A program made the translations under genes and the position numbers. From positions 1 to 37,685 of the forward strand of contig CANFSZ010000022.1 in the NCBI GenBank assembly GCA_947449835.1: a DNA stretch of 37,685 bases. The letters run 5' to 3'. Numbering within the stretch: the first letter of the stretch is position 1; each line of letters begins with the position of its first letter. The notes under the pieces were generated by a model. It was not told the DNA's origin. It did not search any database and saw only the letters and a list, made by a program, of their open reading frames with translations. Source of the stretch: Opitutia bacterium. GTDB lineage: Bacteria; Verrucomicrobiota; Verrucomicrobiia; Opitutales; Opitutaceae. Positions 1-37,685 of this stretch are shown piece after piece.

Positions 1-387
1 AACGTCGGCACCGGTGAAAACATCCTCATCGCCGGCTTCGTCGTCAACGGCACCGTCTCGCGCCGCATCCTCGTGCGCGGTATCGGCCCCACGCTGCGCA
101 ACTTCGGGCTTGGAGCTAACGCAGTCCTCCCGGATCCCCAATTGAAACTCCTCGATTCGTCCGGTGCGACTCTCGCGACCAACGATAACTGGGCCAGCGG
201 CGACAACGCCGCCTACATCGCGTCAGCCAGCACGGCGGCCGGCGCCTTCCCACTCACCAACGGCAGCGCCGACTCGGCGATTATCATCATGCTCGCCCCC
301 GGTTCCTACACCGCTCAACTGAGCGGCGTCGGTACCACCAACAACACCGGCATCGGTCTTGTCGAAGTTTACGACGTCGATCCTTAA
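1..387 (+). CDS. C-terminal end of a secreted protein (5' end outside window)
   Basis: The reading frame is open from the first base and ends at TAA 385-387, so this is the last 128 residues of a longer protein. It opens with NVGTGENILIAGFVVNG, continues with SRRILVRGIGPTLRNFG and a PDPQLKLLDSSG segment, and ends with SYTAQLSGVGTTNNTGIGLVEVYDVDP-type sequence. This beta-rich, Gly/Thr/Asn-rich pattern recurs at the C-termini of large secreted or surface proteins of Verrucomicrobiota, often after immunoglobulin-like or autotransporter-like repeats. That family knowledge is from memory; the catalytic or binding part of the protein lies upstream and cannot be seen. No terminator is evident in the 42 bp before the next gene. 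Confidence 0.7.
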   Translation, partial: NVGTGENILIAGFVVNGTVSRRILVRGIGPTLRNFGLGANAVLPDPQLKLLDSSGATLATNDNWASGDNAAYIASASTAAGAFPLTNGSADSAIIIMLAPGSYTAQLSGVGTTNNTGIGLVEVYDVDP

Positions 388-429
388 TGCTCGGCCCGCG
401 CCTCGGCTGGGGTTAGCTTTCTTGCCATC

Positions 430-1569
430 ATGAAATCACTGCGACAGCTCGCGGGCTGCGGCCTTATTATTGCCTGCTTTACCGCGAGCGCCCAACCCGC
501 ATTTTTGGCGCGCAACCCTGCCACGGCTGTCGCGCCGGTTGGGGCTGTGGCCGACCGTTTTCTGCCCACCGTCCCCACGACCACACCAGCGCCCGCGCCG
601 GCCCCGAGTGGCATGGTCTGGATACCCGGCGGAGAATTTTCCATGGGCTGCACCGATCCCCGAGCCGATCTCTGCGGTGGCAACGAACCCATGGACGACG
701 CCCGCCCCGTGCATCGCGTCGCGCTTGCGCCCTATTGGATGGATCGCACCGAGGTGACCAATGCCGAGTTTGCGCGTTTCGTCGCCGCCACGGGCTACAT
801 CACTTTTGCCGAGCACAAACCCCGCGCGGAAGATTATCCCGGCGCGACGCCCGATCAGTTGGTGCCCGGCTCCGTCGTGTTTTCGCCTCCGCGTGAAGCC
901 GTTCCCCTCGACAACGCCTTGCGCTGGTGGCGCTACGTGCCCGGCGCCGATTGGCGCCACCCGAGCGGGCCCAACAGCACCATCGTCGGCCATGACCAAG
1001 ACCCCGTACTCCACGTCGCGTACGTCGATGCCGCCGCTTACGCCGCCTGGGCCGGCAAACGCCTCCCCACGGAAGCCGAATGGGAATTCGCCGCCCGCGG
1101 CGGCCTTACCGGCGCGCGCTACACCTGGGGTGATGAGCTCACCGTAAACGGTCGATGGATGGCAAATATTTGGGAAGGCGCTTTCCCGCACAAAAATTCC
1201 GAAGACGATGGGTTCATCGGTATTGCCCCCGTGGCATCGTTTCCAGCCAATGCTTACGGTCTGCACGACATGGCCGGCAATGCCTGGGAGTGGTGCTCAG
1301 ATTGGTACCGGCCTGATGCTTACGCGCGCGCGCAAAGCGCTGCGAGCGGCGGTGTCGTGCGCGACCCGCGCGGCCCGGCCGAATCGGAAAGCTACGATCC
1401 TCAAGAACCTGGCATGCCTAAACGTGTGCAACGTGGCGGCTCTTACCTGTGCACCGATCAATATTGCACGCGCTACATGGTCGGAACGCGAGGTAAGGGC
1501 GCCGTTGATACGGGCAGCAACCACGTCGGCTTTCGCTGTGTGCGTGATGCCAGCCCTATAGCTCCCTAA
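430..1569 (+). CDS. Exported formylglycine-generating enzyme (SUMF1/FGE-sulfatase family)
   Basis: This 379-residue protein has an N-terminal export signal: a hydrophobic stretch at about residues 7-21, with possible cleavage after TASA-21 or a lipobox-like IIAC ending at Cys16. The FGE-sulfatase domain runs from about residue 60 (MVWIPGGEFSMG) through DRTEVTNAEFARFV, AGKRLPTEAEWEFAARGG and DMAGNAWEWCSDWY to a C-terminal GFRC. FGEs oxidise the active-site Cys of sulfatases to formylglycine. Many relatives only share the fold, but here Cys341 and Cys346 sit in GGSYLCTDQYCTRY with the same spacing as the copper-binding catalytic pair of true FGEs, which supports activity. No sulfatase gene lies in the window. 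The ATG start fits the signal peptide; no clear ribosome-binding site is visible. Confidence 0.88.
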   Translation: MKSLRQLAGCGLIIACFTASAQPAFLARNPATAVAPVGAVADRFLPTVPTTTPAPAPAPSGMVWIPGGEFSMGCTDPRADLCGGNEPMDDARPVHRVALAPYWMDRTEVTNAEFARFVAATGYITFAEHKPRAEDYPGATPDQLVPGSVVFSPPREAVPLDNALRWWRYVPGADWRHPSGPNSTIVGHDQDPVLHVAYVDAAAYAAWAGKRLPTEAEWEFAARGGLTGARYTWGDELTVNGRWMANIWEGAFPHKNSEDDGFIGIAPVASFPANAYGLHDMAGNAWEWCSDWYRPDAYARAQSAASGGVVRDPRGPAESESYDPQEPGMPKRVQRGGSYLCTDQYCTRYMVGTRGKGAVDTGSNHVGFRCVRDASPIAP

Positions 1570-1707
1570 ACGACGCTTAGCCTTGGAGCTTAACTGATTG
1601 ATATGGGAAGGCTTCTAGCTTAAGCGTTATCGTGGGCGGTGTAATCCACTTGAACCGAGTTAGCGAGTGGTGAGGCAAAAGTATATCACGCGGAGTAGGG
1701 CAGTTAT

Positions 1708-1729
1708 GCGTTCTGTATAACAGAAACGC
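1708..1729. repeat. Inverted repeat upstream of zwf
   Basis: GCGTTCTGT and ACAGAAACGC flank the trinucleotide ATA, giving a hairpin or dyad with one unpaired base; the core TTCTGT-ATA-ACAGAA is a perfect 6-bp inverted repeat. It lies 139 bp after the formylglycine-generating enzyme and 114 bp before the zwf start. There is no T-run after it, so an operator-like site is as plausible as a terminator. The rest of the 1570-1842 gap shows no gene. Confidence 0.4.
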
Positions 1730-1842
1730 CCTGTTATTGCTGAAATATTTTTAGGCTTGGGCTTCGGGTAACTACCGGAGTGCTCGTTTACAGCATTTCA
1801 CTTGCCTCACACTCCGGTGGCGCCGACAAATTCCAAAACGTT

Positions 1843-3381
1843 ATGGCCGATTCTCCGCGTCATCCTTTCCTGCAGGGTCTCAGTAAGCACCGGGGTGCTC
1901 CTCCTACTGTCGTCGTTATCTTTGGCGCCTCGGGCGATCTTACGGCGCGCAAACTTATCCCGGCTGTTTATAATTTAGGCGACGACAACTTGCTGCCGGC
2001 GGATTTCTTTCTCGTCGGTTACGGCCGCAAGGCGATTCCCGACGAAGAATTTCGCACCCTGGCGACGGATGCCATCAAGGAATTCTCCCGGCGAGAACTC
2101 AACGCCGACGTCTGGTCGCGCGTCGCCGCCAACACCTCTTACGTCGCCGGTGGTTATGATGAGAAGGCGGCCTTTGACCGGCTCGCTGCCCACATCGCGG
2201 CGATTGAGAAAAAAATCGGCCGTGAAGTGCAGACGTTGTTTTATATCTCCACGCCGCCCTCGGTCTTCGCCTCGATCTTACTTAATCTCGGGGCGAGCGG
2301 GCTCGCCCGTAAATATCTCGGTCAACCGCACCACACCAAGGTCATTATCGAAAAACCGTTCGGCAAAGACCTCGCGTCCGCCCGCGAGCTCAACGTCACG
2401 ATTCGCTCGGTGTTGGCCGAGCATCAAGTCTACCGTATCGATCATTACCTCGGTAAAGAAACCGTGCAGGACTTGCTGGTGCAGCGTTTCAGCAACGCCA
2501 TTTTTGAACCGCTCTGGAATCGTAACTTCATCGACAGCGTCCAGATCACCGTGGCCGAAGAAGTCGGCGTCGGCACTCGTGGCGGCTATTACGAACAGAG
2601 CGGTTGTCTGCGCGACATGATTCAAAATCACACGATGCAGTTGCTCGCGCTCACTGCGATGGAGCCGCCGGTATCGATGGATGCAGAAGCCGTGCGCGAC
2701 GAAAAAGTTAAGGTCCTCAAAGCCATCCAACCCCTCAATCTCGGGCCCGACGGCGACGTCGCACGCGCGCAGTATGCCGCCGGCTTGATGGGCGGTAAAG
2801 CTGTCCGCGGTTATCTCCAAGAAGAAGGTATCGCGGCTGAATCGGCCACGGAAACCTACGCCGGCATCCGCCTCTCGATTAATAATTGGCGCTGGCAAGG
2901 CGTCCCGTTTTACCTGCGCTCCGGCAAACGCATGGCTCGCCGCGTCTCCGAGATCGCGATCAATTTCAAGCGCCCGCCCGGCACGTTGTTCTCCAAAGAC
3001 GGCGGCTTCGACCTCGCGGCCAATACGCTCGCGTTTCAGATTCAGCCCGACGAGGGCCTCAGCCTGATCATGAACACCAAGATCCCCGGGCTCGAGACGC
3101 GCACGCAGCCGGTGAAAATGAGTTTCCGCTACGCGACCACCTTTGGTTCCAACACTCCGGAGGCTTACGAGCGCCTCGTGCTCGATGCGATGATTGGTGA
3201 CGGCACGCTTTTCATTCGTGGCGACGAGGCTGAAACCTCCTGGAAACTTTACACGCCCGTGCTCGAACACTGGAAAGCTCAAGGTCCCAAAGGCATGGAC
3301 GCCTACGCCGCCGGTTCTTGGGGCCCCGCCAGCGCGGATGCGCTTCTCGCTGCTAAACAACACGTGTGGCGTCAGCCCTAA
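1843..3381 (+). CDS. zwf: Glucose-6-phosphate 1-dehydrogenase
   Basis: This 512-residue protein catalyses NADP-dependent oxidation of glucose 6-phosphate to 6-phosphogluconolactone, the entry step of the oxidative pentose phosphate pathway. The nucleotide-binding motif FGASGDL is at residues 27-33. The substrate and catalytic segment YRIDHYLGKETVQ has Asp200-His201, and IIEKPFGKDLASA precedes it. Length matches bacterial Zwf (about 490-515). The frame can be extended upstream to a GTG at 1780, but that adds 21 residues that are not family-like, so ATG 1843 is preferred; no strong ribosome-binding site decides it. The next gene begins 10 bp after the stop and encodes an OpcA-like partner, so the pair is probably one operon. 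Confidence 0.95.
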   Translation: MADSPRHPFLQGLSKHRGAPPTVVVIFGASGDLTARKLIPAVYNLGDDNLLPADFFLVGYGRKAIPDEEFRTLATDAIKEFSRRELNADVWSRVAANTSYVAGGYDEKAAFDRLAAHIAAIEKKIGREVQTLFYISTPPSVFASILLNLGASGLARKYLGQPHHTKVIIEKPFGKDLASARELNVTIRSVLAEHQVYRIDHYLGKETVQDLLVQRFSNAIFEPLWNRNFIDSVQITVAEEVGVGTRGGYYEQSGCLRDMIQNHTMQLLALTAMEPPVSMDAEAVRDEKVKVLKAIQPLNLGPDGDVARAQYAAGLMGGKAVRGYLQEEGIAAESATETYAGIRLSINNWRWQGVPFYLRSGKRMARRVSEIAINFKRPPGTLFSKDGGFDLAANTLAFQIQPDEGLSLIMNTKIPGLETRTQPVKMSFRYATTFGSNTPEAYERLVLDAMIGDGTLFIRGDEAETSWKLYTPVLEHWKAQGPKGMDAYAAGSWGPASADALLAAKQHVWRQP

Positions 3382-3391
3382 GCGCACGCTC

Positions 3392-4375
3392 ATGCCTTCG
3401 ATTTTTAATGCGCTCCCGGGCATTGAGGTCCCGGTCGGCTCCATCAGTAAAGAGCTGGCGAAGATGTGGGCGACAACGGCCTCCAACGGCGGCGCGGCTC
3501 CAGCCTCGGACGATGCCAAAGCGACGCAGGTCAACTTTGTCCTGCATCTCGGGCTCAATGCCGAAGTCGATGACGCGGTCACTCAATTTCAGACGGTCGT
3601 GCGTTTCTCGCATCGTTATCCCTGCCGCGTTGTAGTTTTGTGTCCATTACGCGAAGACGAAGGGGTGACGGAAATTCGCGCCAAGATTTACGGCGAGTGT
3701 CATGTCGGTAAATCCAAGGGTGACACGCGTTGTTGCGAGTTTGTGATCCTCAGTTACGCGCGCTCAGCCCGAGCGTTTTTGGAGAACCAAGTCTCGATTT
3801 GTCTCTCGACCGATCTGCCCATTTATTATTGGGCCCATCATTTTGCGGACACCTCGCGCATGGCCGATTACCGTTATCTGCTCACGCGGGCTCGGCGGGT
3901 ATTAATCGATAGTTCGATCGCGCCGTCCGATGCGCTCACGTATGCTTGGCCAAGGCGCGAAAGTTTGCGCGACCTTGTTTACGCGCGTCTGCTTCCAGTG
4001 CGTCAATCGCTCGGACAATTTCTCAGTCGTTATCCTACGGCTACGTTGCGCGAGGGCTTGCAGGCGATCACCGTCCTGCACGGGTCCTCGCTCAGCGCCG
4101 AAGGCCGCGTGTTGTTGCAGTGGCTACGTGATCGGATGGGCCATTGCGGCGACCATCAAGCTGCTTACGCGCTCATGTCGGCGCCGGCCACTTCGGCTGA
4201 AACGTTGCAGGTAAAATTTAAGTACGCGGCTGGGAAATCTTTCGATTGGCAGGGCGATGTTGCCACGGGCGCGGCGGTGTTCACGGCGGACTTCGGCAGT
4301 GGGCGGACCGAGCTACACGCGGCGGTGAGTCTGCTTGCGCCCGAAAACGCGCTCAGCGAGGCGATGTTTTTCTGA
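3392..4375 (+). CDS. opcA: OpcA-like glucose-6-phosphate dehydrogenase assembly/activator protein
   Basis: This 327-residue cytoplasmic protein matches the OpcA family by its central blocks (TQVNFVLHL, HRYPCRVVVL, ENQVSICLSTDLPIYYWAH) and by lying directly after zwf. In cyanobacteria, where the family is best known, OpcA binds and allosterically activates G6PDH in response to redox state. The frame extends upstream into zwf, but the ATG at 3392, 10 bp after the zwf stop, gives a start typical of the family. No catalytic motif is expected. Family assignment is by recognition of sequence blocks plus context; the regulatory role in this organism is inference. It converges on the minus-strand ComM remnant with a 10-bp gap. 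Confidence 0.8.
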   Translation: MPSIFNALPGIEVPVGSISKELAKMWATTASNGGAAPASDDAKATQVNFVLHLGLNAEVDDAVTQFQTVVRFSHRYPCRVVVLCPLREDEGVTEIRAKIYGECHVGKSKGDTRCCEFVILSYARSARAFLENQVSICLSTDLPIYYWAHHFADTSRMADYRYLLTRARRVLIDSSIAPSDALTYAWPRRESLRDLVYARLLPVRQSLGQFLSRYPTATLREGLQAITVLHGSSLSAEGRVLLQWLRDRMGHCGDHQAAYALMSAPATSAETLQVKFKYAAGKSFDWQGDVATGAAVFTADFGSGRTELHAAVSLLAPENALSEAMFF

Positions 4376-4385
4376 GGCTGCGGCC

Positions 4386-4877
4386 TCAATAAAAAATCGC
4401 GCGGTCGAGGCTGCGGTATTGAATCGCTTCGAGTAGATGGGGCGCCTCAATGCGTTCTGCGCCGCTGAGATCGGCGATCGTGCGCGCGACTATTAAGATG
4501 CGTTCATAGGCGCGAGCCGAGAGGGAAAGTTGCGCCATCGCCTGTTGTAGTAAATCGCCGAGCGCGCTTTCGATCGCGCAATGTTTATGGATCTGCGCGT
4601 GCGTCATGCGGGCGTTGGCCGTGGTTTTGGTGCCGCTGAAACGCGAGTGTTGGATGGTTAGCGCGGTGTGCACGCGGTGGCGGATTACGGCGGAGGATTC
4701 GCCCGGTTTTTCTGAGCGCAGGTCATTGATCGCGAGCGCGGGGGCTTCGATGTGGAGGTCGATGCGGTCGAGTAAGGGGCCGCTGATGCGCGCGCTGTAG
4801 CGTTGGACTTGGGACGGCGTGCAACGGCATTTGTGTTTCGTATCGCCCAAATAACCGGAAGTGATCGTGGCGAGCAT
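4386..4877 (-). pseudogene. C-terminal remnant of a ComM/YifB Mg-chelatase-like ATPase
   Basis: The minus frame encodes [20 protein letters not shown], then [28 protein letters not shown] and [21 protein letters not shown], which is the end of the AAA+ core and the complete Mg_chelatase_C domain of ComM/YifB. Full-length family members have about 500 residues; only about 160 are present. The family sequence stops abruptly before the glycine of GYLGD, where the usual NPCPC segment should precede it. The Lon-like N-terminal domain and the Walker A motif are missing, and upstream sequence to 5113 has no recognisable ComM content. No stop or frameshift interrupts the surviving part. An ATG at 4877 could allow a 163-residue product, so a surviving small protein cannot be excluded; a decayed gene is likelier. 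Confidence 0.75.
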
Positions 4878-5113
4878 GGGTGATAATCGCGGTGATGTCG
4901 CGAGTGGGTTATGGTTGCAGGTTCCCGCGGGGAGGTGGCTCTGAGTAAAATTTGGCGACGGGCGGTAGATTTTTCGTGTCAACGGGGCTCGGCTCGGAAA
5001 TCCTGACGTGGATATTTTTCTTCTGAACCCAATCGTCGTAGCTGCATTGTTATGATTAGAGATTTGCAAATAAGCGCAGCGAGCTCAAATCCACTTTTAC
5101 GCGGGGTGGTCTT
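4878..5113. other. Gap between the ComM remnant and coaE
   Basis: No gene could be recognised on either strand in these 236 bp. A minus-strand frame continues open from the ComM remnant to 5069, but its translation resembles no family I know and lacks coding character. The stretch 5040-5090 is AT-richer than its surroundings and presumably holds the coaE promoter; I could not define boxes with confidence. Confidence 0.4.
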
Positions 5114-5698
5114 ATGATCGTAGGCGTGACGGGCGGGATGGGGTGTGGGAAATCCACGGTCGCTAAAGGCTTTGAGGCGCATGGTTTTCGGCGGGTGGAC
5201 TCGGACGCACAAATCCGTGAGTTGATTTTGACGGCGCCGGTCGTTCTCGCGGAGTTGCGGGGGCGCTATGGCGCAGGGGTGTTCACGGCCGACGGTGGGG
5301 TGGATCGCACGATGCTGGCCGCGCGGGTTTTTGCGGAGGTGGCGGAGCGGCGTTGGTTGGAGCAGCTGACGCATCCGTTATTATTTGCGGAATGGCGGCG
5401 GTTGTTGGCGACGCAACCCGAAGCAGATTGGGTCTTTGAGGTGCCGTTGCTCTTCGAGCAATCGTTGGAAAATTGGTTTGATTTCACGGTGTGCGTAGCC
5501 TGTTCTCCTGAACTGCAACTTGTCCGACTGGAGCAACGCGGCCTCTCGCGGGAACTCGCTGGACAACGCATCTCCCAGCAACTGCCATTGGCGCGGAAAA
5601 TCGAACTCGCCGATAGGGTCATGTGGAACGACGGCTCTGCCGCTTTTCTCCAAGTCCAGATCGACACGTTTGTAGCTTCGCTCCCCGGCCGACGCTAA
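5114..5698 (+). CDS. coaE: Dephospho-CoA kinase
   Basis: This 194-residue cytoplasmic P-loop kinase phosphorylates the 3' hydroxyl of dephospho-CoA with ATP, the last step of coenzyme A synthesis. The Walker A motif GGMGCGKST is at residues 7-15, followed by RVDSDAQIREL, the family's substrate-binding DxD-type segment, then EVPLLFEQ and ARKIELADRVMWNDG near the C-terminus. Length is normal for CoaE. The ATG start places the P-loop at its usual position. It is followed after 54 bp by rho in the same direction, and appears to head the plus-strand run that continues through the type IV pilus genes. Confidence 0.95.
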   Translation: MIVGVTGGMGCGKSTVAKGFEAHGFRRVDSDAQIRELILTAPVVLAELRGRYGAGVFTADGGVDRTMLAARVFAEVAERRWLEQLTHPLLFAEWRRLLATQPEADWVFEVPLLFEQSLENWFDFTVCVACSPELQLVRLEQRGLSRELAGQRISQQLPLARKIELADRVMWNDGSAAFLQVQIDTFVASLPGRR

Positions 5699-5752
5699 AG
5701 CCCACACTTTTACTCCACAGCCCCGCGCGGCTCCCTGCCTTTTTAATTTCAC

Positions 5753-7711
5753 ATGTCTTTTCCTCCTAAGAACGACGACGACTCCTCGTCCTCCTCCCAA
5801 TCTGCAGCTGCTGCATCCAAAAAAACCAAGCGCGCTGCTGCTCCACGCGCAAAAAAAACCGCCAAAGCGAAAACCGCCGACGCTGAGTTGTCGTTTACCG
5901 AAAGCGCACCCGCTCCGCGTGAGACTCCGCCGCCCGCACCGATTTTTGTACCGACGCCGGTAGCGCCCTCGGCTGCTTACGGTGATGCTGCTCCGGCGAG
6001 TTCTGTCTCAGATTATAATGCGTCGAGTTCATCCTCGCCCCAGGAATCGTCCCACGAGGGTCATGGTTCCTCGGGCGCTACGGGCGCGCCTCAATCCGCG
6101 GATCAATCCGGCGGATCATCCGGTGGCGGTTGGAATCAAGGCGGGCAGGGTGGCCAAGGCGGCGGCGGCGGTGGCGGTGGCCGCGGCGAGTGGCAAGGGC
6201 GCGACGCTTGGAAACGCAATAAACGCAAACGCGGCCGCAACGGCGGTGGCCCTTGGCAACCCAACGGTCCCGGCGGTCATGGCGGCGGTGGTTTTGGGGG
6301 GCACGGTGGTGGCGGGCCTGGCCCGATGCATCCGCCGCAGCCGCTTCCGCCCGCCTCGCCCCAAGTTTTTGGCGATCTGCCGAATCCCGCGCGTTTCACC
6401 CATCTGGCCGACCTCGATACACTCGCAACGGAAATTTCCTCCGGCGGTGGCGAGCCGCTGGTACTCGATGATCTCTACACGTTAACCTTGGCCGAACTCA
6501 CGGCCTTCGCGCGCCGTGAGGGTATCACCATCGAAGGCGCGCCCAACCGGCGCACGTTGCAGGCGCAGATTTTTGAAGCTGCCGCCGCCGCCAAGCGCCC
6601 GATTCTTGATCGTGGCTACATTGACGTGACGGATCGCGGCGCGTTCATCGTGCACGCCCAAGGCAACTACCGCCTCTATCCCGACGACGCGTATTTGCCC
6701 GAGAGCCTCGTCAATCGCTACGGCCTCAAGCGCGGCCATCAGGTCGAAGTTCTCGTGCAAGCGCCGCAGCCCGGCGATCGTTGTCCTGCTGTCGTGCGTG
6801 TCGATAAAGTCATGGGCCTCGCGCCTGAGGCCATCGCCAACGTCACGCCGTTCGAAGAGCTCACGCCTTATTATCCGCTCAAGCGTATTTTGCTCGAATC
6901 CGAAGAAGTCGCGAAAGACGTCTCGATGCGCGCCGTCGATATTTTGACGCCGATCGGCTTTGGCCAACGCGGCCTCATCGTCGCGCCTCCGCGCACGGGT
7001 AAAACTGTGTTGATGCAGAACATCGCCAACTCCATCTCGGCGAATAGCCCCGAGGTGAAATTGATCCTGTTGCTCATCGACGAGCGCCCCGAAGAAGTCA
7101 CCGATTTCAAACGCCACACCAAGGGCGAAGTCGTTTCATCCACTTTCGACGAGACGCCCGAGAGCCACGTGCATTGCGCCGAGATGGTGGGCGAAAAAGC
7201 CCGCCGCCTCGTCGAGCAAGGCCAACACGTCGTCATCCTGCTCGACTCCATCACTCGCCTCGCTCGCGCTTATAATGCACTCTCCGGCAGCGGCGGTAAG
7301 ACGATGTCCGGCGGTCTCGAATCCAACGCCCTCCAAAAACCCAAACGCTTCTTCGGCGCGGCGCGCAACATCGAGGGCGCGGGCAGCCTCACGATCATCG
7401 CCACGGCCCTCGTCGACACCGGCAGCCGTATGGATGAAATCATCTTCGAAGAATTCAAAGGCACGGGTAATTGCGAAGTGCACCTTGACCGCGGTCTGGT
7501 CGAACGCCGCATTTTCCCCGCGATCAACATCGATCGCTCGGGCACGCGCAAAGAAGAACTCATCTATCACCCCGAGGAGCTCCAACGTATCTACGGTTTG
7601 CGCCGGGCGATGCAGGGGCTCGGTCCGATCGAGTCGATGGAAATGCTCATCACCCGACTCAAGAAAACGAAGTCTAACGCCGAGTTTCTCCTTAGTCTTA
7701 GTCGCCAGTAA
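5753..7711 (+). CDS. rho: Transcription termination factor Rho with long low-complexity N-terminal extension
   Basis: At 652 residues this is about 230 longer than E. coli Rho. Residues 1-210 are Ser/Ala-rich, then Lys/Arg-rich, then Gly-rich with [20 protein letters not shown] and many GGHGGGG units. The conserved part follows: a Rho N-terminal domain (about 212-285), an RNA-binding cold-shock-like domain ([20 protein letters not shown] onward) and the hexameric ATPase with Walker A APPRTGKT ending at Lys417-Thr418, [14 protein letters not shown], the Q-loop region [19 protein letters not shown], and [17 protein letters not shown]. It terminates transcription by translocating along RNA. Gly/Arg-rich extensions are known from several phyla and may drive condensation or extra RNA binding; that role here is inference. 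The start ATG has no strong ribosome-binding site. Confidence 0.95.
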
Positions 7712-7719
7712 CATTTCCC

Positions 7720-9498
7720 ATGTCGTCGTCGTCATTCTCGGAATTGCCAGCCTCAACAGCAAACTATTCGGCCGATGACTTTGTGATCCAGCTTGTGCTC
7801 GAGCGCGGGCTGATCAACGCCGCCCACGTTGCTCAGGCCCGTGCAACACTCGCCGCGCACACGGATCTCACCACACCGCCACCGCGTTTGTTGGATGTCT
7901 TAGTCGCCGAAGTGGGTCTCGACCTGCAACGTGTGACTGCGCTTTTGGCGGCGGAGTTTGGTTTGCCGCTCGCGCCGGATCTGGGCGCGCTGCGTATCGG
8001 TGGTGATGTGTTGGGTTTGGTGCCGCGCGAGATGGCAGCGCGGTATCAGGTGCTGCCCTTTGCGCAGGAGGGTAAGATTTTGCGCATCGCGGTGGCTGAT
8101 CCGCTCGATACCGAGGCGATCGACAGCCTCGGCCATCTGCTCAAACTCACCATCGAGCCCCATGTCGCCACGGCGCGCGACATCACGGCTGCGATCGATC
8201 GTTTTTACGGTAAAGATGCCGGCTCCATCGACGAGCTATTAAATAATCTCTCCGCCCCTGGTAACGGTGATTCCATTGCTGCCACGACTGAGGCCAACGG
8301 CTTGGGCACCGTGAGCGATGCCGAAGCCGACGCCCCCGTTATCAAGCTCGTGCACACAATGATTCTGGAGGCGATTCAGCGGCGGGCCTCGGACATCCAC
8401 ATTGAGCCCATGGAGAAACGCTTTCGCGTGCGCTACCGCATCGACGGTGTGTTGCTCGAAGTAGAAAATCCCCCGAAGCGTCTTCAACTCTCGATCATTT
8501 CTCGGCTGAAGATCATGGCCAACATCAGCATCGCGGAAAAGCGCATCCCGCAGGATGGCCGCATCCAGATTATGATGAACGGCCGGCAGCTTGATCTGCG
8601 CGTTTCGTCGCTGCCCACCGCGCATGGCGAAAGTATCGTCATGCGTATTCTCGACAAAGAAGGCCTGCAACTCGGCTTGCCCGAACTCGGCTTCTTCAGC
8701 GACGACCAAAAAGAACTCGAGCGCCTCATTTCTCTGCCCGATGGCATCGTGCTCGTTACCGGCCCGACCGGCTCGGGCAAAACCACGACGCTGTATTCTT
8801 GTCTCCACTACATCAATAAGCCCGACCGCAAAATTATCACCGTCGAGGACCCGGTCGAGTATCAGTTAAACGGTATCAACCAGGTTCCCGTCCGCGCGGA
8901 TATCGGCATGACGTTTGCCTCCGCGCTCCGCGCGATGCTCCGGCAGGCGCCTAATATCGTCATGATCGGTGAAATTCGTGACCTCGAGACCGCCGAAATC
9001 GCGATCAACGCATCGCTCACGGGTCACATGGTGTTTTCCACGCTGCACACCAACGATGCCCCGAGCGCCGTGACACGTCTGATCGATATCGGCGTTAAAC
9101 CTTTCCTCGTCTCGACCTCTTTGCGTGCGACATTGGCGCAGCGACTCGTGCGTAAAATCTGCGCCAAATGCCGCCAGCCCTATACGCCCACGAGCAGCGA
9201 ACTTCGCTCCCTCGGGATCAACGCCGCGCAAGCTGCGGCCGCCACTTTCGCCCGTGGCGCCGGTTGCGCGACCTGTAACGGCACGGGCTTCCGCGGTCGT
9301 CTGAGCATCGTTGAGCTCTTCCTCGTCAACGAAGAGATTCAGCGCCTTATTTATGAGAACTCCGGCTCCGCGCGACTCCGGGATAAAGCTCGTAGCTTTG
9401 GTATGCGCACGATGCGTGAAGATGGATTGAGGAAAGTCACCTCCGGGATGACCACCATCGACGAAATCGTCACTATTACCGTCGGCGACTCCAGTTAA
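7720..9498 (+). CDS. Type IV pilus/type II secretion assembly ATPase, PilB/GspE family (first copy)
   Basis: This 592-residue ATPase has an N-terminal MshEN/T2SSE-N-like domain (about 15-170), then the secretion ATPase core: Walker A GPTGSGKT at 348-355, [31 protein letters not shown] and the His-box STLHTND. A zinc-binding pair of CxxC motifs is present (Cys481/484 and Cys516/519), as in extension ATPases. The segment usually written RQDPD reads RQAPN at residues 408-412, an atypical Asp-box. It would power polymerisation of pilin or pseudopilin at the inner membrane. It starts 8 bp after rho and is followed by pilT. The paralogue at 10647 has a standard motif, so the two are probably not redundant. 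GspE and PilB cannot be told apart on sequence alone. Confidence 0.92.
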   Translation: MSSSSFSELPASTANYSADDFVIQLVLERGLINAAHVAQARATLAAHTDLTTPPPRLLDVLVAEVGLDLQRVTALLAAEFGLPLAPDLGALRIGGDVLGLVPREMAARYQVLPFAQEGKILRIAVADPLDTEAIDSLGHLLKLTIEPHVATARDITAAIDRFYGKDAGSIDELLNNLSAPGNGDSIAATTEANGLGTVSDAEADAPVIKLVHTMILEAIQRRASDIHIEPMEKRFRVRYRIDGVLLEVENPPKRLQLSIISRLKIMANISIAEKRIPQDGRIQIMMNGRQLDLRVSSLPTAHGESIVMRILDKEGLQLGLPELGFFSDDQKELERLISLPDGIVLVTGPTGSGKTTTLYSCLHYINKPDRKIITVEDPVEYQLNGINQVPVRADIGMTFASALRAMLRQAPNIVMIGEIRDLETAEIAINASLTGHMVFSTLHTNDAPSAVTRLIDIGVKPFLVSTSLRATLAQRLVRKICAKCRQPYTPTSSELRSLGINAAQAAAATFARGAGCATCNGTGFRGRLSIVELFLVNEEIQRLIYENSGSARLRDKARSFGMRTMREDGLRKVTSGMTTIDEIVTITVGDSS

Positions 9499-9527
9499 GC
9501 GAACCGACGTTTTAACCCGCCTTTACG

Positions 9528-10610
9528 ATGAGCTATGAAATGCATGAGCTGCTCGAATTGACCGTCGAGCAAAACGCTTCCGACCTGCACCTTCAGGTCG
9601 GTCAGCCGCCCACGCTCAGAGTAAGTGGTAGCATGATGCCGATTGATGGCCCGCCCCTGACGCCCGCCGACACCGAAGCGTTAATGAAGTCGATCACCCC
9701 AGACGTGCATCAGACGAATTTTAAGGCTAATGGCGGGGCGGATTTTGGTTTTAGTTTCAGCGATAAAGCCCGCCTTCGTGTTTCGGTCCTTCGGGCCAAG
9801 GGGCACTTCGGGCTCGTGCTCCGGCAGATCCCGTCAAAAATTTATAGTCTGCGCGACATTGGTCTGCCCGATAAAATCCGGGAACTGCTCCACCGCCCGC
9901 GTGGGCTGATTTTAGTCGCCGGTCCCACGGGTTCGGGCAAGACGACCACGCTCTCATCGATGGTGAACTACATGAATGAAGTTCGCGACGGTCACATCAT
10001 CACCATCGAGGATCCGATCGAGTATTTCCACGACCACAAACGCTGTATCGTCACCCAGCGCGAGGTCCACGTCGACGTGCCAAGTTTCTCGGAAGCGCTA
10101 CGCAGCGCGCTGCGGCAAGATCCTGATATTATCCTCCTCGGTGAAATGCGCGACCTTGAGACCATGGAAGCCGCCATCAGCGCCGCTGAAACGGGGCATT
10201 TGGTTTTTGGCACCCTTCACACCAACAGCGCGGCCAAGACGGTTGACCGCATCGTCGATGCGTTTCCAGCTAACACTAAAGAAATGGTCCGCACGCAACT
10301 GGCCTCTTCTTTGGTCGCCGTCATTTCCCAAGTTCTCTGCAAAAAAATCGGTGGCGGCCGCATCGCCGCTTATGAAATTATGGTCAACACGACCTCGATC
10401 GCCTCGCTCATCCGCGATAACAAATCGTTCCGGATTAATTCCGATATTCAGACCGGCGCTAGTCTCGGCATGATCACGCTCGATTCGCACCTCATGAGTC
10501 TCGCCAATCGTGAACTCATCTCGCCCGATGAAGCTCTGGAAAAATGCCACGACCCAATTTCTATGCGTGAGAAATTGCTCCAAAGCGGCGCCAAACTGCG
10601 TAACTTCTGA
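9528..10610 (+). CDS. pilT: Type IV pilus retraction ATPase PilT
   Basis: This 360-residue protein has the short PilT architecture: an N-terminal PAS-like domain opening with [19 protein letters not shown], Walker A GPTGSGKT ending at Lys138-Thr139, [53 protein letters not shown] and VDRIVDAFP. It lacks the CxxC zinc motif of extension ATPases, which fits PilT rather than PilB. It drives pilus depolymerisation, hence twitching motility and DNA uptake. It sits 29 bp after the first PilB-like gene and 36 bp before the second. The AIRNLIRE-like C-terminal motif is not exactly preserved; the corresponding region reads [17 protein letters not shown], which is common in PilT homologues. Confidence 0.93.
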
Positions 10611-10646
10611 TCGTCGTCCTAATCTTTTAACGCGCCACCCCATCGC

Positions 10647-12338
10647 ATGTTCGTCAGCCACAGCCCCGCCATTTACGAGTTTCTCCGCGAGCAACGACTC
10701 GTCGAGTCCGCCCAACTCGATGAACTCAACGAGGAACACAAAGCCACCGGTAAATCCCTCGCCGATGTCGTGGTCGACCTCGGGCTCATTGAAAAAAACG
10801 CACTTTTAGAGCGGATTGCTGCTCATATTGGTTGCGATTATTTGCCCGATATGCCGGCTCAGTTTCCGGGCGATGCCATCGCGGCGCTCACGGGCAAACT
10901 GGCCCGCGATTACGCCGTCATGCCGCTGCGCGTTGATGCCGTGAGCATCGATTTACTCGCGGCTGATCCGTTTAACACGCACATCGTCGATGATCTCACG
11001 TTTGCGCTCGGGCGCAGCGTTCGACTCATACTCTCGGACCCCGATAAAATTGACGTCCAGATTCGCCAACATTTTGGCGAGGACGAAGCTAGCTTGGACG
11101 AACTCTTGCAGGAAATCAGCGCCGGCGATTTCAACCAAGACGAGAGCAAGCTCTCGGACCACGACATCGAGACGATGGCGGAGCAAACGCCCATCATCCG
11201 CTTTGTAAATCTCGTCATCGGCCAGGCCATTCGCGACAAGGCCTCCGACATCCATTTCGAACCCTTCGAGCACGAGTTCAAAATTCGTTACCGCATCGAC
11301 GGCGCACTCTACGAAATGGCGCCGCCGCCCAAGCAACTCGCGCTTCCGATTACCTCGCGCCTCAAAGTCCTCGCCAATCTCAACATCGCCGAGCGCCGCA
11401 TCCCGCAGGACGGCCGCATTAAAATCACCCTCGGCGGCCGCCAAGTTGATCTGCGCGTTTCTACGCTGCCCACCCAGTTTGGTGAAAGTATCGTGCTGCG
11501 CGTGCTCGACCAATCCGCCGTGCAGCTCGACATCACTCAACTGGGGATGCCGCCCGACGTCTTTAACGGCATCAACGAAATCATCCGTCGCCCTAACGGC
11601 ATTTTCATTGTTACTGGTCCCACCGGCTCGGGCAAAACCACCACACTTTACAGCGGCCTGCGCATCGTAAACACGCCCGATTTGAAAATCCTCACCGCGG
11701 AGGATCCCGTCGAATACGAGATCGAGGGCCTCATGCAGGTGCCGGTTAATCCGCTCGTGGGACTCACGTTCGCCTCCGCGTTGCGCTCCTTTCTCCGGCA
11801 AGACCCCGATGTCATCATGGTGGGCGAAATCCGTGACCTCGAGACCGCGCAGATTTCCATCCAAGCCTCACTCACGGGTCACCTCGTCTTATCGACGCTT
11901 CACACCAATGACGCCCCTGGCGCCGTCACGCGCCTCATCGATATGGGCGTTGAGCCGTTTCTCATCGCCTCGAGTTTGGAGGCCGTACTCGCGCAGCGCC
12001 TCGTGCGGCGCATCTGCCCGCATTGCAAGAGCGCGTACGAGCCGTCCGATTCGCTGCTCGGTCCGCTGGGGATCAGTCGCGCCAGTGTCGGTGACCGGCA
12101 ATTTTTCTCCGGCCATGGCTGCGGCGTGTGTAACCAAACTGGCTACAAGGGACGTCTTGGCATCTACGAATGGTTGCGCATGAGCGAAGCCGTACGCGAT
12201 CTGGTCGTGCAACGCGCGCCGACTTTGCAGATCCGCCAACAAGCCATCGCCGAGGGTATGCGTACGCTGCGTGACGACGGCTTGCGCGCTATTTTCGACG
12301 GACACACCAGCATCGAGGAAGTCGTCAAATACACGTGA
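10647..12338 (+). CDS. pilB: Type IV pilus assembly ATPase PilB (second copy)
   Basis: This 563-residue extension ATPase has an N-terminal MshEN-like domain, [20 protein letters not shown], Walker A GPTGSGKT ending at Lys330-Thr331, [13 protein letters not shown], a canonical [14 protein letters not shown] segment, the His-box STLHTND and two CxxC zinc motifs (Cys457/460, Cys492/495). It polymerises pilins at the inner membrane together with PilC. Its stop codon overlaps the pilC start by 4 bp (GTGA), which suggests translational coupling and makes this copy, rather than the one at 7720, the better candidate for the true PilB partner of PilC. Codon use and composition match the neighbouring genes. 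Confidence 0.93.
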
Positions 12339-13510
12339 GCACCGCCCCCAAACTCGCCCCCCGTGCCGCGGCTCCTTTGCCCGGTGCGCCCGCCGCAAAA
12401 TCTCCCACGCCAGGCATCGCGCTGCGCGCCGCCGTCACCAAGAAACCGCGCCGTCGCGTTTTTGGTACCGTGCTCAATAGTAAGGGCCTCACCGTTTTCA
12501 CGCGCCAACTGGCGACCCTCGTGAAAGCGGGCATGCCCATCTTGCGCAGCCTAGAAGTCCTCTCCAGGCAGGAGAAACGGGCCGGTTTCAAAATCGTACT
12601 CGAGGAGATCGCGGACACGATCCGCTCGGGTGGTAATTTCTCCGAAGGGCTCGCCGCGCACCCAAAAATTTTCGACCGGCTCTATGTCAACATGGTGCGC
12701 GCCGGTGAGGCGGGCGGCGTGTTGAGCACGGTTTTGGAGCGTTTATCGGTCTTCAACGAGAAGTCCGAACGGATTAAGGGCAAAGTGAAATCCGCGATGA
12801 TTTACCCCGTCATCATCTCGAGCGTAGCATTTACGATCGTGTCCGTCTTGATGGTGTTCGTAGTGCCGAAGTTTCAAGAAATTTTCACCGGCATGTTAAA
12901 AGGTCAGCCCTTGCCGCTGCTCACGCAGCTGCTGCTCACCGTGAGTTATTTCATGCGCGATCATTTCCTGCTGACGGGCTTAGTTTTGATCGGACTTTAT
13001 TTTGGATTTCGTTTGTTCAAGCGCACGCGCGTGGGCGCCCGCACGATCGATTGGCTGCTGATTCATTTGCCAGTGTTCGGTGATCTCGTGCTCAAGGCGA
13101 CGATTGCGCGCTTCACGCGTACCTTTGGTACGCTCCTCGCCAGCGGCGTGCCGATGTTGCAAGCGATCGTGATCACGCGCGATACGAGTGGAAACGTGCA
13201 CGTGGCCGACGCGCTAAACAGTGTGCACGATCGCGTCAAAGAAGGCGAAAACGTAGCCAAACCGCTCGAAGGCACCGCGATTTTCCCCGGCATGGTTACC
13301 AGCATGATCGAGGTCGGCGAGGAAACGGGCGCGCTTCCCGAGATGCTCACGCGCATCGCCGACAGCTACGACGAAGAAGTCGACAACGCCGTCGCCGGCA
13401 TCACCTCCGTCATCGAACCGATCATGATTGTTTTCATGGCGGTCATGGTGGGCACGATCGTCATCGCGCTGTTCCTGCCGCTCGTGAGCATCATTCAGAA
13501 CCTGCAATAA
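12335..13510 (+). CDS. pilC: Type IV pilus inner-membrane platform protein PilC (GspF family)
   Basis: This 391-residue protein has two GspF/T2SSF repeats: one from about residue 50 ([22 protein letters not shown]) and one from about 255 ([19 protein letters not shown]). Hydrophobic segments occur near residues 155-175 ([21 protein letters not shown]), 200-225 and 365-385 ([21 protein letters not shown]). It is the membrane platform on which PilB and PilT act. The first about 45 residues are a basic, Ala/Pro-rich cytoplasmic tail. The GTG start overlaps the pilB stop by 4 bp. No pilin, PilD peptidase or PilMNOPQ genes follow; the next gene is on the other strand with a 10-bp gap. Confidence 0.93.
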
Positions 13511-13520
13511 CGAGCTCGCG

Positions 13521-14513
13521 CTACGGCGAGACGGGCTTGGTCAATAATTGCGAACTCAAGCCGGGCAGGCGTTCGGAAAATTCGTCGTCGGCATTGGCCT
13601 GACGCAAGGCGCGCTGGACCATGCCCATTTTGGCGTCGAGGTTGTCGATCATGGAAACAAAGACCGCTTCCGGCGCCGCCGCATACACGGCCGCGCCCCA
13701 CTCAGGTTCGCCTTGGTGACTGAGCACAATGTGTTCGAGGCGCTCAAGGCGCTCGGGATCGAGTTTGGATTTGAGGCCGGCCTTGCGGACGAGTTGGTAG
13801 CCGAGGACGACGTGGCCTTGGAGAATGCCGCGCCGACTGCGCTTTGTCGCGAGCGTGCCTTCGTATTCGATGGTTTTGCCGGTGTCGTGGAGGAGAATGC
13901 CCGCCATCGCCAGATCGGCGTCGATTTCGGGATAGATCGGCAGCAACGCGCGGCAGGCCCGCGCCATGTGCGTGGTGTGTTCGAGCAAGCCGTGGCGGTA
14001 AGCGTGGTGCATCGAGACGGCGGCCGGCGACCAACGAAATTGATCGCCGATTTCATCGAAGACCGCCTGCACCGTCGCACGTAATTCCGGATGGCTGATG
14101 CTGGCGATGAAACCTTGGAACTCTGTCCAAAGGACGGCGCCGTCTTCTGGCGCCACCTCGACGAGATTTTCTAACATCGCTGGATCGGTGAGTTCGCTCT
14201 CGGGCACGACCGATATACGCGCTAGTTTCGGCGAAAGCCGGCCTTGATAGTAATCGATTTTCCCCTCGACGCGTATGACGGAGCCTTCGCCGCTGGCGCG
14301 CAAAGCATCGAAGCCAGGGTTGTCGCCAAAAATCGTGCAGCTAAACGTGCCCGAACGGTCGCCGAGATCGACGCTAAGAAACGCGTTGCCGTTGGAGGCG
14401 GTCTTGGTCGCGAGTTTTTTTACCACTAGCATCGCCGCAAATGCGCCGCGGCCGCCGGCGTCCATTTGTTTGAGTCCGCGAACCGAGGAGAATGGAAGGG
14501 CGTCGTCAGCCAT
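13521..14513 (-). CDS. YhaM-like OB-fold/HD-domain 3'-5' exoribonuclease
   Basis: This 330-residue protein combines an N-terminal OB-fold nucleic-acid-binding domain (about 22-105, with FLSVDLGDRSGTFSCTIFG and RVEGKIDYYQGRL) with a C-terminal HD metal-dependent hydrolase domain (about 160-300: HGLLEHT, ILLHDTGK with His209-Asp210, and a later SHQGEPEWG). That order and size fit YhaM-type 3'-5' exoribonucleases of Bacillus, which process RNA or DNA 3' ends. The ATG overlaps the end of the isochorismatase-family gene by 8 bp, so it is the third gene of an overlapping operon. It converges with pilC. Exact substrate is not deducible. Confidence 0.82.
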   Translation of the reverse strand: MADDALPFSSVRGLKQMDAGGRGAFAAMLVVKKLATKTASNGNAFLSVDLGDRSGTFSCTIFGDNPGFDALRASGEGSVIRVEGKIDYYQGRLSPKLARISVVPESELTDPAMLENLVEVAPEDGAVLWTEFQGFIASISHPELRATVQAVFDEIGDQFRWSPAAVSMHHAYRHGLLEHTTHMARACRALLPIYPEIDADLAMAGILLHDTGKTIEYEGTLATKRSRRGILQGHVVLGYQLVRKAGLKSKLDPERLERLEHIVLSHQGEPEWGAAVYAAAPEAVFVSMIDNLDAKMGMVQRALRQANADDEFSERLPGLSSQLLTKPVSP

Positions 14514-15066
14514 GAGATTTTACGAGTTGAGTGTAAGTTTTGAAAAAAGGGTGCCGCACGTCGCGGAGGAGCGCGTAAAACACGCTCTCGCTGGGCAAAA
14601 CGTGGGCGCCGGCGTGGCGGAGCGCGGCGAGACAAGCGGCCGCGTCGTCGGGTCGGCGGGCGCCGACGGCATCGCTGAGAATCGTCACAGGCATGCCGGC
14701 GTGGAGGGCGTCGAGCGCGGTCTGGTAGACGCAGATCGGCGTTTCCAGTCCGCACAACAAAAGGTGTTCCGCGGGGGCGACTGCGGCGCGGATGGCGTCA
14801 TCGGCGAGCGCAGAAAAGGTGTCTTTGCCGAGGGCGACGGCGCCCGGTGCGGCGGCGAGTAGTTCGGGCGCCGTGCCGCCGAGCTTGGCGGGCACTTGCT
14901 CGGTAAACACAACGCGCAGGCCGAGCCCGTGCGCGGCGGCGACGGCGAATTCACAGCGGCGTTGCACGCGCGAGCCGTCGGTGATCGCGCGGACGAACAC
15001 CGGTTGCACGTCGATGCAAAGTAGCGCGGTGGCGGCGAGTGGGTCGGCGGACGCTGCGGGGTTCAT
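14506..15066 (-). CDS. Isochorismatase-family (cysteine) hydrolase
   Basis: This 186-residue protein has the isochorismatase/nicotinamidase fold: a buried Asp in LLCIDVQPVF (Asp19), Lys81 in LGKDTFSA and the nucleophile Cys112 in GLETPICVYQTALDAL. Together these match the Asp-Lys-Cys triad of the superfamily. The cis-peptide region before the Cys is conserved. Size and triad resemble YcaC-like and related hydrolases of unknown substrate; true nicotinamidases carry metal-binding His/Asp residues that I do not see. The frame extends further upstream, but the ATG at 15066 overlaps the stop of the preceding metallophosphatase by 4 bp (ATGA), the likely start. Its own stop overlaps the downstream YhaM-like gene by 8 bp. 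Confidence 0.85.
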   Translation of the reverse strand: MNPAASADPLAATALLCIDVQPVFVRAITDGSRVQRRCEFAVAAAHGLGLRVVFTEQVPAKLGGTAPELLAAAPGAVALGKDTFSALADDAIRAAVAPAEHLLLCGLETPICVYQTALDALHAGMPVTILSDAVGARRPDDAAACLAALRHAGAHVLPSESVFYALLRDVRHPFFKTYTQLVKSHG

Positions 15067-15722
15067 GTGAAGTAGCGTTGGCGGGCTTTGACCTGAACGA
15101 AACGCTTTTCGGGCAAAATGAACGCCGTCAAATGTCCGCCCATGACGCAGCCGGTATCGAGGCCGATGGACCATTTCAGTTTATAAATTTCAGGTCGCGG
15201 CGTGTGACCATAGATAACGTAGGGAGGGCCGTTCCAGAGGTCGGCCCAAAATGGCGCGTCGGGAGCATCGGCGCGTTTGCGGGGTTGGCCGTCGCGATCA
15301 ATGACTTGGATGCGGGTCACGACCTCGGCGGGTTGGCGTTGCCAGGGTTGGCCGGGGAGAAATCCGCCGTGCACCAATACGAGATTTAAAGCGGGCTCCT
15401 CGTAAGTGAGGAGCATTTTTTCGAGATACGTCCAATCGTCTGGACGCAGTTGATCGAAGGTTTCCAGATCGTGCTCTTTGATGTATCTGAGGTCACGGGT
15501 GCGGCGGTAATTAAGCAGACGGAGCTCATGGTTGCCCAGAAGCGAGATTGCACGGTGGGCGCGCGCGAGTTCGATCACGCGATGGCTGTCGGGCCCACGG
15601 TTCACGAGATCACCCAAGAGAATGAGCCGGTCGTCAGGCTTGAGCTCAAGGAGCGAAAGGAGTTCGGCAAATTCCTCGTGGCAGCCGTGGATGTCGCCGA
15701 TGGCGATGAGGCGTCCGTTCAT
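15063..15722 (-). CDS. PPP-family metallophosphatase (Ser/Thr phosphatase or Ap4A hydrolase type)
   Basis: This 219-residue protein carries the PPP phosphatase motifs: GDIHGC at 9-14, GDLVNRGPDS at 37-46, LLGNHE at 61-66, LVHGGFLPG in the middle and YGHTPRPE toward the end, coordinating a dinuclear metal centre. Bacterial members include PrpA/PrpB-type protein phosphatases and symmetrical diadenosine tetraphosphatase-like enzymes; the sequence does not settle which. ATG 15722 is chosen because the upstream extension to 15803 runs into the divergent gene and is not family-like. It is the first gene of an overlapping three-gene operon with an isochorismatase-family hydrolase and a YhaM-like protein, suggesting a nucleotide or RNA turnover theme. 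Confidence 0.85.
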   Translation of the reverse strand: MNGRLIAIGDIHGCHEEFAELLSLLELKPDDRLILLGDLVNRGPDSHRVIELARAHRAISLLGNHELRLLNYRRTRDLRYIKEHDLETFDQLRPDDWTYLEKMLLTYEEPALNLVLVHGGFLPGQPWQRQPAEVVTRIQVIDRDGQPRKRADAPDAPFWADLWNGPPYVIYGHTPRPEIYKLKWSIGLDTGCVMGGHLTAFILPEKRFVQVKARQRYFT

Positions 15723-15774
15723 GCGGTGTAAAAGTGCTAGCGTCCGCCCTTCCTCAGAGTAAACACTAAAGGCT
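15723..15774. promoter_or_regulatory. Divergent promoter region
   Basis: This 52-bp gap separates two head-to-head genes and must hold start signals for both. On the plus strand AAAGG lies about 4 bases before ATG 15775, a short but plausible ribosome-binding site. No clear pair of -10/-35 boxes could be assigned. Confidence 0.4.
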
Positions 15775-16380
15775 ATGGAATTGAATTTGCAGCCGCTCGG
15801 CACCGCTTGCTTTGTCTCGGGGCAGACCTTTGCCGCGGGCGAGCCCGTCGCGAGTTACCTCGTGCGCAACGCGAATCTTGAGATCGTACGGTACGATCTG
15901 TTGGCGAGCCAGAAGGCGGCGTTTGCGCCGGCGGGCTTCGTCGCCTGCAGTTGGGTGCATCCGTACAAGCCGCGTGTCGCCGGGGAAAACACCGAGCGCA
16001 CCTTAAAGCTCAACGCCGAGACGCTCTTTTTGGCGCTGGCGGATCCGTCGACTGAGGTGAATGCGGAAAACACGCGTCTGGTGCAATTTCTCGCCTTCAT
16101 GTTGGAGCGCAAAAAAGTTCTGCGACCCAAAGGTCGTAGCTCCGACGGTGAAAAAAACGTCTACGAACACGCGAAGACCAAGCAGCTTTATCAGGTCCCG
16201 AAGGGCGAACTCACGCCGGAATTTTTTGTGCAAGTGCAGGCGCAACTGAGCGTACTCGTGGGCGAGCCTAAGCCGAGAACGACTCTCGCTCCCGCCGCGA
16301 CCGCGCCTGCAGCAGCGGTTGAATCACCTGCGTCCGTCACTACGGCCGAGTCCGCGTCGGCGCCAGCGCCCTCGGCTTGA
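15775..16380 (+). CDS. Conserved-looking protein of unknown function
   Basis: I do not recognise this 201-residue protein. Residues 1-165 look like a compact globular domain: MELNLQPLGTACFVSGQTF, then DLLASQKAAF, then a charged stretch ending RLVQFLAFMLERKKVLRPKG, followed by YEHAKTKQLYQVPKGELTPEFF. The last about 35 residues are Ala/Pro/Thr/Ser-rich and probably disordered. There is no signal peptide or membrane segment, so it is likely cytoplasmic. The short first part, with charged and cysteine-containing beta-like blocks, could be a small binding domain, but no motif is diagnostic. It is divergent from the phosphatase operon and 64 bp upstream of the methyltransferase gene, with which it may be co-transcribed. 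Confidence 0.75.
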   Translation: MELNLQPLGTACFVSGQTFAAGEPVASYLVRNANLEIVRYDLLASQKAAFAPAGFVACSWVHPYKPRVAGENTERTLKLNAETLFLALADPSTEVNAENTRLVQFLAFMLERKKVLRPKGRSSDGEKNVYEHAKTKQLYQVPKGELTPEFFVQVQAQLSVLVGEPKPRTTLAPAATAPAAAVESPASVTTAESASAPAPSA

Positions 16381-16444
16381 CGTTTTAGCATAACGCGACG
16401 GTTGCCATTGCGTCCGGCGCGGAAGTTTGGAGCGTCGAGGGCGT

Positions 16445-17647
16445 ATGACCTTAATTCCACCCGTCACTCCTGCGCCCGCGGTCGCCCCCGTGCCTGCGCT
16501 CAAGCTCAAGGCCAACGTGAAACCGCGCGTGGTGCAGGGTCACCCATGGGTGTTTACGAATGAGATCGAGGGATTGATCGGCGCCGAGCACGACGGCACC
16601 GCGATCGAGTGTCGTGACCGGACGGGACGTTTCATCGGCACGGGTATTTATAACAGCAAGTCGCAGATCGTTTGGCGCCGTTTGAGCCGTAATCGCATCA
16701 CACTCGATGCGGCTTGGATTCGCGGCGCACTCGAACGCGCGCTCGCCCGCCGCGCCCCCGGCACCGCCCGACGACTCGTGTGGTCGGAGTCGGATGAATT
16801 ACCTGGTTTAGTCGTGGATCAATTTGGCGATGCCCTCGTCGTGCAGATTCAAACGCTCGCGCTCGATCGGATGACTCCAGTGATTAGCGATCTGCTCGCA
16901 GAGTTGTTGAAGCCAGCAGAAATTATTTTCCGTAACGACGCCAACATCCGCCGCCTTGAAGGTTTGCCGTTGGAAACGCACACGCGCTCCGGTCAACCGT
17001 GGGCGCCGCGTTGGGTGAACATCGAGGGCGTCGAGTATTGGCTCGATTTGGAATCAGGTCAAAAAACCGGTTTCTACCTCGACCAGCGCGCGCAGCATCC
17101 GCTCGTGGCGAAATTTTGCGCCGGCAAGCGCGTGCTTGATGCGTTCTGTAATCAAGGGCCGTTCGCTTTGCATGCGGCGCGCGCGGGCGCGGCTTACGTG
17201 CTCGGGCTCGATAGCTCCGAAGAGGCGATCGCCGCGGCGCGGCGCAATGCCGAACACAACGGCGTGAAAGCTGAGTTTGTCGCGGCTAATGTTTTCGACT
17301 GGTTCAACGACGAGGCTCGCTCAACTGAGACGCCGTGGGATGTGATCGTGCTCGATCCGCCGCCCTTCGCCAAATCGAAGAGTGCGTTGCCCGGAGCCTT
17401 GCGCGGTTACAAGGAGCTCAACCTCCGGGCGCTGAAAGCACTCGCCCCCGGCGGCGTGTTGGCGACGTACACGTGCTCGCATCACATGCAGGATGCGGAG
17501 TTACGCTCCGTGCTCGCTGAGGCGGCCGCCGATGCGCGCCGTCGCGTGCAGGTGCTGGAATTCTGTCATCAACCGCCGGATCATCCGGTGTTGCTGACGA
17601 TGCCCGAGAGCGAATACCTGCGCGGCTACATCGTGCGCGTCGAGTGA
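16445..17647 (+). CDS. RlmI-type class I SAM-dependent rRNA (cytosine-5) methyltransferase
   Basis: This 400-residue protein has an N-terminal PUA-like domain (about 20-100, VVQGHPWVFTNEIEG), a central RlmI-like domain (SDELPGLVVDQFGD, GQKTGFYLDQR) and a C-terminal Rossmann methyltransferase: VLDAFCNQGPFALHAARAGA for SAM binding and VLDPPPFAKSK as the catalytic loop region. RlmI makes m5C in 23S rRNA; related proteins act on other rRNA sites, so the exact position is open. The frame can start 6 codons earlier at 16427, but ATG 16445 has a GAGG about 5 bases upstream. The first about 18 residues are Pro/Ala-rich. It ends 13 bp before a convergent gene. Confidence 0.88.
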   Translation: MTLIPPVTPAPAVAPVPALKLKANVKPRVVQGHPWVFTNEIEGLIGAEHDGTAIECRDRTGRFIGTGIYNSKSQIVWRRLSRNRITLDAAWIRGALERALARRAPGTARRLVWSESDELPGLVVDQFGDALVVQIQTLALDRMTPVISDLLAELLKPAEIIFRNDANIRRLEGLPLETHTRSGQPWAPRWVNIEGVEYWLDLESGQKTGFYLDQRAQHPLVAKFCAGKRVLDAFCNQGPFALHAARAGAAYVLGLDSSEEAIAAARRNAEHNGVKAEFVAANVFDWFNDEARSTETPWDVIVLDPPPFAKSKSALPGALRGYKELNLRALKALAPGGVLATYTCSHHMQDAELRSVLAEAAADARRRVQVLEFCHQPPDHPVLLTMPESEYLRGYIVRVE

Positions 17648-17660
17648 CGCGCCGGCGTTT

Positions 17661-18368
17661 TTAGCGCAGCGCGCTTTCCAAGTCGCGACGGAGTGAGCGG
17701 ATTTGTTCGAGCTCTTTGCGGAGCTCGTCTTTTTGCTCCTTCGTTTTCGCGTAGGCGATCGCTTCGAGGATGTCGCGTTCGGATTCCATCAGGCTGACGC
17801 GTTCTTTGGCGACGGTCTCGCGCTGTTTGGTCGATTCACCGCCGAAAATTTTGAGCGCTTTGTTGGGTTCGTTTAACGCGCGGTCCAGATCGGTGGATTT
17901 GGTCTTTTGTTTTTCGCGGGCGATGTCGCGCTCCTGCTCGAAGACTTCGCGTTCGATTTCGGTGACGCGGCCGCGGCGGACTTCGACCTTGGGCAACACA
18001 TCGGCGGCTTCGCTTTTGGATTTTGCGAGGTCGTTGGGGTTTTCGGCTTTTGTGTCGGCGGGTGCGGCCGCCGTAGGGGCGGTACCATTGGCGGACAAGG
18101 CGGCGGGGAGATCGGTGCGCGGCGTGGCCGTTTCGGTGATGGGTTTAGCGACGACTTTGGCTTTGAGATGCTCGGCGCGACGGGCGCGGATCATGGCCTC
18201 GGTCACGGCGGGAGCGGGCGCTTGCGCCGCGGTAGTGGCAGGAGCGCTTGCGCTCGTAGCGGTGGCCTCGGGCGCGGGCGCGGGGGCGACGGGGGTGGAT
18301 TCGGCGGCGCGGGTGCCACCAGTCAAAGCGGCGGTAAGCAGCGTGATTCGAAGGAGGTGCGCGTTCAT
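17661..18368 (-). CDS. Small exported Ala/Pro-rich coiled-coil protein, function unknown
   Basis: This 235-residue protein starts with a short signal peptide (MNAHLLRITLLTAALTGGTRAAES; cleavage probably after TRA or RAA). Residues 25-60 are Ala/Pro/Thr-rich and probably disordered, with a second low-complexity stretch around 90-125. The C-terminal part from about 125 is strongly charged and heptad-like (EIEREVFEQERDIAREKQK, then ERVSLMESERDILEAI and KDELRKELEQIRSLRRDLE), predicting coiled coil. It is likely periplasmic or envelope-associated. No family recognised. It lies downstream of enolase on the same strand but beyond the enolase terminator, so it should have its own promoter in the 80-bp gap. 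Confidence 0.72.
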   Translation of the reverse strand: MNAHLLRITLLTAALTGGTRAAESTPVAPAPAPEATATSASAPATTAAQAPAPAVTEAMIRARRAEHLKAKVVAKPITETATPRTDLPAALSANGTAPTAAAPADTKAENPNDLAKSKSEAADVLPKVEVRRGRVTEIEREVFEQERDIAREKQKTKSTDLDRALNEPNKALKIFGGESTKQRETVAKERVSLMESERDILEAIAYAKTKEQKDELRKELEQIRSLRRDLESALR

Positions 18369-18448
18369 CTGAGGGGAGCTTTATCCGGTTCGGCTCGGGC
18401 GTCGAGGGGATAGAGCGGAGACGCGCGGTGGGGCCTTGGGTTCCGCGC

Positions 18449-18486
18449 AAAAAAAAGACCGGGCCCAATAACCGTGGGCCCGGTCT
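18449..18486 (-). terminator. Rho-independent terminator of eno
   Basis: AGACCGGGCCCA at 18456-18467 pairs perfectly with TGGGCCCGGTCT at 18475-18486 around a 7-base loop. On the minus strand the 12-bp GC-rich stem is followed by a run of eight T (A run 18449-18456 on the plus strand). It lies 20 bp after the eno stop codon and points the right way for eno. It separates eno from the small exported protein gene. Confidence 0.95.
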
Positions 18487-18506
18487 GAATGTGGCAAAGC
18501 TCGAAC

Positions 18507-19889
<1,383 letters not shown>

Positions 19890-22799
19890 TTACTTCGCGG
19901 CGGCGGCTTTGGCGACGGGAAGGACGGTGACGCGGAAGGCTTTGGCCGCCGGGAAATAGAGTTTGGCCAAGGCGGTCAGCTCTTCGGCTTTCATGCCTTC
20001 GATGTCGGCGAGGCGCGTGCGGGACCATTCGAGGACTTCGGGTTTTTCCTGCGCGCGACTTAGGACGGAGCTGAGCCAATAATTATTATTGCGCAGGCTT
20101 TCGCGGGTCGAGGTGAGAACGGGTTGTTTGGCGCGTTCGAGTTCCTCGGCGGTTACGCCGTTGGTGGCGAGATCGGCGGCGAGGGCGATGACGACGTCGG
20201 AAATTTCCTTGGCCTTGGCGGGTTCGACGGTGACTTGCGCGGCGAAGAAACCGTAGCCGGGATAATTTTCGCTCGGCGAGCTTCCGGCGGAGGGGCTGTA
20301 GGCGCCACCGAGTTCTTCGCGGACTTTGACGCGGAGGCGGTCGCTGAGCACGTTGGCCAACATGGAGAGGCGCCGGGTGCGTTTCACCTCGAGGGCGTCG
20401 GTCGAGGGCCAGAAGAGTGCGACGAGGCCTTTGGGGATTTCGGTTTCGACGGTGTAGTTTTTCGTGAAAGATTCAGTGGGGAAGGAGACGTTGCGCAGCT
20501 CGGCGTGAGCGGATCGCGGGGCGCGCGCGGGCAAGGCGCCGAGGGTTTTGCCGACGACGGCGATGGTGGCTTCGAGGTCGAAGTCGCCGACGACGGCAAT
20601 TTCAATGGGGCCGGTGGCGAATTGCGGGGTGAGCCAAGCGCGGACCTCGGCGAGGGTGCGTTGGTTCATGACTTCCTGTGCAGGGGTGCCGAAGCGAGAG
20701 TCGCCGCTAGCCAGGAGGCTTAAGACTTCGAGATTGATCGGGCCGGAGGGAGTATGGGCGAGCTGCAGATACATTTGCTCCATGCGCTTGGCCGCTTGGC
20801 GCGCCGATTCTGCGCGGTAGCCGGGATCGGTGATGTGCGCGGCGATGAGTTGGAGCTCGAGCAGTAGGTCCTCACGGTTGGTGGCGCCGCTTAAAATAAA
20901 GGCGTCACCGGCGATGCCGAAACCGGCGCCGACGGTTTTGCCGGCGAGGATGCGGCGGAGTTCGTCGCTGCTGTGTTTACCGAGGCCACCGGCGTTAAAA
21001 GTGCTGCCGGCGTAAGCGGTGAGGCCGGGTTGGGTTTTGGGCTCGGTCAATTGGCCGTCGCCGATGCGAACATTGACACGGATGCGGCTGGCTTCGAAGT
21101 CGGTGGGCTTGAGGTTGAGGCGAACGCCGTTGGCGAACGTGACCAAGGTGATGCCGAGGTCGGCTACGGTTTGGCGGGAGGCGACCGTGCCTGGCGCGCC
21201 GAAATCGGTGTAGGCCCACGCCGTATCGGTTTCGACGGCGGGAGCGGCGACTGCGATGGCGGCGGATTGGGCGTAAGCGGCGCTCAGTTGGGCGGTGGCT
21301 TCGGCGGCGGGGATATGGGCGTTGCCGGTGACGGAGACGTAGCGACCGGTATCGGGCCACGCCGCACGAAGGCCCGCGAGACAGTCGGTGGGGGTGATTT
21401 TTTCGAGGGCGGGTTTGTAGAGCGCGAGATCGGCGGCGGGGTGGGTGAAGACTTCGCGGTCGTTGAGGCTGGAGACGAGGCTGGAGGCGAGTTGGCCGGA
21501 GCGACGGGTGGGCGCGGTTTTTACCGCTTGCTCGAGGGAGTTGACGAAGTTGGCGGTGATCTCGCGCAGCTCAGCGGCGGAGAAACCATGGGCGAGGGCG
21601 CGGCGGAGTTCTTGATCGGCGACGCCGAGGGCAGCAGACCATTGATCGGCTTTGCAGGTGAGGTCGATCGAGGCCTCGCGGAATAAATCGTAACTCTCGT
21701 TTACGTTGGTGCGGCCGGCGCTGAACGGGGCGTTTTCTTTTTTGGCGAGGATCGCGAGACGGCGGTTAATGATGGCCGTGGCGAGGCTGCGAGGGAGATC
21801 CGCGAGACGCTTGGCGGCGGTGTCGGCTTCAAAACCGCAAGGGGTGAGGGCGGAGATCGAAACTTCTGTAGCGGGAGCTTCAGGTTCGCTGTGGTAGAAA
21901 GCACGGATGCCCTTGAACGGAGCGACGCGACCGCGGTCCGGGGCGGGACGAGCCGGAGCGCGGGCCTTGAGGTTTGCGAAGGTGGCGGTGATGTTTTGCT
22001 CAAGGGCGGCGACGTCGAAATCGCCGACGGCTACGATTGTCGTGAGTTCGGGGCGATACCACGTGTTGTAAAAATCAACGAAGGCTTCGCGCGGGGCTTT
22101 TTCGATGACGGGCACCAAGCCGATGGGCAGACGTTTGGGCAGCAAAGTGTCGGCGAGGACGTACTCGAACTGCGCCACGAGCGTGCGAAAGCCGACAGAA
22201 TCGCGCGTGCGTTTTTCGCTCAGAATGATGCCGCGCTCTTTGTCGATTTCCGTCGGATTGAGGAGTAAGCCGCCGGCGTAATCGGCAAACACGCGCAAGC
22301 CCTCGGCGAGCGTGGGTGCGTCGGTCTTGGGCAGCTCAAGCATGTAAACGGTCTGGTCGAACGAGGTGAAAGCGTTGGTGTCGCCGCCGAAGCTCATGCC
22401 CATGCGTTGGAAAAATTCGACGAGCGTGCCCGCGGCGTAGTGTTCGCTGCCGTTGAAAGCCATGTGTTCGAGAAAGTGGGCGACGCCGCGCTGGGCTTCG
22501 GTTTCGTTAAACGAGCCGGCTCCGATGTGGAGACGAAGAGAGGCGCGATTTTTGGGCTCGTTGTTGTGGAGCAGCGCGTAGCGCACACCGTTGGGCAACG
22601 TGCCGAAGCGAATCGCCGGATCGGGGCTGAGGTCGCTGCCGACGTGAGCAAAGGCGGCGACGGAAAGCGTGGATGCAGTCTGCGTTTCAGGTGCGGATCG
22701 GAGTTGCGGCGAAAAAATCCCGGCGCTCAGAACTAAAGCGCAGGCGGCGAGGCGGGGAAAGTGGACTACGCTAAAGGGCGACGAGGGGAAAAGGCGCAT
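19890..22799 (-). CDS. M16-family zinc metallopeptidase (insulinase/pitrilysin type), exported
   Basis: This 969-residue protein has an N-terminal export signal (hydrophobic about 17-30, LAACALVLSAGIF; LAAC could also be a lipobox at Cys20). The first M16 domain carries the inverted zinc motif HFLEH (His108, Glu111, His112) and, downstream, EIDKERGIILSEKR supplying the third zinc ligand. The second half repeats the fold without the zinc site (the equivalent segment reads AYAGSTFNAGG), as normal for two-domain M16 peptidases. It is likely periplasmic and degrades peptides. ATG 22799 is preferred over an upstream TTG at 22814. Upstream, 22815-22949 has no gene; enolase follows downstream after 105 bp. 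Confidence 0.9.
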   Translation of the reverse strand: MRLFPSSPFSVVHFPRLAACALVLSAGIFSPQLRSAPETQTASTLSVAAFAHVGSDLSPDPAIRFGTLPNGVRYALLHNNEPKNRASLRLHIGAGSFNETEAQRGVAHFLEHMAFNGSEHYAAGTLVEFFQRMGMSFGGDTNAFTSFDQTVYMLELPKTDAPTLAEGLRVFADYAGGLLLNPTEIDKERGIILSEKRTRDSVGFRTLVAQFEYVLADTLLPKRLPIGLVPVIEKAPREAFVDFYNTWYRPELTTIVAVGDFDVAALEQNITATFANLKARAPARPAPDRGRVAPFKGIRAFYHSEPEAPATEVSISALTPCGFEADTAAKRLADLPRSLATAIINRRLAILAKKENAPFSAGRTNVNESYDLFREASIDLTCKADQWSAALGVADQELRRALAHGFSAAELREITANFVNSLEQAVKTAPTRRSGQLASSLVSSLNDREVFTHPAADLALYKPALEKITPTDCLAGLRAAWPDTGRYVSVTGNAHIPAAEATAQLSAAYAQSAAIAVAAPAVETDTAWAYTDFGAPGTVASRQTVADLGITLVTFANGVRLNLKPTDFEASRIRVNVRIGDGQLTEPKTQPGLTAYAGSTFNAGGLGKHSSDELRRILAGKTVGAGFGIAGDAFILSGATNREDLLLELQLIAAHITDPGYRAESARQAAKRMEQMYLQLAHTPSGPINLEVLSLLASGDSRFGTPAQEVMNQRTLAEVRAWLTPQFATGPIEIAVVGDFDLEATIAVVGKTLGALPARAPRSAHAELRNVSFPTESFTKNYTVETEIPKGLVALFWPSTDALEVKRTRRLSMLANVLSDRLRVKVREELGGAYSPSAGSSPSENYPGYGFFAAQVTVEPAKAKEISDVVIALAADLATNGVTAEELERAKQPVLTSTRESLRNNNYWLSSVLSRAQEKPEVLEWSRTRLADIEGMKAEELTALAKLYFPAAKAFRVTVLPVAKAAAAK

Positions 22800-22864
22800 G
22801 GGTTGACGCTGCAATTTTGCGACAGAGAAGAAAGGGTAAAATTACAAACTGAAGGACGCGTGCT

Positions 22865-22883
22865 GTGAGATAGTGAGATAGTG
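22865..22883. repeat. Short tandem repeat GTGAGATA
   Basis: The 8-base unit GTGAGATA occurs twice in tandem and is followed by GTG, inside the 150-bp divergent gap between the M16 peptidase and waaA. It is too short to assign a role; it could be a pair of binding half-sites or chance. Confidence 0.3.
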
Positions 22884-22949
22884 CGGGATAACGAGAACCA
22901 CGGAGACTTACTAGGCTGAGTAAAAAAAGCCGCCGGATCGAACCTGCGC

Positions 22950-24275
22950 TTGCGCGGGGCGGTGGGTTTGGCTGAGTGCTTGGCGGTGCTCTGGCTTTAT
23001 CGAATCCTTTTTCCCTTGGCGTTGTGCCTCGCGCTGCCCGCATATTTCCGGCGGGCGTGGCGTCGGGGTGGCTTGCGCGAAAAATTCGGCGAGCGCTTGG
23101 GCGCGCATCCCTGGCAACGGCGGGCGGGGCGGAGCGGACCGTTGATTTGGTTGCAGGCGGTGAGCGTGGGCGAAGTGCTCGCGATCGCGCCGTTGCTCGA
23201 ACAACTGCAACGCGCGGGTGTTCTGGTTTACCTCACGACGACGACGAGCACGGGCTACAAAATCGCCGCCGAGCGGTATGGGCCTTGGGTGGTTGGCGTC
23301 GGGTATTTTCCGGTGGATGCTTGGCCGATCGCGGCGCGCGCGTGGCGGCGGATTGATCCGGATATGGTAATTTTAACCGAGGGCGAGCGCTGGCCGGAAC
23401 ATCTCCAACAGGCGAAACGCCGTGGGGTGCCAGTGATCGCGATCAACGCGCGGCTCTCGGATCGGAGTTTTCGGCGTATGCAATGGTTTCGGCCGGCGGC
23501 GCGGCTCATGTTGGCCGGCGTGGACCGGTGGTTGTGCGGGTCGTCGCAGGATGCGGCGCGCTTGCGCGATCTCGGCGTGGCGGATGCAGCCTTGGTGACG
23601 ACGGGGAACTTGAAATTTGACGTGGCTATCCCGCGCCTCGCGCCAGCAGAGTGGGACGCGTTGCGGCGCGAGTTGGGGTTGCCCGCGGGACTTGTTTTGC
23701 TCGGCTCTTCCACTTGGCCCGGCGAAGAAGCGGCGATGATCGAGGTATTGAAGGCGATGCGGGCCGGCGGACTCGGAGGCTCGCTGTTGCTGGTACCGCG
23801 GCACGCGGAGCGGCGCGGAGAGATCGAGCGTATACTCGTGAAAAGCGGACTGCGGTTTCATTTTCGCTCGCAAGGGCAGGCCGCGGGTGAGGTCGATGTG
23901 AGCGTCGCCGACACGACGGGCGAATTGCGCCGGCTCACGCAGGTGGCGGATTTGGTTTTCGTCGGGAAAAGCCTCCCGCCGCACACGGAAGGACAGACGC
24001 CGCTCGAGGCGGCGGCGTTGGGGCGGGCGATTGTGCTCGGCTCAGGGATGAGCAACTTTCGCGTGATTGCCCATGAACTCATCGAGGCCGGGGCGGCGGT
24101 GCGGGTCGATTCGGTGGAGCAATTGGTGTCGACGGCGCTAGGCGTGTTGACTGAGTCAGGCCGGCGAGAGCAACTCGCGCAGGCCGCGGCGGCTTGGCAT
24201 GCGCGCAATGCCGGCGCGGTGGCGCGCACCTTCGCAATCATCCAAGCGGAGCTCGCGCGTCGTCCCGCCGCTTAG
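22950..24275 (+). CDS. waaA: 3-deoxy-D-manno-octulosonic acid (Kdo) transferase
   Basis: This protein of about 441 residues belongs to glycosyltransferase family 30, which transfers Kdo from CMP-Kdo to lipid A precursor, so the organism makes LPS. It starts with a membrane-anchor segment (LAVLWLYRILFPLALCLALPAYF), then LIWLQAVSVGEVLAIAPLL (general-base Glu region), LTTTTSTGYKIAAERYG, ILTEGERWPEHL, INARLSDRSF, TGNLKFD and, in the C-terminal domain, VFVGKSLPPHTEGQTPLEAAALG. The usual motif ETELWPN reads TEGERWPEH here. No ATG exists at the 5' end; TTG 22950 and several GTG/TTG codons within the next 36 bases are possible starts. Its stop overlaps the stop of the convergent DUF1275 gene by 4 bp. 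Confidence 0.9.
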   Translation: MRGAVGLAECLAVLWLYRILFPLALCLALPAYFRRAWRRGGLREKFGERLGAHPWQRRAGRSGPLIWLQAVSVGEVLAIAPLLEQLQRAGVLVYLTTTTSTGYKIAAERYGPWVVGVGYFPVDAWPIAARAWRRIDPDMVILTEGERWPEHLQQAKRRGVPVIAINARLSDRSFRRMQWFRPAARLMLAGVDRWLCGSSQDAARLRDLGVADAALVTTGNLKFDVAIPRLAPAEWDALRRELGLPAGLVLLGSSTWPGEEAAMIEVLKAMRAGGLGGSLLLVPRHAERRGEIERILVKSGLRFHFRSQGQAAGEVDVSVADTTGELRRLTQVADLVFVGKSLPPHTEGQTPLEAAALGRAIVLGSGMSNFRVIAHELIEAGAAVRVDSVEQLVSTALGVLTESGRREQLAQAAAAWHARNAGAVARTFAIIQAELARRPAA

Positions 24276-24958
24276 GCGCGGACGCGCGGGTGGTGCCGCA
24301 ACTGATAAACGCTGTAAGCGACAGCCGCGACCCCGGTGCCAGTGGCCGGGATGAAAAGGGTAGCGTAGGCGTATGTTTCAAAAAAATACGCACCGACGAT
24401 GCCGCCGCAGAGAAATCCGCTGATGATGATCAAACAGAGGCTGCTTCGGCGGGTGTTGACGGGTAGTCCGCGCAGCCGGTGGCCGATAAAAATACCTAAG
24501 TCCGTAAACATGCCGGAGACGTGCGTGGTGCGCACGACCGAGCCGCTGTAAGTGGTGGCCATGGCGTTTTGCAGCCCGCAAGCGCAGGAGGCGAAATAAT
24601 CTCCGAGGTGGTTTTGGTGGTTGAGCAACGGAACCGCGAGGGCGAGGAGCGCCGATTCGAGCGCGAGGGCGAGGCCGTAGCTGTGTCCGAGTTTGAGGGT
24701 CGAGTCTTGAATGATAAATCCGCTGAGAGCGGTGCCGGCGACGAAGGAAACGATCACGGCCAACAAGTGCAGTGCGTGGGCGCCTCGGGAGGTACCGAGT
24801 GCGGCGCCGAGTAGCGAGGTCGTGCCCGTGAGATGTGTGATCGCTTGATGCTCGAAACCGAGCAGGCCCACGACGTTTACGATGCCCGCAAAAAAAGCCA
24901 GCGCCCAAGCTCCCGTCCAAACCCAACGTGGGAGTTGGTTGATCATGCCCACAATCAT
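24272..24958 (-). CDS. DUF1275 (YoaK family) inner-membrane protein
   Basis: This 228-residue protein has about six hydrophobic segments (for example WALAFFAGIVNVVGLLGF, LLAVIVSFVAGTALSGFII, LALALESALLALAVPLL, LCLIIISGFLCGGIVGAYF). The family blocks GFEHQAITHLTGTTS, QNAMATTYSGSVVRTTHVSG and TDLGIFIG are typical of DUF1275. The function of the family is unknown; it is often called a putative transporter. It is the last gene of the minus-strand lipid operon, 34 bp after the PlcP-like gene, so an involvement in envelope lipid physiology is possible but is inference from position. Two ATG codons near the start (24958 and 12 bases later) are both usable. Confidence 0.85.
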   Translation of the reverse strand: MIVGMINQLPRWVWTGAWALAFFAGIVNVVGLLGFEHQAITHLTGTTSLLGAALGTSRGAHALHLLAVIVSFVAGTALSGFIIQDSTLKLGHSYGLALALESALLALAVPLLNHQNHLGDYFASCACGLQNAMATTYSGSVVRTTHVSGMFTDLGIFIGHRLRGLPVNTRRSSLCLIIISGFLCGGIVGAYFFETYAYATLFIPATGTGVAAVAYSVYQLRHHPRVRA

Positions 24959-24992
24959 ATGTGGGCCGGTTGTTTTCGCGAATTGTTTCTAG

Positions 24993-25790
24993 TCAGGCGG
25001 GGATGAGTTCGGATTCCGGCGTTTCTTCGCTGGGGAGCGGGAAGTCGCGTAAGAAGTCATTGTAATGAATTAATTCAAAGCGCCCGTCGTGGTGTTCGAC
25101 AATGGCGGTGAGCGACTCAACCCAGTCGCCGCTGTTGAGGTAATGGATATCGCCGAGCATTTTATCGGCCGCGGTGTGGATGTGGCCGCACATGACGCCC
25201 AAGCAGTCGCGTGATTTGGCCAGCGCGGCGATGTGTTCCTCGAAATTGGAGACGTGGTTCACGGCTGATTTCACCCGAGCTTTGATGGCTTTGCTGAGTG
25301 ACCAATATTCGAGACCGCGCCACGCGCGCCAAAGGTTGTACGCGCGGTTGAGTTTGAGCAACGCACGGTAGCCCCAATCGCCGAGGTGGGCGAGCCAGAC
25401 GAAATTTTTCGTGACCGTGTCAAAGACGTCGCCGTGCAGTACGAGGTACCGGCCGCGCGGGCCTTCGTGAATGTGCTCCTCAACAATCGTGAGGTTTTCG
25501 AAATCAAGCGGCAGGAACTGCGTAAGAATATCGTCGTGATTGCCGCGGAGGTAGACGACTTGCGTGTCTTTCTTCTCGAGTTTTTTCAGTACGATGCGGA
25601 TGAAACGCGTGTGGGCTTTGGTCCAACTCCCGCCGCGCTGGAGTTGCCAACCGTCGATGATGTCGCCGTTGAGGATGAGTTTTTCGCAGCGCACGTGGCG
25701 CAGAAAATGGTTCACTTCGGCGGCTTTACTTTCGCTGGTGCCGAGGTGGACGTCGGATAGGATAACGGTACGGACGCGGAGCTTGTTCAT
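24993..25790 (-). CDS. PlcP/LpxH-like metallophosphoesterase (candidate phospholipase C)
   Basis: This 265-residue calcineurin-like phosphoesterase has Asp13/His15 (SDVHLG), Asp43 (NGDIIDGW), GNHDD at 83-87, His119 (VLHGDVFD) and GHIHT at 202-206, a complete dinuclear metal site. It is usually filed as UDP-2,3-diacylglucosamine diphosphatase (LpxH, COG2908). However, the HGDVFD block, the EYWSLSKAIKARVKSAVN helix, SNFEEHI and the NSGDWVESLTAIVEH ending match my recollection of PlcP, the phospholipase C that releases diacylglycerol from phospholipids in phosphate-starved alphaproteobacteria, better than that of LpxH. Its neighbours are lipid glycosyltransferases and a lipid kinase, which favours this reading. 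Its ATG overlaps the kinase stop by 4 bp. LpxH-like function remains possible. Confidence 0.82.
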   Translation of the reverse strand: MNKLRVRTVILSDVHLGTSESKAAEVNHFLRHVRCEKLILNGDIIDGWQLQRGGSWTKAHTRFIRIVLKKLEKKDTQVVYLRGNHDDILTQFLPLDFENLTIVEEHIHEGPRGRYLVLHGDVFDTVTKNFVWLAHLGDWGYRALLKLNRAYNLWRAWRGLEYWSLSKAIKARVKSAVNHVSNFEEHIAALAKSRDCLGVMCGHIHTAADKMLGDIHYLNSGDWVESLTAIVEHHDGRFELIHYNDFLRDFPLPSEETPESELIPA

Positions 25791-26731
25791 GGCAATTGAA
25801 GAGCGAACCCGGAGGGAGCGTGATCCTCGACGCAGGCTTGGGCGCGCGAGGTAAGCGGCACGAGGAGCCGCAAGCTTTGAGGGTGCACGCGGACTTCAAG
25901 GCGGGCGCCAGTCGCGTGCGTTTCCCCGTCGGTGTGGACGATGCCAGGGCCCGCGCGCTCGATGAGAAAACGGGAGCCACGGAAGCGCCGGACGGACGGG
26001 CTGTGATCGAGGTTACCGAGAAAAAGTCGGGCGCCTAGCCCAGCGGCACCGAGCAAACTGACGGGGCGGATGGCGATGAGATCGAGTTGGCCATCGTCGA
26101 CGCGGGCGCCGGGGGCGATGAAGGCGCGGTTGCCGTATTGGTCGGAGTTGGCGATGGCGAGGAGCAGGATATCGGTGGTCTCGGTGTGGCCGCCGAGGGT
26201 AATGCGACAGGTCTCGCTGCGACGTTGGCGGAATGCGGTCCAAGCGGTGCGGGCGTACGTGGGCAGACCGCGCGTGGTGAGGCGGTTGAAGCGCTCGCTC
26301 ACATCGGCATCGAGGCCGAAACCCATGGCGTTAAAAAAGGGGCGGCCGTTGACGGAGCCGGTATCAATGGCGGCGATCCGGCCCGTATCGTGCGCGGCGA
26401 GGTGCAAAGCCGCGAGCGGGGCGAGGGGAAGTCCGAGGTGAAGGGCCAGGCCGTTGCCCGAGCCGCAGGGAACGAGCGCGAGTGCGGCCGGCGTGTCGAT
26501 GAGCGCTTGGGCGACCTCGTTCATGGTGCCGTCGCCGCCGATGGCGACGATGCGTTGGCAACCGGCTTGCACGCCGTCACGGGCGAGGACGGTGGCGTGA
26601 CCAGGGCCTTCGGTTGGGTGAAGTTCGGCGTCGAGCGCTTGGCTGCGAATGAAGTCGCGTAATAGCGGCAACAGCCGAGCGCTGCGCGCATGCCGGCCCG
26701 AGACGGGGTTGAGTATGAAACGAATTTTCAT
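25787..26731 (-). CDS. Diacylglycerol/lipid kinase of the YegS/BmrU family
   Basis: This 314-residue protein has the DAG-kinase catalytic fold: ILNPVSGR near the N-terminus, the nucleotide-binding GGDGTMNEV starting at residue 65, PCGSGNGLALHLG and, in the C-terminal beta domain, FFNAMGFGLDADVSERFN. It should phosphorylate a lipid hydroxyl (diacylglycerol, or a sphingoid or ceramide-type lipid) at the inner membrane. Substrate cannot be read from the sequence. It overlaps the upstream glycosyltransferase and the downstream PlcP-like gene by 4 bp each, showing tight translational coupling within the lipid operon. That placement fits a role in returning diacylglycerol to phosphatidic acid, opposing or balancing glycosylation; this is inference. 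Confidence 0.88.
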   Translation of the reverse strand: MKIRFILNPVSGRHARSARLLPLLRDFIRSQALDAELHPTEGPGHATVLARDGVQAGCQRIVAIGGDGTMNEVAQALIDTPAALALVPCGSGNGLALHLGLPLAPLAALHLAAHDTGRIAAIDTGSVNGRPFFNAMGFGLDADVSERFNRLTTRGLPTYARTAWTAFRQRRSETCRITLGGHTETTDILLLAIANSDQYGNRAFIAPGARVDDGQLDLIAIRPVSLLGAAGLGARLFLGNLDHSPSVRRFRGSRFLIERAGPGIVHTDGETHATGARLEVRVHPQSLRLLVPLTSRAQACVEDHAPSGFALQLP

Positions 26732-27882
26732 AGCAACGGGGCAACCGTCGGGGCGGCGGTTTTTTCGCGGGAGGCGCTGGCGGCCATAAGGTGTCGGGCA
26801 ATCGCGTTAGCTGCGTCGTTGCGCACGATGGGGGCGAGGGCGTTGCGCCATTTCAGCCAGACGGCGCCGCGGTCGGCGAAGGCCTGGCGTAGGCTTTGAA
26901 TCACTGCGGTGGGGGTCGTCGCCAAGGCGCCGGCGCCGGTGCGGCGTAGGAGCTCGTAGTTGCCCTCTTCTTGGCCGGGGACGATTTGGTTTACAATCAT
27001 CGGGCAACGCGCGGCGATGGCCTCTTGGGTGGTCGCGCCGCCGGCTTTGCTGATCACGACATGATGCGTCATGAGCAGGTGCGGAATCTGGTCGGTCCAA
27101 CCGAGGATATAAGCGGGCAGGGCGCGGCCGGCGGCAAGTCGGGTAAGCTCGGTTTGGAGCGCGGCGTCGCGGCCCACGGCGATGGTGATTTCCCAAGCCG
27201 TTTCGGCGAGTAGCAGGCGAGCGGTCTCGGCGGCGTGATTCGTGCCAGAGTTAATGATGTAAAGAATCCGTGGGGCGGAGCTAGCACTCGTAAGGTCGGG
27301 AGGCGCAAGCCGGCTGGCGTAATCGCTAAAAAATGCCGGAACCGGGAAGCCTGTGACGTGCAGATCTTCGGGATCAATTCCCGCCGCCCGCATGACGGCA
27401 GCAGAATCGGGATTGGGCACAAACCAACCAGCGGCGCCGGCACGCCACCAAAGCGAGTTGATGCTGATCGAATCCGTGACGACGTTGAAATGTGGCGGGA
27501 GGCTTTGGCCCTCGTTTTGCAGACGCGCGATGAGGAACGCGTAAACGGGATACGTGCTGCAAATGACGTCGGGTTTTTCCTCAGCGAGAATGCGCGCGAG
27601 CAGGCGACGTTCGCGGCCGAGGAGCCAAAAACAGCGGGGCACGAGGTTGGAGCGATCGATCCAAGCGTAGAGGCTGCTCCAGAGTCGCGGGGCGCCGTTG
27701 ATGGTCGCGATGTAGGCGCGGCGACTGATTTGATTGAACCGCGGGCGCGACATGGCGAATAGATCGACCACCCGCGCGGTGCCAGGCCCGTAATTCGTGT
27801 CGCAAGCGGCGGCGAGCGCGCGAGCGGCGGCGTTGTGACCTTCGCCGTAGCCGGCGGTTAAAATTAGAATCCGAGCGGGCAT
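26728..27882 (-). CDS. MGDG-synthase/UgtP-like glycosyltransferase (GT28)
   Basis: This 384-residue protein resembles monogalactosyldiacylglycerol synthase and processive diacylglycerol glucosyltransferases. The N-terminal domain has ILILTAGYGEGHNAAARAL (acceptor and Gly-rich loop) and PDVICSTYPVYAFL; the C-terminal GT28 domain has ILGWTDQIPHLL, VVISKAGGATTQEAIAA and NQIVPGQEEGNYELL, the nucleotide-sugar binding region. It would transfer a hexose from UDP-sugar (or a related donor) to diacylglycerol at the cytoplasmic membrane face. MurG is a distant relative but lacks the GEGHNAAA-type start. It follows the GT4 gene by 6 bp and overlaps the kinase gene by 4 bp. Sugar identity and linkage are unknown. 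Confidence 0.87.
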   Translation of the reverse strand: MPARILILTAGYGEGHNAAARALAAACDTNYGPGTARVVDLFAMSRPRFNQISRRAYIATINGAPRLWSSLYAWIDRSNLVPRCFWLLGRERRLLARILAEEKPDVICSTYPVYAFLIARLQNEGQSLPPHFNVVTDSISINSLWWRAGAAGWFVPNPDSAAVMRAAGIDPEDLHVTGFPVPAFFSDYASRLAPPDLTSASSAPRILYIINSGTNHAAETARLLLAETAWEITIAVGRDAALQTELTRLAAGRALPAYILGWTDQIPHLLMTHHVVISKAGGATTQEAIAARCPMIVNQIVPGQEEGNYELLRRTGAGALATTPTAVIQSLRQAFADRGAVWLKWRNALAPIVRNDAANAIARHLMAASASREKTAAPTVAPLL

Positions 27883-27888
27883 GAAGGG

Positions 27889-29055
27889 TTATTGGCTAAA
27901 ATTGGAGTGTGGCGTCGTGTCGCGAGATTCGGCGATCACGGCGGCGAGATCAGCTTCGAAGCCGGCGATGACCGATGACCACGATTGCGTCTCGACGCTC
28001 GCGCGCGCGGCCAGACGCAGTTGCTGACGCAGCTCGGGCTCGCAAGCGAGTTGGACGGCGGCCGCGATGAGGGCGGCGGGTTGATCGCAGGGAACGCTGA
28101 GTCCGTTTTCGCCATGTCGGATAAATTTTAAAGCCGCTGCGTAGTTGAAGCCGGCGACAGCGAGTCCGCTGGCCATGGCCTCGGTCAGGACATTACCAAA
28201 AGTCTCGGTGAGACTGGCGTGAATGTAGATATCGGCGGAGGCGTAATAACGACCGATTTCCTCGCGCGAGAAAAAGCCCGCAAACCTGCACTCGGGGTGT
28301 TCGCGCATAAGCCTTGCTTTGAGCGGACCGTCGCCGGCTAGGACGAAACGACAGCGAGGATTCGCGGCGCGCATGGCGTCAAACGCGCGGAAAACGAGTT
28401 CGTAGTTTTTCTCGGCAGCCATGCGGCCGACGTGGAGCACCACCGGCGTCTCGTCCTCGGCGCCCCAGCTAGTGCGAAGTTCGCGCGAGCGGCGCGAGGG
28501 ATCGAATTGGCGGGTGTCGACCCCGCGTGAGAGAACGGCAAGATCGCGAAAGCCATACGTGGCAAGTTCGGCGCACAGCTCGGGAGTGGGGGCGAAGGTG
28601 CGTTGCGTGCGGTTGTGCACGTAACGCAGCCAGGCCAGCGTGAGACGGTGAAACGCGCCGTAGCCGTAGGAGCGTGTGTACGTGTGGAAATTGGTGTGAA
28701 AACTCGAGCTCACGGGCAGGCCTAGTTCGCGTGCGGCGGTGACAGCCGTAGCGCCGAGCGGTCCTTCCGTGGCGACGTGCACCAGATCGGGCGGGTCTTC
28801 GCGCCAAAGTTTTTTAAGCGTGCGACCCGCCGGTAGACCGAGTCGCAGCAGCGGGTAACCGGGAATCGGCAAGCCGGGTAAACTCATCACGCGGTAGGAA
28901 ACATCGCTCTCCGGCTTAGGAAGATCGTCACGGCGGGGCCGATAAATCGTGAGCTCATGCCCGCGCGCGGAAAGCTCACGCGCGATCACTCCAAAGGTCA
29001 TCGCGACGCCGTTGACCTCCGGAGGAAACGTTTCGGTGACGAGGGCGAGTTTCAC
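27889..29055 (-). CDS. GT4-family glycosyltransferase, probably lipid-directed
   Basis: This 388-residue GT-B glycosyltransferase begins KLALVTETFPPEVNGVAMT, then HVATEGPLGATAV and VSSSFHTNFHTYTRSYGYG. The C-terminal GT4 domain has LHVGRMAAEKNYE, VLAGDGPL, YIHASLTETFGNVLTEAMASG with the EX7E nucleotide-sugar motif, and ENGLSVPCD. N-termini of this type occur in SqdX, in glucosyl/glucuronosyl-diacylglycerol synthases and in some mannosyltransferases of lipid carriers. I place the start at GTG 29055, since the family begins at KLALV; the 58-residue upstream extension to 29229 is basic, not family-like and crosses the divergent promoter. It heads the lipid operon; acceptor and donor are not provable from sequence. 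Confidence 0.87.
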   Translation of the reverse strand: MKLALVTETFPPEVNGVAMTFGVIARELSARGHELTIYRPRRDDLPKPESDVSYRVMSLPGLPIPGYPLLRLGLPAGRTLKKLWREDPPDLVHVATEGPLGATAVTAARELGLPVSSSFHTNFHTYTRSYGYGAFHRLTLAWLRYVHNRTQRTFAPTPELCAELATYGFRDLAVLSRGVDTRQFDPSRRSRELRTSWGAEDETPVVLHVGRMAAEKNYELVFRAFDAMRAANPRCRFVLAGDGPLKARLMREHPECRFAGFFSREEIGRYYASADIYIHASLTETFGNVLTEAMASGLAVAGFNYAAALKFIRHGENGLSVPCDQPAALIAAAVQLACEPELRQQLRLAARASVETQSWSSVIAGFEADLAAVIAESRDTTPHSNFSQ

Positions 29056-29233
29056 GTAAAATTTTAATATGCGTTGCGCGGGCGAGTGTCGTGCTACCGG
29101 TACATTTAATCGGTCTGCATGGCGAAATCGTGGCGGTTGCGTTACGATTTGGCGAAAGTCGCGGCGCGCACTTTGATCGTAATTCGTGGTTGCAGAGCGT
29201 GGGGTAGATTCTAGTTTCGATACTTTCACGCGA
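29056..29233. promoter_or_regulatory. Divergent regulatory region between the lipid operon and the SNF2 helicase
   Basis: This gap of about 178 bp must promote the minus-strand lipid operon and the plus-strand helicase. I searched by eye for a tandem CTGTCAT-type Pho box, which a phosphate-starvation operon might carry, and found none. AT-rich AAAATTTTAATAT at about 29057-29070 sits right before the GT4 start. No firm -10/-35 pairs were assigned. Confidence 0.45.
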
Positions 29234-31927
29234 ATGCAGTCTCACGGCCCGAAGCGCGTCTACACACCGCACTCCCTCGAGTTTTGGTTTGGAAAACTCG
29301 AAAACGACTGGTCCGAGCGATTCAGCTCCACCCAGCTGGAGCTCGGTCGACAAATCTATCGGGACGGACAAGTGCGCGAGCTAGAGTTGACCGATCGTGA
29401 CGCGATCGTGCATCGCCGCATTGATAAAAAAGATGAATACGCGGTGATCGAGTGGGGCGCGGATAATTTCTCCGTGCGTTCTTCGACGACGGACTTGGAA
29501 GTCGCCCATGCCTTGGCGGTGGCTGGTTTGCATGAGATCGAGGAACTTGTCGCCGACGAGATTTCGCCGTTGCCCGAGGATTTACCAAGAGCCCCGTTGG
29601 GCGAGGCGCCGCGCGGGGCCTTTACCGGTGGCGCCGCGCCCGTCGCTACGACGGGCTTTGTGCGGCCCGGTTCACACCACGTTGCGTCGCCTTCGCCGAC
29701 GCATGCTTTTGCCCCCGGCAATGGCCACCCGCCGGCGCGTCCCCACGTGGTTCCGGCGGCGCGTTTGAACAGCCCTTCGCGGCCGTTGTTGCTCGTCTTT
29801 AAAACACGCACCGCGGGTCTGCAATTTCAGGCGTTTTGGGTCGAAGCGGATAAAAAAACGCGTCACCCCGCACTCGGGCCGGATGCGCACGCGAGTGGTT
29901 CGAGCCATGTCTCTTCGGGTGAACGCGCCAAGCTCATCGGTCTGGCGGCGTATGCGCGCAAAGCCCACTTTCATTATCAACACGATACCGGCGCGTATCT
30001 GTTGGAGTCGTTGGTGGAGATCCCCAATTTCCTCAAGACCACGCTCGCGCCGTGGCGGCGAATGTTTGCGATCGAGCTGGATGACAAGGCGGCCAACCTG
30101 ATCAAGGGCACGCGTGCGATCGAAATCGAGGCCGTGGCGGAACGCGCCACTGGCCCCTCGGGCGCCGGCGAACACGCGGTGCTTAACCTGCGTTGGATCT
30201 TTCGCGCGGGCGAGCGGATGCTGACCGACAGCGAAGTGAATTCTCTGCTCAAGCGCGGGGGTCAGCCTGTCATTATCCCAAGTCTGGGCATCGTCTCTCT
30301 GCCGGCTGATCGCTGGGAATCTTATCAAAACTGGCAGAAAAATATCACCGAGACGCAAGGCACGCAGCCAGCGGCCGAAGGCGGCGGTATCTCCCCATAT
30401 TTAGTGTTTTCGTTGTTTAACGACGCCAAACTGAAACTCAGTCTTTCGCCTGAGATGGAGGCGTGGCGGCACCGGGTTTTGGCACCGCCCGAAACGACGC
30501 CTGAGTTACCCGAGCTGTTGCGGCCTTATCAACGGCGCGGCGTAGAGTGGATGTACCATTTGTGTGAAGTCGGTTGCCACGGTTTGCTTGCCGACGAGAT
30601 GGGTTTGGGCAAGACGCTTCAGGTGCTCGCGTTGCTCGCGACGCGGCGCGTGCCGGATCGCGCGAGTCTAATTGTGTGCCCAGCGAGCGTGGTGCCGGTG
30701 TGGCGCGAGGAAATCGCGAAATTTTTCCCGGCATTGACGGTCGATGTGCTCAAAAGCGGACACGATTTCACCAATCAACCCGCCGCGGCGGTGTGGATCG
30801 CGAGTTACACGCAATTGCGGAAGCATCGCGCGTTGCTGCCGGCGCTGGAGTTTGGCTACACGGTCTTGGATGAGGGTCAGTTTATTAAAAACCCCGATGC
30901 GAAGATCACGCAGACGTGTTTTGCGGTGCGCTCGCTTCATCGGATCGTGTTGACCGGAACGCCCCTGGAAAATCGTCAGCTCGATTTATGGAGCATTTTT
31001 CGCTTTTTGCTTCCGGGCTTACTCGGCTCGCGCGCGGCGTTTGAATCCTCGTTGGTGGCGGATCGCGAGGGCACGCTCGGTCGATTACGCGCGCAACTGG
31101 CGCCGTTTATCCTGCGGCGCACGAAAAACGAAGTCGCCAAGGAGCTCCCCCAAAAAGTTGAAATGGATCTTATCTGCCCGCTCACCGCGGTGCAGCGGAC
31201 CGAATACGCGCGGATCTGCTCGGAGGGGCTCGACCGCTTGGGCGACGATGTCGGATCGGCGATGCGGGAAAAATCGTTTGGCTTCCTCGCCTTGCTGACG
31301 CGCCTGCGGCAGACCTGCTGCGATCCGGATATGTTGCCTTGGATGGAGGCGCCGTTGACCGACTCGGGTAAAATTAATTTATTGTTGGAAAAATTGGCCG
31401 AAATCGTGGGCAGCGGGCACAAGGTGGTGATCTTCTCGCAATTTGTCATGTTGCTTGATCGCGTGCGTGTGGCGCTGGCGGCGCAGTTTCCCGATTTACC
31501 ACGCTACGAGTTGACGGGCATGACGCTCGACCGCCTGAAGCCCGTGCAACAATTTCAAGGTGCGCAGGGTGCGGCGGCGATGTTGGTCTCGCTCAAGGCG
31601 GCGGGCACGGGCATCACTTTGCACGCGGCGGACTACGTTTTCTTGCTCGATCCGTGGTGGAATCCCGCCGTCGAGGCGCAGGCGGTCGATCGCGTGCACC
31701 GTATCGGGCAGACCAATACGGTCTTCGTCTACCGCATGGTCACCGCGGGTACGATCGAGGAACGCATCCAAGCTTTGAAGGCCTCAAAGCGCGATTTGTT
31801 CGATAAACTCATCGGCGGACTGGGTGGAGATTTCGACCTGAGCCAACATTTCAGCTCGTTGAAGAGTTTGGTCGCTTTGACGGCTCACGCCGAACCCGAG
31901 CCGGATCAGCCCTACACGCTGGATTAA
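29234..31927 (+). CDS. SNF2-family (Swi2/Snf2) DEAD/DEAH-type helicase/translocase
   Basis: This protein of about 897 residues has an N-terminal region with weak SWIM-like character (LELGRQIYRDGQVRELEL, then AHALAVAGLHEIEEL) but none of the zinc cysteines. A Pro/Ala-rich linker (about 115-175) and a large bacterial SNF2-associated region follow. The ATPase core has motif I DEMGLGKT at 454-461, motif II DEGQ at 546-549, LTGTPLENRQLDLWSIF, ILRRTKNEVAKELPQK, VVIFSQFVMLLDRV, GTGITLHAADYVFLLDPWWNPA and QAVDRVHRIGQ. Such proteins translocate on double-stranded DNA and associate with RNA polymerase recycling or repair. ATG 29234 is chosen over GTG 29186; neither has a clear ribosome-binding site. 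It is divergent from the lipid operon. Confidence 0.92.
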   Translation: MQSHGPKRVYTPHSLEFWFGKLENDWSERFSSTQLELGRQIYRDGQVRELELTDRDAIVHRRIDKKDEYAVIEWGADNFSVRSSTTDLEVAHALAVAGLHEIEELVADEISPLPEDLPRAPLGEAPRGAFTGGAAPVATTGFVRPGSHHVASPSPTHAFAPGNGHPPARPHVVPAARLNSPSRPLLLVFKTRTAGLQFQAFWVEADKKTRHPALGPDAHASGSSHVSSGERAKLIGLAAYARKAHFHYQHDTGAYLLESLVEIPNFLKTTLAPWRRMFAIELDDKAANLIKGTRAIEIEAVAERATGPSGAGEHAVLNLRWIFRAGERMLTDSEVNSLLKRGGQPVIIPSLGIVSLPADRWESYQNWQKNITETQGTQPAAEGGGISPYLVFSLFNDAKLKLSLSPEMEAWRHRVLAPPETTPELPELLRPYQRRGVEWMYHLCEVGCHGLLADEMGLGKTLQVLALLATRRVPDRASLIVCPASVVPVWREEIAKFFPALTVDVLKSGHDFTNQPAAAVWIASYTQLRKHRALLPALEFGYTVLDEGQFIKNPDAKITQTCFAVRSLHRIVLTGTPLENRQLDLWSIFRFLLPGLLGSRAAFESSLVADREGTLGRLRAQLAPFILRRTKNEVAKELPQKVEMDLICPLTAVQRTEYARICSEGLDRLGDDVGSAMREKSFGFLALLTRLRQTCCDPDMLPWMEAPLTDSGKINLLLEKLAEIVGSGHKVVIFSQFVMLLDRVRVALAAQFPDLPRYELTGMTLDRLKPVQQFQGAQGAAAMLVSLKAAGTGITLHAADYVFLLDPWWNPAVEAQAVDRVHRIGQTNTVFVYRMVTAGTIEERIQALKASKRDLFDKLIGGLGGDFDLSQHFSSLKSLVALTAHAEPEPDQPYTLD

Positions 31928-32023
31928 ATCCATTGCTGGTTTGCTCGCGGCTTAAAAATTTCCTGCTAAAGAATCCTTAACGCACGCTTGTTTCAGCGGG
32001 CGACATCCACACGCTCTCCTCAC

Positions 32024-32488
32024 TTGAACTCTCCGATTGAACTCATCGCCTCGCCGGATGCCGTTGTAACCGATCTGCGGGTGAACACGGGCGAAGAAGC
32101 GATTCGGGCGCTGCACCAGCGCCTGCGGGCGGCGACGCCCGAGGTGCGTGATGCGGAGCAATTCATGAAAGATTTGCTCGAGCGCGCTGCTCTTTCCTCC
32201 GTCTGTATCGCCGATGATGTGGCCTTGCCGCACGCGCGGACTACGGCAGTTGGCCGGATCGTGCTCGCGGTGGCCCGCACGGCTGCACCGGTGGCCTTCG
32301 ATGCCGAGCATCCGCGTGTGCGATTGGTGTTTTTGATCGGGACGCCCAAGGCGGCGGTGAGTGAATACTTGCAAACGGTGGCGGCTTTGTCGCGCCTATT
32401 GAAAAATGGAGCCACGCGAGCGGCGTTGCTCGGCGCGCCGACGGAGGCGGAGTTCCGGGCGGTATTGGCCCGGGCGCAGCAGCGATGA
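32024..32488 (+). CDS. PTS EIIA type-2 (PtsN-like) domain protein
   Basis: This stand-alone EIIA domain of 154 residues has the phosphoacceptor His70 in DDVALPHARTTAVGRI, DLRVNTGEEAIRALHQRL near the N-terminus and VRLVFLIGTPKAAVSEYLQ later, as in EIIA-Fru/EIIA-Ntr. No EIIB or EIIC genes are nearby, so a regulatory PtsN-like role is likelier than sugar uptake. There is no ATG; TTG 32024 aligns best with the family start, while TTG 31988 would add 12 residues. Its stop overlaps the start of the CLC gene by 4 bp (ATGA), which implies coupled translation. EIIA-Ntr proteins bind and regulate ion transporters elsewhere, so control of the CLC protein is an attractive inference. Confidence 0.87.
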   Translation: MNSPIELIASPDAVVTDLRVNTGEEAIRALHQRLRAATPEVRDAEQFMKDLLERAALSSVCIADDVALPHARTTAVGRIVLAVARTAAPVAFDAEHPRVRLVFLIGTPKAAVSEYLQTVAALSRLLKNGATRAALLGAPTEAEFRAVLARAQQR

Positions 32489-34263
32489 AAGTGGTCACGG
32501 ATCCGGCGAAGCTTCTATTGGAGCGGATGCTGCGGTTATTGCGTTGGCGCGTGTGGGTGCAGGAAAAACTGCAGCCTACCGAGTGGCAAATCACGTTGTT
32601 ATGGGCCGGCTTTGCGGGGTTTTTGGGCGCGTTGAGTTCGCTTGTATTTCAAGGTTTGGCTGAAGGTGCGCACCAATTGTTAACGCGTTCGAACGCGGGT
32701 GTCGTCGAATCGATGAAGCAGTTGCCGTGGTGGGCGGTGTTGGCGTTGCCGGCGGTGGGCGGTTTGCTCGCGGGTATCGTGTTGATGCTCGGTAAGCACC
32801 TGACGAAGGGGCAAAGCTCGACGGATTACATGGAGGCGATCTCCATCGGCTCGGGGCATGTGCCGATTCGAGCGAGCCTGGTGAAGAGCACGGCGGCTTT
32901 ATTTTCTATCGGCTCGGGTGGCTCGATCGGGCGGGAAGGTCCGATGGTGCAACTGGCGGCGGTGATGGCTTCATTCATCGGGCGTTGGCGGCAATTTACC
33001 CCGCCGCAATTACGCCTCATGGTGGCGTGCGGCGCGGCGGCGGGCATCGCCTCGGCTTACAACGCACCGATTGCGGGATCGTTTTTCGTCGCGGAAATTA
33101 TTCTCGGGACGATCGCGATGGAGAGCTTGGGACCGTTGGCGGTTTCGGCGGTGGTGGCGGCGATGACGGTCCGGGTGCTCACCAGCGAAGCGCAGCTTTA
33201 TAAAGTGCCGGAGTTTCGTTTGAGTTCGCCGCTCGAGATGCCGGCGTACATCGCGCTGGGTGTGATCGCCGGGGTGCTGGCGCCGTGGTTTTTGCGTTCG
33301 TTGAAGCGGGCGGAGGAAATTTTCATCGCGACGAAGTTGCCGCTGGTGGCGCGCATGACGTTGGGCGGATTGATCGTGGGCGCGCTGGCGATCCAAGTGC
33401 CCGAAGTGTGCGGGAACGGTTACTCGGTGGTCGTCACCATCCTCAAGGGGCACGTGTTGTGGACTACGTTGCTGCTTTTTTTGGCGTGTAAATGGCTCGC
33501 CACGGCCTCGTCGTTTGGCTCGGGCGCGCCGGGTGGTGTGTTTACGCCGTCGTTGTTTATGGGGGCAGGGGCGGGCTTTCTTTTCGGTCAAGCCGTGCAC
33601 GCGATCTGGCCGGGTGGGGCGGTGGATCCGCGGGCGTTTGCCTTGGTCGGAATGGGGGCTTTTCTCTCGGCGGTGAGTCACGCGCCGGTGATGGCGGTGA
33701 TCATGCTTTTCGAGATGACGTTGAGCTACGATATCATCCTGCCGTTGATGTTGTGCAGCGTGGTGGCTTATTACACCGCCAAGGGCCTTGAAGGTCGTTC
33801 GCTTTATAGTGAGGTTTTAAAAAAGAAGGCGGCGGAGGTTTCTGGCGATGCGGGGTTTGGTCGTGGGCAGGTGGCCGAGTTGATGAAGAGCAAACCGCCG
33901 ACGCTGAGTCGCCACGCCCACTTTGCTGATATCGCGCGGATGTTTCTGGCGACCCGCGTGAATAACCTCTACGTGACCGATGCGCAGGATCGTTTTCTTG
34001 GCGCGGTATCGCTCCACGATATTAAACCTTACCTCGGTGAACCCGAGCTCGCCGAACTGGTGATCGCCAACGACATTTTGCGGGAAGAGTTTCCGCGCGT
34101 GGGCCCCGAGTCGACGTTGAGCGAGGCGCTTGGGCGTTTCTTAAATTTTGAAGCGGAGCGCCTGCCGGTGGTTGATCCGAACGGTAAATTGCTCGGGAGT
34201 TTGTCCAAGGGCGATTTGTTACTCGCTCTGGTCGAAATGCGTAAAAAGCCCCTCGTGGTTTGA
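32485..34263 (+). CDS. CLC-family chloride channel/transporter with C-terminal CBS pair
   Basis: This 592-residue inner-membrane protein has the CLC fold. Selectivity motifs are GSGHVP at 122-127 (Ser123 coordinates the central anion), GREGP at 149-153 (gating Glu151) and SGAPGGVFTPSLF, plus a conserved Tyr in GRSLYSEVL. The inner proton glutamate of CLC antiporters (position 203 of the E. coli protein) is Ile205 here, next to a retained Glu204. From about residue 465 two CBS domains follow (ELMKSKPPTLSRHAHFADIARMF-like start, then VGPESTLSEALGRFLNFE), which in relatives sense nucleotides. It is translationally coupled to the EIIA-domain gene. Channel versus antiporter cannot be settled from sequence. 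Confidence 0.93.
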   Translation: MKVVTDPAKLLLERMLRLLRWRVWVQEKLQPTEWQITLLWAGFAGFLGALSSLVFQGLAEGAHQLLTRSNAGVVESMKQLPWWAVLALPAVGGLLAGIVLMLGKHLTKGQSSTDYMEAISIGSGHVPIRASLVKSTAALFSIGSGGSIGREGPMVQLAAVMASFIGRWRQFTPPQLRLMVACGAAAGIASAYNAPIAGSFFVAEIILGTIAMESLGPLAVSAVVAAMTVRVLTSEAQLYKVPEFRLSSPLEMPAYIALGVIAGVLAPWFLRSLKRAEEIFIATKLPLVARMTLGGLIVGALAIQVPEVCGNGYSVVVTILKGHVLWTTLLLFLACKWLATASSFGSGAPGGVFTPSLFMGAGAGFLFGQAVHAIWPGGAVDPRAFALVGMGAFLSAVSHAPVMAVIMLFEMTLSYDIILPLMLCSVVAYYTAKGLEGRSLYSEVLKKKAAEVSGDAGFGRGQVAELMKSKPPTLSRHAHFADIARMFLATRVNNLYVTDAQDRFLGAVSLHDIKPYLGEPELAELVIANDILREEFPRVGPESTLSEALGRFLNFEAERLPVVDPNGKLLGSLSKGDLLLALVEMRKKPLVV

Positions 34264-34278
34264 GCCGCGGCAATCTAA

Positions 34279-34512
34279 TTAGCCGCGCCCGCCGAGCCCG
34301 CGTAGATAAAGCTCTTCGACTTTCTGGCGCGCCCACGGAGTTTTGCGCAGAAACTTGAGACTAGAAGTGATGCTCGGGTCGTAGTTGAAACAACGCACGT
34401 CGATGCGGCGGCCCAGTTCTTCCCAACCATGACGGGCCACGAGCTCGGTTAGGAGCGCTTCAAGGGTGACGCCGTGGAGCGGGTCGTTGGATGGCGGGCG
34501 GGTTTCGTTCAT
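34279..34512 (-). CDS. VF530-family small DNA-binding-like protein (DUF2132)
   Basis: This 77-residue protein carries [40 protein letters not shown] and [20 protein letters not shown], the almost complete VF530 domain. Structures of the family suggest nucleic-acid binding, but the function is unknown. ATG 34512 overlaps the stop of the upstream DUF2237 gene (ATGA), so the two are translationally coupled. The frame extends upstream, but only into that gene. It converges with the CLC gene 15 bp away; no clear terminator is seen between them. Confidence 0.85.
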
Positions 34513-34880
34513 GCGGTGGCGTGCTGTTGGAGCAGGGACAAAGGCACGACTTCGAGCGAGCGGAAATGTGTCGACGCGAGCGCCACCGGCGCTGCCACGC
34601 CGGCGTCGAGCGCTTCTTGCCAGCGTGCGGCGCAGACGCACCAACGATCGCCGGGTTGCAACCCAGGGAAATCATACTCGGGCCGCGGCGTGGAGAGATC
34701 GTTGCCCGCGGCGCGGCTGTAAGCGAGAAACGTTGCGGTGACTTCCACGCACACCGTGTGGCAGCCGTGATCCTCCGCGCACGTGTCGCACTGGCCATTA
34801 CGGAAAAAGCCCGTCAGCGGATGCAGCGAGCAAGGTTTGAGGGGGCCGCCGAGGACGTTGAGCGAAGGCTGAGGATGCAC
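34509..34880 (-). CDS. DUF2237 family protein
   Basis: This protein of about 123 residues contains [61 protein letters not shown] and [22 protein letters not shown], the DUF2237 signature. Several conserved cysteines and a histidine suggest metal or redox chemistry, but the family function is unknown. The start is uncertain: GTG 34880 or TTG 34889 both lie just before the conserved NVLGGPL; no good ribosome-binding site helps. The frame continues open far upstream, antisense to the yqeY-like gene, which I regard as a shadow. It is the first gene of a two-gene operon with the VF530 gene. Confidence 0.83.
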
Positions 34881-34970
34881 AGGAACCAAGGTGGCGTAAC
34901 CGCGACCAGGTGCAAGATCGCGGCGCGGTTGCCGTCTCGACAAGGTCGCGCTGTGCGCCACGCTGCTCGC

Positions 34971-35420
34971 ATGTCTTCTATCTACGAAACCCTCCGTGCC
35001 GACATCATTGTTGCCATGAAAGCCCGCGACAGCGTCACCACGACGGCGCTGCGTACCGCCGATGCCGCGATCAAGCGCGCGGCCATGGACGGCAACAAAG
35101 AAATCGATGACGTGCTCTCGCTCGCGACTCTGCGTAAGGCCGTAAAAAATCTCACCGACGCCAATCTCGAGTTCGCCAAAGGCGGTCGCGCCGATCTGGT
35201 CGCCACCAACGAGATTGAGATCAAGATTCTCCAAAAATATCTCCCCGCCGGTCTCGATGCCGCCAAGCTCGAAGCCTTGATCGCCGAGGCGATCGCGAGC
35301 ACGGGTGCGACGACGAAGAAAGAAATGGGTAAAGTCATCGGCGCGCTCAAAGCTCATCCCGACGCGGCGCTCATCGACTTCGGCGCGGTCAGCAAACTCG
35401 TTCAATCAAAACTGGTCTGA
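34971..35420 (+). CDS. GatB/YqeY domain protein
   Basis: This 149-residue cytoplasmic protein matches YqeY: TLRADIIVAMKARDSVTTTALR, then KNLTDANLEFAKGGRADLVA, EIEIKILQKYLPAGLD and GKVIGALKAHPDAALIDFG. YqeY shares the tail domain of the GatB subunit of tRNA amidotransferases and may bind tRNA; its cellular function is not established. ATG 34971 gives the standard length; the frame runs further upstream only as antisense to DUF2237. It ends about 28 bp before a bidirectional terminator shared with speA. Confidence 0.92.
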   Translation: MSSIYETLRADIIVAMKARDSVTTTALRTADAAIKRAAMDGNKEIDDVLSLATLRKAVKNLTDANLEFAKGGRADLVATNEIEIKILQKYLPAGLDAAKLEALIAEAIASTGATTKKEMGKVIGALKAHPDAALIDFGAVSKLVQSKLV

Positions 35421-35448
35421 GTAATAGCTAGCTGCGCGCTTAAAAATC

Positions 35449-35488
35449 AAAACGGCGCCACCGGCTTTAATCCGGGGCGCCGTTTTTT
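35449..35488. terminator. Bidirectional rho-independent terminator
   Basis: AAAACGGCGCC at 35449-35459 pairs with GGCGCCGTTTT at 35476-35486, and CCGG at 35461-35464 pairs with CCGG at 35472-35475, leaving a 7-base loop and a single bulged A. A T run follows on the plus strand (35483-35488), and an A-rich stretch precedes it (35442-35452), giving T's on the minus strand. It lies between the converging yqeY-like gene and speA and can serve both. Confidence 0.93.
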
Positions 35489-35509
35489 GCTTTCGATCGG
35501 TCGAGGGCG

Positions 35510-37453
35510 TTAAGCCTTCTTTTTCCGGCCGGTCTTGGCCTCGATGTTCAAGTAGGTCTTGTTGAGCATCTGGCTTTCGTAGAGTTCGAGGAGACGTACG
35601 CCTTCGCGTGGTTTTACGATGTCTTTTTTCGTCGCGAGATCGATCTGCGCCTTCATCTTGCGGCAGAGTTCTTCCTGCTGGTATTGGACGCCTTCGAGGA
35701 CGTCGGCGATGCGGCTGCCGCTCAACGCTTCTTCGATGTAGAAGCCGTTAGGTTCATCGTCTTCGAGGAAGACGTGGACCTCGTTGACGCGGCCGAAGAG
35801 GTTGTGGAGGTCGCCCATGATGTCCTGATAGGCGCCGGTGAGAAACACGCCGAGGTAGTAAGGTTTCCCGTTGAGCGGGTGGAGCGTGATGTAGTCCTTG
35901 GTGTCCTGCAGATCGATGAAGCTGCTGATCTTGCCGTCGGAGTCGCACGTGATGTCGGCGAGGATGGCGTTGACCGTGGGCTTTTCGTTGAGGCGATGGA
36001 GTGGGGCGACAGGGAAGAGTTGCTTGAGCGCCCAGTGATCGAGAAGCGATTGGAAGACCGAGAAATTGCAGACGTATTGGTCGGCGAGGAGCTTGTTGAG
36101 ATCGTGGAGTTCCTCGGGTTGATAGCCGGCTTTCTGGCCTTCTTTGGCGATCTGTTCGCAGATTTGCCAAAACAGGGATTCGGCGGCGGCGCGGTTTTCG
36201 AGGTCGAGGTAACCGAGATTAAAGAGCGACAGCGCTTCTTCCTTTTTCTGCGTGGCGTCGTGAAAACGTTCGAGGCGACCGAGCTTGGTCTTGTTCTTCA
36301 ACATAACTTCAAGGTCTTCGACGACCTTGTTTTTGACCTTGGGCTGGTGCTGTTGGCCGAGCGATTCGCGTTTGTTGATGCGCTCGAAGACTTCGACGAC
36401 GAGGAGCGAGTGCGGGGCTACGATGGCGCGGCCGGATTCGCTCACGATGTCGGGCACGGCGACGCGCGAGGCGGTGCAAATCTCGCGGATGTTGAAGACG
36501 ACGTCGCGGGCGTATTCCTCCATCGAGTAGTTCATCGAGCTCTCGAAGTTCGTGCGCGATCCGTCGTAGTCGACGCCAAGACCGCCGCCGACATCGAGGT
36601 AACCCATCGGGAAGCCCATCTTCGCGAGTTGGCAATAGAAGCGCGTGGCTTCGATGACGGCGTTCTTGATCGTGATGATGTTGGGGACCTGCGAGCCGAT
36701 ATGAAAATGGACGAGGCGCAGGCAGGACTCGAGTTTGGCTTCGCGGAGCTTTTCGCACGCGAAGAGAATTTCGGCCGTGTTGAGGCCGAACTTGGCGTTG
36801 TCGCCGGTGGACATGGCCCATTTGCCTTCGCCGCGTGTCTGGAGTTTGGCGCGGAAACCGATCATGGGCTTCACGCCGACTTCTTCGGAGATCTTGATGA
36901 TGTCGTCGATTTCGGAGAGCTGCTCGACGACGAGGATGATTTTCTTGCCGAGCTTGCGGGCGAGGAGCGCGAGGCGGATGTAATCGTGATCCTTGTAGCC
37001 GTTGCAGATGATGAGGCGGTTGGCGCCTTCGTGCATCGCGATGGCGATCATCAGCTCGGGCTTGGAGCCGGCTTCGAGACCGTAATTAAAATCTTTGCCG
37101 GCGGCGACGATCTCGTCGACGACCTCGCGCAGTTGGTTGACCTTGATCGGGAATACGCCGCGGTAGCTGCCTTTGTAGCCCTCTTGTTTGATGGCTTTGT
37201 TGAAGACGCCGTTGAGCTGGGCGACGCGATGGCGCAGGAGATCTTGGAAACGGATCACCAGCGGAGCCTTGAGGCCCATGCCGACGGCTTCGTTAATCAC
37301 GTCGAGCGCGCGGATGCCGCGGCCGTCGGCGAGCGGCTGGACGTTCAAGAAGCCGGCGTCATCAACAGAGAGGTGGCCGGAGCCCCAGCGCTTGAACCCA
37401 TAGAGTTCTTCGGACTTGGCGGCGGACCAGGAGGAGGCGGATTTACTTTTCAA
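35510..37453 (-). CDS. speA: Biosynthetic arginine decarboxylase
   Basis: This 647-residue PLP enzyme of the fold-III (alanine racemase-like) group decarboxylates arginine to agmatine, the first step of the agmatine route to putrescine. The PLP lysine is Lys104 in FPIKVNQ. Family blocks include NYGLEAGSKPELM, ICNGYKDHDYIRLAL, KWAMSTGDNAKFGL, LVHFHIGSQVPNI, DVGGGLGVDYDG, SESGRAIVAPH, ITCDSDGKI and FLTGAYQDIMGDLHNLFGR. Length is normal for SpeA (about 630-660). No ATG is available at the 5' end; TTG 37453 gives a start matching the family length, but no Shine-Dalgarno sequence supports it. It is divergent from yajC and ends near a shared bidirectional terminator. Confidence 0.94.
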   Translation of the reverse strand: MKSKSASSWSAAKSEELYGFKRWGSGHLSVDDAGFLNVQPLADGRGIRALDVINEAVGMGLKAPLVIRFQDLLRHRVAQLNGVFNKAIKQEGYKGSYRGVFPIKVNQLREVVDEIVAAGKDFNYGLEAGSKPELMIAIAMHEGANRLIICNGYKDHDYIRLALLARKLGKKIILVVEQLSEIDDIIKISEEVGVKPMIGFRAKLQTRGEGKWAMSTGDNAKFGLNTAEILFACEKLREAKLESCLRLVHFHIGSQVPNIITIKNAVIEATRFYCQLAKMGFPMGYLDVGGGLGVDYDGSRTNFESSMNYSMEEYARDVVFNIREICTASRVAVPDIVSESGRAIVAPHSLLVVEVFERINKRESLGQQHQPKVKNKVVEDLEVMLKNKTKLGRLERFHDATQKKEEALSLFNLGYLDLENRAAAESLFWQICEQIAKEGQKAGYQPEELHDLNKLLADQYVCNFSVFQSLLDHWALKQLFPVAPLHRLNEKPTVNAILADITCDSDGKISSFIDLQDTKDYITLHPLNGKPYYLGVFLTGAYQDIMGDLHNLFGRVNEVHVFLEDDEPNGFYIEEALSGSRIADVLEGVQYQQEELCRKMKAQIDLATKKDIVKPREGVRLLELYESQMLNKTYLNIEAKTGRKKKA

Positions 37454-37485
37454 TGCGGATCGGGAGGAGGTGATAGGGCTTGCTT

Positions 37486-37514
37486 TTGCAGTCTGAGAAT
37501 TGATTTCCTATACG
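37486..37514 (+). promoter_or_regulatory. Candidate sigma-70-like promoter for yajC
   Basis: TTGCAG at 37486-37491 and TATACG at 37509-37514 are separated by 17 bases, the optimal spacing. A transcript starting about 7 bases downstream would have a leader of roughly 22 bases before ATG 37543. The assignment is by eye; the -10 box is imperfect. Confidence 0.45.
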
Positions 37515-37542
37515 TTTCTTTTTTCAAAATCCGCAACACGCA

Positions 37543-37685
37543 ATGACGAATATGCATTCCTTCACCTCTTCCTTCATCCAGTTCGCTCAAACCGCAGCCC
37601 CCGGCCAAGGTCCCGGAGCGGCCGGCCCCTGGTGGCAGATGCTGCTTTTTTACGGCCTCATCGCTGGTGGATTTTATTTTCTCTT
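37543..37685 (+). CDS. yajC: Probable YajC, preprotein translocase accessory subunit (3' end outside window)
   Basis: Only the first 47 residues are present. The ATG is followed by MTNMHSFTSSFIQFAQTAAP, a Gly/Pro/Ala-rich spacer and the start of a membrane helix, WWQMLLFYGLIAGGFYFLL. This matches YajC, a small single-span protein whose helix is normally followed by LIRPQ-type sequence just beyond the window. YajC associates with SecDF in the Sec translocon. A second in-frame ATG occurs 9 bases later. Because only the N-terminus is visible, another small single-span protein is possible. Confidence 0.65.
   Translation, partial: MTNMHSFTSSFIQFAQTAAPGQGPGAAGPWWQMLLFYGLIAGGFYFL

Follow-up and report, generated by a model that had tools for sequence, protein, structure and literature searches.

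A predicted Pho-regulon operon for membrane lipid remodelling in Opitutaceae and related Verrucomicrobiota

Introduction

Operons that place plcP beside agt, which codes for a GT4 lipid glycosyltransferase, are described in marine and other proteobacteria, where the excerpts of these reports used here associate the pair with a Pho box or phosphate control and with a glycolipid product (PMC4796936, PMC9239053, PMC8231724). In type Ia methanotrophs, plcP adjoins another putative diacylglycerol (DAG) glycosyltransferase, compared in the excerpt with a Bacillus subtilis enzyme (PMC9239053). Phosphate islands of marine HIMB59 bacteria combine pst, PhoR-PhoB, a DAG kinase, a glycosyltransferase and an LpxH-labelled gene that the authors regard as a lipid A enzyme; the excerpt describes neither a four-gene operon nor a GT28 enzyme (PMC10734472). 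In Pseudomonas putida BIRD-1, PlcP and the DAG kinase DagK are both up under phosphate depletion, without being described as one operon in the excerpts used; the word “glycosyltransferase” is absent from the text of the report (PMC5082522).

Here we describe a locus of an Opitutia bacterium (Opitutaceae, Verrucomicrobiota; draft assembly GCA_947449835.1, 86.7% complete) found in contig CANFSZ010000022.1, of which positions 1-37,685 of the forward strand (37,685 nt) constitute what we call the window. Like the proteobacterial plcP-agt operons, the window has PlcP beside a GT4 enzyme, with a Pho box and a glycolipid product that are predicted. Unlike them, as far as the excerpts go, it stems from Verrucomicrobiota, begins with the GT4 gene, inserts GT28 and kinase genes before plcP, has overlapping gene ends, and encodes Glu in GT4 where the Agt clade has Asp. 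It shares with the methanotrophs the linkage of PlcP to a Bacillus-type DAG glycosyltransferase but adds GT4 and kinase genes to GT28, shares the listed components with the HIMB59 islands, and shares the PlcP and DAG kinase pair with BIRD-1.

Results

A conserved four-gene core

Five minus-strand genes lie head to tail in the window, with the spacing given in the first-pass annotation, and all Pfam family matches of their products exceed the curated cut-offs. The first gene codes for a GT4 glycosyltransferase (27889..29055, GTG start; Glyco_transf_4, 110.4 bits; Glycos_transf_1, 103.9 bits), a likely DAG glycosyltransferase. A 6-bp gap separates it from the gene of a predicted MGDG-synthase/UgtP-like lipid glycosyltransferase of family GT28 (26728..27882; MGDG_synth, 71.7 bits for a cut-off of 25). 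The latter overlaps by 4 bp the gene of a putative YegS/DgkB-type soluble lipid kinase, likely converting DAG to phosphatidic acid (25787..26731; DAGK_cat, 90.6 bits for a cut-off of 23.6; YegS_C, 82.0 for 27), which in turn overlaps by 4 bp the gene of a calcineurin-like phosphoesterase predicted to be a PlcP-type intracellular phospholipase C (24993..25790; Metallophos, 46.8 bits). After a 34-bp gap follows the gene of a DUF1275 membrane protein (24272..24958; PF06912, 114.6 bits). The GT4 frame has an alternative in-frame GTG at 29229, which would give a longer product; we favour 29055 based on the starts of homologues and the position of the promoter site described below. On the opposite strand, kdtA/WaaA (22950-24275) is convergent with the operon.

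Our search of the family yielded 35 genomes with plcP, of which G209, with only part of the gene at the edge of a contig, was left out. The order GT4-GT28-kinase-PlcP is found in 12 of the 34 remaining loci, window included (G093 was tallied as GT4-GT28-PlcP), and because of this recurrence the four-gene cluster is more than chance. A GT4, GT28 or kinase gene adjoins plcP in 28 of these loci; the other six have plcP without any partner gene nearby, as do all 20 more distant loci of the class (L083-L102). Across the class, PlcP homologues occur in 88 of 188 genomes, with adjacent partner genes in only some of them. The cluster is conserved in the family, with a core of GT4, GT28, YegS-like kinase and PlcP. 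The fifth gene of the module initially proposed does not belong to this core: DUF1275 lies within 4.5 kb of plcP in none of 147 loci in one set and in one of 24 in another, namely G200, of the same genus as the window. We consider it a genus-specific addition, possibly co-transcribed with the operon, and reject it as a module member outside the genus.

GT4 and PlcP are encoded as a single reading frame in 15 loci, mostly of the Akkermansia/Rubritalea type, and PlcP and GT28 in one locus. An apparent fusion in G058 (a 695-aa stop-to-stop frame) was rejected, as only PlcP was matched within the frame.

Glycosyltransferases and lipid kinase

The best NCBIfam matches of GT4, scanned with the longer start at 29229, are an N-acetylglucosaminyl-phosphatidylglycerol synthase model (NF053787, 134.7 bits) and a monoglucosyl-DAG synthase model (NF049988, 96.6 bits), both below the equivalog cut-offs. 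GT28 narrowly misses the C-terminal GT28 model of Pfam (19.7 for 22 bits) and scores 160 bits on the UgtP equivalog model, for which the cut-off is 500; its PDB matches are the processive DAG beta-glucosyltransferase 9wde and plant MGD1 4wyi. The kinase, which reaches 114.7 bits on the TIGR00147 subfamily model (cut-off 118.65) and matches DgkB and YegS in the PDB, is the sole DAGK_cat match in its own draft genome; another locus encodes a DgkA-type kinase. Since a DAG kinase uses up phosphate, its presence in an operon meant to save phosphate is a point against the remodelling reading.

These matches leave some room, in our estimation a small one, for an acceptor other than plain DAG, with GT4 or GT28 acting on phosphatidylglycerol or ceramide and the kinase phosphorylating either of these lipids. 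The window kinase has GSGN where GTxND is usual for DAG kinases, its weak PDB matches include sphingosine kinase 1 (E ~3e-4), and the best GT4 model is that of a phosphatidylglycerol-glycosylating enzyme. Against this unlikely alternative stand the second GT4 match, the GT28 matches, which are DAG enzymes, and the association of these genes with PlcP by fusion and in the operon. DAG as the acceptor remains our preferred reading.

The window GT4 carries GRMAAEKN, which we counted as the Agt-clade motif GRVAxEKN with one residue changed (PMC8231724). All six aligned verrucomicrobial GT4s have TETFG, with Glu, at the position where a Sphingomonas homologue has TDTFG, and thus do not have the catalytic Asp of Agt. 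In GTcp, a verified Agt-clade enzyme, this Asp is essential and the D256E variant loses more than 90% of activity, according to the excerpt used (PMC8231724); the Glu of the window GT4 is a second point against the remodelling reading.

Matches to the betaine-lipid (PF11899) and OlsB-type (PF13444) models were absent from the window's own draft genome (86.7% complete). We accordingly set aside betaine and ornithine lipids as products in this genome, and glycolipids are the likely product because of these two absences.

A predicted Pho box and linkage to pst

A predicted Pho box (29118..29145, minus strand) lies 63-90 bp before the start codon of GT4 and consists of three direct repeats with half-sites GTAAC, GCCAC and GCCAT at 11-bp spacing over 28 bp. 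The motif was learned exclusively from 14 pst-operon promoters of related genomes, in regions anchored at the porin gene. Two of 24 pst loci were excluded, L199 because its upstream region was too short and L229 because neither pstS nor the porin was matched. A first run used the other 22 regions, with 25 restarts for the real set and six for each of four shuffled sets, a comparison biased to the real set; eight pstS-anchored regions were then dropped by judgement, as the sampler had settled on coding-like sequence. The later tests, with the 14-region motif and the promoter threshold, are independent of that shuffle comparison.

The site upstream of GT4 is the best of 75,316 window positions, with 17.5 bits vs 10.0 for the next. 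At homologous loci, 31 of 39 GT4 promoters exceed the 99% shuffle threshold, vs two of 102 other gene starts (GT28 1/32, kinase 1/24, PlcP 0/37, kdtA 0/9). Enrichment is weaker relative to random windows of the same loci, which had not been cleared of the true sites: 33 of the 39 promoters rank in the top 5% and 18 in the top 1%. Locus numbers served to choose the 39 promoters, partly among family genomes and partly among named records of the Opitutaceae/Opitutae type and the like; a few promoters may lie in neighbouring families, and species counted as unnamed may recur among the named records. Outside the family the motif is not clearly enriched (7 of 33 promoters in the top 5%, one in the top 1%). 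Scans of sigma-70 promoters and terminators gave about as many sites as in shuffled sequences. The GT4 promoter site resembles that of pst operons, and PhoB is predicted to bind it.

Of the 33 family genomes having both genes, 11 have plcP and pstB 5.5-17 kb apart. In G015, one strand carries the plcP operon and, after it, porin-pstSCAB and a PhoB-like gene. PstS, PstC, PstA and PstB of the window's own genome exceed NCBIfam cut-offs, and PhoB is the best-scoring model for the response regulator next to pst (248 bits, below the cut-off of 296.2). Five of the six family genomes without plcP also gave no pstB match under our search thresholds. A link to phosphate, suggested in the first-pass annotation, has gained a promoter site and a recurrent pst neighbourhood.

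It is quite improbable, in our view, that the glycolipids are made constitutively or under another cue, a different OmpR/PhoB-type regulator binding the repeats and phosphate not being the trigger. Direct repeats of similar spacing are also targets of other OmpR-family regulators, and in neither the window's genome nor G200 do pst and plcP share a contig. Conversely, the derivation of the motif from pst-operon promoters, the recurring pst linkage and the shared absence of plcP and pstB argue for phosphate control, which we retain.

The phosphoesterase is PlcP-like

The window phosphoesterase is 41% identical over 261 aa to an S. meliloti protein (CP090106.1 2072091-2072936) which we take to be verified PlcP SMc00171, based on neighbouring AHL-synthase and LuxR genes. 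Identity to E. coli LpxH is 22% over part of LpxH (33.5 bits), and LpxH sits on a very long branch of a 54-row tree, in agreement with the PlcP-like assignment. Residues D13, H15, D43, N84, H119, H203 and H205, presumably the calcineurin-like metal ligands, are invariant across 17 aligned sequences including E. coli LpxH. On the LpxH equivalog model the window protein scores 34 bits, for a cut-off of 134; E. coli LpxH, as a control, scores 364 and 389 bits on two LpxH models. LpxI is encoded elsewhere in the window's own genome (G000:C11:54541-54918, E 2.1e-41), and of 188 genomes of the class 184 have it. Being PlcP-like and far from LpxH in a genome that encodes LpxI, the phosphoesterase is not the missing lipid A enzyme, nor is it the only lipid A pyrophosphatase candidate in the genome.

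Among 31 plasmid records, 24 carry an automatic annotation of the homologue as UDP-2,3-diacylglucosamine diphosphatase and seven show no annotated feature there. Although this label and the adjacent kdtA would fit it, an LpxH-type lipid A enzyme, with the neighbouring glycosyltransferases acting on lipopolysaccharide, is so improbable given the model score, the identities, the tree, LpxI, and the opposite strand and Pho-motif-free start regions of kdtA that we reject it. The S. meliloti plcP gene itself bears the same diphosphatase label.

Discussion

Our results indicate that this operon very probably serves Pho-regulon membrane lipid remodelling, replacing phospholipids with phosphorus-free glycolipids under phosphate shortage. 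At low phosphate, binding of PhoB to the three repeats of the Pho box ahead of GT4 would switch the operon on. PlcP would cut the phosphate-bearing head group off phospholipids to release DAG, to which GT4 and GT28 would add sugars, one plausibly making a monoglycosyl lipid that the other extends or complements. The YegS-like kinase, presumably working in the phosphorylating direction at the same branch point, would turn surplus DAG into phosphatidic acid, which may retain some anionic phospholipid or reverse the lipid swap. This interpretation withstood the computable comparisons that could have overturned it, namely PlcP vs LpxH, the presence of LpxI and conservation in the family.

More tentatively, and with somewhat less than even confidence, we propose a Pho-controlled DAG branch-point cassette in which a stripping enzyme, two glycosyltransferases and a return kinase would make remodelling reversible from one promoter. 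The Akkermansia/Rubritalea-type fusion would then be bifunctional and may pass DAG between active sites.

The five-gene arrangement had been put forward as undescribed. The four-gene layout and the GT4-PlcP fusion appear to be new; PlcP-glycosyltransferase pairs and HIMB59-like sets of pst, DAG kinase, glycosyltransferase and LpxH-labelled genes were already known in other phyla, which makes the novelty smaller than first proposed. The cluster is most likely a new arrangement of a known phosphorus-saving strategy.

Annotation as UDP-2,3-diacylglucosamine diphosphatase can hide plcP and can thereby distort readings of both lipid A and phosphate genes. Pho-driven lipid remodelling, mainly known in proteobacteria, would gain a version with more enzymes in Opitutaceae and related Verrucomicrobiota. 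Cultured strains (Geminisphaera colitermitum TAV2, Rubritalea marina DSM 17716 and Persicirhabdus sediminis KCTC 22039) offer targets for studying what a lipid kinase and a fused phospholipase-glycosyltransferase do in remodelling.

Organization and conservation of the operon

The five head-to-tail minus-strand ORFs described in the first-pass annotation (24272-29055; GT4, GT28, YegS-like kinase, PlcP-like phosphoesterase and DUF1275), together with the junctions between them (a 6-bp gap, overlaps of 4 bp at two junctions, then a 34-bp gap), were all borne out by our ORF check, and the gene families assigned to them were upheld by Pfam. A divergent SNF2-type helicase gene lies upstream of the operon, and a convergent kdtA/WaaA shares 4 bp with the DUF1275 stop. 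Away from the operon, at 15066-15803, the window carries another gene for a calcineurin-like phosphoesterase. The window corresponds to contig C22 in a 3.02-Mb draft genome (156 contigs, 86.7% complete); among named records, its plcP is matched best by genomes of Opitutaceae and Opitutae.

PlcP was detected in 88 of 188 class genomes at E 1e-10; at E 1e-60, 35 of the 41 family genomes had a match. Gene order was tallied for 34 family loci including the window, the 35th (genome G209) being left out. Synteny supports the proposed five-gene set in part: the order GT4-GT28-kinase-PlcP is found in 12 of the 34 family loci, whereas DUF1275 is rarely near plcP, being detected within 4.5 kb in 0/147 loci with a search model consisting of the window sequence alone, and in 1/24 loci of a further set, in the same-genus genome G200. 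The other family loci display GT4-GT28-PlcP (4), GT4-kinase-PlcP (3), GT4-PlcP-GT28 (4), GT28-kinase-PlcP (1, on a contig of just 4.1 kb), kinase-PlcP (2), PlcP-GT28 (1), GT4-PlcP (1) or PlcP without partners (6). This spread indicates a GT4-PlcP core around which the presence of GT28 and that of the kinase vary independently. plcP has a partner gene within 4.5 kb in 35 of the 60 class loci L043-L102; in the other 25, among them all 20 more distant ones (L083-L102), none was detected. In three Bacteroidota loci (L149, L150 and L162), a YegS-like kinase gene is located at most 1.3 kb from plcP, on the opposite strand in L150, and in L105 and L148 the gene after plcP encodes another type of glycosyltransferase (MJ1255-like or Glyco_trans_1_3).

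In 15 loci, GT4 and PlcP share a single reading frame without interruption (586-671 residues, with GT4 at the N-terminal end); one of these loci (L081) has a weak GT4 match (56 bits). Nine of these fusions belong to genomes of one family (f8), in which no GT4 was found at locus L102; the fusion is also present in Rubritalea marina DSM 17716, Persicirhabdus sediminis KCTC 22039, Verrucomicrobiaceae bacterium E54, one uncultured Verrucomicrobiales MAG and two MAGs labelled Akkermansia muciniphila. In an Oxalobacteraceae MAG (L191:5355-7337), PlcP is fused to an MGDG_synth/GT28 domain and preceded by a gene for Acetyltransf_5, a domain found in OlsB.

Identity of the phosphoesterase

Judged by its sequence, the operon phosphoesterase is PlcP-like. 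It shares 41% identity over 261 residues with a Sinorhizobium meliloti protein whose gene adjoins AHL-synthase and LuxR genes, surroundings that we take to be the locus of the verified PlcP SMc00171 and hence to identify this reference. The 3.72-Mb S. meliloti record holding these genes and PlcP (CP090106.1) is labelled pSymB; we presume that it is probably the mislabelled chromosome. An LpxH-type lipid A enzyme would be the alternative, yet the match to E. coli LpxH is only partial (22%, 33.5 bits), and the window protein scores 34 bits on the LpxH equivalog model NF003743 (cut-off 134), against 364 bits for the E. coli LpxH control (389 on TIGR01854). S. meliloti PlcP behaves in the same way as the window protein on the LpxH models (38 and 39 bits). 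In a 54-sequence tree, E. coli LpxH stands apart from the others on a very long branch; the tree is midpoint-rooted and includes a single LpxH, and the position of such a long branch is unsure. The same genome encodes another lipid A enzyme, LpxI, present in 184 of 188 class genomes, so that the cell need not rely on the operon phosphoesterase to make lipid A.

A predicted Pho box and linkage to pst genes

We derived a 28-bp motif with three 11-bp repeats, using solely the regions upstream of 14 porin-pstSCAB operons of the family. In the genome carrying the window, the order is Porin_5 gene, PstS, PstC, PstA, PstB, response regulator and histidine kinase; PstS, PstC, PstA and PstB all exceed NCBIfam cut-offs, PhoB is the best model for the response regulator (248 bits, cut-off 296.2), and the pst operons of other genomes were identified by similarity to these genes. 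When the motif was scored at each of the 75,316 window positions, the top site was a predicted Pho box at minus-strand positions 29118-29145 (17.5 bits; runner-up 10.0), 63-90 bp upstream from the start of GT4 (29055). Across related loci, whose counts are hence not independent, 24 of 39 GT4 promoters scored above every one of 2,340 dinucleotide shuffles, 31 above their 99% point and 33 above their 95% point. At the 99% threshold, the motif was found at other gene starts of the same loci in 1/32 cases for GT28, 1/24 for the kinase, 0/37 for PlcP and 0/9 for kdtA. Relative to 2,340 random windows from the same loci, true sites still included, 33/39 GT4 promoters ranked in the top 5% and 18/39 in the top 1%. 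Outside the family, the motif was not clearly enriched (7/33 in the top 5%, 1/33 in the top 1%).

plcP and pstB are 5.5-17 kb apart in 11 of the 33 family genomes with both genes, against a chance expectation of ~0.3 for a spacing of at most 20 kb (40 kb of ~4 Mb x 33; our estimate, kinship ignored). The spacing is 39 kb in one genome, the genes are far apart on one contig in three, and they are on different contigs in 18, including G200 and the genome carrying the window. In genome G015, plcP is followed on the same strand, after ~0.4 kb, by porin, pstS, pstC, pstA, pstB, PhoB-like regulator and histidine kinase genes.

Other plcP neighborhoods were also observed. In Pelagibacter phage Mosig (L107:1903-3738), a PlcP homologue (41.5% identity) adjoins a gene annotated as a putative phosphate ABC transporter, a candidate pair of phage-borne phosphate genes. 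In a more distant verrucomicrobial genome (L083:6998-8676), plcP precedes a gene for a CHAD domain, which is linked to polyphosphate, and in Mitsuaria sp. 7 (L108:3923-8706) a PlcP homologue precedes ppk1, with a Ppx/GppA gene on the other strand.

Relation to known systems and likely product

Marine bacteria are already known to have PlcP-GT4 operons with Pho boxes, and one verrucomicrobium single-cell genome was noted earlier to contain a PlcP homologue (PMC4796936). In passages of another study, verrucomicrobial methanotrophs are reported to lack PlcP, and type Ia methanotrophs to carry a Bacillus-type DAG glycosyltransferase near plcP (PMC9239053). Phosphate depletion raises PlcP and DagK in Pseudomonas putida BIRD-1; DagK is not among the proteins listed in an excerpt of that study as absent from the phoBR mutant, yet its discussion terms them PHO-dependent (PMC5082522). 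In HIMB59, islands are described that hold pst genes together with genes for a glycosyltransferase and a DAG kinase and a gene labelled LpxH (PMC10734472). Among papers listed from an open-access collection, titles and abstract openings contained no description of the operon or of the GT4-PlcP fusion.

The window GT4 contains GRMAAEKN, in common with the Agt-clade motif GRVAxEKN, and TETFG where the Agt clade has TDTFG. Because the Asp of TDTFG is essential in the verified GTcp (PMC8231724), we did not file the GT4 as an Agt-clade member; it is predicted to work, probably, like an Agt-clade enzyme. GT28 is similar to UgtP and plant MGD1. The operon kinase, of the YegS/DgkB type, is the sole DAGK_cat match in the draft genome, which also encodes a DgkA-type kinase. 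Betaine-lipid or OlsB-type genes gave no match in this 86.7% complete draft, which points to glycolipids as the likely predicted product of the operon.
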